Source: Planctomycetota bacterium (lineage in GTDB: Bacteria > Planctomycetota > UBA1135 > UBA2386). Taken from it: a stretch of 64,000 nucleotides of DNA. A program made the position numbers and the translations under genes. The notes below the pieces were generated by a model. It was not told the DNA's origin, searched no databases, and saw nothing but the letters and a program-made list of their open reading frames with translations. This document shows positions 1-64,000 of the stretch, piece after piece; positions within the stretch are counted from its first letter, which is position 1, and every line of letters starts with the position of its first letter. The stretch lies in the NCBI GenBank assembly GCA_020849665.1, contig JADLFX010000074.1, positions 1 through 64,000 of the forward strand, read 5' to 3'.

Positions 1-416
1 CAGGGCGCCTTGCGCACCACCTTCTCGGCGACGCTGCCGAGCAGGATGTGCTCGAGGCCGGAGCGGCCCTGCGTCGCCATGATGATCAGATCGGCGTCCT
101 CCTGGATCGCCGTGTGCACGATCTCCTGCGTGGGGTTGCCCTGACGCATCAGCGTGCGGTGGCGCACCTTCTCGGGCACCTCCTCGCGGGCCATCTTCGC
201 GAGCTGCTGGTCGGCCCAGGAGCGGGCCTGGTCCGCCATCGGCGTGGGCGGCGCGCCCTCCAGTCCGAAGGCCGGTGGGAACGGCGCCGACTCCAGCACG
301 TGCAGCAGGACGACCTCGCAGTCGTAGTGCTTGGCGAACTCGATCGCGTGGCGGAGTGCCTTCTGGGAAGGCAGCGAGAAATCCGTCGGCACCAGGATGC
401 GCTTGAGGGTGATCAT
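1..416 (-). CDS. Universal stress protein (UspA family), 3' end cut by window edge
   Basis: Reverse-strand translation MITLKRILVPTDFSLPSQKALRHAIEFAKHYDCEVVLLHVLE...GRSGLEHILLGSVAEKVVRKAP, typical Usp N-terminus and G-2x-G-9x-G(S/T)-like end; partial at position 1. Confidence 0.9.
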   Translation of the reverse strand, partial: MITLKRILVPTDFSLPSQKALRHAIEFAKHYDCEVVLLHVLESAPFPPAFGLEGAPPTPMADQARSWADQQLAKMAREEVPEKVRHRTLMRQGNPTQEIVHTAIQEDADLIIMATQGRSGLEHILLGSVAEKVVRKAP

Positions 417-500
417 GTTCCTTCCTGCGTGGCCATCATCTTCCACGCCCCGTCGCGCGCAAAGGCGGGAGTGGGGGACTCCGCGCCGGGTCGTGCCGCT

Positions 501-2564
501 TCAGCGCTCGCGCAGCCAGCTCCAGGCCGGATGCCGGGCCAGGACGTCCAGCAGCGACGGGCCGTCGTCGGCCGGTGCCGAGAGCAGCGCCCGGTGCTCG
601 GCCGAGAGCGGTACGGCGCCCTCGCGCGCCGCGCGCGCCGTGTCCAGGACGAGGCGGTCGTCCCCCAGCGCCTGGGCCTGACGCGCGAGCAGGAGCATCG
701 GCCCGAGCTCGCGGTGGCCGTCGCCGGCGAAGCGTTGCAGGCAGGTGCGCACGGCGTCGTTCCCCCCGGGACTGCCCGGCCTTGCCTGCACTTCGTCGAG
801 CGCGGCCACGAAGAGGGCCTCGCGGACCAGCCGGGCACTGCCCGGGACATCCCCACGGTCCTTCGCGGCACCGGCGAGGTCGGCCAGGTGGCGGGCCAGC
901 TCCCCGCGCAGGCGCGGGTGCAGGTCGGCGCAGAGCAGGGTCAGCGCCTGATCCACGCGCTGCTGCGCCACGAGGAGCGTGGCGAGGGCAAGACGGGTCT
1001 CGGGGTCGCGCGGGTCGATGGCCAGGGCCGCGCGCAGGTGCGCCTCGGCCTCGCCGGGACGCCCCCGCCTCGCGGCCCACTCGGCGAGCCGCCGCCTGGC
1101 CAGCGGACTGTGCGGGTCCAGGGCCGCCAGGGAGTTCGCGTCCGCCTCCGCCTCCTGGCTCGTGGCCTGGCCGGCGTCGTTCAGCCCCTGCAGGCGCAGG
1201 AGGAGGAGCGTGGTGTCGCCCGGGCGCGCGCGCAGGGCAGCGTCCAGGTGGGCCCGTTCCGCGCCGCCGCGCGCCCGCACGGCGACATGGGCGGCGGCAT
1301 GGTGCTGGCTCCGCACGATCGCCTGTCCCTGGGCGAGCGCGAAGAGCGCCGCCGCGCCCACGATCGCGCGGACGGCCGGCGCGCCCTTCGCCGCGGGGGC
1401 GGCCCCACCCTGCAGCGACCCGAGGAGGCCGAACGCGAACACCGCGGCCGGCGCGTTCCACAGGGGCGAGCGCACCAGGCCCAGGACGACGAACGCGAGC
1501 AGCGGCGCGGAGCGGGCGATCCCGGCCCGCAGGACCCCGGGGCCGACGCGCGCCAGGAACCAGAGCCACAGGACCGCCCCGATCGCCCCGCCCTCGACCA
1601 GGAGCTGCAGGGGGTCGTTGTGGGTGGTCTCGACCCGTGTCGCGAAGCGCCGGCCGAAGCTGGAGATCTCGATCTCGCGCTCGGTGCGCACGCGCGGGAA
1701 CTCGCTGCGGAACTGGCCCGGGCCCACGCCGAGGAGCGGCCGCTCCGCCGCCAGGCCGAGCGTCGCGCGCCACACCTCGGAACGGACCTCCAGGGTCGCC
1801 ACCCGCGCCGCGCGCTCCGCCCGCGCCTGCGGATCCCCCGCGGCCTCGCCACCCTGCGCGAGCGCGGCCGCGAACGAAGCCAGCACTCCGGCGGCGGCCG
1901 CCACGAGCACCAGGACCGCACGCCGCCGCGCGGCGGCGTCCCGTCGCGACGCGGCCAGGAGCACCAGCCCCAGGCCCAGCGGCGCGGCGACGAGGCCGGA
2001 GCGCGAGCCGTTGACCAGGAGGTAGGCGCTGGCGAGGCCGACCACGACCAGCCCGGCCCAGGGACTTCGGGCCTGCAGAGCCCACGCGCCCGCGGCCACG
2101 ACGAGCACGGCCACGACCTCGCTGGCCACGTTGCGATTCCCCAGCGTGCTCGTGGCTTCCGCGGCGAAGTGCGGCAGGCCCCACGTGGTCCACGGCAGGA
2201 GCGGCAGGAGGCCGAAGAGCGCCACCACCGCGGCCGTGGGCAGGGCCGCACGCAGCCAGTCCTCCGGACGGGTCGCCGCGCCCAGCACGTAGGTCAGGGC
2301 CAGGGCGGCCAGCCAGGCGGCCTCCTCGAGCCCGAGCCTGGGGTGGGTCACCCCGAGCGCGGTCCGCGCCAGCGCGTAGAGGACGAGCAGCCCCAGGACC
2401 CAGCCGCCGCGTGGAGCCGCCGTCCCGCCGTGCAGCGCCAGCAGGAGGCCGCACGCCGCCAGGGCCAGCATCGCCACGCCGCGGCGCGCGAGCTCGTAGT
2501 CGAGCCAGAGCGGTTCGAACGGGACGGCCAGCAGGAAGAGCAGCGCCGCCGGCAGCCACCTCAT
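501..2564 (-). CDS. O-antigen ligase/polymerase-like multi-TM protein with C-terminal TPR region
   Basis: MRWLPAALLFLLAVPFEPLW... many TM segments, RPLLGVGPGQFRSEFPRVRT...THNDPLQLLVEGG ligase-like motif, then TPR-like helices (PLARRRLAEWAARRGRPGEAEAHLRAALAIDPRDPETRLALA). Confidence 0.8.
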   Translation of the reverse strand: MRWLPAALLFLLAVPFEPLWLDYELARRGVAMLALAACGLLLALHGGTAAPRGGWVLGLLVLYALARTALGVTHPRLGLEEAAWLAALALTYVLGAATRPEDWLRAALPTAAVVALFGLLPLLPWTTWGLPHFAAEATSTLGNRNVASEVVAVLVVAAGAWALQARSPWAGLVVVGLASAYLLVNGSRSGLVAAPLGLGLVLLAASRRDAAARRRAVLVLVAAAAGVLASFAAALAQGGEAAGDPQARAERAARVATLEVRSEVWRATLGLAAERPLLGVGPGQFRSEFPRVRTEREIEISSFGRRFATRVETTHNDPLQLLVEGGAIGAVLWLWFLARVGPGVLRAGIARSAPLLAFVVLGLVRSPLWNAPAAVFAFGLLGSLQGGAAPAAKGAPAVRAIVGAAALFALAQGQAIVRSQHHAAAHVAVRARGGAERAHLDAALRARPGDTTLLLLRLQGLNDAGQATSQEAEADANSLAALDPHSPLARRRLAEWAARRGRPGEAEAHLRAALAIDPRDPETRLALATLLVAQQRVDQALTLLCADLHPRLRGELARHLADLAGAAKDRGDVPGSARLVREALFVAALDEVQARPGSPGGNDAVRTCLQRFAGDGHRELGPMLLLARQAQALGDDRLVLDTARAAREGAVPLSAEHRALLSAPADDGPSLLDVLARHPAWSWLRER

Positions 2565-2595
2565 CGCGGAGCCCCGGTGCGCCGAGCGCGCCGCC

Positions 2596-3528
2596 TCACG
2601 CCCCTGCGCCCTGTTGTGCCGCCTGGGCGAGGATCGCGTCGACGAACGGCTCGGCCGCGAACGGCTCCAGGTCGTCGATGGTCTCTCCCACGCCGAGGAA
2701 CTTGACCGGCAGGTCGACGTGCTCGCGGATCCCGAACACCGCGCCGCCCTTGGCCGTGCCATCCATCTTGGCCAGGAGCAGACCGGTGATCGGCGCGGCC
2801 TTGGCGAACTCGGCGGCCTGGCGGATCGCGTTCTGGCCGGTCATGGCGTCCAGGATCAGCAGCGTCTCGTGCGGCGCGCCGGGGATCTGCTTCTGCACGA
2901 CCCGCACGATCTTCTTCAGCTCCTCCATCAGGTTCTTCTGGGTGTGCAGGCGACCGGCGGTGTCCAGGACCAGGTAGTCGACCCGGCGCGCCAGGGCCGC
3001 CGCCGCCGCGTCGTAGGCCACGGCGGCCGGGTCGGCGCCGGTGGCCTGCTTGACGATGGGCACGCCGAGGCGCTCGGCCCAGAGCGAGAGCTGTTCCACT
3101 GCGGCGGCGCGGAACGTGTCACCGGCCCCGAGCAGCACCTTGTGACCCTGATCCACGAGGTGCTTGGTGAGCTTGGCGATCGAAGTGGTCTTGCCCGACC
3201 CGTTCACGCCCACGACCAGGATCACCGTCGGACCCTGCGGTGCCCGCGCCAGGCTCCCCGCGCAGCCTTGCAGGCGCGCCAGCAGTTCGCGCCGCAGGAA
3301 CGGATACACCTCCTCGACGGTGGTGATCTCCCGGCGCCGGTAGGCCTCCTGGATCCGTTGCACGATCTGCGCGCCGGTGGGGCCCAGGTCGGCCGCGAAG
3401 AGCACGCCCTCGAGCTCCTCCAGGAACTCGTCGTCGAGCTTGCGCCCCAAGGCGAAGAGGCGCCCGAGCCCGGCCGCGAGGACATCGCGGGTCTTCTTGA
3501 GACCGGCGAAGAGCTTGGCGAACACCAT
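2596..3528 (-). CDS. ftsY: Signal recognition particle receptor FtsY
   Basis: VILVVGVNGSGKTTSIAKLTKHL, DTAGRLHTQKNLMEEL, TKMDGTAKGG-like (AKMDGTAKGGAVFGI), GVGETIDDLEPF. Confidence 0.97.
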   Translation of the reverse strand: MVFAKLFAGLKKTRDVLAAGLGRLFALGRKLDDEFLEELEGVLFAADLGPTGAQIVQRIQEAYRRREITTVEEVYPFLRRELLARLQGCAGSLARAPQGPTVILVVGVNGSGKTTSIAKLTKHLVDQGHKVLLGAGDTFRAAAVEQLSLWAERLGVPIVKQATGADPAAVAYDAAAAALARRVDYLVLDTAGRLHTQKNLMEELKKIVRVVQKQIPGAPHETLLILDAMTGQNAIRQAAEFAKAAPITGLLLAKMDGTAKGGAVFGIREHVDLPVKFLGVGETIDDLEPFAAEPFVDAILAQAAQQGAGA

Positions 3529-3538
3529 GGCCTGGGGC

Positions 3539-4024
3539 CTACTCCTCCGAGCGGACCGGCGGGGCCGCGTTGGCGCGTGCGCCCGTGGCGTCGGCGAGCC
3601 GACCTTCCTGCACGAGGTCGAGCCGGATCCGGTCGAGGATGCCGTTCACGAACGCGCCGCTGTTCTGGGTGGAGAAGCGCTTGGCCAGCTCGATCGCCTC
3701 GTTGATCGTGACCTTGGCGGGGATGTCCGCGCACTCGCTCATCTCGTAGATCGCCATCCGCAGGACGTTGCGATCCACGACGGCCATGCGCTTCAGGTCC
3801 CAGTTGCGGGTGACGGCGCGCAGGCGCCGGTCGTAGTCGTCGCGGTGCTTCTGCGTGCCGACCACCAGGGCGCGGGCGAAGTCGCGGACCTCCTGGTCCT
3901 TGCTCTCGTCGGTGAGGAAGGTGTCGAGATCGGCGAGCACTTCCTCGCCGCGCAGGTCCAGCTGGTAGAGGAACTGCACGGCGAGTTCGCGGGCACGGGT
4001 GCGGCGGCGGATGGGGGTGGCCAT
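3539..4024 (-). CDS. nusB: Transcription antitermination factor NusB
   Basis: MATPIRRRTRARELAVQFLYQLDLRGEE...NVLRMAIYEM...VTINEAIELAKRFSTQNSGAFVNGILDRI. Confidence 0.95.
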   Translation of the reverse strand: MATPIRRRTRARELAVQFLYQLDLRGEEVLADLDTFLTDESKDQEVRDFARALVVGTQKHRDDYDRRLRAVTRNWDLKRMAVVDRNVLRMAIYEMSECADIPAKVTINEAIELAKRFSTQNSGAFVNGILDRIRLDLVQEGRLADATGARANAAPPVRSEE

Positions 4025-4158
4025 GGGCAAAGAGCGCGGCGGGCGGCAGATGGTAGCCGACGCGCCGTCGCCGACAACGCCCGGCAACCCGGTGCCCATG
4101 CCGCGGACTCCGCGCGCCGCGCGGGCCGGCGCCGGCGCGCCACCGTGCCGTGGCGGGT

Positions 4159-4638
4159 TCAGGGCGGGCGGCGCAGCAGGGTCTCGCGCAGGGACGCCAT
4201 CTCGAGCGCCACCTCCGCGGCGTCCGCGCCCTTGTTGCCGTGCCGTCCGCCGGCCCGATCCATGGCTTGCGCGTCGGTGTCGCAGGTGAGCACGCCGAAC
4301 GCCACCGGCACGTCGCTGTCCATGCCCGCGTCCAGGACGCCGCGCGCGGCCTGGGCGCAGACGTAGTCGTAGTGGTTCGTCTCGCCCCGGATCACGGCGC
4401 CGAGCGCGATCACGCCGTGGAAGCGGCCGGTGCGCGCCAGCCACGCGCAGGTGAGCGGCAGCTCGAATGCGCCCGGGACGCTGCACACCTCCACGTCGCG
4501 TGGGGCCACGCCGTGCTTGTGCAGGGTCGCCACCGCGGCCTTGCGGAGCAGCTCGGTGACCTCGTGGTTGAAGCGGCTCCACACGACGGCGAAGCGACGG
4601 CCCTGGCCGTCCAACATGCCGCGCACGTCCTGATCCAT
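4159..4638 (-). CDS. ribH: 6,7-dimethyl-8-ribityllumazine synthase
   Basis: FAVVWSRFNHEVTELL, VPGAFELPL, GVIALGAVIRGETNHYDYVC, PVAFGVLTCDTDAQAMDRAGGRHGNKGADAAEVALEM. Confidence 0.96.
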   Translation of the reverse strand: MDQDVRGMLDGQGRRFAVVWSRFNHEVTELLRKAAVATLHKHGVAPRDVEVCSVPGAFELPLTCAWLARTGRFHGVIALGAVIRGETNHYDYVCAQAARGVLDAGMDSDVPVAFGVLTCDTDAQAMDRAGGRHGNKGADAAEVALEMASLRETLLRRPP

Positions 4639-4838
4639 GGCCGCGAAGCTAGAGCCGGCCCGGTCCGCTTTCCACCGGGGTGGGCCGGCTGGCACGAGGG
4701 CTCCGCCCCGCGCGGTTCCGCGGCGTGGTCCGCACGCATCCACCGCCAGGACCTCGTTGCCGAGGCCCGGTCCGCCGGCTACGAACCCTGGCCCGTCCAC
4801 CGGCCGCCGCGGCCGCGCACCCGGAGGCTCACCGTCCG

Positions 4839-5222
4839 ATGACCGTCACGACCGGCTTCTGGATCGCGCTGGCCGCCACGCTCGTCTGCGTCGCCGCCAC
4901 CCTGCGCACCGGCTTCCTGGGCCGCCGCCGGGCCCACTTCGTCCTCGCTCCGGCGAGCGTGGCGCTGCTCGCCCTCACCATCGTCCTGGCCGAGCGCATG
5001 GGTCGTGCGCGCCTCTTCCCGCCGGCAGAGATGCGGATCCACCTCGCGTTCGCCAAGAGCGCCGCGCTCCTGGTGCTGCCGGCGGCCGTCACCGGGCTGA
5101 TGCTGGTGCGCCGGCCGGGGTGGCGGCGCGCCCATGTCGCCTGCGTCGCGCTCTTCCTCCTCGTCACCGCGGTCGCGCTCGGGACCGGCGCGTGGGTCTA
5201 CTCCCTGTCCACGCCGCGCTGA
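4839..5222 (+). CDS. Hypothetical small membrane protein (four predicted TM segments)
   Basis: MTVTTGFWIALAATLVCVAATL...; hydrophobic segments; no family recognised. Confidence 0.6.
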   Translation: MTVTTGFWIALAATLVCVAATLRTGFLGRRRAHFVLAPASVALLALTIVLAERMGRARLFPPAEMRIHLAFAKSAALLVLPAAVTGLMLVRRPGWRRAHVACVALFLLVTAVALGTGAWVYSLSTPR

Positions 5223-5256
5223 GGCCCGGGCGGTGCCGCGGGGGCGGCTGGCGCGG

Positions 5257-6111
5257 TCACTCGGTGAAGCTCTCCAGTCCGGCGCGCATCGACTCGTCGA
5301 GTTCGGCGCGCACCCCGGGCCAGTCGGCCTCGACGATGCCCAGGCGGGCCACGTCTTCGGGATCGAACACGACCACGGGGGCGCACCCGGCCACGTAGCC
5401 GATCCCGCGGTGGTGGGCCTGGGCGTCGGCCAGGCGCACCATCGCCACGAGACGTTCGAAAGGCCGCGGCGGCGTGCCACCATGGTGCGCCTTCAGGGTC
5501 TCCTGGATCGCTTCGGTCAGGCCCCACTTGGCCGCCACCAGGGCCCCCGCCTCGGTGTGGTCGAGCCCGATCAGCGCCGCCTCCTCCTCGCAGGTCTCCT
5601 GCGGCGCGACCGCGGGGTTGCGCCGCGGCTGGGTGAGGTACGAGGCGAGCATCATCTTGCCGATGTCGTGCAGCAGGCCCGCGACGAACGCCTCCTCACG
5701 GGTCTCGCCGTCGGCATGGGCGATGCGCGCCAGGGTGCGTGCCGCGGCCGCCACGCACACCGCGTGCTTCCAGAGGCCCTTGTGGTCATGGCCGTACCAA
5801 CGGAAGTCCCGGTCCATGATCTTGGCCGCGGACGAGGTGAGCACCAGGCTGCGCAGCCCGCGGAAGCCCATCACCATGATCGCCTCGCGCACGGTCTTCA
5901 CCGGCCGCGAGAGGCCGTAGAACGGAGAGTTGACCAGACCCAGGAGTCGCGCCACGAGCAGGGGCTCGTGCAGGAGGTGGCGCTCCAGCTCGATGGGATC
6001 GCACTTGGGATCGTTGAGGAGGCCGAGCACCTTGACGGCCACCTCGGGCAACGGCTTGACCAGATCGCTGCGCTGCAGGATCTCGCGCCGGACTCGCTCG
6101 GGCTGACTCAT
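5257..6111 (-). CDS. HDOD domain-containing protein
   Basis: MSQPERVRREILQRSDLVKPLPEVAVKVLGLLNDPKCDPIELERHLLHEPLLVARLLGLVNSPFYGLSRPVKTVREAIMVMGFRGLRSLV; LLHDIGKMMLA. Confidence 0.9.
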   Translation of the reverse strand: MSQPERVRREILQRSDLVKPLPEVAVKVLGLLNDPKCDPIELERHLLHEPLLVARLLGLVNSPFYGLSRPVKTVREAIMVMGFRGLRSLVLTSSAAKIMDRDFRWYGHDHKGLWKHAVCVAAAARTLARIAHADGETREEAFVAGLLHDIGKMMLASYLTQPRRNPAVAPQETCEEEAALIGLDHTEAGALVAAKWGLTEAIQETLKAHHGGTPPRPFERLVAMVRLADAQAHHRGIGYVAGCAPVVVFDPEDVARLGIVEADWPGVRAELDESMRAGLESFTE

Positions 6112-6298
6112 GGTGGAGAGGGTCTCTGGTCCGGGAGCGTGGTGTCCCGCCCCGGAGCGGGGTTCGACCTGCGTGCCGGCGGATACCGGCACCCAGGTCC
6201 GCATCGGCCAATCCTGCCCGACAGGTTGACTCGGTTCGAGAATCGAGCCGTGAGCGCCATGTGAAGATCCGGTCGGTGCATCCGGCACTGCCACGGCA

Positions 6299-7015
6299 GT
6301 GTTGGCAGCGACCCTGGCCCGGCACGCGCTAAGGATCCGGACCACGGCGCCCGAAACAGGGACCGTGACTCCTCTCGTCGAGCCGCCGCCGACCCTGCCG
6401 GTCCCGATCGAGGATCTGCTGCGCGGCGGGATTCCGGCGCAGCCCCGGACGGAGCATCCGGCGCCGCGGGTCCCTGCACCGTTCCAGGCGCAGCCCGAAC
6501 CGGCTCGCGCCCGTCCTGCGCTGCTGCCCCGCTTCCTGGCCGATTTCGCCAAGGGCCTCACCCTGGTCGTCCTCCTGCATGCGTTCGTGATCCAGGTGTC
6601 CGTGGTGCGCGGCCATTCGATGGAGCCCTCGATCCACGACGGCGACCGCCTCGTGGTGGACCGGGTCGCCTACGCGCTCGGCGAGGTGGAACGCTTCGAC
6701 GTCGTGGTCCTGCGCTACCCGCTGGATCCCACGGTCGACTTCGTGAAGCGCGTGGTCGGGGTTCCCGGGGATCGCGTGGCGATCCGTCGCGGCCGGGTGT
6801 TCGTGAACGGCCAGCAGGCGGCCGACGAGTCGTTCAGCATCCGGGACCTGCACACGCTCGGCGAGGTCGTGGTGCCGGAGCAGTGCTACTTCGTCCTGGG
6901 CGACAACCGCCCGATCAGCTCGGACTCGCGCGAATTCGGGCTGGTGCCGGCCGACCACATCAAGGGCAAGGTGCGGGCCTGCTTCTGGCCCTTCGACCGC
7001 TTCAACCTGTTCTAG
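6299..7015 (+). CDS. lepB: Signal peptidase I (start uncertain; alternative GTG near 6364)
   Basis: VRGHSMEPSIHDGDRLVVDRVAY, DFVKRVVGVPGDRVAIRRGRVFVNG, YFVLGDNRPISSDSREFGLVPADHIKGKV. Confidence 0.93.
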   Translation: MLAATLARHALRIRTTAPETGTVTPLVEPPPTLPVPIEDLLRGGIPAQPRTEHPAPRVPAPFQAQPEPARARPALLPRFLADFAKGLTLVVLLHAFVIQVSVVRGHSMEPSIHDGDRLVVDRVAYALGEVERFDVVVLRYPLDPTVDFVKRVVGVPGDRVAIRRGRVFVNGQQAADESFSIRDLHTLGEVVVPEQCYFVLGDNRPISSDSREFGLVPADHIKGKVRACFWPFDRFNLF

Positions 7016-7043
7016 CGGACCCGGTGCGGCATAGTCGGGGGCC

Positions 7044-7712
7044 ATGCAGGGCACCGACCGGATCCTGGTCGTCGGCGGGCTCTCCGGCATCGGCGCCGGA
7101 GTCGTCGCGGCGTTTCCCGGACGCTGTACCGTGTGGTCGCGCCGCAGCGGCGTGGATGCCATGGACGATGCCGCGGTGGTCGCGGCCGGCGCGGCCCTGC
7201 TGCGCGAGCAGGGCGTGCCGTACGCGTGGGTGCACTGCGTGGGCGATTTCGCCGAACACCCGCTCCTGGACTCCGACCTCGCCCACTATCGCCACCTCCT
7301 CGACAGCAACCTGACGAGTGCCTTCCTCGTGGCGCGTGCCCTGGTGCCGGCGATGGTGGCGGCGCGGCGCGGACGTGTCGTGTGGTTCGCGGCGGCCGGG
7401 GCGGGCGACGCCACGGCCAAGGCCAGGGCGCCCCTCTACTTCGCGGCCAAGGCGGCGCTCCTCTCGATGGCGCGCAGCCTGGCGCTCGAGGTCGCGGGCT
7501 CGGGCGTGACCGTGAACGTGATCTCGCCCGGGGTCATCCGCCATCCCACCAGCCACGGTCCCAGCCAGGAGCGCATGACTCCCCGCGTGCCTGCGGGCCG
7601 CGCCGGCGGCGTCGACGACGTGGTCGGGGCGGTGCGCTACCTGCTCTCGGAGGCGGCGGCCTACGTGACCGGGACGGAGCTGACCGTGGATGGGGGGCTG
7701 GCGCTGCGGTAG
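7044..7712 (+). CDS. SDR family NAD(P)-dependent oxidoreductase
   Basis: VVGGLSGIGAGVV, NLTSAFLVARALVPAM, LYFAAKAALLSMARSLALEVAGSGVTVNVISPGVI, AAYVTGTELTVDGGLALR. Confidence 0.85.
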   Translation: MQGTDRILVVGGLSGIGAGVVAAFPGRCTVWSRRSGVDAMDDAAVVAAGAALLREQGVPYAWVHCVGDFAEHPLLDSDLAHYRHLLDSNLTSAFLVARALVPAMVAARRGRVVWFAAAGAGDATAKARAPLYFAAKAALLSMARSLALEVAGSGVTVNVISPGVIRHPTSHGPSQERMTPRVPAGRAGGVDDVVGAVRYLLSEAAAYVTGTELTVDGGLALR

Positions 7713-7737
7713 ACGCCCCGAGCCGGTCCCTCGCCAC

Positions 7738-8637
7738 TCACTCCACTTCCTTGACCACCGGATTGCTCAGGCACCCCAGCCGATCGATCCGGCACTCCAT
7801 GAGGTCGCCGTGCTGCACCGGGCCGACGCCCTCGGGCGTGCCCATGGCGATCAGGTCGCCGGGCCGCAGGGTGGTGTGGCGCGAGAGATAGGCGAGTGCG
7901 TCCGCGACCTTCACCACCATCAGGCTGGTGCGGCTGTGCTGGCGGCGTACGCCGTTGACGCGCAGCTCCAGCTCCAGGTCCCCGACCTCGGGCAGGAGGT
8001 CGCGGGGCACGACCCAGGGGCCGAGCGGACAGAACGTGTCGAACGACTTGCTGCGCAGCCAGGGCTTCTTGGCGTCACGGTCGGTGCCCTGCATCTTCCG
8101 CGCGGTCACGTCGTTGAGGATCGTGTAGCCGGCCACCAGCTCGAGTGCGTGCTCGGGCCGCACGTACTTGCGGCCGCGGCGGTCGGGATCGGGGAAGCCG
8201 AGCACCACGCCGAGCTCGATCTCGTGGTCCACGCGCGTGTCGAGCCAGTGCGGGATCCGCACGGGCGCGCCGTGTGCGACCAGGGTGTCCGCCACCTTGG
8301 CGAAGAACATCGGCTCCTCGGGGACCTGGGCGCCGAACTCGGCCGCGTGCGCCGCGAAGTTCTTGCCCAGGCAGAGGATCTTGCTGGGTCGTGCCACGGG
8401 CGGGTCGAACACCGCCGGCAGGTCGAGCGGCGGGCACTTGCGCAGCGCGGCCTGCACGGCCTCGGCGTCGAGGCCGCCCATGGCCAGCAGGGACGCTTCG
8501 TCCTGCGGCCCGAGGTCGGCGCACACCGCCTCCTCCGTGCGCGGGTCGATCACGGCCAGGCGCCGCTCGCCGTGGCGGCGATAGGCGAACCAGGCCGGGG
8601 CGGCCGGCAGGGCCCCCCCGTTGCCTTCGCCGCTCAT
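7738..8637 (-). CDS. Fumarylacetoacetate hydrolase family protein
   Basis: KILCLGKNFAAHAAEFG, DHEIELGVVLG, GYTILNDVTARKMQGTDRDAKKPWLRSKSFDTFCPLGPWVV, STLRPGDLIAMGTPEGVGPV-type ending. Confidence 0.92.
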   Translation of the reverse strand: MSGEGNGGALPAAPAWFAYRRHGERRLAVIDPRTEEAVCADLGPQDEASLLAMGGLDAEAVQAALRKCPPLDLPAVFDPPVARPSKILCLGKNFAAHAAEFGAQVPEEPMFFAKVADTLVAHGAPVRIPHWLDTRVDHEIELGVVLGFPDPDRRGRKYVRPEHALELVAGYTILNDVTARKMQGTDRDAKKPWLRSKSFDTFCPLGPWVVPRDLLPEVGDLELELRVNGVRRQHSRTSLMVVKVADALAYLSRHTTLRPGDLIAMGTPEGVGPVQHGDLMECRIDRLGCLSNPVVKEVE

Positions 8638-10403
8638 TGCGCCAGCGCCAGGAGCATGTAGGTCGTGGGGATCACCGGGATGCCCTCCCACCAGCGGTCG
8701 TTCTTGTCGTTCACGAACGAGCCGTCCGGCCGCTGCACCTGCGCCGCCTTGGCGCGCAGCTCGGCGCGCCAGTCGATCGATTCGGTCTTGCCGCCGCGCT
8801 CGACCTGCAGGCGCTCGATCCCGGTGATGCCGAGCGCCTGTGCCATCACCATGTACATGTAGTAGAGGCCCTGGTGCCGCGTCTTGGTGGGCAGCTTCGG
8901 GTCGGCGCCGGGATTCTCGTCGAGGTTCCAGTTCCGGCCGATCCAACGCACCGCGGCCTGCACCCGCACGTCGCTCGCCGGCACGCCGGCCAGGGTGTAG
9001 CACTTGAGCAACGCGTAGGTCATCGACCCGTAGCTCCGCGGGATCCGCGTGCCGTCGGGCAGGACCTCGTAGCCCATGGGCGAGTTGCCGGGGTAATAGG
9101 CGCTGCCGCCGTCGTCACCGGGCGCGGTCTCCATCCACGTGCCGTCGTCCTCGTTGCGGCTCCGGGCCTTGAAGTCGTTCACCTCGCGCAGGTTCTGGGT
9201 GCGGGTCAGGAACACCAGGGCCTTCTGGAAGGCCTCGTGCTGCGGATCGAGGCCGGTGCTGCGCATGGCCTCGAGTGCGAACTGCAGGTTGCTGAGATCG
9301 CCGCGCTCGTCGCCGCCGTAGCCGATCGAACCGTAGTCGCGATCGCCGCGGGCGTAGCCGCGTTCCTCGACGTTCTGCAGGGAGAGGATCAGGCGCTGGG
9401 CCTTCTGCAGGGCCGGCTGGAACTTCTCGTCGCGCGCCATGGCCAGGGCCTGGATCCCGGCACAGGTCACGTAGTTGATGTTCTCGTCGCCGAACGAGCC
9501 CAGATCCGTCTGCGAGGCGAGCAGCCACGCGAGCCCCTTCTCGATCCAGGCCTGCTCGTCCTTGGTCCGCAGGTCCTTGGGCTTGGTCTGCAGGGCCGCG
9601 AGGCCCATGGCCGTGAGGCCCAGGTCGCGGAACTCGCCCTGCGGCGTCTTGACGAAGAACACGCCGTCCTTCTGCTGGCCGAGCAGGAAGCGGAACGCCC
9701 GTTCCTGGACCTCGCCCCAGGTCGCCTGCGGTTTCTTGCGTTCGTTGGCCACCACGTCGCGCGGCGCGTTCGGGGCGCCGCGCAGCGCCGCCTGCCAGGC
9801 CACCAGGGCGACCAGGGCGTCCACCGCGGCGGCGGATCCCATGGGTCTGCCCTCGGCGTCCAGCACTCGGCCGTCGCGCACGCTCTGCGCGAGTCCCTTG
9901 GCGCGTGCCTCGGCCTCCGGACGGCGGCCGGCATCCCCGAGGCTGGCCCGCACCTCCGCCACCGCGGCGGTGAACGGCAACTCGCCCTTCTCCCCTTGCC
10001 GCTCGAGCCAGGCCTTGGCCGCGGTCACGTCGGCGCGGTAGCCCTCGGCGTCCATGACGCTCAGGGCCTCAGCGGCCCAGCGCGTCGCGGCGAGGGCGTC
10101 CTTGCCGGTGCCGAAGCTGCCGTCGCCCTGGCGGTTCTGGAACAGGAAGTTCAGTGCCGGCCGGGTCACCGGGCCGTCGTGGGCGCCATAGAAGCGGTGG
10201 CTGTGGCCCATCGCCGCGAGCACCTTGGCGGTGCTGGCCACCGTGCCGTCGCCGTACGCGCCGGTCTTGGCCTGCTCGCGGCGCAGCACGTGGATCAGAC
10301 CGTCGATCTGGTCCTTGAACGGCGTTCCCTGCGCGGCGAGGGGAGCGGCACCCAGGCCGGTGGTCAGGAGGGCGGTCAGGAGGCGCAGGAGGTGGCTCTT
10401 CAT
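8634..10403 (-). CDS. Secreted prenyltransferase/squalene-cyclase-repeat (alpha/alpha toroid) protein
   Basis: Signal peptide MKSHLLRLLTALLTTGLGAAPLAAQ; repeats with GDGSFG..., LGSFGDENINYVTCAGIQAL, YGSIGYGGDERGDLSNLQFALEAM, YGSMTYALLKCY; 4-bp overlap with downstream FAH gene. Confidence 0.8.
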   Translation of the reverse strand: MKSHLLRLLTALLTTGLGAAPLAAQGTPFKDQIDGLIHVLRREQAKTGAYGDGTVASTAKVLAAMGHSHRFYGAHDGPVTRPALNFLFQNRQGDGSFGTGKDALAATRWAAEALSVMDAEGYRADVTAAKAWLERQGEKGELPFTAAVAEVRASLGDAGRRPEAEARAKGLAQSVRDGRVLDAEGRPMGSAAAVDALVALVAWQAALRGAPNAPRDVVANERKKPQATWGEVQERAFRFLLGQQKDGVFFVKTPQGEFRDLGLTAMGLAALQTKPKDLRTKDEQAWIEKGLAWLLASQTDLGSFGDENINYVTCAGIQALAMARDEKFQPALQKAQRLILSLQNVEERGYARGDRDYGSIGYGGDERGDLSNLQFALEAMRSTGLDPQHEAFQKALVFLTRTQNLREVNDFKARSRNEDDGTWMETAPGDDGGSAYYPGNSPMGYEVLPDGTRIPRSYGSMTYALLKCYTLAGVPASDVRVQAAVRWIGRNWNLDENPGADPKLPTKTRHQGLYYMYMVMAQALGITGIERLQVERGGKTESIDWRAELRAKAAQVQRPDGSFVNDKNDRWWEGIPVIPTTYMLLALAQ

Positions 10404-10654
10404 GTGCGGTGGACCGGGCCCGCGGAGGCGGAGAACCCGGGTTCGGATGAGTTCGTACGCGCGTGGACCCGGCCGGGCAATCCTCGGTGCGTTTGGGGCG
10501 CCTCGCGGACGGGGGTCCGCGGGCGCGCGGGCCAACGGATGCGCGGTGCGGCGGTTCACCGTGCGGCGCCGCCGGGTCGGGGGAGGCATGGCGGACCGGC
10601 GCGCGGCACAATGCCTCCGCGTTCCCGGAGAGCCGCCCAAGCCTGGAGTCCCCG

Positions 10655-12871
10655 ATGCCCCTTGCCGTCCACGCCCTCGTGTCCGTGCTCGTGGTCCTGC
10701 CGCAGTCCGCCCCGGGGAAGGACCCGGACGAGGCCGGGTTCAAGGCCGGGTTCGCCCAGGTGCGCGGCTTGCGGGACAAGGGCGACTGGCGTGCGGCACG
10801 CAAGCTCCTCGATCAGCTCCTCGCCGCGCACTCCGGTGCCGGCTACGTGCGCGTGCGTCGGGGCGAGATCGAGGACGTGGTGCGCGGGCTCGCGTTCCAG
10901 CAGCAGGTCGGCACGCCGGACGTGCGCCGCCTGATCCAGGGCGAGATCGCCAGCCACGACCCCGGCAGCGGGCAGATCCGGCTGCGCTATGTGCCGGGAC
11001 GGCTGGACGACTTCGTGCAGCCACAGGGTGGGCGCGCGGAGGACCAGCCCGAGTTCCGCCATCCGATCACCTTCAAGGGCGTGCACAGCATCGAGGTCAA
11101 GGGGGACAGTCATCCGGGCGTGCCGTACGGGGAGAGCTACTACCAGCCGTACCTCTTCGTGTGTGCCCGGGACGCCGGTTCGTATGCGCTGCTCATCGAG
11201 CTGCCGGCCGAGCGTGGCGGAAGTGCCAAGGACTTCCTGCTGATGAAGCTGGTCTTCACCGGTCCCTCCGGCCGGGAGACCGTCGCCGAAGCCACGTTCC
11301 GCGACGTGCGCTACGGCCAGCGCTACGCGTGGAAGCTCACGGCCACCGCCAGCGAGATCCGCGCCACGCTCAATGGCAAGCTGGTGGTCCGCGCGGCGCG
11401 CAAGGACAAGGGGTTCGGCAGCGTCGGGTTCTCGTTCCCCAAGGGGTGGTCCGAGGTGCTGATCGAAGGGCTCAGCGAGCCCTCCTGGCTGCAGGGCCGG
11501 ATCGACGCGGACCTGCACAAGGCCCGCGAAGGATTCGACCAGCGCTTCGACCCGCGCAAGGTGCTCCCCGAGTGGCTCTACGAGCCGGTGGCGGACGCGG
11601 GCTCCGCCGCGGCGGCTGGCAGGAAGGACGACACCGAGACCGTGCCCGGCGGTCCGGACGGGCTCGACCACGGCAGCGCGCGGGCCGTGGCCGAGGTGTA
11701 CGCGTTGCTGGACGCGGACCAGGCGGACGCTGCCGTGGCGGCGTTGGACAAGGCCAAGACGCTCCCGCCGGCCACCGCGGCGTGGGTGCGCGCGCACGTC
11801 GAGCACCATCGCGGGCGCACCAAGGAGGCCCTGGCGTCGGCGCGCGAAGTCGTCGCCAAGGCGCCCGACTTCCTGCGCGGCCACCTGCTGGTGGCCTCGA
11901 TCCTGTTCGAGCTGCGCCTGCGCGACGAGGCACCGAAGGCCTACGACGCGATCCTCGCGCGCTGGCCCGAGAGCGCGCTGGCGCACGGCGAGGCGGCGAT
12001 GGCGATGTTTCACCTCGGCATGGCCGCGAAGGCGGAGGCCATCGTCGCCGCGGCGCGCGCGGCCGGGCTCGGCTCGCAGCTGCTCGACCAGGCCGCCGAG
12101 GCACTGCGCAAGGCCGTGCAGGGTCCGCGCTGGGCGCGCTTCTTCACCGAGAAGTCCCCCAGCTACCAGGTGATCTCCGACATCGACCAGCAGACCTGCG
12201 TCGACGCGGGGCGCGAACTGGAGAACGCCCTGCGCCTGTACAGCTTCGACCTCGAGCGCCTGCCGCCGAACAGCGAGCGCTTCCGCGTCTACCTGTTCTC
12301 CGGCGAGCAGGGCTACAAGGCGTACCTGGACGGCGTGATCGGCAAGGTGCCGATCCACACCGCCGGCCTCTACAGCCCCGCGCTCAAGCAGCTGCTGATC
12401 TGGAACCTGCCGCGCCGCGAGGACATGTTGCGCACGGTGCGGCACGAGGGCTTCCACCAGTACCTCGACCGGCTCATGGCCGATGCCCCGCGCTGGTTCA
12501 ACGAGGGCATGGCCGAGTACTACGAGAACGGGCGGATGGTGGGGGGCACGTGGCGCTTCGACGGGCCCAACCCCAACCACCAGCGGGTCCTCGCCATGGA
12601 TCCGGACTTCGACCTCGCCAAGCTGGTGTTCGAGGACGACTGGGCCTTCCTGCGCCACGCGCAGTTCCGCTATCCGCAGAGCTGGGCGTTCGTGCACTAC
12701 CTGCGCCTGGGCCCGCCCGCCAAGGAGAAGGTCTTCGAGCGCCTGTGGAAGGAGCTGCGGGCCAACCCGATCGCCGAGGACGCGCTGCGCAAGGTGTTCC
12801 CGCCCGAGGTCCTGGCGCGGTTGCAGAAGGACTTCCCCCGCTACGTGCGGGAGCTGATCGACAAGCGCTGA
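10655..12871 (+). CDS. Secreted TPR-containing protein with HExxH peptidase-like (DUF1570-type) C-terminal region
   Basis: MPLAVHALVSVLVVLPQSAPG signal; TPR-like central part; RTVRHEGFHQYLDRLMADAPRWFNEGMAEYYENGR. Confidence 0.75.
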   Translation: MPLAVHALVSVLVVLPQSAPGKDPDEAGFKAGFAQVRGLRDKGDWRAARKLLDQLLAAHSGAGYVRVRRGEIEDVVRGLAFQQQVGTPDVRRLIQGEIASHDPGSGQIRLRYVPGRLDDFVQPQGGRAEDQPEFRHPITFKGVHSIEVKGDSHPGVPYGESYYQPYLFVCARDAGSYALLIELPAERGGSAKDFLLMKLVFTGPSGRETVAEATFRDVRYGQRYAWKLTATASEIRATLNGKLVVRAARKDKGFGSVGFSFPKGWSEVLIEGLSEPSWLQGRIDADLHKAREGFDQRFDPRKVLPEWLYEPVADAGSAAAAGRKDDTETVPGGPDGLDHGSARAVAEVYALLDADQADAAVAALDKAKTLPPATAAWVRAHVEHHRGRTKEALASAREVVAKAPDFLRGHLLVASILFELRLRDEAPKAYDAILARWPESALAHGEAAMAMFHLGMAAKAEAIVAAARAAGLGSQLLDQAAEALRKAVQGPRWARFFTEKSPSYQVISDIDQQTCVDAGRELENALRLYSFDLERLPPNSERFRVYLFSGEQGYKAYLDGVIGKVPIHTAGLYSPALKQLLIWNLPRREDMLRTVRHEGFHQYLDRLMADAPRWFNEGMAEYYENGRMVGGTWRFDGPNPNHQRVLAMDPDFDLAKLVFEDDWAFLRHAQFRYPQSWAFVHYLRLGPPAKEKVFERLWKELRANPIAEDALRKVFPPEVLARLQKDFPRYVRELIDKR

Positions 12872-13007
12872 GCGGAGCTCGCGGAGCGGTCCGGCCGTCT
12901 GCACCCGCGCCTCCCCCGCACCGTGGCGGGGCCGATGCGGCCGGGCTGGGCGTCGGGCCGCGCGCGCTTCCCTTGCAGCCGTGCGCGGCGGCGGGGATCC
13001 TGCGCGC

Positions 13008-14141
13008 ATGAACCAGCGGCTGCGCAGCCTGCAGACCTATCCGATGGTGAAGCTCGATCAGCGCAAGGCCGAGCTCCAGGCGCGCGGCATCGAGGTCCAC
13101 GACTTCGGCACCGGCGATCCGCGCGAGCCCACGCCCGCGGCGATCCGCGAGGCGTTCCGCGCCGCCGCCCCCGCGGTCTCGCAGTACCCGCCGGTGGCGG
13201 GTCGCGCGCCGATGCGCAAGGCGGCCGCCGGCTACGTGCAGCGCCGCTTCGGAGTCACGCTCGATCCCGATCTCGAGATCCTGCCGACCCAGGGCGCGAA
13301 GGAGGCGATCTTCCACCTGCCGATGGTGCTGGTGGAGATCCCGAGCGAGAAGGACCTCGTGGTCTACGGCGTGCCGGCCTACCCGGTGTTCGAGATCGGC
13401 GCGCTCTTCGCCGAGGCGTGGACCTACGAGGTGCCGCTGCACGCCGGCAACCGCTACCTGATGGACCCCGACGACCTGCCGCGGGACGCGCTGCGCCGGG
13501 CCCGGGTGGTGTTCCTCAACTACCCCCACAACCCCACCGGCCAGTGCCTGCCCGCGGAGCTGTTCCGCAAGTGGGTGCGCGCCCGCGACGAGTGGGGCTT
13601 CGTCCTGGTCTCGGACGAGTGCTACGTCGACCTCTGGTACGACCAACCGCCGCATTCGCTGCTCGAGTTCGGGCGCGAGGGCTGCCTCGTCGTGCACTCG
13701 CTGTCCAAGCGTTCGGGCATGACCGGGTATCGCTCCGGGTTCGTCGCCGGGGACGCCGGACTCCTGGCCACGTACCGGCGCTTCCGTGCCGGGATGGGCG
13801 TGGCGCCCACGGACATGGTCCAGGCGGCCGCCGAGGTGGCGTGGGCGGACTCCGGGCACGTGGAGGAACGCCGCAAGATCTTCGCGGCGAAGCGGGCGGT
13901 CCTCGTGGAGCACTTCGGACGTATCGGTCTCGAGGTGTTCCCCGGCACGGCCACGCTCTTCCTGTGGGTGCGCGTGCCGGCGGGAACTACCGACCAGGAG
14001 TATGCCGAACGCCTGCTGGAACGCGGCATCCTGGTCTCGCCAGGTTCGTTCTTCGGCAAGGGCCAGGAGGCATGGTTCCGGCTGGCACTGGTGCCGAGCC
14101 TGGAGGAGTGCCGGGCGGCCTGCGCGAAGTGGCCGACGTGA
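13008..14141 (+). CDS. dapC: Succinyldiaminopimelate aminotransferase-like (class I/II PLP aminotransferase)
   Basis: GTGDPREPTP, SQYPPVAG, LPTQGAKEAIFHLPMVL, NYPHNPTGQCLP, SLSKRSGMTGYRSGFVAGD; adjacent to dapD. Confidence 0.85.
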   Translation: MNQRLRSLQTYPMVKLDQRKAELQARGIEVHDFGTGDPREPTPAAIREAFRAAAPAVSQYPPVAGRAPMRKAAAGYVQRRFGVTLDPDLEILPTQGAKEAIFHLPMVLVEIPSEKDLVVYGVPAYPVFEIGALFAEAWTYEVPLHAGNRYLMDPDDLPRDALRRARVVFLNYPHNPTGQCLPAELFRKWVRARDEWGFVLVSDECYVDLWYDQPPHSLLEFGREGCLVVHSLSKRSGMTGYRSGFVAGDAGLLATYRRFRAGMGVAPTDMVQAAAEVAWADSGHVEERRKIFAAKRAVLVEHFGRIGLEVFPGTATLFLWVRVPAGTTDQEYAERLLERGILVSPGSFFGKGQEAWFRLALVPSLEECRAACAKWPT

Positions 14142-14148
14142 GACGGGC

Positions 14149-14973
14149 ATGAATGCAGACGCAGAGCTCCGGGCGCGGATCGAGGCGGCGTTCGCCGACC
14201 GCGCCCTCCTGCAGCAGCCGCCGTACAAGTCCGCAGTGTTGCGTGCCGTCGACCTGCTCGACGCGGGCACACTGCGGGTCGCCGAGCCGGGCGATGGCGC
14301 ATGGACGGTGCACGCGTGGCTGCAGCAGGCCGTGACCCTCTACTTCGCCGTGGCCGGGATGCGCGTGATCGACGCCGAACCGTTCCACTTCCACGACAAG
14401 GTGCCGCTCAAGAACGGCTTCGACCGCGCCCAGGTGCGCGTGGTGCCGGGCGGGATCGTGCGCCATGGAGCGCACCTGGAGCCCGGCGTGGTGGTCATGC
14501 CGGCCTTCGTGAACATCGGCGCCCGGGTCGGGGCGCGGACCATGGTGGACACCTGGGCCACGGTCGGCTCGTGCGCCCAGATCGGCGCCGACGTGCACCT
14601 GAGCGGCGGCGTGGGCATCGGCGGGGTGCTGGAGCCGCCGGGGGCGCGTCCCGTGATCGTGGAGGACGGCGCGTTCGTGGGCTCGCGCTGCATCGTGGTG
14701 GAGGGCGTGGAGGTCGGCGCGCGCGCCGTACTCGGCGCCAACGTGGTCCTGACCGCCAGCACGCCGATCGTGGACGTGACCGGGTCCGAGCCGGTGGTGC
14801 ACAAGGGGCGCGTGCCGGCGAATGCCGTGGTGATCCCCGGCACCCTCCCCAAGCGCTTCCCGGCGGGGGAGTTCGCCACGCCCTGCGCCCTGGTGATCGG
14901 CGCGCGCAAGGCCAGCACGGACCTGAAGACCAGCCTCAACGCCACGCTGCGGGAGTTCGCGCTGCCGGTCTGA
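14149..14973 (+). CDS. dapD: 2,3,4,5-tetrahydropyridine-2,6-dicarboxylate N-succinyltransferase
   Basis: PFHFHDKVPLKNGFDRAQVRVVPGGIVRHGAHLEPGVVVMPAFVNIGARVGARTMVDTWATVGSCAQIGADVHLSGGVGIGGVLEP. Confidence 0.95.
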   Translation: MNADAELRARIEAAFADRALLQQPPYKSAVLRAVDLLDAGTLRVAEPGDGAWTVHAWLQQAVTLYFAVAGMRVIDAEPFHFHDKVPLKNGFDRAQVRVVPGGIVRHGAHLEPGVVVMPAFVNIGARVGARTMVDTWATVGSCAQIGADVHLSGGVGIGGVLEPPGARPVIVEDGAFVGSRCIVVEGVEVGARAVLGANVVLTASTPIVDVTGSEPVVHKGRVPANAVVIPGTLPKRFPAGEFATPCALVIGARKASTDLKTSLNATLREFALPV

Positions 14974-15158
14974 CCGGCCAGGACGGGGCACGCCCTGCCT
15001 CTTGTCGTTTCGAGTTCGTGACGCGCTGCCCATGCCGCTGCGCCCACGGGTCCCACCGGCGGGGATCGTTGCCCGAATCCCGCAGGTTGCGCGCTCGGGC
15101 ACGCCCGTTGCTGCGCTCGGAGCTTCCGCCCCCCCGGACTCCTGGCAGCCGAACGTTC

Positions 15159-17297
15159 ATGGTTCCGACCCTTCTCGCAGCCGCGCTCTTCGCCACCTTC
15201 CTCGCCCCGCAAGACCCCGCACCCGCCCAGGCCGACGCGCCGCAGCGCTATGCGGTCCGCTTCCGCGAACGGAGCTTCGACCTCTCCAGCTTCGCCGCGG
15301 CCGTTGCCGCCCGGCAGAGCGGACCCCAGGCCGAGGCGGTCCTGGCCGACCTCGAGGCGCGGATGCGCGCCGACCAGGCGCCGTTCGTCGACTTCGTCGA
15401 GCGGCTGGGCGGCCGGGTGGTCGCGCAGTGGTGGCTGGTGAACGGTTGCGCGATCGAGGTGCGGCAGAGCCAGCTCGCCGCCGTCCGCGCGCACCCGCGC
15501 GTCGCCGACCTGCAGGCCGACCACGTCCGGCGTCCGGGCCGCTTCATCAAGACGTCGACCAACGCGAACAACCACGGTACCGACTCCGTGCAGGCGCTGG
15601 GCATCCGTGGCGAGGGCGCGGTGCTCGCGGTGGTGGACTCGGGCGCGGACGTGAACATGGCCGGCACCGGCCGGCCGCACGCCACGTTCTTCGTGGATGG
15701 CAATCCCGGCAACACCACGGGCGGCGGGATCGCCGGGTCGCGCCTGCTGGCCAATCAGCAGATCGGCCTCATGTCGGCCGACGATCTCATCGCGCATGGC
15801 ACGGCAGTGGCCAGCGTGGCGGCTGGCGCGCGCTGGAACCAGGGGGCCCTCGCCGACGACGGCCACGCCCCGCGCGCCAGGATCGTGAGCTACTCGGTGG
15901 CGGATGACGCGCGCGGCGGCACCGGCTACCTGACCCTGACCAGCGCCTGGCAGCGGGTGGCGGCCGACCGCCTCCGCTACGGCATCTCCGTGGCCGTGTG
16001 CAGCTACGAGGGCTACGTCGGCCTGCTCTGGTCCGACCAGGACGCCATCGACTCGCTGGCGCGCAACGCGGACGTGCTGGTCGTGGGCATGGGAGGCAAC
16101 GAGGGAGCAACGGGCCAGCCGGCGCTGTTCTCGTACAGCGCCACCAACATGCTGGCGGTGGGCGCCACCGAGGCCGACACCCGCCGGGTAGCAGGCTTCT
16201 CGACGCGCGGCCCGCTCCTCGGCGAGACGCGGTTCTACCCCGACCTCGTGGCCAACGGCGTGACCATCCGCTCGGCGCTCGCCGACGGCGAGCTCACGGA
16301 GAAGCTCGCCAGCGGCACGTCCTATTCCGCGCCCCAGGTGGCCGGGGCCGCGTTGCTCTATCGCAGCCTGAAGCCACTGGCCAGCGCCGAGGAGACCAAG
16401 GCGGCGATCCTCGTCACCACCGAGGACATCGCGGGCAAGAACGTGGGCCTCACCACGGACCCGCGCAACGCCCACGGCACGGGCTACCTGCGCGTCGACC
16501 GGCTGGTGGCGTTCGCCGCGGGGCAGGCGGGCGCGGCGCTGGTGCGGGACACCGTGTCGAACGCCCAGCCGACCCGGACCTACCGGCATGCCGTCCAGGC
16601 GGGCCGCGGCTATGCGTTCGCGCTCACCTGGTTCCGGAACCGGATGCCCGGCTATCCGGTGACGCCCGACTGGTCCAACCTGGACCTGGAAGTCCGCGAC
16701 GGCACCACGCTGCTGGCGAGCGCGGCACAAGCGCGCGACCTCACCGAGTTCGTCCGCTTCCTGGCGCCGCGCACCACGGTCCTGGACGTCACCGTGCGGC
16801 TGAAGTCCCTGGAGACCAGCGTCACCCAGCAGTCCTTCGCGCTGGCGGCCAGCGAGTCCTCACCGGTGTTCGTGGCGCCGTCGACCGTGGTGATCGGCAT
16901 GGGCTGCACCAACCCGATGCCCACGCTCAACGTCTACGACGGCCGCCCGATCGCCGGCCAGAGCTACACCCTCAAGCTCAACGCGTTCGCGCTGCAGGTG
17001 CCGGTGGCCCTCGGCGTGGGCGTGTCCAACACCCAGTGGGGCGGCATCCGGCTGCCGCTGGACCTGAGCGCGTTCGGCGCGCCGGGATGCCTCGTACACA
17101 CGTCCTTCGAGCTGCTCCTGCAGGGACGTACCGGGACCGGTTCGATGGAGGCGACGTTCACCGTCGGCCTCCCCGCGATGCCCTCCCTGGTCGGGGAGAC
17201 GATCTACCACCAGGCCATCGTCCTGAACGGCTTCGCGAATCCGCTCGGCGTCGCGCTCAGCCCGGCGCTGCGCGTGACCGTGGGCGGCGAACGCTGA
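15159..17297 (+). CDS. Secreted subtilisin-like S8 serine protease with C-terminal accessory domain
   Basis: Signal peptide MVPTLLAAALFATFLAPQ; triad motifs VLAVVDSGADV (D), LIAHGTAVASVAAG (H), LASGTSYSAPQVAGAALL (S). Confidence 0.92.
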   Translation: MVPTLLAAALFATFLAPQDPAPAQADAPQRYAVRFRERSFDLSSFAAAVAARQSGPQAEAVLADLEARMRADQAPFVDFVERLGGRVVAQWWLVNGCAIEVRQSQLAAVRAHPRVADLQADHVRRPGRFIKTSTNANNHGTDSVQALGIRGEGAVLAVVDSGADVNMAGTGRPHATFFVDGNPGNTTGGGIAGSRLLANQQIGLMSADDLIAHGTAVASVAAGARWNQGALADDGHAPRARIVSYSVADDARGGTGYLTLTSAWQRVAADRLRYGISVAVCSYEGYVGLLWSDQDAIDSLARNADVLVVGMGGNEGATGQPALFSYSATNMLAVGATEADTRRVAGFSTRGPLLGETRFYPDLVANGVTIRSALADGELTEKLASGTSYSAPQVAGAALLYRSLKPLASAEETKAAILVTTEDIAGKNVGLTTDPRNAHGTGYLRVDRLVAFAAGQAGAALVRDTVSNAQPTRTYRHAVQAGRGYAFALTWFRNRMPGYPVTPDWSNLDLEVRDGTTLLASAAQARDLTEFVRFLAPRTTVLDVTVRLKSLETSVTQQSFALAASESSPVFVAPSTVVIGMGCTNPMPTLNVYDGRPIAGQSYTLKLNAFALQVPVALGVGVSNTQWGGIRLPLDLSAFGAPGCLVHTSFELLLQGRTGTGSMEATFTVGLPAMPSLVGETIYHQAIVLNGFANPLGVALSPALRVTVGGER

Positions 17298-17366
17298 GGG
17301 CCGGGGCGGGGGCCGATCCGCGGTGGCCCCTTGGTCCTGGATGGGGTCCGAGTAGCGTCTGCCCCG

Positions 17367-18455
17367 ATGGCTGCTTCGGACCCCGCCGTGCCCGGATCCC
17401 TGCTCGCCCTCGCCGAGGACCTGCTGCGCATCCCCTCGCCGACGGGTCAGGAGGATGCCATCGGCGAGTTCCTGGCCCGGCGGCTCGCGGCGCTCTCCCC
17501 GCATGCCCTGCTGCGCGCCGGCGCCAACCTGCTGGTCGTGCCGCGCGCCCCGCGCCCCGGCGGGCGGCGCATCCTCCTGCTCGGCCACACCGACACGGTC
17601 CCCGCGCTGGGCGAGAACCCGGTGCGGCGCGAGGGCGACCGGCTCCACGGCCTCGGCGCGTCCGACATGAAGGCGGCCCTGGCCCTGATGGTCGGCCTCG
17701 TGGAGCGGAGCCTGCGCGTGGCGCCGCGGCATGACCTCATCTTCGGCTTCTACGCCGCCGAGGAGGGGCCGTACGCCGGGAGCGGGCTGCCTCTGCTGCG
17801 CGCGGCCGCGGAGGAGTGGTTCGCGGGCGTGGATCTCGCGGTGTGCCTGGAGCCCACCGACAACGCGATCGAACTCGGCTGCCTGGGCAACGTGCACGCC
17901 AGGGTCCACTTCACCGGCCGCCGCGCGCATTCCGCCCGACCCTGGCAGGGCGACAACGCGATCCACAAGGCCGGTGGGCTCCTGCAGCGACTCGGCACCC
18001 GGGCGCCGGTCGATCACCGCTTCGGCCCGCTGCTCTACCGCGAGGTGATGAGCGCCACCATGGTCGAGTACCGGGGCGCGCGCAACGTGGTGCCGGACCT
18101 GTGCACGGTGAACGTGAACTACCGGTTCGCGCCCGGCAAGGACGAGGCACAGGTGCGGCACGACCTGGACGGCGTGGTCGCCGGCGAGGCCGGGTACGAG
18201 CTGGTCGACTTCTGTCCGGCCGGCCGGGTGGCCGCCGGCAACCCCCTGGTCGAGGAGTTGCGCGCCGCGGCAGGCGGGGCGGAGTTCCGCGCCAAGCAGG
18301 CGTGGACCGACGTCGGCCGCCTCTCGGCGTGGGGCATCGACGCCGTCAACTTCGGGCCCGGCCTGACGGCCCAGGCCCATCAGGCCGGCGAGTACGCCAG
18401 CATCGCGGAACTGGGCCGCGCCTGGGCCGCGCTGCTGCGCTGGCTCCATCCCTGA
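17367..18455 (+). CDS. dapE: Succinyl-diaminopimelate desuccinylase / M20 peptidase
   Basis: ILLLGHTDTVPALGENPVRREGDRLHGLGASDMKAALALMVGL, FYAAEEGPYAGSGL, ARVHFTGRRAHSARPWQGDNAIHKAG, WTDVGRLSAWGIDAVNFGPG. Confidence 0.92.
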   Translation: MAASDPAVPGSLLALAEDLLRIPSPTGQEDAIGEFLARRLAALSPHALLRAGANLLVVPRAPRPGGRRILLLGHTDTVPALGENPVRREGDRLHGLGASDMKAALALMVGLVERSLRVAPRHDLIFGFYAAEEGPYAGSGLPLLRAAAEEWFAGVDLAVCLEPTDNAIELGCLGNVHARVHFTGRRAHSARPWQGDNAIHKAGGLLQRLGTRAPVDHRFGPLLYREVMSATMVEYRGARNVVPDLCTVNVNYRFAPGKDEAQVRHDLDGVVAGEAGYELVDFCPAGRVAAGNPLVEELRAAAGGAEFRAKQAWTDVGRLSAWGIDAVNFGPGLTAQAHQAGEYASIAELGRAWAALLRWLHP

Positions 18456-18491
18456 CCGATGCGACCCGCACGGGGTCGCCGGCGGTCAGCC

Positions 18492-18938
18492 TCAACCACG
18501 CTCGCGCTTGCCGGCCGCCTCGCCGCCGAGCCAGGAGCGCAGGCTGCCCAGGACTCCCTTGCGTCCGGGGCGGGCCACGCCGCAGGTGCCCTGGGCGCCC
18601 GGCCCGCCGGCGGCCGGCGTGGTCTCGAGGGGCAATCCCATCTGGGCCCAGTGGGCCACGCCCCCGCGCAGGTTGGCGACCTGCGTGAACCCCTGGGCGC
18701 GCAGGTACTCGCACGCCGCGCTGCTGCGCATCCCGTGTTCGCAGGTCACCAGGTAGCGCGCCTGCGGGGCGAGCTCGCCGATCCGCGCCTCGAGCTCCTG
18801 GATGGGGAGCAGGCGCGCGCCCTTGATGCGGTACTGGCCGTACTCGCCCTCGGTGCGCACGTCGAGGAGCACCAGCTCCGGGTCCTGGGAGAGCGCGGCC
18901 TGGGCCTGCGCGGGATCGAGTTCTTGCCAGCCATTCAT
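18492..18938 (-). CDS. Rhodanese-like domain protein
   Basis: LVLLDVRTEGEYGQYRIKGARLLPIQEL...YLVTCEHGMRSSAACEYLRAQGFTQVANLRGGVAHW. Confidence 0.9.
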   Translation of the reverse strand: MNGWQELDPAQAQAALSQDPELVLLDVRTEGEYGQYRIKGARLLPIQELEARIGELAPQARYLVTCEHGMRSSAACEYLRAQGFTQVANLRGGVAHWAQMGLPLETTPAAGGPGAQGTCGVARPGRKGVLGSLRSWLGGEAAGKRERG

Positions 18939-18990
18939 GGAACGGGTGCCCTGTCTAGGCCAAGGCGATCGGCTACGGAAGGGGGCGGTC

Positions 18991-20793
18991 TCAATCGAGG
19001 TGGGCGCGTTCGCTGTCTCCCATGGCCATTCCGGCGGGGAAGTACTCTCGCCAGCGCTGCGTCACCCGCGCGGCGGTCTCCGGGTCGGCCTGGAGTTCCC
19101 GGGGGTAGGTGGGCTTCATCCTGGCGTCGATCACGATCGGCGGGGTGTAGACGGGCTGGTTGCGCACGACGCGCACCTCGCGGGCCACGAGGTCGGCGGC
19201 CGGCTCGAAGCGGGTGAACGTGGTCCACAGGAAGTTGATCGGCGAGCGCGCGGTCCGCGCCGCATCGTCCACCAGGACCACGAGGGGCCACGGGGCGAAC
19301 CCGGGGTGGGCCGCGTAGCGGAGCGCGGCCCCGGGCTCTGCGGTCCACGTCGGACCGTCCACGACCAGGCAGCCGCCGCAGAACGGCTGGGCGGTGCGGC
19401 AGCCCTGGGGCAGCGCCCCGGAGAACGCGCGCGGCAGGCTGCGCTTCGGCTCGCCCAGGCCGAGCAGCACCCCCTTGCTGCCCTCGTTCACGGTGGGTCC
19501 GGCGTAGTCGAGCGTGTCCATCGAGAGATTGCCGAACACGTAGAGGTCGGTGGCGAACTCGGCCCGGCAGAGCACGTGTTCCAGCGTGGTGCGGAAGTCG
19601 CGCAGGTCCACGGGCCGGTCGGTCAGGAGCAGGAACTTGGTGAGCGCCAGCTGGCCCTCGCCCAGGATCCGGAACGCGCTCACCATGGTCTCGCGCTTGT
19701 AGCGCTCGTGCACCACGGCGGCGGCGAGCGAGTGGTAGCCGGTCTCGCCGTACGCCCAGAGGTCGCGGACCGTGGGCATCACCACGCGGATCAGCGGCAG
19801 GAGCAGCTCCTGCAGGTAGTCGCCCAGGAAGAAGTCCTCCTGGCGCGGCTTGCCCACCACGGTCGCCGGCCACACCGCGTCGCGGCGATGCAGGACGCCG
19901 GCGACGCGCAGCAGCGGATACTCGTGGCGCAGCGAGTAGTAGCCGTAGTGGTCGCCGAACGGACCCTCGGGATGGGTCTCGCCGGGCCGCACCTCGCCCA
20001 CGATCGCGAACTCGGCCTCGGCGAGGACCGGGTTCGGACCCAGGGGATTGCGGGCGAAGGGCAGGCGCCGGCCCTCGAAGAGCGAGGCCAGCAGGAACTC
20101 GGGCACGTTCTCCGGCAGCGGCGCGATCGCGGCCAGGATCAGCGCCGGGGAACCGCCCACGTACACGTTCACGGGCATCGGCCGGCCTGCTCCGTGCCAG
20201 CCGAGGAGGTGCGCGCCGCCGCCGCGGTTGATCTGCATGTGCAGCCCCATGCGCGCGTCGTCGAAGCGCTGGATCCGGTACATCCCCAGGTTCGGCCCGA
20301 GGCCCTGCGGGTGTTCGGTGTGCACGAGCGGCAGGGTGACGAACGCGCCGCCGTCCTCTGGCCAGGTGCGCAGCAGGGGCAGTCGGGTCAGCGCCGGCGG
20401 CTGCTGCACCACCTCGCTCACGGGACCGCGAGCGCGCAGGCGGCGGCCCACCTTCAGCCCGGCGAGGAGCAGGTCGCGATGCGCCCAGAGCCGGCCCAGG
20501 GTGGGCGGCAGAAGGGTGTGGGGCAGCCCGGCCGCGCGCTGGATCAGGCGCTGCGGCTCTGGCCCGAAGGCGAGGTCCACCCGCCGCCGCGTGCCGAAGA
20601 GGTTGGTGACCACCGGGAACGCGCTGCCCCGCGGACGGCGGAAGAGCAGGGCGGGTCCGCCGGCGGCGATGACCCGGCGGTGCACCTCGGCGATCTCGAG
20701 GTCGGGATCCACCTCGGTCTCGATCTCGACCAGCTCACGCTCGCGGCGGAGGAGGTCGAGCAGGGCGCGCAGATCGCGCAGGGGATGGCTCAT
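18991..20793 (-). CDS. ubiD: UbiD family decarboxylase
   Basis: MSHPLRDLRALLDLLRRERELVEIETEVDPDLEIAEVHRRVIAAGGPALLFRRPRGSAFPVVTNLFGT..., NRGGGAHLLGWHGAGRPMPVNVYVGG, PEGPFGDHYGYYSLRHEYPLLRV. Confidence 0.93.
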   Translation of the reverse strand: MSHPLRDLRALLDLLRRERELVEIETEVDPDLEIAEVHRRVIAAGGPALLFRRPRGSAFPVVTNLFGTRRRVDLAFGPEPQRLIQRAAGLPHTLLPPTLGRLWAHRDLLLAGLKVGRRLRARGPVSEVVQQPPALTRLPLLRTWPEDGGAFVTLPLVHTEHPQGLGPNLGMYRIQRFDDARMGLHMQINRGGGAHLLGWHGAGRPMPVNVYVGGSPALILAAIAPLPENVPEFLLASLFEGRRLPFARNPLGPNPVLAEAEFAIVGEVRPGETHPEGPFGDHYGYYSLRHEYPLLRVAGVLHRRDAVWPATVVGKPRQEDFFLGDYLQELLLPLIRVVMPTVRDLWAYGETGYHSLAAAVVHERYKRETMVSAFRILGEGQLALTKFLLLTDRPVDLRDFRTTLEHVLCRAEFATDLYVFGNLSMDTLDYAGPTVNEGSKGVLLGLGEPKRSLPRAFSGALPQGCRTAQPFCGGCLVVDGPTWTAEPGAALRYAAHPGFAPWPLVVLVDDAARTARSPINFLWTTFTRFEPAADLVAREVRVVRNQPVYTPPIVIDARMKPTYPRELQADPETAARVTQRWREYFPAGMAMGDSERAHLD

Positions 20794-22163
20794 GCCCCGC
20801 CTCCGGCGCCGGTGGGGTGCGTGGCGCGGCCGAGCGCCGCGGCGAGCACCGCGGCCGCGCGGTCCATGGCGCCCGCCGTGCCCAGGCGCCCCCGCAGCGT
20901 GGCCAGGCCGGCGAGGCAGCGGCTGCGCGCCGTGCCCTCCTCCCACAGCTCCAGCGCCGAGGCCGTCACCGCGTCCCAGTCGGCGTCCGCGCTCACGAAG
21001 TGCTCGGGCACGATGCGCGTGCCGGTGGCGAGGTTCGCGGAGGCGAAGAACGGAGTGAGCAGGTAGTGGGTGTAGAGGAAGCGGGCCAGGCGTCCGGGCG
21101 CGCGATACACCACCACCGTGGGCACACCCAGGAGGCATGCCTCGAGCGATCCCGTGCCGGACTTCGCCAGGGCCAGGCGCGCGCCTGCGATCGTGGCGTA
21201 GCCGCCGCCCGGCACGAACTCGACCGCGTGGCCGCCGTGCCGCGCCAGCAGCTCGCGGATCCGCCCGGCCTGGCGCGCGTCGCGGTGCGGCAGCACGACG
21301 CGCAGGTCCGGCGTGCCCGCGCGGATGCGTGCGGCGATGCCCAGGAAGCGGGGCAGGTGCAGCTCGATCTCCGCGCTCCGGCTGCCGGGCAGCAACACCA
21401 GGGTGGGGCGCGCGGCGTTGGCCGCGCGCGCCGCGTCCGGCACGGGCTCGGCCGCGAGCTGGTCGATCTGGGGGTGGCCGATGTAGGTGCTGCGCACCCC
21501 CGCCGCGGCGAACCACGCCGGCTCGAACGGGAACACGGTGAGGGCGAGGTCGACGGCGCCGCGGTAGCGGGGCATGCGCCAGGGCGCCCACGCCCAGTAC
21601 TGGGGTGCGATCAGGTGCAGCACCGGGATGCCGCGGCGGCGGGCGGCCGCGCCGAGCACGAGGTGGAAGCCGGGATAGTCGACCAGCACCACGAGGTCCG
21701 GCCGTGCGCCATCGAGCTGGCGCAGGCAGCGCAGGAAGGCACGCACGAAGAAGCCCAGGCTCTTCAGCGCGCCGAGCGCGCCCATCACGGCGCGGTCGCT
21801 GAGCGGGAAGAGCACGCGGCAGCCGGCGCCCGCGAGCAGCGGTCCGCCGAAGGCATCCACCTCCAGCGCCACGCCGCGGGCGCGCAGCGCGGTCAGCAGG
21901 TGCACCGCGTGCCGTTCACCCGAGGTCTCGCCCGCGGACAGGAAGAGGCGCGCCGGCCGCTCGGGCGGGACCCGTGCCAGCAGCGGCACGGTGTCGGGCG
22001 CCGGCCCCGCCGGTGGCGCCGCGAGCAGGGCGCGCGTCCTGGCCCGCACCTCGGCCCGCCGGGGCAGGAACGCCAGCATGTGCAGGGGGAACGCGAGCGC
22101 ACGCACCAGTTCGCGTGCCAGCACCAGCCCGGCCTCCACCCCGCGGCGCGCCGCCCCGCTCAC
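20790..22163 (-). CDS. lpxB: Lipid-A-disaccharide synthase (GTG start)
   Basis: LFLSAGETSGERHAVHLLTALRARG, DYPGFHLVLGAAARRRGIPVLHLIAPQYWAWAPWRMPRYRGAVDLALTVFPFE, LLPGSRSAEIELHLPRFL, TGSLEACLLGVPTVVVYRA. Confidence 0.93.
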   Translation of the reverse strand: MSGAARRGVEAGLVLARELVRALAFPLHMLAFLPRRAEVRARTRALLAAPPAGPAPDTVPLLARVPPERPARLFLSAGETSGERHAVHLLTALRARGVALEVDAFGGPLLAGAGCRVLFPLSDRAVMGALGALKSLGFFVRAFLRCLRQLDGARPDLVVLVDYPGFHLVLGAAARRRGIPVLHLIAPQYWAWAPWRMPRYRGAVDLALTVFPFEPAWFAAAGVRSTYIGHPQIDQLAAEPVPDAARAANAARPTLVLLPGSRSAEIELHLPRFLGIAARIRAGTPDLRVVLPHRDARQAGRIRELLARHGGHAVEFVPGGGYATIAGARLALAKSGTGSLEACLLGVPTVVVYRAPGRLARFLYTHYLLTPFFASANLATGTRIVPEHFVSADADWDAVTASALELWEEGTARSRCLAGLATLRGRLGTAGAMDRAAAVLAAALGRATHPTGAGGGA

Positions 22164-22951
22164 AGGTCCATCCTGCGGAAGGCGCGGTCGGCGGCGAGGT
22201 AGAGCAGCACGGTGGCGCCGAGGAGCCAGACGCCGCTGGCGAGGAAGAGCTGCATGAACCCCACGTTGCCCGCCAGCACGGGGCCGTAGACGTCGAAGTC
22301 CGAGAACCGGAACAGGCTCGCCACGCGGATCTGCTGCACGAAGAAGATCCCCACCTGGATCACGATCACGGTGCCGACCGCGAACGCGACGTGCACCTGG
22401 CTGCGGAAGAGCACCGAGCAGAGCACCGTGAAGGTGAAGAGGGTCAGCACGAAGAGCGCGTTGTGGAACGCCGCGATGGTGACGGCGGCGAAGGGCAGGC
22501 TGTGGTCGATGATCCAGCTCAACGGGACCGCGCTCCACGAGGTGAGGAAGATCGGCACGACCACGACCAGCGCCAGCACCCAGTACTTGTCCCAGAGCAC
22601 CCGGCTGCGCGACACCGGCCGTCCCAGCAGGAACTCCAGCGTCTGGTTCTCGCGCTCGCGCGCCACGACACCGGTGCCCAGCAGGACCGCGCAGGCGATG
22701 CCGACCACGTTCACGCCCTTGAAGAACATCTGGATCGCCATGTAGGCACGGTATGCGGCACCGGAGTCCGGGCTGGTGATCGCGTCGACCAGCCGCTTGA
22801 CGAAGTCGGCCGGGATCATCCGGGCCAGCGAGGCGGCCTCCGGTCGCAGGGTCGGCCAGAGCACGATCGCCGGCACCAGCAGCACCTCCAGGAGGAGCGT
22901 GTAGGTGACGGCCATCCAGCACGACTCGCGCCAGGTCTTGCCGGCGATCAT
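22160..22951 (-). CDS. ABC-2 type transporter permease
   Basis: Multi-TM; GVVARERENQTLEFLLGRPVSRSRVLWDKYWVLALVVVVPIFL typical of ABC-2 permeases; adjacent ATPase. Confidence 0.88.
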   Translation of the reverse strand: MIAGKTWRESCWMAVTYTLLLEVLLVPAIVLWPTLRPEAASLARMIPADFVKRLVDAITSPDSGAAYRAYMAIQMFFKGVNVVGIACAVLLGTGVVARERENQTLEFLLGRPVSRSRVLWDKYWVLALVVVVPIFLTSWSAVPLSWIIDHSLPFAAVTIAAFHNALFVLTLFTFTVLCSVLFRSQVHVAFAVGTVIVIQVGIFFVQQIRVASLFRFSDFDVYGPVLAGNVGFMQLFLASGVWLLGATVLLYLAADRAFRRMDL

Positions 22952-23829
22952 GGCGCGCGCACCTCGGTGAGGCCCTTGTAGATCTCCTCCAGCCGCGTGT
23001 CGCCGACCTCCGCGGAGCGGATCCGCCGCGGGTCGATCCGGGCCAGCCACGCGTACGGGTTGCCCGGCACCGACACGCGCAGCGCCCCGTCCGGCTCCTC
23101 GCGCACCTGCTCGTGGCCATCCGGCAGCGGCGTGCCCGCCTCCAGGCGCAGCCGGATCTCGTGGCGCAGGGCGTCACGCACGGCGCGGACGCGCGCGTCG
23201 TCGACCACGCGCCCCTCGTGCAGGAAGAGCAGGCGGTCGGCCAGCGCCTCGACCTCGCTCAGGTGATGCGAGCTGAGCACGATCGTGCGCCCGGCGCGCT
23301 GCAGCTCGCGCAGCACGTCGCGCAGCTGCAGGCGTGCGGTGGCATCCAGGGCCCGGTCCGGCTCGTCCAGCAGGTAGAGCTCCACCTCCGGGACCAGGGT
23401 GGCGAGCAAGGCCAGCTTCTGCTTCATGCCGGCGGAGTAGGTGCGGATGCGCCGGTGGAGCGGCAGCCCGAAGAGCTCCTCCAGGCGCCGGCGCAGCGGC
23501 AGGTCCACCGCCGCGTAGAAGCGCAGCGCGAACTCCAGGAACGCAGAGCCGCGCATGTGCAGGTAGAGGGACGTCTCGCCGGGCAGGTAGGCGGTGCGCC
23601 GGCGGATCGCGAGGGAGTCCCACGCCGGGTCGAGGCCGTGCACCTGGACCGCGCCGCCGTCCCGCCGCGTCAAGCCGAGCAGGATCCGGAGGCAGGTGCT
23701 CTTGCCCGCGCCGTTCGGCCCCACGAAGCCGAGCACCTCGCCGCGCGCCACGTGCAGGTCCACGCCGTGCAGCACGGGCCGCGTGCCGTAGCGCTTGTCC
23801 ACCCCGCGCATTTCCAGGACGTGGCTCAT
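22948..23829 (-). CDS. ABC transporter ATP-binding protein
   Basis: GFVGPNGAGKSTCLRILLGL, YSAGMKQKLALLATLVPEVELYLLDEPDRALD, VLSSHHLSEVEALADRLLFLHEGR. Confidence 0.95.
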   Translation of the reverse strand: MSHVLEMRGVDKRYGTRPVLHGVDLHVARGEVLGFVGPNGAGKSTCLRILLGLTRRDGGAVQVHGLDPAWDSLAIRRRTAYLPGETSLYLHMRGSAFLEFALRFYAAVDLPLRRRLEELFGLPLHRRIRTYSAGMKQKLALLATLVPEVELYLLDEPDRALDATARLQLRDVLRELQRAGRTIVLSSHHLSEVEALADRLLFLHEGRVVDDARVRAVRDALRHEIRLRLEAGTPLPDGHEQVREEPDGALRVSVPGNPYAWLARIDPRRIRSAEVGDTRLEEIYKGLTEVRAP

Positions 23830-24392
23830 GCCGCGCAGCGCAGGAAGTTGGCGAGCAGCGTGACGCCGGCCTCGGTCAGGAACGACTCGGGATGGAACTG
23901 CACGCCGAACGTGGGGGCCGTGCGGTGGCGCAGAGCCATCAACACCCCGTCGCCGGTGTGGGCCAGCGGCACGAGCGCCTCCGGCAGCGGTTCGCGCACC
24001 ACGAGCGAGTGGTAGCGCGCCGCGGCGAGGGGCGCCGGCAGACCCGCGAAGAGCCCTGCGCCGTCGTGGTGCACGGGCGTGGTCGTGCCATGGCAGGGGG
24101 TGCCCCGCGCAACCGTGCCGCCGTACGCGGCGCCGATCGCCTGGTGGCCCAGGCACACGCCGAGGATCGGCACGCGCGCCTCGAAGGCGCGCACCGCCGC
24201 CATGCTGGCGCCGGCCCGTGCCGGCCACCCCGGACCCGGCGAGAGCACCAGAGCCCCGGGCGCGAGCGCGGCGATCCCGGCCACGTCGATGCGCTCGCTG
24301 CGCCGCACCAGCACCTCGGCGCCGAGCGTCTGGAACGCCTGGGCGAGGTTCCAGACGAATGAGTCCTGGTTGTCGAGCAGCACCACGCGCAC
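23826..24392 (-). CDS. trpG: Aminodeoxychorismate/anthranilate synthase component II (GTG start)
   Basis: VRVVLLDNQDSFVWNLAQAF, LSPGPGWP, ILGVCLGHQAIGAAYGG, RYHSLVV, FGVQFHPESFLTEAG. Confidence 0.9.
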   Translation of the reverse strand: MRVVLLDNQDSFVWNLAQAFQTLGAEVLVRRSERIDVAGIAALAPGALVLSPGPGWPARAGASMAAVRAFEARVPILGVCLGHQAIGAAYGGTVARGTPCHGTTTPVHHDGAGLFAGLPAPLAAARYHSLVVREPLPEALVPLAHTGDGVLMALRHRTAPTFGVQFHPESFLTEAGVTLLANFLRCAA

Positions 24393-24528
24393 CGGGGGGA
24401 TTGGAGCGCCTGCCGCCGCCGCGCTCCACACGCCGGCGCGAGGATCCGTGGTACGCCGCAGGGTCGGGCGCCCGCCCGGGCGGCGCGGACGTGCATCGGC
24501 CTCGGCCAGCGGGTATCTCAGGCGTCCC

Positions 24529-25881
24529 GTGAACATCCTGATCGTGGGACTGGGCGAGGTGGGCACCTATCTCGCCAACATGCTGTCCAACGACGGCCAC
24601 TCGGTGACGGTCGTGGACCCGAACCCGCAACGGGTCGGCCGCTGCTCCGACGTGCTCGATGTCAAGTCGGTCACCGGCGACGGCTCGCGGCCGGACATCC
24701 TGGAGCGGGCCGACGCCGGCGACGCCGACCTGCTCCTGGCGGTCAGCAACGACGACAACGTCAACATGCTGACCTGCCTGTTCGGCAAGCGCATGGGGGC
24801 CAAGAAGACCGTGCTGCGGGTCAAGGACATGACCCCGTTCCGCGGCTTCCAGACCTTCTTCCGCAAGAACCTGCTCTTCGACCTGATCCTCTCGGTGGAC
24901 GAGATCGCGGCCGAGGAGATCGTGAAGCACCTGCGCCAGCACGAGGGGGTCGGCGTGGAGGCCTTCGCGGATGGCCGCGTGCAGATGCGCCGCCTGCGCA
25001 TGCCCGACGAATCGGTCTTCCTCGCCACCCCTCTGCGCAGCCTGAAGCTCCCGCCGGGCATGCTCCTGGCCGCGCTGCAGCGCGGCAACGACGTGGAGAT
25101 CCCGGGCGGCGACCACGTCCTGCAGGCCGGCGACGAGGTGTTCGTGATCGGCGAGCCCAGGGCGGTCGCGACGTTCGAGCGCAAGGCGGGGGTCAAGACC
25201 AGCCCCCTGCGCAACGTCGTGCTCTCCGGTTCGTCAGGGATCGCGCACCTGGTGCAGCGGTCGCTGCAGCGCCTCGGGGCGAAGACCCGCATCCTGGTCG
25301 AGGATCGCGAGGAGGCGCATGAACTCGCGGGCCAGCTCGAGGGCGTGACGGTCCTGCACGGCAGCGGCACCGACCTGGGACTGCTGCGCGAGGAGCACAT
25401 CGGCGAGGCCGACGCCTTTGTCGGGCTCTCGGACCGCGACGAGGAGAACCTCATGTCGTGCCAGCTGGCGCGCAGCCTGCGCGTGCCGCGCACCATCGCC
25501 CTGGTGCAGAAGCCCGACTACGTGACCATCTACCAGGCCCTGGGCATCGACGTGGCGGTCTCGCCGCGCCTGCTCTGCGCCAACCGCATCCTCTCGTTCG
25601 TGCGCAGCGGCAGCATGAGCACGGTCACCACCATCGGCGAGGGGCAGGTCGAGATCTTCGAGCTGGAACTGAAGGCCGGCTGCCGGCTGGTCGGCAAGAC
25701 CCTGGCCGAGGCCGCGTTTCCCAAGGGCTCGCTCGTGTGCGCGATCGCGCGCGACGACGGCGAGGTGGTGGTGCCGCGCGGCGAGGACCAGCTGCACGCG
25801 CTGGACAACCTGGTGGTGGTGGCGCGGCACGAGGTCGTGCCGGAGGTCCTGGCCCACTGCGGCATGGAGTCCGAGCGCTAG
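24529..25881 (+). CDS. trkA: Trk potassium transporter NAD-binding subunit TrkA (GTG start)
   Basis: VNILIVGLGEVGTYLANMLSNDGHSVTVVD, VLDVKSVTGDGSRPDILERADAGDADLLLAVSNDDNVNMLTCLFGKRMGAKKTVLRVKD; second RCK/TrkA_N domain NVVLSGSSGIAHLVQRSLQ. Confidence 0.93.
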   Translation: MNILIVGLGEVGTYLANMLSNDGHSVTVVDPNPQRVGRCSDVLDVKSVTGDGSRPDILERADAGDADLLLAVSNDDNVNMLTCLFGKRMGAKKTVLRVKDMTPFRGFQTFFRKNLLFDLILSVDEIAAEEIVKHLRQHEGVGVEAFADGRVQMRRLRMPDESVFLATPLRSLKLPPGMLLAALQRGNDVEIPGGDHVLQAGDEVFVIGEPRAVATFERKAGVKTSPLRNVVLSGSSGIAHLVQRSLQRLGAKTRILVEDREEAHELAGQLEGVTVLHGSGTDLGLLREEHIGEADAFVGLSDRDEENLMSCQLARSLRVPRTIALVQKPDYVTIYQALGIDVAVSPRLLCANRILSFVRSGSMSTVTTIGEGQVEIFELELKAGCRLVGKTLAEAAFPKGSLVCAIARDDGEVVVPRGEDQLHALDNLVVVARHEVVPEVLAHCGMESER

Positions 25882-25915
25882 CCGGCCTGCGCCGACGCGC
25901 CGGACCCGCCGCGGC

Positions 25916-26716
25916 TCAGCGCACGATCTCCTTGCCGCGCTTCACCACCGTGATGTCGTCCGGCCGGTGCTTGCTGGTCACGGCGGGGGGGAACGGCTCG
26001 GGCGTCGCGAGGCTCTCGAGCAGCGGGCGCAGGCCGGCGAACACCAGGTAGCGTTCGCTGCGGCCCTGGTCCTCCAGGCTGGCCTCGCCGGCGATCAGTC
26101 CCACGAACCGGTACGAGCCGTTCTCCGGGTCGACCTGGAAGAGGCCGCTGCCCGGGGGCGGGGTGCGGCCCGGCCACTCGAGGAGGTCGCCGCGCACGCT
26201 CTCGCCCTGCGCGAGCCGCACGTCGATGCGTTCCACGTCGATGCCGCGGTGCACCAGCACCGCCAGCACGTCGTCGCTGCGCAGCGGGCGTTCCAGGAGC
26301 GGCACGGACTGCTGCTTGAGGTCGTGGTCCACGCGGCAGAGGATCCCCCCGGCCGGCACGATCGTGCCGTCGTCCACCATCGGCGTGCCGGCGAGGAAGT
26401 AGTGCAGGCGGCAGGGTCCGGAGCGCGCGGTGCGACCCAGGAGCAGCACGCCCTCGGTGGTCGCGGCGCCCTGTTCCACGCCGCCCCGGGTCTCGATCCG
26501 GACGACCGGGCGGGTCCGGTCGGGGAAGTCCACGCCGGAGAACACGTGCGGGTAGCAGCCGGTGAGCAGGAGCGCGGCCACGCCGGCCAGGGCCGCCGCC
26601 CGGCCGCGGCCCGGTGCGGCGCCCCGCGACGCGGTGCGTGCCGCACGGCCCGGGACGGGCGGCCACCGGCGCGGGGCGCCGGCCGCAGCCCGCGGGGCCT
26701 GCTGGGTGGTGGTCAT
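25916..26716 (-). CDS. Putative lipoprotein, no recognised family
   Basis: ALAGVAALLLTGCYPHVFSG lipobox-like; remainder unrecognised. Confidence 0.6.
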   Translation of the reverse strand: MTTTQQAPRAAAGAPRRWPPVPGRAARTASRGAAPGRGRAAALAGVAALLLTGCYPHVFSGVDFPDRTRPVVRIETRGGVEQGAATTEGVLLLGRTARSGPCRLHYFLAGTPMVDDGTIVPAGGILCRVDHDLKQQSVPLLERPLRSDDVLAVLVHRGIDVERIDVRLAQGESVRGDLLEWPGRTPPPGSGLFQVDPENGSYRFVGLIAGEASLEDQGRSERYLVFAGLRPLLESLATPEPFPPAVTSKHRPDDITVVKRGKEIVR

Positions 26717-26747
26717 GGTCGCGGTCCGGGTGCGCCGGGGGTGGGTC

Positions 26748-28427
26748 TCACACCTTGTTCATGTACTCGCGGACCCAGCGTACCCACGCTTCCTCGAGCT
26801 TGGCCCAGTCGACGCCGGCGAACGCCTCCTCGACCGCCTTCTTCTGATTGCCGCTCTTGAGCATGACCTCGCGGTACTTGTCGAGGATGCCCTCCCAGGC
26901 CGGATCCCAGGCGTTGCCCATGGCCTTGCCCCGCCGGAAGAAGTCGACCATGGAGTAGCCCTGGGCGTAGTAGTCCGCGGCGCGGCCGCCGTAGAACTTG
27001 TCCTTGTTCCAGCTCACGATCTCGCGCAGCGGAACCCACTTCTTGGTGGTCACGATCTCGGCGATGTCGCGCTTGCGCATCTTCGAGGCCGCATACACCC
27101 ACCTGCCGTTGCGCAGCTCGTAGCTGCCGAAGTAGTCGCCGGTGCCCTCGTCGAACCAGCGGTGCAGTTCCACGCCGGGCATGAGGCCCGCGTTGGGGTT
27201 CTCGGGCTGGGTCTCCGCAGGCTTCTGGGTCTCGCCGGTCTTGGGTGCCGCCACGGGAGCGCGGAAGTACGCGTCGCTGTACTGGTGCCAGCCCTCGTGG
27301 TACGCGACCGTGTCCACGCCACCCTTGCCCATCCACTTCTCGCGGTCCATGAAGATCACCAGCTCCTTGGACCCGGGGTTGAACCAGCCCACGGTGCCGC
27401 CGCCCACGTCAGGCCCGCTGTACTTGCGGAAGGTGTCGTAGTCGCTGCAGATGCGCAGCACCGACCACGCGTTGCCCATCCGGTCGTGCGGCGGGTAGTA
27501 CTGCTGGTACAGCTCGCGCATCTTGTCCATGCGGCCGGCCAGCGCCTTGGCCTCGGTCTCGGCCTGCATGCGCTTGTCCGGCTTGTCCTTGTCCCACGTG
27601 AACATGACGATGAAGTTCGGCGTCGTGAGCAGGTCCCAGTTCTCGAAGTCGGAGATGTTCTTGTAGGCGCGGGTCAGCTCGCGCTTGCGCTGGTCGGTGG
27701 CGGCGTGGGCATTGGCGTTCACCTTCTCCTCCAGCGAGCCGGCGCCGCCCGCGTTCTCTTTCAGCGGCTGCAGGCTGGTGACCATGGTCTGGGCCCAGCT
27801 CAGGAACTTCTGGTCCGGGCGGTCGCCGCGCTTGACCGGCAGCACGCACTCGATCACCACCTCGCGCTCGCCCAGGTCGTACGCGGCCGCCTGGCGGTAC
27901 CAGATGTCCTTGGCCGGGCGGCCATCCGGCGTGCGGCCGTCCTGGATCGTGACCCACTCCCAGAGCTTGAACGCGGGGGTCTTGCCCTTGGCGGCGACCT
28001 CCTTGCCGCGCAGGAGGATCTTGCGGTCCTTCTGGCCGCCCGGGTCCTTGGTGACGAAGTCCTCGTAGCTCTTGAAGCGCATGCGCGCCATCCGCTCCAG
28101 CAGGGCCTTGGTGGCCGCGTCGATCTGGTCGCCCTCCTTGGGTGCCTTGGGCTGGGTGCGGACGAACTCGTAGACGAAGAGGTCCCAGCTGTAGACGCCG
28201 CCCGCGCCGTGGATGTAGTCGCCCGGGTCGTCGGGCTTGTACTGGGCCCGGGTCATGCCGTCCGACTGACCCAGCTTGAGGGGCACGCGCGTCAGCTTCT
28301 TGTACACGCGGTACTTGATGCCGATGTCCTCCACCTCCTCCCAGCGGTAGTCCTGGGCGAGGAGGGGGGCGGCGGTGCCCAGTACGAGGGCGGCAAGGGC
28401 CAGGAGGGGGCTGCGGGGGGTCGCCAT
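26748..28427 (-). CDS. Secreted protein with HExxH peptidase-like (DUF1570-type) region
   Basis: Signal MATPRSPLLALAALVLGTAAPLLAQ; VDTVAYHEGWHQYSDAYF...LHRWFDEGTGDYFGSYE. Confidence 0.75.
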   Translation of the reverse strand: MATPRSPLLALAALVLGTAAPLLAQDYRWEEVEDIGIKYRVYKKLTRVPLKLGQSDGMTRAQYKPDDPGDYIHGAGGVYSWDLFVYEFVRTQPKAPKEGDQIDAATKALLERMARMRFKSYEDFVTKDPGGQKDRKILLRGKEVAAKGKTPAFKLWEWVTIQDGRTPDGRPAKDIWYRQAAAYDLGEREVVIECVLPVKRGDRPDQKFLSWAQTMVTSLQPLKENAGGAGSLEEKVNANAHAATDQRKRELTRAYKNISDFENWDLLTTPNFIVMFTWDKDKPDKRMQAETEAKALAGRMDKMRELYQQYYPPHDRMGNAWSVLRICSDYDTFRKYSGPDVGGGTVGWFNPGSKELVIFMDREKWMGKGGVDTVAYHEGWHQYSDAYFRAPVAAPKTGETQKPAETQPENPNAGLMPGVELHRWFDEGTGDYFGSYELRNGRWVYAASKMRKRDIAEIVTTKKWVPLREIVSWNKDKFYGGRAADYYAQGYSMVDFFRRGKAMGNAWDPAWEGILDKYREVMLKSGNQKKAVEEAFAGVDWAKLEEAWVRWVREYMNKV

Positions 28428-28622
28428 GGGGAGTTCGGGCTCTGGTGTGCCTGCGGGGGTGCGTTCGGGTCGGCAGTATAGCGGGCCTCCGCCTGCCGGC
28501 CGGGGGCGGGATACGGCCGCGCGTGCCTGCATGGCGCACGGAATCCTGTCGTGCTCCCAGGCCACGGTCCCGCCGAGCCGCCGCCCCGAGGGGCCATCGG
28601 GCCGCGGACCGCGCGCGACGCC

Positions 28623-28916
28623 TCAGCCGTCGTTCTTCGGGCAGCCCGGCTTCGCGCAGCTCGCGGCGCCCGGACCCGCGCAGCCACCGCTTTCCGCGCT
28701 CCGGTCGGCGGCCGCGCCCGACTGGTACGAGGCCGAGCGGTAGTCGGTGCTGTAGAAGCCGCTGCCCTTGAACAGGAACCCGCCGCCGGGCCCGATCAAC
28801 CTCTGGAGCTTCGGCCTGGCACAGCTCGGGCAGGTCGCGAGCGGCTTCGCGGTGATCGACTGGAACTCCTCGAACGCGTGGCCGCAGGCCTGGCACTCGT
28901 ATCCGTAGGTTGGCAT
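28623..28916 (-). CDS. FmdB-type zinc ribbon protein
   Basis: MPTYGYECQACGHAFEEFQSITAKPLATCPSCARPKLQRLIGPGGGFLFKGSGFYSTDYRS. Confidence 0.92.
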   Translation of the reverse strand: MPTYGYECQACGHAFEEFQSITAKPLATCPSCARPKLQRLIGPGGGFLFKGSGFYSTDYRSASYQSGAAADRSAESGGCAGPGAASCAKPGCPKNDG

Positions 28917-28921
28917 TCCGG

Positions 28922-29566
28922 TCACTCCTTGGGCGACTCGCCGGTCGGCCCGTCCTTCTTCGGCTCGGAGCCCTTGCCGGGTGTGACCGCGGGGGGCTTG
29001 GCCGCCACCATCACCCGGACGGGACGGATCACCCGATCCCCCAGGCGGTAGCCACGCTGCAGGACCTTCGCGACCCGGCCGGCCTCGAGCGCATCGGTGT
29101 GCTCGACGCCCACGGCCTCATGGCGCGTGGGGTCGAAGGTCTCGCCTGAGGCGGCGATCTCCTGGACCCCGTGCCGCTCGAGCGCGCTCTCCAGGAGGCC
29201 GCGCACCATGCGGATGCCGTCGATCATCGACTGGGTCTCGGCCATCGCCGTGGCCTGCATGCCCTGGTGCTCGTGCCGCTGGTGTGCGCCGAGCGCCAGG
29301 TGGAAGTTGTCCAGCACCGGCAGGAGCTCGGAGGTGAACGTCTCGAGGGTGCGGTGCCGCACCTCCTCCATCTCCTTGGCGAGGCGCTTGCGCTGGTTGG
29401 CCATGTCCGCGAGCGCGCGCTGGAGCTGCTGCTCCAGCCGATCCCGCTCCTCGCGCAGCCGCGCCAGGTCGGCCTGCAACGCCTCGGCCGCCGCCGCCGC
29501 AGGAGCGTTCTGCTCCGCGCCGCCCGGCTCGCTCTCGGTGTCCTGCTTGTCGTCGTGGTCTGTCAT
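28922..29566 (-). CDS. grpE: Nucleotide exchange factor GrpE
   Basis: DMANQRKRLAKEMEEVRHRTLETFTSELLPVLDNFHLAL, GVQEIAASGETFDPTRHEAVG, VLQRGYRLGDRVIRPVRVMVA. Confidence 0.95.
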   Translation of the reverse strand: MTDHDDKQDTESEPGGAEQNAPAAAAAEALQADLARLREERDRLEQQLQRALADMANQRKRLAKEMEEVRHRTLETFTSELLPVLDNFHLALGAHQRHEHQGMQATAMAETQSMIDGIRMVRGLLESALERHGVQEIAASGETFDPTRHEAVGVEHTDALEAGRVAKVLQRGYRLGDRVIRPVRVMVAAKPPAVTPGKGSEPKKDGPTGESPKE

Positions 29567-29599
29567 GGGGTGCGTGCCTCCGCATCGGGAGCTACGCGG

Positions 29600-30730
29600 T
29601 CACTGGAACATGTCCCGTACCTTCTCGAAGATCCCCTTCTTCTTGGGGCTCTTCTTGCGTCTGGCCTGCTCCAGGTCGTCGAACTGGATCAGGAGCTGCT
29701 CCTGCTCCGGCGTGAGCTTGGTCGGCACCTCCACCTGGACGCGCACCACCAGGTTGCCGCGCCCATAGCCGTCGGCGCGCGGCAGGCCGTGCCCGCGCAC
29801 CCGCAGGAGCTCGCCCGGCTGGGTGCCCGCCGGGATCTTGAGCTGGACGACCTCGCCGGTGATCGACGGGATGTCCACGGTCTCGCCCATCGCCGCCTGC
29901 CGGAAGGCGATCGTCGCCTGGGTCAGCAGGTCGTCGCCATGGCGCGTGAACACGGAGTGCGGCTGTACGTGGATCACCACCACGAGGTCGCCCGGCGGAC
30001 CGCCGTGTTCGCCGGGCTCGCCCTGGCCCGCGATCCGCTCGGCGTGGCCCTCCTCGATGCCGGGGGGGATGGTCACGGTGATCGGCGCCTTGCGATCGAC
30101 CAGCCCGCGGCCGCGGCACTTGCCGCACGGGTCGCTCACCACGGTGCCCTGGCCGCGGCACTCGGGACAGGACTGGCGGATCGAGAAGAATCCCTGGCTG
30201 CGCTCCACCTGGCCGTGACCGCCGCAGAGCCGGCAGCGTTGCGGCTGGCTGCCGGGCCGGGCGCCGGTGCCGGAGCATGCGTCGCAGGCGGCAGGCCGGG
30301 TGATCTCCAGCTTCCTCTGCACGCCGGTTGCGACCTCCTCCAGGGTCAGTTCGAGGTCGACCCGCAGCGACGCGCCGCGCCGCGCACGGCCGCGTCCGCC
30401 ACCGCCGCCGAAGAAGTGCTCGAAGATGCCGCCGGCGCCGCCAAAGATGTCGCCGAACGCCGCGAAGATGTCCTCGGTGGAGAACCCCTGCCCGGCCCCC
30501 TGCTGCACGCCCGCATGGCCGAAGCGGTCGTACTGGGCGCGCTTGTCCTTGTCGCTCAGCACCGCGTACGCCTCGGCGGCGTCCTTGAAGCGCTGCTCCG
30601 CCTCCTTGTCGCCCGGGTTGCGGTCCGGGTGGTTGTCGAGCGCGATCTTGCGGTAGGCCTTCTTGATCTCGTCCTCGCCGGCGTCCTTGGCCACCCCGAG
30701 GATCTCGTAGTAGTCGCGCTTGCAGGCCAT
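29600..30730 (-). CDS. dnaJ: Molecular chaperone DnaJ
   Basis: [45 protein letters not shown]; four CxxCxGxG repeats ([32 protein letters not shown]). Confidence 0.97.
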
Positions 30731-30846
30731 GGCTTCGGGTGCGGAAAGCGGAGATCAGGATGTGCCACGCGCCGGCGGACGGCCGGGGGCCGCCCCGCCG
30801 GCGCGGGAGTGTCACGGCCGCCGCCGGCCGTGCGGCTCGGGCGTGG

Positions 30847-32451
<1,605 letters not shown>

Positions 32452-32454
32452 GGT

Positions 32455-32772
32455 TCAGCCCTCCACCCGCGCGAGGATCTCGTTCTCGCGGATGATCTTG
32501 TAGTCCTCGCCGTCGACCTGGACGTCGCTGCCGGCGTACTTGCCGAACAGCACCGTGTCGCCCTTCTTGACGTCGGGCTTGACGCGGTTGCCGTCCTCGA
32601 GCCGGCGGCCCTCGCCCACGGCGATCACGGTGCCGCGCCCGGGCTTCTCGCGCGCGGTGTCGGGGAGCAGGATTCCGCCCGAGCTGATCTCCTCGGCGTC
32701 GAGGACGCGCACGACGATCCGGTCGTCGAGGGGGCGGATGTTCACATTGGTCTTGGTCTTGGTGTCCTTCAT
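32455..32772 (-). CDS. groES: Co-chaperonin GroES
   Basis: NIRPLDDRIVVRVLDAEEISSGGILLPDTAREKPGRGTVIAVGEG...KKGDTVLFGKYAGSDVQVDGEDYKIIRENEILARVEG. Confidence 0.97.
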   Translation of the reverse strand: MKDTKTKTNVNIRPLDDRIVVRVLDAEEISSGGILLPDTAREKPGRGTVIAVGEGRRLEDGNRVKPDVKKGDTVLFGKYAGSDVQVDGEDYKIIRENEILARVEG

Positions 32773-32810
32773 GGCATCGATACCTCTCTGGAATGCGGGG
32801 GTTGGGGCGG

Positions 32811-34448
<1,638 letters not shown>

Positions 34449-34786
34449 GGGAAAGTCGCCCTCGATCCAGGGAACGGAGGCCGTGCAGCGTTCGCGCGCG
34501 GCCGATGGGAACAGCGAACCGGCGGCGATTCCGTGGCCCACCGTGTGGCGGGGGGCTGCGCGGTATCCCGACCGGGGAAGAGGAACCCGGCGCTGTGCCG
34601 GTGGGCGCGGCCGAGGGCAAACCTCATGCCGTCGGCCCCCTGCGAGTTTCCACCTCGGGAATCAGGCTCCAAGTCCATGGGACAAAGAGGCTTGTCTGTG
34701 CTTTCCACACTCTTTCCAGAGGCCTCCACAGGCGTCACTTTGGCAGACGCCCCGCGTTCCGCTTCCGGCCCCGTTGCCACTTTGAC

Positions 34787-35995
34787 ATGAAGGCACTCCT
34801 CCTCAGTATCGGCCTCACCACGGTCTCGCTGGCCGCCCAGGAAGTGGCGGTCTCGCTCGCAGACGGCACCCTGGCCCGGGGTCGCCTGACCAAGGTGGAG
34901 GATCCGGGAGGGATCACGCTGGCCGGCACTGCGGACACCCGGGTCCTGCCGCGCGCCGGGGTCCTGGGCGTGCACGGGCCTGCCCCGCGCCTGGAGGGGG
35001 CGTCCGTGGTCGTGCACCGGCAGGATGGCGGGCGCTGGGCCGGGGACCTGCGCGGCGGGGACGCGAGCGGGGAGTCCCTGCTGGTGGGGTCCCGTTCCCT
35101 GGGCGAAGTGAGCGAGTCCGTGGATCGGATCCGCGCGATCCTGTTCCGGCGCCAGGCCGGCGAGATCTCGGTCGAGGACCTGGTCCTGCCCGAGCAGACC
35201 AAGAACGACGAAGCCTTGTTCCGGCGTGCGCGGCGCGGCGTGGACCGGATCCTGGGTGCGATCGAGCGCTTCACCCCCACGTCCGTGTACTTCCAGGTCG
35301 AGGGCGAGGCCGAGCCGCGCGAGTTCCCGTACTCGGCGCTCGTGGGCATCGCGATCCGCGGCGCGTCCGCAGGCAGCACGCCCGCGGGCGACCTGGTGAT
35401 CACGCGGGCCGGCGACGTGGTCCGCTGTCGGGTCCTCGGCCTCGATCAGGATGCCTTGCGCCTGAGCCTGGGTGAGGACCGCACGCTGCGCCTGCCGGTC
35501 GCCGAGCTGTCGTCCTGGACGCTGCTCGAGCCCGGCCGGCGCTTCCTGTCGGACCTGGAGGCGCAGGCTGTGGAGGAGGCCTCGTACTTCGAGCCCGCGG
35601 GCCGACCGCTCTTCCCGGTGCAACGGGACCACACCGTGACCGGCGGTTTCCTCGCGAGCGGCGGGCTCGCGTTCGGCAAGGGGCTCGGAGTGCACAGCCG
35701 CTCGCGCCTGCGCTTCGTCGTCCCGCCGGGGGTCCGCTGGTTCCAGGCCCTGGTCGGCGTCGACGACGAGATCCTCACGGCCGCGCCCGGGCTGCGCGGC
35801 GACGTTGACGTCCGCGTGCGGCTGGGGGACAAGGTCCTCCGCACCCAGGAGGGGCTGCGCGGTGGCATGCCCCCCGTCCACCTGGGGAATCTCGCGGTGC
35901 GGCCCGGCGACGTGCTCGCGCTGGAGGTCGAGTTCGGCAAGGGGCTCGATCTCGCGGATCGGGTCGGGTGGTATCAAGCCGTGTTCCTGCCCTGA
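34787..35995 (+). CDS. Secreted protein with C-terminal NPCBM-like carbohydrate-binding module
   Basis: Signal MKALLLSIGLTTVSLAAQ; C-term KGLGVHSRSRLRFVVPPGVRWFQALVGVDDE...VRVRLGDKVL resembles NPCBM. Confidence 0.75.
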   Translation: MKALLLSIGLTTVSLAAQEVAVSLADGTLARGRLTKVEDPGGITLAGTADTRVLPRAGVLGVHGPAPRLEGASVVVHRQDGGRWAGDLRGGDASGESLLVGSRSLGEVSESVDRIRAILFRRQAGEISVEDLVLPEQTKNDEALFRRARRGVDRILGAIERFTPTSVYFQVEGEAEPREFPYSALVGIAIRGASAGSTPAGDLVITRAGDVVRCRVLGLDQDALRLSLGEDRTLRLPVAELSSWTLLEPGRRFLSDLEAQAVEEASYFEPAGRPLFPVQRDHTVTGGFLASGGLAFGKGLGVHSRSRLRFVVPPGVRWFQALVGVDDEILTAAPGLRGDVDVRVRLGDKVLRTQEGLRGGMPPVHLGNLAVRPGDVLALEVEFGKGLDLADRVGWYQAVFLP

Positions 35996-36024
35996 CGACC
36001 ACCGGCCGTGGACGCACCGGCACC

Positions 36025-38568
36025 ATGAACTCCCTGGCCCTGACCTTCGGCGTCCTCTGTCTGGTCGCGGCCGTGCCGGGCGTGGTGCGCCGCGGCTACG
36101 GTCCCTGGACCGCGCGCATCGCCGCGCTGCTGGCCATGGGCTGCTTCGCGTGGGCGGCGCTCGACCTGCCGCGGAGCGAACGGAGCGAACTCGCGCCGCG
36201 CGTCGTGCTCCTGGCCACCGGCACGCCGGATGCGGCGTCCGAGGCGCTGGCCGCGCGCCTCGCGCGGGACCATCGGACGGTGGTCGACGTGCACGCGGCG
36301 CAGGGTGCGGTGGCCGCGCGCCTGACCGAACTCGCGCTGGTCGCCGCCCATGGACCGGAACCGCTGGAGCTCGTGGTGCAGTGGACCGCGCCGTTCCTGC
36401 CCCTCGGTCTCCCCGCCCTGGGCGACCTGCGCGTGCGCGCCGTCGCACCGCCCGACACGGCCCCGTTCGCGCTGGAGGACCTGCGCGTGCACGCGCTCGG
36501 CGCGTTCCAGGCCGGGCGGCCCGGCGCCCTCGAAGTGCGCCTGCCGGCGGTCCCCGCCGCGGTCGCGCTGGAACTCGAGGTCGCGGACCCGACCGGGGCC
36601 GTGCTGGCCAAGACCACCCACGCCCGCATCCCCGGTGCGAGCCAGCCCTGGTCGCAGGAGCTGTCGCCCCGCGTCGCGGGAGTCCACACCTTCGCGGTGC
36701 GGGCGCGCACCGGCACGTGGGCGTGCGAGGGCCGCGGGTCGTTCGCCGTCGAGGAAGCGCCGCGGGTCATGGTGTATGGCCCCGGCGCGGAGACCCTCGC
36801 CGGCGCCCTGGCGGTGCAGGGTGTCGCGGTGGCCGCGGCCCGCGCGCTGCCGCCGGACCTGAGCGGCTTCGCCGTTCTGGTGCTCACCGCGCGCCCGGCC
36901 GCCGCCGACGAGGAGCGCCTGCTGACATTCGTGGATGCGGGCGGCGGACTCTTCCTGGTGGGAGGCGAGGACGGCGGCGGCCTGCCCGAGCCCGAGCAGA
37001 CCATGGCACCGCTCTCGCCGGTGCTGCGTGTCGCGCGAGCACCCCGCCCGGACCAGGGTGCCGGTCCGGGCGAGGGCCGCGGCGAGGGCGAGGCGAAGCC
37101 GGATCCGAAGCCCGAGCCGGTCCGGCCGCCGCCGGATCCGACGCCGCAGCCCGAGTCCAGGGAGGCGCCAGGGCAGGCCCCGCCCACGGCTCCGCCGGCG
37201 AAGGGCGACACCGCCGGGGCGCGCCCCGGCCAGGGACTGGAGGAGACCGAGCGGCGCACGGTCGCGATGGCGCTGCTCATCGACCGCTCCGGCAGCATGA
37301 GCGCGGAGGTCGACGGCTCGGGTGGCCGCACGCGCATGGACTTCGCGAAGCAGAGCGCGGTGGAGACGGCAACCGCGCTCCTGCCCGGCGACGAGCTGAT
37401 GATCGTGGCGTTCGGCGAGAACCCCTCGGTGGTGCTGGGGCGCACCGAGGTGACGCGCATCACGGACCTGCGCCTGCGCATCGCGCGGCTGAATCCGGAC
37501 GAGCAGAGGACCGAGGCCGGTGCGGCGCTTGGGCTCGCGGCGGCACAGCTCGCCGGCTCGCGCGCCGCCGTCAAGCACGTGGTGATCGTGAGCGACGGCG
37601 AGATCCACGACGCCGACTACACGGCCAGCATGGCCAGGCGCGCCGCAGAACAGGGCATCACCGTCAGCGTGGTGTGGCTGCGCAGCGGTACGTCGCGCGC
37701 GGATCCCACCGCGCGCATCGCCCGGGTCGGCGGCGGCCGCTCGATCCCGTTCGACGACATCACCCAGGTGCCTCGCTTCGTCAGCTCCGAGGTGGCCAGC
37801 GTGTTCGGCAAGGTCGGCCGGCCCGCGCCTTCGGGCGAAGGCACGCCCGATCCGCGCCTGGCGCAGGCGCCGAAGCCTCCCGAACCCAGGACCGAGCCGC
37901 CCAAGCCCGAACCCGAGGAGTCCAGGCCGCGGCCGCCGGAGCCGCAGCCCCCCCGGCGCCCGGAGGAGCCGGCGGCCGCGCCCCTGGCGGTGCGCGCGCT
38001 GGCCGAGTCCGTGCTCCTCGCGCCCAGGCCCCGACCGGAGTTTCCGCCGGTGGGGGGCGTGGTCGCCAATCTGGCGCGAGCGGAGAGTCGCGTGCTCCTG
38101 GTCGCCGGCGACGAGGGCACGCCTTTGCTCGCGTTCGTGAACCGAGGCCTGGGCAAGGTCGGGGCCTGGACCGCCGACCTGCACGGCGCGTGGGGACGCG
38201 CATGGCGCGCGGACCCGGCGTTCCCGGGGCGACTGGCCCTGTGGGTGCGTGAACTCCTGCCGCCGCGCGCGACGCCGCTGCCCGGGGACCTCGTGCAGGA
38301 GCGGCGCGTGGCCGCGCCGCTGCCGACCGCGCGCGAGCGCGCCGTCCTGGCACGCCTGGCCGGCGGCGAGCCGGTCACGCCCGAGGCCTACGTGCCGCCG
38401 AGGTCGGTGACCGTCGAGCACACTCGGGGCCAGGCGGTGGAGCACGCCCGCCTCGGCCTCTTCGCGCTCTGCGCGCTCGCCTTGCTGGAGTTCCTGCTCG
38501 GGTGGCGCCTCGCGCGCCGCGCACCCGGCCCCGCGCCCGTGTCCCGCCCGGCTCGCTCCGCGGCGTGA
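36025..38568 (+). CDS. Membrane-anchored von Willebrand factor A domain protein
   Basis: N-terminal TM; MIDAS ALLIDRSGSMSAEVDG; VVIVSDGEIHDADY; Pro-rich linkers flank VWA; C-terminal TM ALCALALLEFLLGWRLARR. Confidence 0.88.
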   Translation: MNSLALTFGVLCLVAAVPGVVRRGYGPWTARIAALLAMGCFAWAALDLPRSERSELAPRVVLLATGTPDAASEALAARLARDHRTVVDVHAAQGAVAARLTELALVAAHGPEPLELVVQWTAPFLPLGLPALGDLRVRAVAPPDTAPFALEDLRVHALGAFQAGRPGALEVRLPAVPAAVALELEVADPTGAVLAKTTHARIPGASQPWSQELSPRVAGVHTFAVRARTGTWACEGRGSFAVEEAPRVMVYGPGAETLAGALAVQGVAVAAARALPPDLSGFAVLVLTARPAAADEERLLTFVDAGGGLFLVGGEDGGGLPEPEQTMAPLSPVLRVARAPRPDQGAGPGEGRGEGEAKPDPKPEPVRPPPDPTPQPESREAPGQAPPTAPPAKGDTAGARPGQGLEETERRTVAMALLIDRSGSMSAEVDGSGGRTRMDFAKQSAVETATALLPGDELMIVAFGENPSVVLGRTEVTRITDLRLRIARLNPDEQRTEAGAALGLAAAQLAGSRAAVKHVVIVSDGEIHDADYTASMARRAAEQGITVSVVWLRSGTSRADPTARIARVGGGRSIPFDDITQVPRFVSSEVASVFGKVGRPAPSGEGTPDPRLAQAPKPPEPRTEPPKPEPEESRPRPPEPQPPRRPEEPAAAPLAVRALAESVLLAPRPRPEFPPVGGVVANLARAESRVLLVAGDEGTPLLAFVNRGLGKVGAWTADLHGAWGRAWRADPAFPGRLALWVRELLPPRATPLPGDLVQERRVAAPLPTARERAVLARLAGGEPVTPEAYVPPRSVTVEHTRGQAVEHARLGLFALCALALLEFLLGWRLARRAPGPAPVSRPARSAA

Positions 38569-38575
38569 GCGCGGA

Positions 38576-39175
38576 TCAGCGGTCCTTCCGGTCCGGGGGC
38601 GTCTCCGGCGTGCTGCGCAGGTTGGTGTTGGGCTGCACGGCCGAGTGCTCGGTGGCGGGGTCCCAGTAGGTCTGTCCGAGCGCGGTCACCTGCTTGTAGC
38701 GCGTCGTGGTCGCCGAGCCGTCGGCGTGGACCCACCACTCGAGTCCGTCGGCGTCGACCACCTTGGCGATCACCGGGGGGACGCGTCCCAGGTCCGGGTC
38801 GCGCGTGGCGGGAGGTGCCGCGTTGAGGCCGTTCAGGTACGGCAGCCAGGTGCCATCGAAGAAGCCGATGCCCTTGCCCGGCTCGACCTTGGGCAGCCGC
38901 GACACGGGAATGCGGGTGCCCGGCGGCCAGGGGCTCTTCACGTGGAGGGGTTTCTCGCTCTTGCGATCGGTGGGGATGGGCAGCGGCGGCACCGGCTCCA
39001 CCTGCGGCTCCCAGCGGAACGCGGGTGCCGGGGCGCGCTCGGCCGGCGGCTGGCCGCCGGTGGGCGGAGTCGCACCCGCGGGCACTTCCGCGCCGGATTC
39101 GCGCAGGGCGAGGTACGCCCCGCCGAGGCCGGCGGCGGCGGCCAGCAGGATCCAGAGGAGCGCGCGCGGGTGCAT
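38576..39175 (-). CDS. Conserved (within-window paralogue) single-TM protein, WWVHADGSATT family, module A
   Basis: MHPRALLWILLAAAAGLGGAYLAL; PLHVKSPWPPGTRIPVSRLPKV...DGTWLPYLNGL...VVDADGLEWWVHADGSATTTRYKQV...TYWDPATEH; aligns by eye with the 45655-46251 product. Confidence 0.75.
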   Translation of the reverse strand: MHPRALLWILLAAAAGLGGAYLALRESGAEVPAGATPPTGGQPPAERAPAPAFRWEPQVEPVPPLPIPTDRKSEKPLHVKSPWPPGTRIPVSRLPKVEPGKGIGFFDGTWLPYLNGLNAAPPATRDPDLGRVPPVIAKVVDADGLEWWVHADGSATTTRYKQVTALGQTYWDPATEHSAVQPNTNLRSTPETPPDRKDR

Positions 39176-39188
39176 GCCGGGAGCGGGG

Positions 39189-40364
39189 CTACTCGACCAG
39201 GATCGATGAGGCGGTGGTGAGGGTCACGCTGGTGAACCCCGCGTTGAACACCAGGCCCTGGCACTTCAGGATCTCGCCGCGCGCCGCGAAACCCAGCGGC
39301 GGGACCGGGATCTGCGCGTTGGCGCCCGAGAAGGTGCCGCCCGCGCTGAGCGGCATCGTGATCGACGCGAGCACGTCCAGGGCCGGGAAGGTGGGATCGA
39401 GGAGCAGGTTGCCGAACGGCGTGGGAAGGCTGCCCGCGAACCAGCTGCGGCCCATGTTGATGAACACGACCGCGATGCCGGTGCTGCCCCAGTTGTTGCC
39501 GGCGCGCACGTCGAAGAAGAGGTTCCCGTTGCTGGCGCGTGACCAGTCGGAGATGCAGGCGGTGTTGCCGCGGTAGGTCTCGTTGGCGAGGCGCGGCACC
39601 TCGTAGGCGTTGGCGTGGTCGCCCGTGGCGGTGAGCACCAGCTCATTCACCAGCAGGCCGATCTTGGGCCGGTAGTTCCAGTCGCCGCCCAAGGTGATCG
39701 TGCGCGGATTGCTGCCGACCGCCCAGCCGTGGTACGGCCAGCCGCCCGGCCCTCGGCCGCCGCGCCAGTCGGACGCCACGGTCTGTCCGCCGTTGGGGTC
39801 GTCGCGCCATTCGCCGCCGCGGTACTCCACGAAGAGCAGCAGCTCGAGATCGGGCAGCGGCACGGGAGTGGTGAGGTTGAAGCTGTGCTCCACGATCGCC
39901 CACGTGCTGATCACCAGCGGCTGGTCGGCCACGTTGAGCAGGTCCTGCCCGGTCGTGGCGTGGGTGCGGTGGTAGCTGTTCTGGCCGGGCTGCGTGACGC
40001 CGATCCCGGTGCGGAACTGGTAGTGGTTCGGCGCCGGGAACGACTGCACGGCCGAGCCGGTGAACACGGCCTGGGTCATCCCGACCACCGTGAGGTAGTT
40101 GGGCGGGTTGGCCCCGGCCTGGGCGCGCAGCTTGGGCGTGTAGCTCCACGCGCGCGTCCCCGCCGCCACGCCAGGCGCCGCGGTGTAGCCGGGCGGGAGG
40201 GTCGAGGCTGCGGGATAGGGGTTGTTCGTGATCGGGTGCTTGGTGCTGGAGATGACCCGGAAGGTGTTGTTCACCGAGAGTTCGGGAACCGTGGGGTTGC
40301 CTTGCGCGGTCAGGGCCGACGCGAACGCGAGCCCGGCGAGCAGGGACGAGGAAACGCGCAGCAT
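39189..40364 (-). CDS. Secreted ~390-aa paralogue 1 (unrecognised family), module A
   Basis: MLRVSSSLLAGLAFASALTAQ signal; SFPAPNHYQFRTGI, FVEYRGGEWRDDPNGGQT, GSNPRT, FFDVRAGNNWGSTGIAVVFIN, LPTPFGNLLLDPTFP. Confidence 0.8.
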   Translation of the reverse strand: MLRVSSSLLAGLAFASALTAQGNPTVPELSVNNTFRVISSTKHPITNNPYPAASTLPPGYTAAPGVAAGTRAWSYTPKLRAQAGANPPNYLTVVGMTQAVFTGSAVQSFPAPNHYQFRTGIGVTQPGQNSYHRTHATTGQDLLNVADQPLVISTWAIVEHSFNLTTPVPLPDLELLLFVEYRGGEWRDDPNGGQTVASDWRGGRGPGGWPYHGWAVGSNPRTITLGGDWNYRPKIGLLVNELVLTATGDHANAYEVPRLANETYRGNTACISDWSRASNGNLFFDVRAGNNWGSTGIAVVFINMGRSWFAGSLPTPFGNLLLDPTFPALDVLASITMPLSAGGTFSGANAQIPVPPLGFAARGEILKCQGLVFNAGFTSVTLTTASSILVE

Positions 40365-40579
40365 GGTGCCTCCGAGAGAGAACGGGACGATCGGGCGTGC
40401 AGGCCCGGCTGGCCGCGAGGATAGCGCCGGGCCGCGGCGAATGGGGGCCGGCGCGGACGGGTGGGGCGCCGTTCCCCGTTTCCCGTCCGCGGTCGGGACG
40501 CGCCCGGCGACGCCGCCCCGCCCGCGCCGGGCGGGCGCGCGCCGCGCGCACCCGCCGCCGCGTGCGGCCCCGCGCCGCG

Positions 40580-41752
40580 TCAGTACACCAGCACCGACGA
40601 GCTCGTGGTCAGGGCAATGCTGGTGAAGCCCGCGTTGAACACCACCGCCTGCGCCTTCAGGATCTCTCCGCGCGCGGCGACACCGAGGGCGGGCACGGAG
40701 ATCTGCGCGTTGGCGCCGCTGTACGTGCCGCCTGCGGAGAGCGGCAGCGTGTTGGCCACGAAGAGGTCCAGGCCCGGGAAGGTCGGGTCGAGCAGGAAGT
40801 TGCCGAACGGCGTCCACAGGCTGCCCGGAAACCAGAGCCGGCCCATGTTGATGAACACCACCGCCGTGCCGGTGCTGCCCCAGTTGTTGCCGGCGCGCAC
40901 GTCGAAGAACAGGTTGCCGTTGGTGGCCGTGGCCCAGTCGGCATAGCACGCGGTGTTGCCGCGGTAGTTCTCGTTGGCGAGGCGCGGCGTGTAGTAGGCG
41001 TTGGCGTGGTCGCCAGTCAGGGTGAACACCGGCTCGTTCACCAGCAGCCCGATCTTGGGCCGGAAGTTCTGGTCCCCGCTCAGCAACACGGTGCGCGGGT
41101 TGTTGCCCGTCGTGTAGCCGTGGTAGACGAGGTTGCCCGGGCCGCGCCCGCCGTACCAGTCGGAGGCTATGGTCTGGCCGCCCATCGTGTCGTCCTGCCA
41201 CTCCCCGCCGCGGTACTCGACGAAGAGCACCAGCTCCAGGTCGGGCAGCGCCACCGGCGTGGTCAGGTTGAACGTGTGCTCCAGGATCGCCCAGGTGCTG
41301 ATCACCAGCGGCTGATCGGCCACGTTCAGGAGGTCCGGTCCGGTGGTGGCGTGCGTACGGTGGTACGGTCCCTGCCCGGTCTGCGAGGCCGCGATGCCGG
41401 TCCGGAACTGGTAGTGGTTCGGCGCCGGGAACGACTGCACCGCCGGGCCAGTGAACACCGCCTGCGTCATGCCGACGACCGTCAGGTAGTTGGCGCCGTA
41501 GGCGCCGGCCTGCGAGCGCAGCTTCGGCGTGTAGCTCCACGCGCGCGTGCCCGCGGCGACGCCGGGTGCGGCGGCATACCCGGGGGGCGTGGTCGGCGAG
41601 TACGGGTACGGGTTGTTGGTGATGGGGTGCTTGGCGGTCGACACCACGCGGAAGAAGTTGTTCACCGAGAGTTCGGGAACGGTGGGACCCTGGGCCGTCA
41701 ACGCGACCGTGAGAGCGAGTCCTGGGAGCAGGGAGGCAGCGACACGCAGCAT
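40580..41752 (-). CDS. Secreted ~390-aa paralogue 2 (unrecognised family)
   Basis: MLRVAASLLPGLALTVALTAQ signal; SFPAPNHYQFRTGIAASQTGQGPYHRTHATTGPDLLNVADQPLVISTWAILEHTFNLTTPVALPDLELVLFVEYRGGEW; near-identical layout to paralogue 1. Confidence 0.8.
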   Translation of the reverse strand: MLRVAASLLPGLALTVALTAQGPTVPELSVNNFFRVVSTAKHPITNNPYPYSPTTPPGYAAAPGVAAGTRAWSYTPKLRSQAGAYGANYLTVVGMTQAVFTGPAVQSFPAPNHYQFRTGIAASQTGQGPYHRTHATTGPDLLNVADQPLVISTWAILEHTFNLTTPVALPDLELVLFVEYRGGEWQDDTMGGQTIASDWYGGRGPGNLVYHGYTTGNNPRTVLLSGDQNFRPKIGLLVNEPVFTLTGDHANAYYTPRLANENYRGNTACYADWATATNGNLFFDVRAGNNWGSTGTAVVFINMGRLWFPGSLWTPFGNFLLDPTFPGLDLFVANTLPLSAGGTYSGANAQISVPALGVAARGEILKAQAVVFNAGFTSIALTTSSSVLVY

Positions 41753-41947
41753 GGTGACTCCGGGAGAGAGGGAGAGAGGCGCGGGCAGGGAAGTCCCCGC
41801 GGGCCGGGAGGATACCTCGGACCCAGCGCCGTGGGGTGTGCGGGTCCGATACGCCCAACCGTTCGCCGGGCTCCGCTGCCGGCCCGGGCCGCAGGCCTGG
41901 GCCGCATCCGGCGGTGACGCGGAGCGGGCCGGGACGGCGCCCGGGTC

Positions 41948-44047
41948 TCAGGGGCGCTCGCGCACCTTCAGGTCCTTCAGCGTGATCGTCTCGGGTCCCC
42001 AGTCGCGCCCGAAGATCCGTTCGAAGCGGAGCATCGAGGGGAGCAGGTGGTTGCCCACCTTGGTCAGGGTGACCTTGACGGTCTCGGTCCAGCGTTCCTG
42101 GCTCCGGCTCCCCGCGGTTCCGAGCGTCGATTCGATGCGCGTCACCGCCATGCGCCCGTCGATCCGTTCATAGGTGAAGCGCGTCGTTGCGTCCCTGGTG
42201 CTCCAGCCGCGCACCAGTCCCCCCTCGCCCTGCACCTCGAGCACCGGGCCGTTCTCGATGCGGAACGTCCCCGTCGCGTCCGCGGCGTGGATCGTTGCTC
42301 CTGCGAAGAACGACTCGAAGGTGGCGCGGTCGTTGAAATCGCGCGAGTGCCACATCAGCAGCCGGTCGCGGAACGCGGCGCCCAGGGCCATCTCGACCTC
42401 GGGGGGCAGCCTGCCTTCGCATTCGAGGTGCAGGGCCTGCAGATGCCGTCCGATCCCGGTCATCGTCACGGTGCCCTTCACCCTCTTCTGGCGGAGCCAG
42501 ATCAGGTCGGAACCCGGATGGGTCACCTCGAACCCCGCCGCGATCTCGATCGGCGCCTCCGGCAGGCGGTACGCGGTGTCCCAGAGCGCGCGCAGGGCAG
42601 CGGCGCCCTCGCCGGTGGGGGCGCGCACGGCCACCGCGCCCTGGCCGTCGAAGCGCAGATCGGAGAGGGCGAGCTCGCTGGCCGAGAAGAGCTTGTCGCC
42701 GAACGCCGTCGTGCTGGTGCTGCCTGCGGGTACCTGGAGCCCATCCTGCTCGCGGTACCGGAACGTGGTCCGCTGCGAGCTGGAACGAAGTTGGGTGACC
42801 AGGTAGCCGCGGCCGGTCTCCTGCACCTGCCACGTGGTGCGTGGGCCGTCGCCGGTCCCTTCGCCGACGATCCTGTCCTCCGCCACCTGGTAGTCGACAT
42901 GGAGCCCGATGTGCGTCCCGGCGCCGGTCGTGGACATCGGCGCCGCGACGGACGGATCCAGCCATCCGGGACCCTGCACCTCGACGCGATCCGCGGCCAC
43001 CTCGCCGAGCCGGTTGCGTGCCGCGAAGGTCGCGAAGTCCGGCCGGCGCACCTGTTCGAATGCCGAGGCGATCGCCGATGCGGCGTTCGCACCCTGGCCC
43101 GAATCGATCTCGACCCGGACCGGCCCCTTCGCCGGGAGGGTGAAGCGCCCGGTCACGGCGTGGTCCTCGTACTCGCTGCTCGAGTTCAGCTTCTGGCGGC
43201 GTTCTCGGAAGGCGAACCTGCCGCTCACCGCGGTGGCCGCGTCGGGCCAGCGGTACCAGCGCTCGTAGGCGGGACGGAGCCGCCTGGCGCCTGCCTCGGG
43301 ATCCGCCCTGCCGACCAGGCTCCAGTCGGCGAGTTGGAATGCCGTTGCCTTCAGGGCCGAGGCCGGTGCCGCTTCGGCGTCGAGGTAGGCGCGCGGGCCG
43401 GCTCGCCCGGCCAGCACCCAGGGCAGGGTCGCTCCCGCGGGCACGCGCACCCCCATCAGCTCGGTCAGATCCGCGGGCTGGGCCAGGGTGACCAGCAGGA
43501 GCACGTCCAGGTCCCGGTCGAACGGGTTGGTGAGCTCGATCTGGGTGACCGGGAAGGTCCCGACCATGGAGGTGCGCTGCACCGTCGTGGGGCGGGAGAT
43601 CTTCAATCCCGGCCGCGCCACCTCGACCGGTCCGTGCCACGCCGCGCTGAGCACGCGCACGGCGTACTGCGCCGGCGTGCCGTGCAGCGCAGTGCCGAGC
43701 GTGTAGACCTGCTTGCCGCCGGGGGGCGCCCCGCGTCCGTAGCGGCGCACGAGCGGCAGCTGCACGCGGCGGAAGGTCTCCGCGCGCGGAGCTGCGCCGC
43801 CCCGCTCGCGCAGCTCGATCCCGAACTCCAGCGGCTCCGCGGTGGCCGTGCCACGATTGTGGACCTCCACGAGCAGGAGCTGCGAGAACTTGTCGACCGC
43901 GCGCACGCCGGCCACGCGGCACTCCAGTCGGGCGACGTCGCCGGTCAGGAACTCGGGCTCGCGCGGCTGCTCCTGGGCAGATGCCGCCCCGGCGCCGGCG
44001 AGCCAGAGGGAGGAGAAAAGGGCGCGCGCGAGTCGGATCCGGGTCAT
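41948..44047 (-). CDS. Large secreted protein of unknown function
   Basis: Signal MTRIRLARALFSSLWLAGAGAASAQ; 700-aa intact ORF, no recognised domain. Confidence 0.7.
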   Translation of the reverse strand: MTRIRLARALFSSLWLAGAGAASAQEQPREPEFLTGDVARLECRVAGVRAVDKFSQLLLVEVHNRGTATAEPLEFGIELRERGGAAPRAETFRRVQLPLVRRYGRGAPPGGKQVYTLGTALHGTPAQYAVRVLSAAWHGPVEVARPGLKISRPTTVQRTSMVGTFPVTQIELTNPFDRDLDVLLLVTLAQPADLTELMGVRVPAGATLPWVLAGRAGPRAYLDAEAAPASALKATAFQLADWSLVGRADPEAGARRLRPAYERWYRWPDAATAVSGRFAFRERRQKLNSSSEYEDHAVTGRFTLPAKGPVRVEIDSGQGANAASAIASAFEQVRRPDFATFAARNRLGEVAADRVEVQGPGWLDPSVAAPMSTTGAGTHIGLHVDYQVAEDRIVGEGTGDGPRTTWQVQETGRGYLVTQLRSSSQRTTFRYREQDGLQVPAGSTSTTAFGDKLFSASELALSDLRFDGQGAVAVRAPTGEGAAALRALWDTAYRLPEAPIEIAAGFEVTHPGSDLIWLRQKRVKGTVTMTGIGRHLQALHLECEGRLPPEVEMALGAAFRDRLLMWHSRDFNDRATFESFFAGATIHAADATGTFRIENGPVLEVQGEGGLVRGWSTRDATTRFTYERIDGRMAVTRIESTLGTAGSRSQERWTETVKVTLTKVGNHLLPSMLRFERIFGRDWGPETITLKDLKVRERP

Positions 44048-44307
44048 GGGCGGTTCTCCATGGCAGGTGCGGGGCGGAGGTGCCGCGCCGGGTAGTCCTG
44101 GAGCCGTGCCGCGCAACCACGGGGCTCGACCAGGGAACCCTCCCCTGGACCCTGGCCACGCAGGTCGTGGAGCCTCTTCCCCGAGGACGTGCCGGGCGGC
44201 GCCATACCCAGGGATGGCGGTTCCTCCGATGCGGGCGGCCAGGGTCCTGCGCAGGCCTGCGGCGCCGGGCGCGACCATGGCGGTCGCGGCCCGGCCTCCC
44301 CCCGCGC

Positions 44308-45474
44308 TCACTGGATCAGGATCGTCGTGGCAGACGTCAGCGCCATGTTGGCGAACCCGGCGTTGAACACCAGCGCCTGCGCCTTCACGAACTGGCCTCG
44401 GGCCGTGGGGCCGAGGGTGGGGATGGCGACGCGGTTGGCCTCGCCCTGGTTGTAGACGCCGCCCGCGCTCAGGGTCAGCACGTTGCCGACGAAGAGCGTC
44501 AGGAACGGGTCGGTGGGGTCGAGGAGCAGGCCGCCCCACGGCGTGGGCACCTTCCCCGCGAACCAGTTCACGCTCCCGTTCAGGAACACCACGGCCGAAC
44601 CCGTGCTGCCGTAGGTGTTGCCCGCGCGCACGTCGAACCACAGCGAGCCCTGGGTCGACGTGGCCCAGTCGGCCCAGCAGGCCCCGAGACCGCGGTGGAA
44701 CTCGCTGGCGAGCGGCGGGCTGATGTAGCTGTTGCTGTGGTATCCGGTGGCCGTGAGGATCGGCTCCTGCACGAGGAACCCGAGCTTCGGCCGGAACAGG
44801 CTGCCGCTGCTGAGCCCCACGGTGCGCGGGTTGCTGCCGGTCGTGTAGCCGCAGTACACGAGGCCGCCGGGGCCGTAGCCGCCGTAGTAGTCGCAGGCCA
44901 TGGTCTGTCCGCCCTGCGGGTCGTCCCGGTACTCGCCGCCGCGGTACTCGGCGAAGAGCAGGAGGTCGACGTCGGGGATCGCCACCGGCGTCGCCAGCGT
45001 CGTGCTGATGTCGAACACCGGCCCGTTGGGGATCGCCACCGGCGCGTCCGCGACGACCAGGAGGTCTGCGCCGCTGGGCGCATGCGTCCGGTGGTAGGGA
45101 CCCTGGCCTGGCTGCGACGGGGCGATGCCCATCTTCATCTGGTAGTGGTTCGGCGCCGGGAACGTGGCCACCGCGGCGCCCACGCGCACCGACTGCAGGA
45201 TGCCCGTGACGGTGAAGTAGTTGGCGCCCTGGTGGCCCTGCTGCGCGCGCAGCTTGGGCGTGTGGGTCCACAGGCGCGTGCCGGCCGCGACGCCGGGGGG
45301 CGTGGCCGAGTCGTAGCCCGGCGGCACGGTGGGCGAGTAGGGGTAGTAGTTGCCCGTGCCCGGGTGCTGGAGCGTCGAGCGGACCGTGCGCGTGTTGTTC
45401 ACGACGAGCTCGGCGTCCTGGGCGAAGAGGGAGCTGGCGAGCACGGCGCTCGCGAGGAGCAATGGCATGTGCAT
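44308..45474 (-). CDS. Secreted ~390-aa paralogue 3 (unrecognised family)
   Basis: MHMPLLLASAVLASSLFAQ signal; FPAPNHYQMKMGIAPSQPGQGPYHRTHAPSGADLLVVADAPVAIP, FAEYRGGEYRDDPQGGQT, WFDVRAGNTYGSTGSAVVFLN, VPTPWGGLLLDPTDP. Confidence 0.8.
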   Translation of the reverse strand: MHMPLLLASAVLASSLFAQDAELVVNNTRTVRSTLQHPGTGNYYPYSPTVPPGYDSATPPGVAAGTRLWTHTPKLRAQQGHQGANYFTVTGILQSVRVGAAVATFPAPNHYQMKMGIAPSQPGQGPYHRTHAPSGADLLVVADAPVAIPNGPVFDISTTLATPVAIPDVDLLLFAEYRGGEYRDDPQGGQTMACDYYGGYGPGGLVYCGYTTGSNPRTVGLSSGSLFRPKLGFLVQEPILTATGYHSNSYISPPLASEFHRGLGACWADWATSTQGSLWFDVRAGNTYGSTGSAVVFLNGSVNWFAGKVPTPWGGLLLDPTDPFLTLFVGNVLTLSAGGVYNQGEANRVAIPTLGPTARGQFVKAQALVFNAGFANMALTSATTILIQ

Positions 45475-45654
45475 GGCGTTTGGCGGTGGAGGCAGGCGGG
45501 CCTGTGCACCGGCGGAGGAGCGCCGGCGTCCGGCCCGTGGACGGGCGCAGGATACCGCGTCACGCGGCGGCGGTGGGCCGGTCCCCGTGGACGGCCCGGA
45601 CCGGCGGCGGGCGGGGGCCGGGCGCGTACGGACGGCGGCGGTGCGCGGGTGCTC

Positions 45655-46251
45655 CTACCGCGCGCCGGGTCGGGTGCCCGGCTCCCCGGGCGGGAGGATC
45701 TCCGAGGCGGGTTGCGGCGTGCCGTGGCGCGTGGCGGGGTCCCAGTAGGTGTCGTTGCCGACGCTCACCTGGTGATAGCAGGAGGTCGTGGCCGAGCCGT
45801 CCGCGTGCACCCACCACTCCAGCCCCGCGGCGTCGACGAACTTCTCGACCACCGGCGGCACGGGTCCGCGCGCGGGGTCCCGGTGCAGCTTCGGGGCCCA
45901 GGTCATCCCGTTCAGGAAGGGCAGGAAGGTGCCATCGGGCAGCGGGATCCCGTTGTCGACGCGCGGGAGCGAACGCACGGGGATCCGCGTGCCGGGTGGA
46001 TGGGGGGAGCGCACGTGCAGCGCGCTGGGCGCGCGCGTGCTGGTCAGGAACGCCACGGGCGGCACGGCGACGGCGGGGGCCTCGGCCGTGATCGGCTGCG
46101 TCGCGGGTGCCGGCCGCGTGGCGGCGGGAGGCGGGGGCGCAGGCGCGGGCGGGAGGTCCGCCGCGCGCCCCCACCACAGCGCCGCGCCCCCGGCCGCCGC
46201 CAGCGCGACGCAGCCGAGGAGCACGGCCGGGACCTTGGGTGCCCCGCTCAC
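45655..46251 (-). CDS. Conserved (within-window paralogue) single-TM protein, WWVHADGSATT family, module B (GTG start)
   Basis: SGAPKVPAVLLGCVALAAAGGAALWWG TM; ALHVRSPHPPGTRIPVRSLPRV...DGTFLPFLNGM...FVDAAGLEWWVHADGSATTSCYHQV...TYWDPATRH; 4-bp overlap with 46248. Confidence 0.72.
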   Translation of the reverse strand: MSGAPKVPAVLLGCVALAAAGGAALWWGRAADLPPAPAPPPPAATRPAPATQPITAEAPAVAVPPVAFLTSTRAPSALHVRSPHPPGTRIPVRSLPRVDNGIPLPDGTFLPFLNGMTWAPKLHRDPARGPVPPVVEKFVDAAGLEWWVHADGSATTSCYHQVSVGNDTYWDPATRHGTPQPASEILPPGEPGTRPGAR

Positions 46252-47414
46252 TCCACGAGGATCGCCGCGGCGCCGGTCAGCGTCAGGTTGGTGAAGCCCT
46301 GGTTGAAGACGATGGCCTGCACCTTCAGGACGTTCCCGCGCGCGCTGGCACCGAGCGCCGGGACCGCGATCGCCTGGCTCTCGCCGCTGTAGGTGCCGCC
46401 TGCCGAGAGGGTCAGCGGGATCCCCACGAAGAGGTCGAAGTACGGGTCGACCGGCGAGAGGAAGAGGCTGCCCCACGGCGTGGGCAGCGCGCCCTGGAAC
46501 CAGCCGTTGTTGGCGAACACCACCGCGGTGCCCGTGCTGCCGAACTGGCCGCCGGCGCGCACGTCGAACCAGAGCGAACCCTGGGTCGAGGTGCTGTAGT
46601 CGGCCGCGCACGCCGCGATGCCGCGGTAGTACTCGCCGGTGAGCCGTGGCGTGTAGTAGCGGTTGGCGTGGTAGCCGGTGGCGGTGAGGACGGGTTCCTT
46701 GACGAGGAGCCCCATCTTGGGCCGATAGTCCGGCTCGCCCGAGTAGACCACCGTGCGCGGGTTGCTGCCCGTGGTGTAGCCGCAGTAGGCCAGCGCGCCC
46801 GGGCCCTTGCCGCCCTGGTAGTCGCAGCCCGCGGTCTGCCCGCCCAGCGGGTCGTCCCAGTACTCGCCGCCGCGGTACTCCAGGAAGAAGCACAGCTCCA
46901 CGTCCTGCATCGGCACCGGCGTGGCGAGCGTCGTGCTGATCTCCCAGATCGGCCCGTTGGGGATCACCGTCGGGGCGTCGGCGACGCTGAAGAGATCCGC
47001 GCCGGTCGGCGCGTGCTGGCGCTGGTAGGCGCCGGTGCCGGGCACCGTTGGCGCGATGCCGCACTTGAACTGGTAGTGGTTGGGCGCCGGGAACGAGGCC
47101 ACGGCCGGACCCACGTAGATCGACTGCGTGATGCCCGAGATCGTGAGGAAGTTCGGTCCGAGCTGGCCCGCCTGGTAGCGGAACTTCGGCGTGTAGGTCC
47201 ACAGGCGGGTGCCCGCGGCCACGCCGGGGGGCGTGGCGCTGGCGTAGCCGGGCGGCGTGGTCGGCGAGTACGGGTAGTAGTTGCCCGTGCCGGGGTGCTG
47301 GCCGGTGGAGCGCACGCGGAAGAAGTTGTTGACCGCGAGTTCGGGGTCCTGGGCGGAGAGTGCTGCGGCCAGGCTGGCGAAGGCGACCAGCGCCGCGAGA
47401 GAGGGAGCTTGCAT
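46248..47414 (-). CDS. Secreted ~390-aa paralogue 4 (unrecognised family), module B
   Basis: MQAPSLAALVAFASLAAALSAQ signal; SFPAPNHYQFKCGIAPTVPGTGAYQRQHAPTGADLFSVADAPTVIPNGPIWEISTTLATPVPMQDVELCFFLEYRGGEYWDDPLGGQT, WFDVRAGGQFGSTGTAVVFANN. Confidence 0.8.
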   Translation of the reverse strand: MQAPSLAALVAFASLAAALSAQDPELAVNNFFRVRSTGQHPGTGNYYPYSPTTPPGYASATPPGVAAGTRLWTYTPKFRYQAGQLGPNFLTISGITQSIYVGPAVASFPAPNHYQFKCGIAPTVPGTGAYQRQHAPTGADLFSVADAPTVIPNGPIWEISTTLATPVPMQDVELCFFLEYRGGEYWDDPLGGQTAGCDYQGGKGPGALAYCGYTTGSNPRTVVYSGEPDYRPKMGLLVKEPVLTATGYHANRYYTPRLTGEYYRGIAACAADYSTSTQGSLWFDVRAGGQFGSTGTAVVFANNGWFQGALPTPWGSLFLSPVDPYFDLFVGIPLTLSAGGTYSGESQAIAVPALGASARGNVLKVQAIVFNQGFTNLTLTGAAAILVE

Positions 47415-47568
47415 GGGAGTTCCTGGGTTGCGGGACGCGCCGCAGCATAGCGCACGCCGCGCCGCCGGCTTGGGGCCCGCGCCGCCGCCGCGCACGGGCC
47501 CGGGCGCGCGGTGCTCCCCCGGAACCCGCCCGCGCCGTAGATTGCCGGACCCCTCCCCGAGGCCCAAC

Positions 47569-48033
47569 GTGCAGCGCATCGCGTCGATCGCCATTCCCCT
47601 CCTCCTCGCCGCCTGCGGTGCCAACGAGGGTGCCGCGTCCGGCGGTGGCCAGTCCGCTCCCGGCGCGGGGGGCGGACCCGCCTTCCCGGCGGATCCGTAC
47701 GAGGGACCCGAGATCGAGGCCGAGCTGGAGGTGATGGAGAGCCAGCCTCCTCAGTACGCGCTGGTGGTGCGCGCCGTCTGCCCGAGCGGCGGCCACGAGC
47801 TGGTGGCCGATGGTGTGCGGCGCGCCGGAAGCGTGGCGCAGGCCCTGGTGACTCTGACCCGCCCCGGTCCCGACGAGATGGTGACCATGGCGTTCGAGAC
47901 CAAGAGCGTGCGGATCCCCCTCGATCCCGCCCCCGCGCGGATCGAGGTGCGGGTGGCCACCGCGCGCCGCAACGTGCACACGCTGGTCCCTCCGCCATAC
48001 CTGCTCGCGCGCGTGGTCGAGCGCAAGGACTGA
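47569..48033 (+). CDS. Small putative lipoprotein (GTG start)
   Basis: VQRIASIAIPLLLAACGANEG lipobox; no recognised family. Confidence 0.65.
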   Translation: MQRIASIAIPLLLAACGANEGAASGGGQSAPGAGGGPAFPADPYEGPEIEAELEVMESQPPQYALVVRAVCPSGGHELVADGVRRAGSVAQALVTLTRPGPDEMVTMAFETKSVRIPLDPAPARIEVRVATARRNVHTLVPPPYLLARVVERKD

Positions 48034-48040
48034 AGCGGCC

Positions 48041-48631
48041 ATGCTGCGCCTCGAGTGGCAGACTCCCCGCGCCTGGGCGGCGCGCGCGGCGGAACACCTG
48101 GACGAGCTGCTGCGTGAACAGGCGCACCTGGAGAAGAAGGCCGCCGCGGCGGCGCTGAACCTGCTCTTCCGCCATCCGGACCGGGTGGTGCTGCAGGTGC
48201 CGCTCGCGCGGCTCGCGCGCGAGGAGCTCGAACACTTCGAGCGCGCGCAGGAGCTGCTGGAACGGCGCGGGGTGGCATTCGGCCGGCAGGTGCCGGGACC
48301 GTACGCAGAGCGGCTGCTGCAGGGCGTGCGCGCGGCGGAGCCGGAGCGCCTCCTCGACACGCTGCTGGCCTGTGCGTGCATCGAGGCGCGCTCGTGCGAA
48401 CGGATGCGCCTCCTGGCCGTCGAGCTGCGGGGCCGCGACGCCGAGCTGGCGGAGTTCTACGCGGACCTGGTGGCCAGCGAGGCCCGCCACCACGCGCTCT
48501 ACGTGCGGCTGGCCGAGCTCTGCTTCCCGCCCGCACAGGTGGCCGCGCGGCTCGCCGAGTTCCTGGCCCGCGAGGCCACGATCGCCGCCGCCGGATCGGA
48601 AGAGCCGCGCCTGCACGGGGGCGCGGTGTGA
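48041..48631 (+). CDS. miaE: tRNA-(ms2io6A)-hydroxylase (MiaE)
   Basis: LLREQAHLEKKAAAAALNLLFRHPD..., LAREELEHFERAQELLERRGVAF, ACACIEARSCERMRLLA, ASEARHHALYVRLAEL: ferritin-like diiron ligands. Confidence 0.88.
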   Translation: MLRLEWQTPRAWAARAAEHLDELLREQAHLEKKAAAAALNLLFRHPDRVVLQVPLARLAREELEHFERAQELLERRGVAFGRQVPGPYAERLLQGVRAAEPERLLDTLLACACIEARSCERMRLLAVELRGRDAELAEFYADLVASEARHHALYVRLAELCFPPAQVAARLAEFLAREATIAAAGSEEPRLHGGAV

Positions 48632-49473
48632 ACCCGCCCGCCGCGCGCGGCGGCCGGCGCTGGTGGCGCCTGGGCCGTTGGTTCCTGGCGGTCGTCGCCG
48701 GCTACGCGGCGGCGGTGCTGGGCTTCGGGATGAACCCGTCCACGCCGGTCGACTACGCGATGAACCTCGGGCCGGCGCCGCACCACGCGGAGCTGGTCGC
48801 GCCTTCCGACGGAGTCCGCCGGCTCGTGGTGCTGCAGCACGGGTTGTGGCGCTCGGCCGGCTCGCTGTGGAAGCTCGAGCGCGCGCTGCAGGCGCACGGC
48901 TACGAGGTGCTCAACGTCTCCTACCCGAGCACCGAGGCGAGCATCGCCGAGCACGCGGCCCGGCTGCGCCCGCAGGTGTTGGCGGCGTGGCAGGCGCTCG
49001 GCCCCGGCCCGAAGGAGCTGCACCTGGTCGGCCACTCGATGGGCGGGCTGGTGCTGCGCGCGCTCGCGCAGGGCGAAGGCATGCCTGCGCCCACCACGAT
49101 GGTGACCCTGGGGACGCCGCACGGCGGGGCCGTGCTGGTGGAACTGCGCCGCGATCTCTGGCTCTTCCGCCTGCTGATGGGCAGCCGTGCCGCACTGGAG
49201 ATGGCGCCGCGCGCGCCATTCTTCGCGGGATTGCGGCCGCCGGCCTTCCCGCTGGGCACGATCGTCGGAGGGCGCGGCGACCAGCGCGGCTGGCACGACG
49301 CGATCCCGGGCGACGACGACGGTACGGTGGCGGTGGCCGAAGCCGGCCTGCAAGGCGCCGCCGACTCGATCCGGGTGCCGGTCGGGCACACGCGGATCTC
49401 GTTCGATGATCGCGCCATCCTGCAGGTGCTGGCGTTCCTCAAGGAGCGCCGGTTCCGGCGCGACCAGACCTGA
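48628..49473 (+). CDS. Membrane-anchored alpha/beta hydrolase (lipase-like; GTG start)
   Basis: RRLVVLQHGLWRSAGSLWKLERAL, LHLVGHSMGGLVLRALA, TMVTLGTPHGG; GTGA overlap with miaE. Confidence 0.88.
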   Translation: MNPPAARGGRRWWRLGRWFLAVVAGYAAAVLGFGMNPSTPVDYAMNLGPAPHHAELVAPSDGVRRLVVLQHGLWRSAGSLWKLERALQAHGYEVLNVSYPSTEASIAEHAARLRPQVLAAWQALGPGPKELHLVGHSMGGLVLRALAQGEGMPAPTTMVTLGTPHGGAVLVELRRDLWLFRLLMGSRAALEMAPRAPFFAGLRPPAFPLGTIVGGRGDQRGWHDAIPGDDDGTVAVAEAGLQGAADSIRVPVGHTRISFDDRAILQVLAFLKERRFRRDQT

Positions 49474-49573
49474 CGCTGCCGCGACCTCCGCGGCGGCCGG
49501 CCTGCCGGGGCAGCGGGGGGAATCGCATTCAAGGTCGGGGAGCCACGGGCCGAAAGACCCGATCGGCACTCCG

Positions 49574-49969
49574 ATGCGGATCCTGGTCAGCGAAGACGAT
49601 TTCGGCAGCCGCAACCTGATGTTGCGGATGCTGGCGGCGCTCGGCACCTGCGAGGTCGCCGTGGATGGCCGGGAGGCGGTGGAGGCGATCACCAAGGCCC
49701 TGGCCTCCGGCACGCCCTACGACCTCGTGTGCCTGGACGTGATGATGCCCGAGCTGGACGGCCACGCGGTCCTCACGAAGCTGCGGGAACTGGAGGCGGA
49801 GAGCGAGGAGAGCACCTTGCGCCCGGCCAAGGTCGTCATGACCACCGCGCTGAGCGACTTCAAGACCGTGTCCAGCGCGTTCCGGCTGCGGGCCGACGGC
49901 TACCTGGTCAAGCCGATCCGCAAGGCAGCGCTGCTCGCGAAGCTCCGCGAGCTGGGCCTGACGCCGTAG
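49574..49969 (+). CDS. Single-domain response regulator (CheY-like)
   Basis: MRILVSEDDFGSRNLMLRML, YDLVCLDVMMPELDGHAVL, VVMTTALSD, GYLVKPIRK. Confidence 0.92.
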   Translation: MRILVSEDDFGSRNLMLRMLAALGTCEVAVDGREAVEAITKALASGTPYDLVCLDVMMPELDGHAVLTKLRELEAESEESTLRPAKVVMTTALSDFKTVSSAFRLRADGYLVKPIRKAALLAKLRELGLTP

Positions 49970-50152
49970 TCCACCCGGAGCGGTAGGCGTCGCAGCCGCC
50001 GCGGCGCCGCGGCGAAAGACGGCCCGCGGGCGATCGTTGGCCGGGGTCTCCGGGGGCCGCCGCCTTTCTGCTGCCCAGGCTGGATCGGTGCGCGGCCCGC
50101 GGATTCACTACCGCGCCCCTTGCCCCCCGGCGGCGCGACGCGCTGTCCAACC

Positions 50153-50869
50153 ATGAGCTGGCTCGCCCAAGTCCTGAAGACCTCGATCGGCGGCAAGCTG
50201 GTGATGGCGATCACCGGCGTGCTGCTCTCCCTCTTCCTCGTCGGCCACCTCGCCGGGAACCTGCTCCTGTTCCGTGGCCGCGAGGCGGTGAACGACTACG
50301 CGGAGTTCCTGAAGGCATCCCCCGCGCTGCTGTGGGCGGTCCGCCTGGGACTGCTGGCGGTGTTTCTGCTGCACGTGATCACCGCACTGCGCCTTGCCGC
50401 CGCCAATCGTGCAGCCCGCCCGGTGCGATACGCCAAGGAGCACACCAACGTGGCGACGCAGGCGTCGCGCACGATGGTGCTCACCGGTCTCCTGGTGCTG
50501 GCCTACCTGCTCTTCCACCTGGCGCACTTCACCGTCGGCGTCACGCATCCGGAGCACCATGCGCTGCGCGAAGCCGTCGTGCGCGGCGGCGTGGCGACGA
50601 CGCGCCACGACGTGTTCTCGATGATGGTGAAGGGCTTCCAGCAGCCGCTGGTGTCGGGGCTCTACGCGGCCGCGATGGTGCTGCTGGGCCTGCACCTGTC
50701 GCATGGCGTGTCGTCGGTGTTCCAGACCCTGGGGCTCAACCACCCCCGCTACAACCCGATCCTGCGCAGGGTCGGGCCGGTGTTCGCGATCCTGATCGCC
50801 GCCGGATTCCTGACCCTCCCCGCCGCGGTGCTGTTCGGCTTCGTGCAGCTTCCCGCAGGAGTCCAGTGA
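50153..50869 (+). CDS. sdhC: Succinate dehydrogenase cytochrome b subunit (type B, single large anchor)
   Basis: [43 protein letters not shown]; multi-[23 protein letters not shown]; followed by sdhA and sdhB. Confidence 0.93.
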
Positions 50870-50870
50870 C

Positions 50871-52784
<1,914 letters not shown>

Positions 52785-52798
52785 CGCGGAGCGCGGAG

Positions 52799-53593
52799 AT
52801 GAGCGACACGCAGAGCATCGAACTCACCCTGCACGTCTGGCGGCAAAAGGACCGCGACGACCCGGGCCGGATGGAGACCTACGTGGCCAGGGGCGTGAAC
52901 CCGCACATGTCGTTCCTGGAGATGCTCGACGTCGTGAACGAGGGGCTCGTGCAGGAGGGCCGGGAGCCGATCGCGTTCGACCACGACTGCCGCGAGGGCA
53001 TCTGCGGCACCTGCTCGATGGTGATCAACGGCCGCCCGCACGGTCCCTGGCAGGGCACGACCGCGTGCCAGCTGCACATGCGCGCGTTCCGCCAGGGCGA
53101 CGAGGTGTGGATCGAGCCGTGGCGCGCGAAGGGCTTCCCGGTGCTGCGCGACCTGATCGTGGATCGCTCTGCCTTCGACCGGATCATCGCCGCGGGCGGC
53201 TACGTGTCGGTGAACACCGGCTCGGCGGTGGACGCCAACGCCGTGCCGATCGCCAAGGACGACGCCGAGCGCGCGTTCGACTCGGCCGCGTGCATCGGCT
53301 GTGGCGCGTGCGTGGCGGCGTGCAAGAACGCCAGCGCCATGCTCTTCGTCGGCGCCAAGGTCGCCCACCTCGGGAGCCTGCCCCAGGGGCAGCCCGAGCG
53401 CGACCGCCGTGTCCTCGCCATGGTGCGCCAGATGGACCAGGAGGGGTTCGGCAACTGCACCAACCAGTACGAGTGCGAGGCCGTGTGCCCGAAGGAGATC
53501 TCGGTGGGCGTGATCGCCCAGCTCAACCGCGACTATCTGCGCGCCGTGGCCCGCGAGAAGCCGGCGGTGCAGGAGATGGGGTCGGGGGCGTGA
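52799..53593 (+). CDS. sdhB: Succinate dehydrogenase iron-sulfur subunit
   Basis: [64 protein letters not shown]. Confidence 0.96.
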
Positions 53594-53689
53594 GGCGCGC
53601 GAGGATCCGGGGACGCGTCGAGGCCGGCGCGGGGTCGGGTCCGCCGGACGCGGCTCGGCCGGCGGCGCAGACACGCCGAACGTCGCGCC

Positions 53690-53718
53690 GGCGTGGCGCG
53701 ACCGTCACGTCTGCTCTG
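53690..53718 (+). repeat. Imperfect direct repeat copy 1 upstream of mog (GGCGTGGCGCGACCGTCACGTCTGCTCTG)
   Basis: Read directly; 25 of 29 positions match the copy at 53767-53795. Confidence 0.75.
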
Positions 53719-53766
53719 CGCCGGTCTCCTGGCGGATGGATCCGCCGGCCGGAGGGTTGTTACGCT

Positions 53767-53795
53767 GGCGTAGCGCGACCGTCGAGTTTGCTCTG
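53767..53795 (+). repeat. Imperfect direct repeat copy 2 upstream of mog (GGCGTAGCGCGACCGTCGAGTTTGCTCTG)
   Basis: Read directly; start-to-start spacing 77 bp from copy 1. Confidence 0.75.
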
Positions 53796-53807
53796 AGTCG
53801 CTCTGCC

Positions 53808-54335
53808 ATGGTTCCCAAGATCGGCATCGTGACCGTTTCCGACCGGGCGAGCCGGGGGATCTACGAGGACGTATCGGGGCCGAACATCGAGACCGTGCTG
53901 CGCGAGTACCTCGCCACGGAATGCGAGTACGAGCGCGTGGTGATCCCGGACGAGGTGCCGGAGATCGTGGCCAGCGTGCGGCGCCTCGCCGGGCAGGGCT
54001 GCGCGTTGATCTGCACCACCGGCGGCACCGGGCCGGCGCCGCGGGACGTGACGCCGGAGGCGATGCGGCAGGTGCTGGAGAAGGAGCTGCCGGGGTTCGG
54101 GGAGGAGATGCGGCGGGCCTCGCTGGCCAGCGGCGTGCCGACGGCGATCCTGTCGAGGCAGACCGCGGGGATCGTCGGCAAGAGCCTCGTGATCAACCTC
54201 CCGGGCAAGCCCGACTCGATCCGCGTGTGCCTGGACGCCGTGTTCCCGGCCGTGCCGTACTGCATCGAGCTGGCCGGCGGCCCGACGCTGGAAGGCAACC
54301 CGGCGCGCGTGAAGGTGTTCCGCCCCAGGAAGTGA
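53808..54335 (+). CDS. mog: Molybdopterin adenylyltransferase (MogA/MoaB family)
   Basis: IGIVTVSDRASRGIYEDVSGPNIETVL, CALICTTGGTGPAPRDVTPEA, GKSLVINLPGKPDSIRVCLDAVFPAVPYCIELAGG. Confidence 0.93.
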   Translation: MVPKIGIVTVSDRASRGIYEDVSGPNIETVLREYLATECEYERVVIPDEVPEIVASVRRLAGQGCALICTTGGTGPAPRDVTPEAMRQVLEKELPGFGEEMRRASLASGVPTAILSRQTAGIVGKSLVINLPGKPDSIRVCLDAVFPAVPYCIELAGGPTLEGNPARVKVFRPRK

Positions 54336-54417
54336 GCGCGCCGGCGGGCGGCGGCCGGACCGGGAAGAACCCTGCCGGTCGCGCCGGCCGTGCCACTACC
54401 ATCGCCGGCCGGCCGCG

Positions 54418-55737
54418 ATGAGTGCCAACGTCCTCCTGGCCCTGGTGGCCCTGCTGCTCGCCAACGCGCTCTTCGCGGCGGCCGAGTTCGCCGCGGTCGG
54501 GGCGCGGCGCAGCCGGATCCGGCTCTGGGCCGAGCGGGGCAACCGGTTGGCGAAGCGCCTGCTGCCGATCCTGGAGGACAGCCGCGCGCTGGACCGCTAC
54601 ATCGCGGCCTGCCAGCTCGGCATCACCATCTCGAGCCTGGGCCTCGGGGCGTTCGCCTATGCGCAGCTGGTGGAGGACTTCGGGCCGTGGCTGGCGGCGC
54701 GCTTCGGCCTGGGGGCGACCGCCGCGGCCCAGCTCGCCGCCGTCCTGGTGCTGGTGGCGACCACCGCGCTGCAGGTGGTGCTGGGCGAGCAGGTGCCGAA
54801 GTCGATCGCCCTGCGCTTCCCCAACCGCACGGCCCTGGCCACGCTCCTGCCGGTGCTCTGGACGCGGCGCGTCCTGCGCGGCGTCCTGGCGCTCTTCAAC
54901 GGCGCCGCCGACGGCGTCCTGCGCCTGCTCGGCGCTCCGCGAGTACGGGAGCGCACCATCCACTCGCCCGAGGAGATCGGCAGGATGGTGGCCGAGAGCG
55001 GCGCCGGCGGCGTGCTGGGCGCAGGAGCACAGCGCCGCCTCGCCAATGCCCTCAAGCTCGGCGATCGCACCGTGCGCCAGCTGATGGTGCCCCGGCCGCG
55101 CATCGTCGCCATCGACGTCGCCACGCCCGTGGATCTGGCGCTCCAGCAGGTCTTCGACTCCCCGTACACGCGCCTGCCGGTGTACCGCCACTCGATGGAC
55201 GAGATCCTGGGCGTGGTCAACGCCAAGGTCCTCATGCTCGCCCTGCTCGAGCGCGGCCGGGTCGACGACCTCAAGCAGGTGCTCCAGCCCGTGGTGTTCG
55301 TCCCCGAGAACCTGGCCGCCGACCAGCTGATCACGCGCCTGCGCGAGCAGCGTGCCCAGCAGGCCATCGTGGTGGACGAGTTCGGCGGCGTGGCGGGGCT
55401 GGTCAGCCTCCAGGACGTGCTGGCCTCGGTGTTCGACGAACTCACGGAGCAGCATGGCCAGGGCGTCGAGGAACTCGGCGACGGCCGGGTGCGGCTGCCG
55501 GGTCAGATGCGCCTCGCGGACGCGGTCCCCTGGCTCGGCGTGGTGGAGAGCGAGCGGATCTCCACGGTGGGCGGCTACGTCACCGAACTGCTCGGCCAGA
55601 TGCCGGTGCCGGGCGATCACGTCCGCGCAGGCACGCGCGAGTTCGTGGTCGAGAGCGTGCGCGACCGGCGCATCGGCAGCGTCCTGGTGCGCGAGGTGGC
55701 CGCGGCGCCGGCGGCGGGGGGGCCAACCGATGGCTAG
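54418..55737 (+). CDS. CNNM/hemolysin C-like transporter (DUF21-CBS-CorC_HlyC)
   Basis: ALLLANALFAAAEFAAVGARRSRI, ITISSLGLGAFAYAQLVEDF, VLGEQVPKSIALRFP, RTVRQLMVPRPRIVAIDV, AIVVDEFGGVAGLVSLQDVLASVFDEL. Confidence 0.92.
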   Translation: MSANVLLALVALLLANALFAAAEFAAVGARRSRIRLWAERGNRLAKRLLPILEDSRALDRYIAACQLGITISSLGLGAFAYAQLVEDFGPWLAARFGLGATAAAQLAAVLVLVATTALQVVLGEQVPKSIALRFPNRTALATLLPVLWTRRVLRGVLALFNGAADGVLRLLGAPRVRERTIHSPEEIGRMVAESGAGGVLGAGAQRRLANALKLGDRTVRQLMVPRPRIVAIDVATPVDLALQQVFDSPYTRLPVYRHSMDEILGVVNAKVLMLALLERGRVDDLKQVLQPVVFVPENLAADQLITRLREQRAQQAIVVDEFGGVAGLVSLQDVLASVFDELTEQHGQGVEELGDGRVRLPGQMRLADAVPWLGVVESERISTVGGYVTELLGQMPVPGDHVRAGTREFVVESVRDRRIGSVLVREVAAAPAAGGPTDG

Positions 55738-57052
55738 CGCCCTCGCGGTCCTCGGCGTGCTGCTGCTCCTGGTCCTCAACGGGCTCTTCGTGGCCGCGGA
55801 GTTCGGTGTGATCGGTGCCAACCGCTCGCGCCTGGAGGCCCTGGCGGCGCACGGCTCACGCGGTGCCGCCGCCGTGCTGCGCGTGCTGCGTGCCCCGCAG
55901 CACCAGGACCGCTTCATCGCCACCACCCAGGTGGGCATCACGCTGGCCAGTCTCGGCCTCGGCATGTACGGCGAACACGCCCTGGCCGACCGGCTGGCGC
56001 CTCTGCTGGCCGGCCTGGGCGCGTTCTCGGCGGCGGCGGCGCACGCGATCGCCTCCACCGCGGCGCTGGCGGCGATGACCTTCCTGCACGTGGTGCTCGG
56101 CGAGATGGTGCCCAAGTCGATCGCCCTGGCGCGCTCCGAGCGCACCGCCCTGACCACCGTGCCGCTCCTGCGCGCCGTCGAGCTCGTGCTCCTGCCCCTG
56201 GTGGTGACCCTGGAGTTCCTCGGCCACCGGGCGCTGCGGCTCTTCGGCATCCCGCCCACGCAGACCAGCGTGAGCCGCTACTACACGCCCGAGGACCTGG
56301 TGGAGGCCGTGCGCGAGAGCCAGGCGAGCGGCCTGCTGCGCCAGGAGGCGGGCGAGGTCGTGCGCGACCTGTTCGCGTTCGGCGAGCGCAGCGCCGGCGA
56401 GGCCATGGTGCCGCGCGTGCTGATCCAGGGCGTGCCGCTGGGCTGCCCCGCGGAACAGATCGGCGCGATCGTGCGGCGCGCCGCCCACGCCCGCTATCCG
56501 GTGTTCGTGGGCAACCTGGACGACGTGGTGGGCACGGTGCACGTGCGGCGGCTGTTCCGCTGCGTGCGCGACGGCACGCCGGTGGGCCGCGAGCTCGTGC
56601 GCCCGGCGCCGTTCGTGCCGAAGACCATGCGCCTCGACCGGGTGCTGGCGATCATGCGGCGCGAGCGCGTGCACATGGTGGTGGTGATGGACGAGTCCGG
56701 CGGCACCGCCGGGCTGCTGAGCGTCGAGGACCTGTTCGAGGAGGTGATCGGCGACATCGAGGAGAGCGCCGCCGACCACTCCAAGGTGGTGGTGCAGCGC
56801 GCCGCCGCGCCCGGCCAGGAGGGCGAGGCCCGCGCCGCGGGCACCGTGCGCCTCGACGAGCTCGCCGAGGCCCTCGGCGTGCCGATCCGCCACGACGAGA
56901 TCGACACGGTGAGCGGGTTGATCCTGGCCTTGCTGGAGCGGCCGGCCCAGGTGGGGGACCGCGTGCAGCACGCGGGCCTGCACTTCGAGGTCACGGCCGT
57001 GGCCGGCCGCGGCGTGAAGGAGTGCCGGGTGCGCTTCGCGGCCGGGCGCTGA
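55730..57052 (+). CDS. CNNM/hemolysin C-like transporter, second tandem copy
   Basis: LLLLVLNGLFVAAEFGVIGANRSRLEALA, GITLASLGLGMYGEHALA, VLGEMVPKSIALARSE, VVVMDESGGTAGLLSVEDLFEEVIGDI; overlaps previous gene by 8 bp. Confidence 0.92.
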   Translation: MASALAVLGVLLLLVLNGLFVAAEFGVIGANRSRLEALAAHGSRGAAAVLRVLRAPQHQDRFIATTQVGITLASLGLGMYGEHALADRLAPLLAGLGAFSAAAAHAIASTAALAAMTFLHVVLGEMVPKSIALARSERTALTTVPLLRAVELVLLPLVVTLEFLGHRALRLFGIPPTQTSVSRYYTPEDLVEAVRESQASGLLRQEAGEVVRDLFAFGERSAGEAMVPRVLIQGVPLGCPAEQIGAIVRRAAHARYPVFVGNLDDVVGTVHVRRLFRCVRDGTPVGRELVRPAPFVPKTMRLDRVLAIMRRERVHMVVVMDESGGTAGLLSVEDLFEEVIGDIEESAADHSKVVVQRAAAPGQEGEARAAGTVRLDELAEALGVPIRHDEIDTVSGLILALLERPAQVGDRVQHAGLHFEVTAVAGRGVKECRVRFAAGR

Positions 57053-57061
57053 CCGGCCGCT

Positions 57062-57547
57062 TCAGGCCTGGGCGGCGCCGGCCTGCTGCAGCTCGCGCAG
57101 GCGCGCCGCCACCTTGGCCGCATGGCCCTTCGCGCTGACCCTGGGCCACACGTGCGCCACGCGGCCGTGCGGATCGATCAGCACCGTGGTGCGGATCACG
57201 CCGACGCTCTTGCGGCCGTACGACACCTTCTCGCCGAACGCGCCGTAGCGGCGCATCGTCTCGTGGGTCGGGTCGGAGAGCAGGCGCACCCTGAGCCGGT
57301 ACTTCGCGATGAACTCGCGGTGGCGTGCCGCGTCGTCGGGGCTCACGCCCACGACTGCGGCCCCGATCGCGGCGAGTTCCGCCGTGTGGTCGCTGAACTC
57401 GCACGCCTCCACGGTGCAGCCCGGCGTGTCGTCCGCGGGGTAGAAGTAGAGGATGCACCACCGTCCCGCGTAGTCGGCGAGCGTGACCCTCGTTCCGTCC
57501 TGGTCCGGCAATGACAGGGCCGGAGCCTCCCTACCGGTCTCGACCAT
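57062..57547 (-). CDS. bcp: Thioredoxin-dependent thiol peroxidase (Bcp/PrxQ)
   Basis: [51 protein letters not shown]. Confidence 0.96.
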
Positions 57548-57635
57548 GGCGGAACGATCGGCCGGGCCGCGCCGCCGATCAAGGGCGTTGCAGCCCACTG
57601 ACCGGCGCATGCGGGGCCGCTACCCTGGCGCCGCC

Positions 57636-58799
57636 ATGAGCGATCCGCTGCAACCCCGCCCCGAGCACAAGTTCACCTTCGGACTCTGGACCGTAGGCAA
57701 CCGCGGTGCCGACCCGTTCGGGCCGCCGGTCCGGCCGGCGGTCCCACCCGTGCGCCTCGTGCAGCTCCTGGCCGAGGTCGGGGCCTACGGCGTCAACCTG
57801 CACGACAACGACCTCGTGCCGATCGACGCCGGCGCGGCGCAGCGCGACGCGATCGTGCGCGAGTTTCGTCAGGCCTGCGCGGACCACGGCATCTCCGTGC
57901 CGATGGCGACCACCAACCTGTTCTCCGACCCGGCGTTCCGCGACGGCGCGTTCACCGCGCATGATCCGCAGGTGCGTGCCTACGCGCTGCAGAAGACGAT
58001 GCGCGCCATGGACCTGGGCGTCGAACTCGGCGCCTCGGTGTACGTGTTCTGGGGCGGGCGCGAGGGCTGCGAGACCGACGCCGGCAAGGACCCCCTCGAC
58101 GCGCTGCGCTGGTACCGGGAGTGCCTCGACTTCCTGTGCGGCTACGCCAAGGACCAGGGCTACGCGCTGCGCTTCGCCCTGGAGGCCAAGCCCAACGAGC
58201 CGCGCGGCGACATCTACCTGCCCACGACCGGCGCGGTCCTCGGATTCATCGCGACCCTGGCCCATCCCGAGATGGTGGGGGTGAACCCGGAGGTCGCACA
58301 CGAGCACATGGCCGGGCTGAACATGACCCATGCGGTGGCCCAGGCCTGGGACGCGGGCAAGCTGTTCCACATCGACCTCAACGACCAGATCCCGGGCCGC
58401 TACGACCAGGACTTCCGCTTCGGCGCCGCCAACCCGCGCGCCGCGTTCTTCCTGGTGCGCTTCCTGGAGCAGGTCGGCTACGCGGGGAGCCGGCACTTCG
58501 ACGCGCACGCGTACCGCAGCGAGGACGAGGCCGGCGTGCGCGACTTCGCGCGCGGCTGCATGCGCACCTATCTGGCGCTGAAGGACAAGGCGCACCGGTT
58601 CGCGCGGGATCCCGAGATCCAGGGCATCCTCGCCGGGCTGCGCGCCGGCGACCCGTACGAGGTCGGGTCCGGCTACGCGCGCGCGCGCGGGCGCGCGCTC
58701 CTGCAGCGCACGTTCGACCGCGGGGCGCTGGCCGCCCGCGGCCTCGGGTACGAGCGCCTCGATCAGCTCACGACCGAGCTGCTGCTGGGGGTGCGCTGA
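57636..58799 (+). CDS. xylA: Xylose isomerase
   Basis: [89 protein letters not shown]. Confidence 0.96.
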
Positions 58800-59260
58800 T
58801 GGACCGCCAGCAACTCGCGGCGCTGCTGCAGCCGCTGGCCGAGCTGCTGCGCGGCGTGGCGTTGCAGGACGCGGGGCTCGCGGCCGCACACCTGAATGCC
58901 CGCATGCCGCTGCACTCGCCCGAGCTGCAGGCGGTGCGCGAGGCGCTGGAGGCCGGCGCCGCGGCGGGCTGGCTCCTGCCCAAGGAGAACCAGGGAGTAC
59001 GGTACGGCCGCGTGGCCAAGGACCTGGCCGGCTTCAGCGTCGACGCCGTGCGGATGTCGGGACCCGCGGCGCGGCACCGCCACCCCAACGGGGAGATCGA
59101 CCTGCTCTTCGCGGTGAGCGGCAGCCCGCACTTCGATGGCCACGCCCCGGGCTGGGCCGTGTATCCGCCGGGCTCCGAGCACGTGCCCACCGTGACGGGC
59201 GGCACGATGCTGATCCTCTACTTCCTGCCCGGGGGCGCGATCGAGTGGACCAGCGCCTGA
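58799..59260 (+). CDS. DUF4863 family protein (p-hydroxylaminobenzoate lyase PnbB-like)
   Basis: QAVREALEAGAAAGWLLPKENQGVRYGRV, AARHRHPNGEIDLLFAVSGSPHFDGHAPGWAVYPPGSEHVPTVTGGTMLILYFLPGGAIEW. Confidence 0.82.
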   Translation: MDRQQLAALLQPLAELLRGVALQDAGLAAAHLNARMPLHSPELQAVREALEAGAAAGWLLPKENQGVRYGRVAKDLAGFSVDAVRMSGPAARHRHPNGEIDLLFAVSGSPHFDGHAPGWAVYPPGSEHVPTVTGGTMLILYFLPGGAIEWTSA

Positions 59261-59841
59261 ACCGGCCCGACGCCGCGACCCTGCGCTGCTTCGTGGCGGT
59301 GTTCCTGCCCGCCCCGGTGCAGGAGGGACTCGCCCCGATCCTGGCCGCGCTGGTGCCGCCGCGCGGGGGCGGCCGAGCGGTGGCCGCGGCGCGGCTGCAC
59401 GTGACGCTGCGCTTCCTCGGCGACCTGGACGAGGCGTGGGTGGCGCGCGTGCGCGACGCGCTGCGCGAGCTGCCGGGCCGACACCCCTTGCGCCTGCATC
59501 TCGACGGCCTGGGCCGCTTCCCTCCGCGCGGCGCCCCGCGCGTCGTCTGGGCCGGCCTGTCCGGCGACGCGGCCGGCCTCGTGTCCCTGGCCGAGCGCGT
59601 GGAGGAGGCGATGACCGGCCTGGGCCTGGCGCCGGAGGCCAAGGCGTTCGTGCCGCACGTGACCCTGCTGCGGGTGAAGGATCCGCGCGCGCGCCTGCCC
59701 GACCTGGAACCCCTGGCGGCCCGCCTCGAGCGTGCGCCCTTCGTGCTGGAGCGCTTCGGCCTCTACCGCAGCACGCTCACCCCCGAGGGCCCGGTCTACG
59801 CGGCGATCGAGGAGTTCCCGCTCGCGGCGCTGGATGCGTGA
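59245..59841 (+). CDS. thpR: RNA 2',3'-cyclic phosphodiesterase (2H family)
   Basis: LRCFVAVFLPAPVQEGL, RLHVTLRFLGDLDE, FVPHVTLLRVKD: two HxT motifs. Confidence 0.92.
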   Translation: MDQRLNRPDAATLRCFVAVFLPAPVQEGLAPILAALVPPRGGGRAVAAARLHVTLRFLGDLDEAWVARVRDALRELPGRHPLRLHLDGLGRFPPRGAPRVVWAGLSGDAAGLVSLAERVEEAMTGLGLAPEAKAFVPHVTLLRVKDPRARLPDLEPLAARLERAPFVLERFGLYRSTLTPEGPVYAAIEEFPLAALDA

Positions 59842-59857
59842 CCGCGCGCGGCGCCGC

Positions 59858-61060
59858 TCAGGTGCTCAGGCCCGCGGCGATCGCCTGCATGGGCAGGTCC
59901 ATGGCGGCCGCCGCGCCGGCGGCACCCAGGACCGCGGCGAGGGGCGTGCCGTCGGCCAGCGTGACGATGTCGGGGAGCGGCACGACGCCGTACGCGTGCC
60001 GCCGGCGCACGACCACCAGCATGTCGCGCGCCACCGTGGCGACGTCGCCGCCGGCCCTGCCGTGGCGCAGCACCTGCGGATTCTGCGGGTCGGCCCCGAA
60101 CCACAGGAGCGGCTTGGGCAGGTGGCGGCCGTGCTCGAGCACCAGCTCGTCCTCGGCGTTGAGCACGAGCCGCCCCGGTTCGGCCAGCGCGCGCTGCACC
60201 GTGAAGACGATCTCCACCCGCTCGCGCACCTCGTCCATGCCGAACGTGCCGCCCGGGTCGAGGTCCGCGTCGGTGACCACCGCGGCGTGCACGTGGCGCA
60301 GGCCGGTGCCCAGCCGGGCGACGTGCATGGGCTCGGCCTCGAGCACCGCGAGCTCCACGCGCGGATCGCGCAGCACCGCCGCGCCATGCGGCCCCTCGCC
60401 TCCCACGCGCAGCGGCGTGCCGGCCACGACCATGCGCTCGTGGCCGCCGACGCCGAACACGCGCCCGGACGCGGCCAGGATCCGGGCCAGGGTCGCGACC
60501 GTGGCCGCCCGCAGTCGCGACCCGGCCACCAGCGCCACCGGTATGTCGTGGATGCCCTGCCAGTCGAGGGCGTCGGGATCGGGCAGACCCTCCAGGGAGA
60601 ACGAGCGCGCGCCCGTGCCCTGGCCGACGGTGACGCTGGTGGCGTCGCAGTAGAAGGCGACCTTGCGGGCGGATGCGGCCTGGCGCAGGGCCTGCAGCGC
60701 GGGCCGCGCCTCGCGCGCGGCCAGGGCGCGCAGCCGTTCCGCCGCCACGGCGACGTCGGCCGCGGCGCCGCCGGCGAGCTGCGCCTGCGCGGCGCCGAAC
60801 GCCCACTCCCCGGCCTCCTGCGCCGTGGCGAGCGCATCGACCGGCGCGGCCAGCGCCAGCCGCACGCCGTGGGTCTGGGCCCGCTCGACGATCCGCTCCC
60901 GCGACCAGCCGAGCCGGGCCAGCAGGTTCTCGACCAGGTCGCGCCAGGCCTCCGCGAGCTGCAGCGCGGGCCCGCGCTCCGCGTCCACGTCGAGCTCCAC
61001 CCCCGATTCGGGAAGGAGCAGGCTGGGTCCGTGCAGCCGCCGCGACTCGCGTAGCCTCAT
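59858..61060 (-). CDS. Cyanophycin synthetase / Mur-ligase-like protein with apparently degenerate P-loop
   Basis: N-term MRLRESRRLHGPSLLLPESG...LVENLLARLGW resembles the RRLxGPN N-terminal domain of CphA-related Mur ligases; IPVALVAGSRLRAATVATLARILAASGRVFGVGGHERMVVAG aligns by eye with IPVVAVTGTNGKTT...; 4-bp overlap with ACP gene. Confidence 0.6.
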   Translation of the reverse strand: MRLRESRRLHGPSLLLPESGVELDVDAERGPALQLAEAWRDLVENLLARLGWSRERIVERAQTHGVRLALAAPVDALATAQEAGEWAFGAAQAQLAGGAAADVAVAAERLRALAAREARPALQALRQAASARKVAFYCDATSVTVGQGTGARSFSLEGLPDPDALDWQGIHDIPVALVAGSRLRAATVATLARILAASGRVFGVGGHERMVVAGTPLRVGGEGPHGAAVLRDPRVELAVLEAEPMHVARLGTGLRHVHAAVVTDADLDPGGTFGMDEVRERVEIVFTVQRALAEPGRLVLNAEDELVLEHGRHLPKPLLWFGADPQNPQVLRHGRAGGDVATVARDMLVVVRRRHAYGVVPLPDIVTLADGTPLAAVLGAAGAAAAMDLPMQAIAAGLST

Positions 61061-61323
61061 CCCTGGCGTTCGCGGACCATGTGCGCGATCGCGCGCACGC
61101 TGCCGAAGTTGGCCTCGCTCAGGTCGCCGAGCTCCAGCGTGACCTGGAACTCCTGCTGCAGCGCGAGCACGAGGTTCACGATGCTCATCGAGTCGAGGTG
61201 GCCCGCCTCGATCAGGCGGTCGTCGGGTTTCGGCGTCAGGCTGCGGCCGGTGCTCTCGAGCACGACGCGGCGCACCAGGTCGGTGACCTGCTGGAGGAAC
61301 GCGGGAGGAAGGTCTTCGGTCAT
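61057..61323 (-). CDS. Acyl carrier protein
   Basis: RLIEAGHLDSMSIVNLVLALQQEFQVTLELGDLSEANFGSVRAIAHMVRERQ; DS phosphopantetheine site. Confidence 0.92.
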   Translation of the reverse strand: MTEDLPPAFLQQVTDLVRRVVLESTGRSLTPKPDDRLIEAGHLDSMSIVNLVLALQQEFQVTLELGDLSEANFGSVRAIAHMVRERQG

Positions 61324-62843
61324 CGGCTGAGCTGTGCCAGCACCTGGCGGCGGTCCGGCTTGCCGGCGTGCGTGCGCGGCAGGGAGGGCAGGACCACGAA
61401 GCGATGCGGGATCTTGTGGGGCGAGAGGCGCTCCTGGCAAGCCTGCTGCAGCGCCTCCGTCCCGGGCGCCGCGTGGCCGGGCTGCGGTTCGACGCAGGCG
61501 ACGATGCGCTGGCCCAGGACCGGGTCGTCCACGCCCACGACCACCGCCTCCTGCACGCCCGGCACCTCGCGCAGCACGCCCTCGATCTCGAACGGATTGA
61601 CGCGGTGGCCGCCGCTCTTCAGGAACGTGGTGATCCGCCCGCGCAGGTGGATCCGGCCGTGGGCGTCGACGTGGCCCAGATCGCCGGTGGGCAGGAAGCC
61701 GGAGTCGTCGGTGAGCGGTTCGCAGCGGTCGCGTGCGACCAGCTGGCCGATGGCGTTCGCGGGCGAACGCACCGCGATCTCGCCCGGCTCGCCGTGCCCC
61801 GGCGCCGGGAGTCCCGGGCGCAGGATGGTGCCGGGGACCAGCGGACCCACCATGCCCGGGTCGTCGAGCACCTCGCCCGGGCCGAGGTCGAGCCGCGTCA
61901 TCGCGCCGACCGACTCGCTCAGGCCGTAGCGCAGGTGGATGGTGGCCGCCGGGAACGCCGTGCGCAGATCGCGCACGAGCTGGGTGTCGATCGCCGCGGT
62001 GCCGAGGGTGAACGAGCGCAGCCGGGGCAGGTGGGCACGCGAGAGCGCGCCGAGGCGCAGCATGAGCTTGAACCAGTTGGGGCTGGCCAGCACCGCGACG
62101 CAGGCGTGCTCCTGCATGCGAGCCACGTCGTCGCCCGGCACGAACCGGTTGCTGAGCACCACGCCGGAACCGTGCAGCAGGTGCTCGAACACCACGGCGC
62201 CGCCCATGGCGTGGAACTGCGGCACCGGGCAGAACACGTTCTCGTCGGCCACGCGCCGCAGGTGCTCGCGGTTCTGGTCCAGGTTGGCGAGCAGGTTCGC
62301 GTTGCTCAGCAGGATGCCCTTCGGGCGTCCGGTCGAGCCCGACGTGAACTGCACCATGCGCGTCGGTGCCGGCAGCACCCGGGCGGGCGCCACCACGGGA
62401 TCGAACGCCCGCGGGTTGGCGAGCAGGTCCTGCCAGAGGATCCGCCGGTGTCCGCCGCCGGGTCCGGCCTCGGCGTTGGTCAGTGCCACGATCGTCGTGG
62501 GCCGGCGCAGGGCCGCGAGCGCGGCCGCCTGCGCGGTCGTCGAGTGCACCAGGACGAGGTCGGGCTCCAGCAGGTCGAGGAGCGCGCCGGCCTCGTGACC
62601 CGTGCACTTGTCGGGCACCGGCACCAGGATGCCCCCGGCGGCGAAGGTGCCGAAGGCCGCCGCGGTGTGCTCCGGTCCGCCGGGCAGCATCACCATGCAC
62701 ACGGCGGGGCGCTCGCCGGAGAGCAGGTGCTGCACGGCCCAGGCCTCCCGCCGGAGGGTGGCGTGGTCCACCGCGCGGCTCTCGTTGGCTACGGCGAGGC
62801 GCGTCTCGCGGCCGTGCGTGGTTTCCAGGAGTCGGGCGAACAT
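61320..62843 (-). CDS. AMP-dependent acyl/aminoacyl ligase (ANL superfamily)
   Basis: MVQFTSGSTGRPKGILLSNANLLAN, RYGLSESVGAMTRLD, GFLPTGDLGHVDAHGRIHLRGR, FLKSGGHRVNPFEIEGVL; ATGA overlap with ACP. Confidence 0.93.
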   Translation of the reverse strand: MFARLLETTHGRETRLAVANESRAVDHATLRREAWAVQHLLSGERPAVCMVMLPGGPEHTAAAFGTFAAGGILVPVPDKCTGHEAGALLDLLEPDLVLVHSTTAQAAALAALRRPTTIVALTNAEAGPGGGHRRILWQDLLANPRAFDPVVAPARVLPAPTRMVQFTSGSTGRPKGILLSNANLLANLDQNREHLRRVADENVFCPVPQFHAMGGAVVFEHLLHGSGVVLSNRFVPGDDVARMQEHACVAVLASPNWFKLMLRLGALSRAHLPRLRSFTLGTAAIDTQLVRDLRTAFPAATIHLRYGLSESVGAMTRLDLGPGEVLDDPGMVGPLVPGTILRPGLPAPGHGEPGEIAVRSPANAIGQLVARDRCEPLTDDSGFLPTGDLGHVDAHGRIHLRGRITTFLKSGGHRVNPFEIEGVLREVPGVQEAVVVGVDDPVLGQRIVACVEPQPGHAAPGTEALQQACQERLSPHKIPHRFVVLPSLPRTHAGKPDRRQVLAQLSR

Positions 62844-62868
62844 GTTCGGGATGGTCTCGGCGGCGCGC

Positions 62869-64000
62869 TCAGGGCAGCCGCTGGCCGCGGAGCGCGTCCT
62901 CGGGCCGGCCGCGCTCCCGCACCACCCACGCCTGGCCGCCGTCGACCAGGACCTCGGCCGGGGCGGGGTGACTGAGGAACATCGTGTTGGAGAAGGTGAG
63001 CCCGTACGCGCCCGAGACCAGGATCGCGAGCAGGTCGCCGGCGTGCAGTTCCGGCAGCAGCAGGTCCGCGGCGAACTCGTCGGCCGGAGTGCAGAGCGGG
63101 CCGCCGCAGGTGTAGCGTTCCGCGCCCGTGCGCCACGGCTCGCGGGCGGGCACCATGGGGAACGCGCGCCGGATCACGCTGCCCAGGCCGGCGGCGGCGC
63201 CGTGCTGGTGCATGCCGCCGTCCAGGATCAGGTGGCGTTTTCCCTGCGACGTCTTGGCGTAGACCACCCGCGTCAGGTAGACGCCGGCGGGTGCCGTGAG
63301 GTAGCGGCCGAGCTCGACCCAGTAGGTCCGATCCGGGCGGGCGTCGCGGGCGATCCGGTCCTGCAGGCCGGCCCCGGCGCGCTCCAGGTCGAAGTCGGGG
63401 TCGCCTTCGAACGAGGCCACCCCGAAGCCGCCGCCGAAGTTCAGCGAGGCCAGCGGCGCGCCCAGATCGCGCTCGAGACCGTTGGCCAGGTCGACGAGGT
63501 GACCCGCGTTGGCCGCCCAGGCCGCTGCGTCGAACGACTGCGTGCCGGCGTAGACGTGCAGCCCGCGCAGCGTGCACACGTCCTCGCGCCGGATCCGGCG
63601 CAGCAAGGGGAGGAGTTCCGGCTCGTCGACGCCGAACTTCTTGCTGCCGCCGCCCATCTTCATGCGCGAACCGGCCATGGCGTCCTTGGGGTTCACGCGC
63701 ACGGCCACGCCGGGGCGGGCGCCCTTGGCGCGGGCGAACGCGGCCAGGGCCGTGTACTCGGCCTCGGACTCCAGGTTCAGGGTGCCGAGTCCGGTGGCCG
63801 TCGCCAGGGCGAAGTCCTCGTGGTTCTTGCCGGGCCCCGCGAAGTGCATGTCCGCGCCGGCGAAACCCGCGGCCCTGGCCACGTGGATCTCGCCGGCCGA
63901 GGCGATCTCGGCGCCGGCGCCGGCGAGGCGCAGCACGCGCGCGAGGGCGGCATTGGGGTTCGCCTTGAGGGCGTAGAGCACGCGCACGCGCGGCCCCAGC
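62869..64000 (-). CDS. Fold-type III PLP-dependent decarboxylase (LysA/ODC-like), 5' end beyond window
   Basis: VLYALKANPNAALARVLRLAGAGAEIASAGEIHVARAAGF, HFAGPGKN, LNLESEAEY, HVYAGTQ, NFGGGFG, ELGRYLTAPAGVYLTRVVYAKTSQGKRHLILDGGMHQH, CGGPLCTPADEFA; open at 64000. Confidence 0.92.
   Translation of the reverse strand, partial: LGPRVRVLYALKANPNAALARVLRLAGAGAEIASAGEIHVARAAGFAGADMHFAGPGKNHEDFALATATGLGTLNLESEAEYTALAAFARAKGARPGVAVRVNPKDAMAGSRMKMGGGSKKFGVDEPELLPLLRRIRREDVCTLRGLHVYAGTQSFDAAAWAANAGHLVDLANGLERDLGAPLASLNFGGGFGVASFEGDPDFDLERAGAGLQDRIARDARPDRTYWVELGRYLTAPAGVYLTRVVYAKTSQGKRHLILDGGMHQHGAAAGLGSVIRRAFPMVPAREPWRTGAERYTCGGPLCTPADEFAADLLLPELHAGDLLAILVSGAYGLTFSNTMFLSHPAPAEVLVDGGQAWVVRERGRPEDALRGQRLP

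Follow-up and report, generated by a model that had tools for sequence, protein, structure and literature searches.

The L and S gene cluster

The window, by which we mean the whole 64-kb stretch of DNA that was analysed, carries a minus-strand gene cluster that reads L4-S2-L3-(699-aa gene)-L2-L1-S1 in the order of transcription. Its features are as follows.

38576..39175, minus strand: S1, 199 aa, with an N-terminal hydrophobic anchor, a linker and a conserved C-terminal domain
38642..38950, minus strand: S1 conserved domain region, PDGT-type..LNG....WWVHADGS
39189..40364, minus strand: L1, a secreted 391-aa protein with a C-terminal module at about 39198-39515
40417..40424, minus strand: STATSCTS, candidate -10 element before L1 (pattern chosen after inspection)
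40580..41752, minus strand: L2, a secreted 390-aa protein whose nearest paralogue is L1
41808..41815, minus strand: STATSCTS, candidate -10 element before L2 (pattern chosen after inspection)
41948..44047, minus strand: unrelated secreted 699-aa protein between L2 and L3
44308..45474, minus strand: L3, a secreted 388-aa protein
45548..45555, minus strand: STATSCTS, candidate -10 element before L3 (pattern chosen after inspection)
45655..46251, minus strand: S2, 198 aa, with a GTG start
45721..46023, minus strand: S2 conserved domain region, modelled as a five-strand beta meander with low-to-moderate confidence
46248..47414, minus strand: L4, a secreted 388-aa protein
47443..47450, minus strand: STATSCTS, candidate -10 element before L4 (pattern chosen after inspection)

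An earlier note on this DNA had described the four L genes as a cluster of paralogous secreted proteins of no recognised family. A codon-usage gene caller, which had L1-L4 among its training genes, returns the four reading frames with the same starts and ends as that note and refuses the frames that overlap them. Each protein opens with a hydrophobic signal sequence ending in ..AQ, and the four align over their full length (55-79% identity to L1), with the motifs listed in the note falling among many invariant columns. The absence of a recognised family was borne out by Pfam, NCBIfam, PHROGs, PADLOC and the PDB: L1-L4 have nothing in Pfam and NCBIfam even at E 10, nothing in PHROGs and PADLOC at E 0.1, and no credible match in a profile search of the PDB. 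The description stands as that of a paralogous secreted set, which belongs to a wider range of secreted proteins associated with S; the two S partner genes, the 699-aa gene and two diverged L genes elsewhere in the genome had been overlooked.

The proposal that the L genes arose by nested duplication is well founded for L1 and L2 (79% identity, tree support 100/100) and uncertain for L3 and L4 (about 65%). The split between {L1,L2} and {L3,L4} is solid in the tree; full nesting is unproven because L4 groups weakly with L1 and L2 (82/85) once outside members are included. Values of dN/dS among the copies run from 0.27 to 0.79. Every L pair has a dS of about 0.5-0.6, as though GC3 bias had saturated the synonymous sites, and constraint is therefore suggested for L1/L2 only. 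An AlphaFold model built from the four window paralogues was almost all strand with a pLDDT of 30 and was discarded. The beta-rich extracellular domain that the earlier note proposed for L is plausible as a prediction. Two diverged L genes lie elsewhere in the same genome, on contig 31: the one at 82.2 kb is followed by an S gene, and the one at 54.9 kb is not. One of two secretin genes is about 1 kb away from the latter copy, and the surrounding stretch (54.9-68.1 kb) also holds ExbB/ExbD-like and TPR-like genes.

S1 and S2 are themselves paralogous, with an identity of 49-51% overall and 64% in the conserved domain. S1 starts 13 nt past the L1 stop codon. L4 and S2 share the bases GTGA (46248-46251), in which GTG is the start codon of S2 and TGA the stop codon of L4; this overlap suggests that the two are translationally coupled. 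The layout of S proteins is a short N-terminus, one hydrophobic segment, a Pro/Ala-rich linker and a conserved domain, about 75 residues long, with the consensus PDGT..LNG...WYVHADGS. By hydropathy, 29/35 unfused S calls have the hydrophobic N-terminus and the remainder look like late start calls; a lipobox occurs in one case. A two-sequence AlphaFold model of the S domain gives a five-strand meander (pLDDT 60 overall, about 61-76 at model residues 51-90), for which a fold search of the PDB returned no match below E 0.6, and S has no family match in Pfam.

The 699-aa protein likewise has no family match; its nearest homologues, found in related genera, are 42-49% identical. We considered this gene as a component of the L-S module and rejected it: its homologues are conserved in the order but sit in unrelated neighbourhoods, and the gene is therefore probably outside the module. 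On the two strands of the 64 kb the octamer STATSCTS has four occurrences, one upstream of each L gene, and none of 51 other window genes has the core TATSCT upstream. Because the pattern was picked post hoc and a standard sigma-70 scan found nothing, the idea that each L gene has its own transcription start is only a lead.

Linkage of S to secreted genes across the order

We next consider the distribution of these families in genome-wide searches of 154 genomes of the order. L-type proteins with strong scores occur in 4/154 genomes, and S, the constant element, occurs at 70 well-supported sites in 33/154. Outside the order, matches within the phylum span the anchor and linker only. Relatives were also sought in genome contigs (two scans), viral contigs, plasmids and phages, and none was found. 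The neighbourhood set comprised 40 S loci, the window and three stretches of the window genome, with 434 genes called.

Most S genes are accompanied by a second secreted set, T, which bears a TSRG motif. An L or T gene lies within 2 kb of 47/70 S sites, a count to be read with the caveat that S loci supplied the seeds of the T profile; by our own arithmetic, 118 L/T sites spread by chance over 35 genomes of about 5 Mb would give about 0.3. L/T genes are present in every S-bearing genome, 62 of the 118 L/T sites are away from S, and none of 189 control genes at least three positions from S is an L/T gene. L/T then S on one strand is the layout seen most often (27 sites), with S then L/T on one strand at 5, divergent genes at 9 and convergent genes at 6. 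Given this variety of layouts, the linkage is not accounted for by a single ancestral operon. Start/stop overlaps recur at 46248-46251 in the window and at loci L057, L058, L061 and L088. Distances among S proteins correlate with those among their L/T neighbours (Mantel r 0.72, 0/5000 permutations), a correlation for which species phylogeny may account in part. Mean identity is 41% for the S domain and 21% for L/T, with the S domain higher in 98% of comparisons.

The pairing is not one to one. The window has two S genes for four L genes, and L3 has an S gene only upstream (180 nt); the L copy at 54.9 kb on contig 31 has no S gene, and 23/70 S sites have no L/T gene within 2 kb. S genes that have no L/T neighbour form a group of their own in genomes of one family (loci L069, L070, L072, L085, L086 and L090); at L072, L085, L086 and L090, S is divergent to NADH dehydrogenase (nuoA-like) genes. 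At two further loci the S domain is part of a larger protein, ending a DUF7133 protein that is cut by the contig end (L071, 3669-5465) and lying within a Sortilin/BNR protein (L096, 4473-8090).

A C-terminal module shared by L, T and other secreted proteins

Aligned over their full length, the profiles of L and T score E 4.9e-8; shuffled or reversed controls score 0.4-0.9. When the profiles were split, the C-terminal ~115 residues held the signal (E 1.3e-5) and the N-terminal part gave E 0.018; full-length homology of L and T was rejected, as the signal is confined to the C-terminal part. An iterated search from T C-termini alone recovers all ten L proteins, together with three secreted or repeat-type proteins that are convergent to S at loci L080, L081 and L089 (the last an FG-GAP protein by Pfam) and carry the same module.

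The module, of about 100 aa, is widespread in the window genome: the C-terminal profile has 38 matches there at E 0.01, on many contigs, six of which are the L proteins. We examined 27 of the non-L matches: the majority reach to about 18 aa or less from the stop codon, and signal peptides are present in most of the proteins; the carriers include ELWxxDGT, kelch, DNRLRE and choice-of-anchor V proteins. The T C-terminus matches the generic module strongly (E 4.5e-9) and the L C-terminus (~110 residues) weakly (E 4e-4). No Pfam or NCBIfam model covers the module in the proteins scanned.

Shared by many signal-peptide proteins that are otherwise unrelated, and placed at their very C-terminus, the module resembles sorting domains of the PEP-CTERM, MYXO-CTERM and T9SS type, a likeness to which the choice-of-anchor V and ELWxxDGT domains of some carriers add. 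In contrast to these domains, it is about 100 residues long and lacks a terminal transmembrane helix and basic tail in the sequences seen, and neither L nor T nor any of nine proteins that carry the module matches the PEP-CTERM, MYXO-CTERM and T9SS models at the C-terminus. In other bacteria, domains such as those of the module carriers are followed by other anchors; our literature search found no text on this. As judged from sequence, the module is a candidate sorting or anchoring domain, and we regard it as a more novel lead than the S-L pair.

S as a putative envelope-anchored partner of L

S usually lies beside L/T-type secreted genes, which suggests that S holds a secreted protein or helps its export. 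Our preferred reading, at a rough probability of 0.45, is that S is an envelope-anchored partner, a chaperone or a tether, of secreted L. L1-L4 and S1-S2 would then represent a secretion unit of two genes that has been amplified. L would be exported by the Sec pathway and is probably beta-rich, with a unit-specific N-terminal region joined to the C-terminal module common to secreted proteins of the lineage. The N-terminal anchor would fix S in the cell envelope, and the conserved domain, carried on the Pro/Ala-rich linker, would reach the exported L; there S might either aid the folding and exit of L, in the way that foldases serve substrates of type II secretion, or retain L at the surface. 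The gene structure, the start/stop overlap, the conserved neighbourhood, the conservation of S and the common C-terminal module are observed; the topology of S, its direct binding to L and its role as chaperone or tether are what we infer from them. An outer-membrane exit exists, because the window genome has five secretins (counted whether of the type II or the pilus kind).

Chaperones that are anchored at the N-terminus and whose genes adjoin that of the secreted client form a known class (PMC4713064; Lif, PMC7046727). As in Lif/LipH-LipA and CpaB-CpaA, the gene for the secreted protein adjoins one for an N-terminally anchored protein (47/70 S sites, together with S1 and S2 in the window; transmembrane segment by hydropathy in 29 of the 35 unfused calls), the C-terminal domain lies beyond the membrane (as predicted for S), in Lif after a variable linker, and the gene spacing is short or negative. 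Unlike Lif, which is all alpha helix, the S domain is predicted to be beta strands; S also differs from Lif and CpaB in matching no Pfam family and in its uneven pairing with L. Membership of S in the Lif foldase family was rejected, as Pfam gave no match and the NCBIfam lipase secretion chaperone model gave E 0.29 in 1/25 S, at chance level. We therefore describe S-L, by analogy, as organised like lipase-foldase pairs, since S does not belong by sequence to the membrane-associated chaperones. S also resembles TonB and VirB10-like envelope-spanning proteins in having an N-terminal anchor, a Pro-rich linker and a C-terminal domain, but its weak PDB matches to them span the anchor and linker only and the NCBIfam matches are near chance. 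L and S are in our view new families in a plausible known arrangement, and we found no paper on the L, S or T families.

Other readings fit parts of these data. L may be secreted either as an enzyme or to bind a polymer; S would then be a co-expressed accessory domain that binds the same substrate, and the two proteins would not need to touch. The S domains in the DUF7133 and Sortilin/BNR proteins speak for such a role, as do the extracellular repeat domains of other module carriers, but no catalytic-type residue set is conserved across both L and T and there is no Pfam or PDB match at all, and we consider this account rather unlikely. A toxin-immunity pair, in which L would be exported as an antibacterial and S, anchored in the membrane, would confer immunity to it, would share the two-gene unit, the paralogous amplification and the combination of a secreted protein with an anchored partner. 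We give it very little credence: S evolves slower than L, its domain also occurs within enzyme-like proteins, and no toxin, immunity or defence family gives a credible match (a weak Imm17 match, E 0.12, in 1/25 S).

The order-wide C-terminal module may itself be the sorting or anchoring signal, with S as the receptor for some carriers. The position of most of the 27 matches just before the stop codon, the signal peptides of most carriers, domains such as choice-of-anchor V, and the further module-bearing secreted proteins that S adjoins all point this way; against it stand the 38 module matches in the window genome versus only 3 S genes and the weakness with which the C-terminus of L is tied to the generic module, strong as the tie of T is. 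We find this reading doubtful. In a broader form, the undescribed module would mark dozens of secreted proteins per genome, with S proteins as dedicated envelope receptors or foldases for a subset; the four L would be an amplified example of the S-served subset in such an export-and-anchoring system of the order's own, a view to which we assign a low probability.

The S-L pairing gives a testable partner, and the common C-terminal module could explain the sorting of many unannotated proteins together. The two offer an initial way into the question of how a little-studied, high-GC bacterial order deals with its many unnamed secreted proteins.

The window also holds, at 30847-34541, two different groEL genes and one groES gene side by side, with one GroEL bearing a His-rich tail. 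At 34787-38568 it encodes NPCBM-domain and VWA-domain proteins, and the VWA gene converges on the cluster at its S1 end.

Follow-up and report, generated by a model that had tools for sequence, protein, structure and literature searches.

A conserved pair of genes for a secreted beta protein and its partner, predicted to be membrane-tethered, within a single order of Planctomycetota

The genes for a secreted protein of about 390 amino acids (aa) and for a small partner protein with an N-terminal transmembrane (TM) segment form a real and conserved pair in a group of Planctomycetota, a conclusion strongly supported by their adjacency above chance across related genomes. As neither family is catalogued, the two seem to make up a two-part module of the cell envelope that has not been described before, with a role that we infer. 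The chances are about even that the partner is tethered to the membrane and serves specifically to bind the exported protein with which it is paired, as an anchor, a chaperone or an export partner.

In the window (the whole stretch of 64,000 nucleotides that was analysed), the first pair lies on the minus strand. The open reading frame of secreted protein A (39189-40364, ATG start) translates into 391 aa, and is followed after a gap of 13 nt (39176-39188) by the gene of partner A (38576-39175, ATG start), a 199-aa protein with a short N-tail, a single TM segment, a Pro-rich linker and a beta domain. The gene coordinates, the lengths, the 13-nt gap and the motif WWVHADGSATT that had been given in a sequence-only reading of this DNA are all exact. 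The same reading had pointed out that the two-gene arrangement recurs at 45655-47414, as it does, also on the minus strand: secreted protein B (46248-47414, 388 aa) is 57% identical to A, and partner B (45655-46251, 198 aa, GTG start), 50-52% identical to partner A, has a start that overlaps the end of the secreted B gene by 4 nt (GTGA). A third, more diverged pair is found on another contig of the same genome, G000:C31 (secreted 82156-83334, 27% identity; partner 83581-84126, 35% identity).

Three further secreted copies of this genome have no adjoining partner. These are the paralogue A2 (40580-41752, minus strand), 79% identical to A, the paralogue B2 (44308-45474, minus strand), 66% identical to B, and a sixth secreted copy at C31:54904-56049. 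The NG86 dN/dS of A2 against A is 0.28, and it was used for this comparison alone, the other NG86 values being near saturation. Between B2 and A2 there is a gene for a 699-aa exported protein (41948-44047, minus strand) without any Pfam or NCBIfam match, and elsewhere in the window a GroES gene is flanked by two GroEL genes (30847-34448, minus strand). A pair adjoining the PNPase gene has been retained in three genera (G000:C31, G013 and G011), which makes it a candidate for the ancestral locus; if so, the cluster in the window would be a lineage-specific expansion.

How general the pairing is was assessed in the same 61 related genomes, searched with profiles of the partner (profile A2), of the 390-aa family (profile A3) and of a wider secreted set (profile A4). 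A gene of the secreted superfamily lies at no more than 1.5 kb from 44 of the 68 partner matches, when 0.22 would be expected from a Poisson estimate based on the number of secreted genes and the genome size. Because profile A4 was built from proteins first spotted beside partners, we also made a conservative count, which omits every contig that supplied rows to the secreted profile: 30 of 52 partners, in 20 genomes, are still paired, against 0.16 expected. Among those 30 pairs, 22 are on the same strand and 18 have the secreted gene upstream; several genomes show a stop/start overlap or a very short gap between the paired genes. At G019:C72 (L105:1266-4454) and G025:C115, a partner gene has on either side a gene of the secreted superfamily that encodes about 440 aa, all on the same strand.

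Regarding the suggestion that the pairing is unlikely to be due to chance, these counts bear it out. The finding named there as speaking against it, namely either family occurring widely without the other, does not hold as stated, although with a qualification. All 32 genomes with a partner (out of 61) hold the secreted superfamily, which occurs without a partner in only 2 genomes. On the other hand, the partners are more widespread than the strict 390-aa family, restricted to 4 of the 61 genomes, all from a single GTDB family, and 24 of the 68 partners have no secreted neighbour detected within 1.5 kb. A single-sequence search (3/61 genomes) had suggested that the 390-aa family hardly occurs beyond its own genome, an impression corrected by the profiles and by gene calls around the partners. 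Within the strict family, 7 of 10 members directly adjoin a partner, and most of the other partners have as neighbour a member of a remoter branch of the superfamily. The unpaired copies and lone partners, together with some pairs on opposite strands, indicate that the coupling of the partner is not obligatory.

The two proteins of a pair also vary together. The distances between partner domains and those between secreted N-terminal parts correlate with r=0.825 over 41 pairs, and when the pairs were shuffled within genomes, a procedure restricted to genomes with several pairs, the mean r fell to 0.49 (p=0.0002, the floor of the permutation). For cluster II alone, the secreted set whose profile came from neighbours of partners, r is 0.791 versus 0.37 after shuffling. 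Species history does not account for the subtype match, although joint duplication of the two genes could, and the correlation shows co-inheritance, not contact. We give next to no credence to the idea that the adjacency is incidental, with both families merely common. It could draw on the wider occurrence of the partner compared with the strict 390-aa family, but it is refuted by this permutation as well as by the observed adjacencies, both in the full count and with the profile-source contigs excluded.

In a phylum-wide sample of 392 genomes, matches that cover the full partner domain are confined to the same order of Planctomycetota; weak matches outside the order were discarded, as they covered only the TM and Pro-rich part of the profile. 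The named relatives of the partner are Planctomycetota MAGs, a search of a plasmid collection gave no match, and we found no account of either family in the literature. Six of the orphan partners, all from one family, sit beside NADH dehydrogenase (nuo) genes (G055:C352, G052:C106, G049:C408, G038:C209, G058:C9 and G046:C8, at loci L062, L049, L044, L064, L052 and L048) without a secreted partner, and are flanked on the other side by small sensor-like genes and other conserved genes. Two large proteins also contain the partner domain, a DUF7133 dehydrogenase-like protein (L030) and an exported protein of 1196 aa (L101:2091-5681). These PVC-type fusions share the same PDG..LNG..WY.HADGS domain, but carry it inside a large exported protein instead of on a TM-anchored stalk next to a secreted protein.

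That the domain also occurs in these two proteins, which are unrelated, would suit a module whose ligand is more general. Under such an explanation, the partner would bind a common envelope component (polysaccharide or peptidoglycan) or remodel the envelope, and would be expressed together with the secreted protein but have no contact with it; both the fusions and the orphans beside nuo genes speak in its favour. A common ligand would not predict, however, the within-genome match of subtypes with the secreted N-terminal part, even if linkage could produce such a match, and we regard this explanation as unlikely, though a serious rival.

The anatomy of the partner had been read from the sequence as an N-terminal TM segment, a Pro-rich spacer and a compact C-terminal domain, and AlphaFold2 agrees. 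The model of partner A, built on 18 relatives, shows a helix at residues 3-26 (39098-39169, minus strand), a low-confidence linker at about 30-80 and a compact beta domain at 81-180 (38636-38935, minus strand) with pLDDT 87-95. The helix coincides with a hydropathy peak (Kyte-Doolittle maximum of 2.03 over 19 residues) preceded by a positive N-tail, MHPRA, and a Pro-rich linker of about 76 aa separates it from the beta domain. All 18 aligned partners have a single N-terminal hydrophobic segment, with a tail of 0-12 aa and a linker of 43-79 aa whose Pro fraction reaches 0.31. These segments are predicted to be TM helices, with a cleavable signal peptide as the alternative in members with AXA-like sites. 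In one homologue (L058:~1294-1749), located beside xanthine-dehydrogenase-like genes, a lipobox-like LAAC replaces the TM segment, which agrees with a membrane-anchoring role of the N-terminus.

Two motifs characterize the beta domain, F/PDGTxLPxLNG and GxxWWVHADGSxTTT, and six residues are invariant across the 18 relatives: D107, G108, N115, G116, D152 and G153, that is, the turn-type pairs D-G, N-G and D-G. No conserved set of Ser, Cys or His residues was found in the domain of these relatives. Partners A and B match no Pfam family at E<=1, and searches of both the partner and the secreted families against Pfam, NCBIfam, PADLOC and PDB sequences gave nothing above chance. Structural searches with the partner (Foldseek/VIA) yielded nothing usable, the best values being E 0.13 and Z 2.3, which is no proof of a new fold. 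Among the roles that had been put forward for the partner, an anchor (or else a chaperone) is the best fit. A receptor is unlikely because the cytoplasmic tail has just 0-12 aa and no signalling domain, and so is a processing enzyme or protease, since the invariant residues are of the turn type and a Ser/Cys/His set is missing.

A TM segment with its N-terminus inside, a long Pro/Ala-rich linker and a small folded C-terminal domain recall proteins of the TonB/TolA type. Nevertheless, the partner domain is all-beta, unlike theirs, and matches no Pfam model, those of the TonB_C type included, and the neighbouring gene codes for a secreted protein and not for ExbBD or TolQR; no ExbB or ExbD genes were seen adjoining the pairs of the window.

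Secreted protein A consists of a signal peptide (ending in SALTAQ), a family-specific beta N-terminal part and a putatively Ig-like C-terminal domain (39192-39611, minus strand) that, according to profile matches, is common to other exported proteins of the genome. The secreted family has no Pfam or NCBIfam match, and its AlphaFold2 model is all-beta and of low confidence (pLDDT 54). The C-terminal domain of this same low-confidence model (pLDDT 54) resembles Ig/MG-type sandwiches (VIA Z 8.9, rmsd 2.9, 102 residues); homologies to GH2 enzymes and complement proteins suggested by Foldseek were dropped, as they came from the low-confidence model with TM-scores of about 0.2. With a profile of the 140 C-terminal residues, 32 matches at E<=0.01 turn up in the genome. 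Of the 23 checked outside the 390-aa family, most reach to within 0-21 aa of the stop codon, the distance being 44 and 93 aa in two cases. Among the weaker matches, those with E above 1e-4, many depend on this consistent position. The domain is carried by an FG-GAP repeat protein and a BD-FAE esterase-like protein, among others, and a 712-aa protein of the window has the domain near its end (17031-17231, plus strand; a weak match, E 0.003).

A domain common to unrelated exported proteins indicates that the secreted family combines a particular N-terminal part with a reused C-terminal domain, which may act as a sorting signal. When the profiles of the 390-aa family and of the wider secreted set were compared (hhalign), the probability was 95.6 over the full length and 87 for the N-terminal part alone. 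The kinship of the two secreted branches is therefore likely, but moderate, for the N-terminal part, and it is firm for the C-terminal domain. As in the cargo of Type IX secretion, a small domain, here with a putative Ig-like fold, occupies the extreme C-terminus of otherwise unrelated exported proteins. NCBIfam models of T9SS sorting domains, however, match none of A, B, A2, B2 and the C-terminal-domain protein L145, and PF14349 (SprA) is silent in this genome and likewise in all the controls.

These data also bear on another explanation, in which the partner is a dedicated export accessory, similar to a pilot or an inner-membrane coupling protein. It would deliver its cargo to an exporter in the outer membrane, and this exporter would recognise the C-terminal domain that the cargo shares with other proteins. 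The TM segment, the long Pro-rich linker and the periplasmic domain would suit such a task, as would the presence of the extreme C-terminal, putatively Ig-like domain of the cargo on the FG-GAP protein and the esterase. But only some carriers of that domain have a neighbouring partner, and no exporter gene recurs next to the pairs, so we hold this role to be unlikely too, though again a serious rival.

Very unlikely, in our opinion, is that the pair encodes a secreted toxin or enzyme together with a membrane-tethered immunity protein or inhibitor. Some features are common to the pair and to effector-immunity bicistrons: the gene of an exported protein comes first, that of a small envelope-anchored partner follows or overlaps it, and the paired subtypes co-diversify. 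In contrast with those systems, no toxin or catalytic signature was found with Pfam, NCBIfam or PADLOC, unpaired secreted paralogues occur in the same cell, the core motifs of the partner are strongly conserved and some loci are divergently oriented. Under an effector-immunity reading, A2, B2 and the C31:54904 copy could be protected in trans by an unlinked partner.

Returning to a membrane-tethered binder dedicated to its exported protein, the beta domain of the partner would bind the cognate secreted protein, probably through the family-specific N-terminal part of the latter. The partner may hold the secreted protein at the envelope as an anchor or, alternatively, may escort it in the periplasm before its display on the surface or its release through the shared C-terminal domain. 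The flexible linker would let the partner domain reach through the periplasm or the wall. A more ambitious proposal, which we consider rather doubtful, is a lineage-restricted system of export and display, where each of many secreted beta proteins would have its own subtype-matched membrane-stalk partner, the fold of the partner would be new to solved structures and the shared C-terminal domain would be the export signal.

Planctomycetota have unusual envelopes, and many of the proteins that they export belong to no named family. A statistically supported gene pair offers a handle on how these bacteria tether or escort such proteins, and the presence of several subtypes per genome provides a built-in, natural swap experiment. 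Moreover, the recurrent C-terminal domain on unrelated exported proteins is a candidate sorting signal.

Follow-up and report, generated by a model that had tools for sequence, protein, structure and literature searches.

The closest described systems are membrane-anchored exported-protein partner cassettes. The two-gene unit analyzed here shares with them the operon layout, the single N-terminal anchor, the flexible linker and the C-terminal extracytoplasmic domain. In contrast to these cassettes, neither the large nor the small protein of the unit has a match to a described family in Pfam, NCBIfam, PHROGs or PADLOC. Polymorphic toxin/immunity pairs resemble the unit in having a small overlapping partner gene and in diversifying in step, but differ by the excess of solo large genes (large genes without a small partner) and the lack of a toxin or immunity domain seen here. 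Dockerins are modular extracellular binding domains and provide a functional analogy only: the small domain of the unit likewise occurs both by itself on a tether and as a part of other exported proteins, whereas no sequence or fold relation to dockerins was found and no duplicated calcium-loop motif was seen in the sequence. A literature search revealed nothing on this large/small pair.

In this study, we analyzed the unit at 45,655–47,414 (module B), its neighborhood within the window, i.e. the whole 64-kb stretch of DNA, and its relatives in other genomes. The most economical reading, to which we would give an even chance, is that of an exported large protein and a small protein dedicated to it, tethered to the membrane and serving as anchor or escort.

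Organization and history of the units in the window

The genes and signals of the two modules are listed in Table 1. Coding potential supported the open reading frames of both modules, of both solo large genes and of the 699-aa gene, so that four large paralogues and two small genes lie within 9 kb.

Table 1. Features of modules A and B and of the genes between them
Feature	Position	Strand	Description
Large B	46248..47414	-	388 aa from ATG; predicted exported; signal-peptide-like N-terminus with LSAQ followed by D; open reading frame, coding score, type I large superfamily
Small B	45655..46251	-	198 aa from GTG; membrane anchor near the N-terminus at residues 9-31, then a Pro/Ala linker and a beta domain (about 81-180); last residue R
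GTGA stop/start overlap	46248..46251	-	TGA of large B and GTG of small B; sequence
Large A	39189..40364	-	391 aa; open reading frame, coding score
Small A	38576..39175	-	199 aa; 13 bp behind large A
Solo large	40580..41752	-	Sister of large A, 79% aa identity
Solo large	44308..45474	-	Closest to large B, 66% aa identity
Predicted exported protein, independent family, bystander	41948..44047	-	699 aa; between modules A and B
TATGCT, -10-like hexamer	47444..47449	-	Starts 35 bp before large B
TATCCT, -10-like hexamer	45549..45554	-	Starts 80 bp before solo large 44308
TATCCT	41809..41814	-	Starts 62 bp before solo large 40580
TATCCT	40418..40423	-	Starts 59 bp before large A

The original prediction described module B as a second, translationally coupled copy of module A. 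The 4-bp overlap of large B and small B was confirmed in the sequence, and module A shows the same gene order and orientation, although its two genes are separated by a gap and do not overlap. In pairwise alignments, large A and large B are 57% identical over 385 aa and small A and small B 49.5% over 188 aa. The motifs ascribed to both small proteins are thus real, except that the one given as VVDAxGLEWW reads FVDAAGLEWW in small B. Both solo large genes were correctly placed between the modules. The predicted 700-aa secreted protein between them is also present and predicted to be exported; however, it is one residue shorter and was rejected as a member of the unit, since its homologues, found in 17 of 61 related genomes, lie away from the small-gene loci. 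It belongs to an uncharacterized family with no Pfam match.

For the solo large genes, duplication with loss or gain of the partner had been proposed. In the tree, large A and the solo large at 40580 are sisters with 100/100 support; large B and the solo large at 44308 are mutually closest paralogues by identity, their sister status being unresolved once the tree is rooted. Each large gene of the window has its own upstream region, and a search for a relic of a small gene behind the two solo large genes found none. Because of the supported sister pair, the separate upstream regions and the missing relics, a duplication of large genes alone appears to be the better reading, while the duplicated nature of the unit stands. 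Duplication of small and large as a pair within the window is compatible with the data, which comprise two small genes only, but is not proven.

On both strands of the 64 kb together, there are just three copies of the hexamer TATCCT, all of them located 59–80 bp upstream of a large gene; the third pair of the host genome, on contig C31, was found to be without it. The hexamers in Table 1 are consensus-type matches in GC-rich DNA and represent candidate promoters only. They suggest that every large gene has a promoter of its own and that the small gene depends on read-through and translational coupling.

Two further features were observed in the window. The gene at 36025-38568, convergent with small A, codes for 847 aa including a von Willebrand A domain. 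At 30847-34448, a groES-like gene is flanked by two groEL-like genes and adjoins dnaJ- and grpE-like genes.

Distribution, adjacency and co-divergence

The distribution of the unit is much wider than the window alone shows. On contig C31, the host genome carries a third, diverged pair, in which the large protein is 29% and the small one 36% identical to its counterpart in module B, together with one more type I solo large, and a type II large is present on contig C90. Thereby, at least seven large genes face three small genes in the genome, compared to four and two in the window. Using a 26-member profile, we detected 65 small homologues in 32 of the 61 related genomes, a count from which matches to anchor and linker alone were omitted. 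Many large genes of these genomes are without a small partner, and tandem large genes beside one small gene occur in the window and at the loci L049 and L056. In a sample of 392 genomes of the phylum, scanned as a first look less sensitive than the search of the 61 genomes, matches were found only inside the same order of Planctomycetota. So far, the two-gene unit has been found in this order only. A plasmid search was negative.

Of the 65 small genes, 44 lie at most 1.5 kb from a large gene, whereas the number of large genes and the genome size lead to an expectation of about 0.24; counting weaker large matches beside L104 and L106 raises this number to 46. As 24 of the 44 neighboring large genes had gone into profile building, circularity was checked by hand: among 41 small genes whose neighbor was not used in the large profiles, 20–22 still adjoin a large gene. 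About 30% of the small genes have no recognizable large gene nearby.

The 44 pairs occur in four arrangements: 24 on the same strand with the large gene first, 7 with the small gene first, 8 divergent and 5 convergent, one case with a gap of 0 having been reassigned by hand. Therefore, adjacency itself was kept through rearrangement and is not merely an inherited operon. Among 28 distinct same-strand pairs with the large gene first, 15 have a start codon of the small gene at -4 or -1, counted from where the stop codon of the large gene ends. Since this overlap recurs, the GTGA of module B is not due to chance. Stop/start overlaps or very short gaps conserved in relatives characterize translationally coupled pairs; coupling of the unit, as originally claimed, is thus probable, although module A itself does not overlap.

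Also, the two proteins diverged in step. Distances of small domains and large proteins correlated with r = 0.79 for 26 pairs, the maximum of 1999 permutations being 0.42. For 44 pairs from 25 genomes, the Mantel r was 0.72, and none of 999 within-genome partner swaps reached this value (mean r = 0.55, maximum 0.713). The swaps remove species relatedness, while linkage by descent remains, and the swap mean indicates that co-divergence of the linked genes partly reflects common descent. With both correlations, the test of co-duplication that had been named in advance turned out in favor of the prediction: neither set of sequences diverges independently of the other. As the genes stayed together and diverged together for long, their products very probably work as partners.

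Some small genes have other neighbors. A subset of the solo small genes adjoins nuo-like NADH dehydrogenase genes in three genomes, with no large gene nearby (L030, L031 and L022; G055:C352, G038:C209 and G052:C106). In two other cases from two genomes (L020, L057), the small gene and a gene coding for an FG-GAP-like exported protein face each other. By eye, the final strand of this protein looks like that of the large proteins; a common C-terminal domain received no support from profile comparison.

Properties of the small and large proteins

The small proteins consist of an N-terminal membrane anchor, a Pro/Ala-rich linker, a beta domain of about 75 residues with the conserved motif PDGTxLPxLNG...EW[YW]xHADGSxTTxx, and a tail usually ending with K or R. 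In 26 members, hydrophobicity analysis revealed one N-terminal hydrophobic stretch and no second one; a lipobox is present in L004 and, by eye, in L011. In the model of small B, the anchor forms a helix and the beta domain is confident (pLDDT about 87–95). Only a few residues lie on the cytoplasmic side of the single anchor in this model, and the folded domain is predicted to be extracytoplasmic. With Foldseek, the domain model had no match at E ≤ 0.001 in the PDB (best E 0.68) or in BFVD (best E 0.4). PDB sequence matches of the small profile were unconvincing, as they cover the anchor, the linker and the run-up to the domain. The domain is also found in two predicted exported proteins, following a DUF7133 domain in L055 and within a Sortilin-Vps10 protein in L061 (both around 4986-5270), which suggests that it is an independent extracytoplasmic module. 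It is a previously undescribed domain.

Of 53 small proteins, 43 terminate in K or R, compared to 12 of 49 other window genes. Tail-specific proteases prefer non-polar ends; as a guess, the charged end might shield the presumably disordered periplasmic tail of the small protein from them.

The large proteins comprise about 390 aa. Profile matches unite those beside small ones into two groups, type I (window, C31, G011, G013 and G014) and type II. Both types align with each other by hhalign at E = 1.1e-9 over 276 columns, compared to E ≥ 0.025 for FG-GAP controls, and all large proteins thus form one superfamily. Their N-termini are signal-peptide-like and end with AQ. Of 55 large proteins, 40 end with L or F, but not those of type I, including the window's own; type I proteins also have no common polar invariant residues of catalytic type. 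The fold model of the large protein, predicted from six sequences, reached a pLDDT of 27.

Possible roles of the pair

In the proposed mechanism of an exported protein with a tethered partner, the large gene would carry the promoter, and ribosomes ending on it would re-initiate on the small gene, which would yield both products in a fixed ratio. The large protein is predicted to exit by Sec, and the small one to be retained by the inner membrane, for a few members as a lipoprotein, presenting its beta domain on the flexible linker. This domain would most likely bind the matching large protein and thereby anchor or escort it at the envelope; additional solo large proteins would either use a tether jointly or be set free. 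Sequence is the basis of the statements on export, anchoring and promoters, and it does not decide between an anchor, an escort or a sensor role of the small protein toward the large one. The small genes that lack a nearby large gene, among them those beside nuo-like genes, and the many solo large genes argue against this mechanism.

A signalling pair would have the same anatomy. Here, the large protein would be an extracellular ligand-binding protein whose state is read by the tethered small domain, with no anchoring involved. The modularity of the domain in the two fusions and the several diverged paralogues per genome are in line with this, but with so few cytoplasmic residues the small protein could relay a signal only via another membrane protein, and no recurrent regulator gene was noticed next to the pairs. 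We therefore consider sensing unlikely. A surface structure, with the large protein as repeating subunit and the small one as membrane-proximal base, would account for the surplus and the tandem arrays of apparently exported large proteins, and the frequent L or F ends are in its favor as well. These ends are missing in type I, however, no usher, sortase or pilin-type partner was noticed beside the pairs, and the low-confidence model gives no fold evidence for the large protein, which makes this explanation quite improbable.

Slightly less probable still is that the two exported proteins are unrelated and share no more than a transcript: the small genes without a large neighbor would fit, whereas the adjacency kept in divergent, convergent and reversed orders and the partner-specific co-divergence within genomes argue against it. 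Least probable is an exported toxin with a membrane-tethered periplasmic immunity protein, despite the two overlapping, lineage-specific genes that diversify in step. In immunity systems, toxins without immunity are not expected and orphan immunity genes are common, but here the large genes exceed the small ones, both in the window and in the genome. Moreover, the databases named above gave no toxin or immunity family match, and catalytic-type invariant residues are lacking in type I.

A more far-reaching possibility, which we regard as rather doubtful, is a new cohesin/dockerin-like recognition system. Here, recognition would be the task of the small domain, whether tethered or fused, and each large protein would be the partner that matches it in sequence. 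Co-evolving pairs of the lock-and-key type would then direct many exported proteins of a single planctomycetotal order to the membrane. The cell envelope of Planctomycetota is unusual, and large numbers of their exported proteins are uncharacterized. A recurrent, co-evolving pair whose small domain is confidently modelled and has so far remained without a match offers a concrete way to approach them. From the pairs, the exported partner expected to bind each tether can be predicted, and since the small domain also occurs in two protein types that are otherwise known, it may be a module of general use for docking or envelope targeting within the order.
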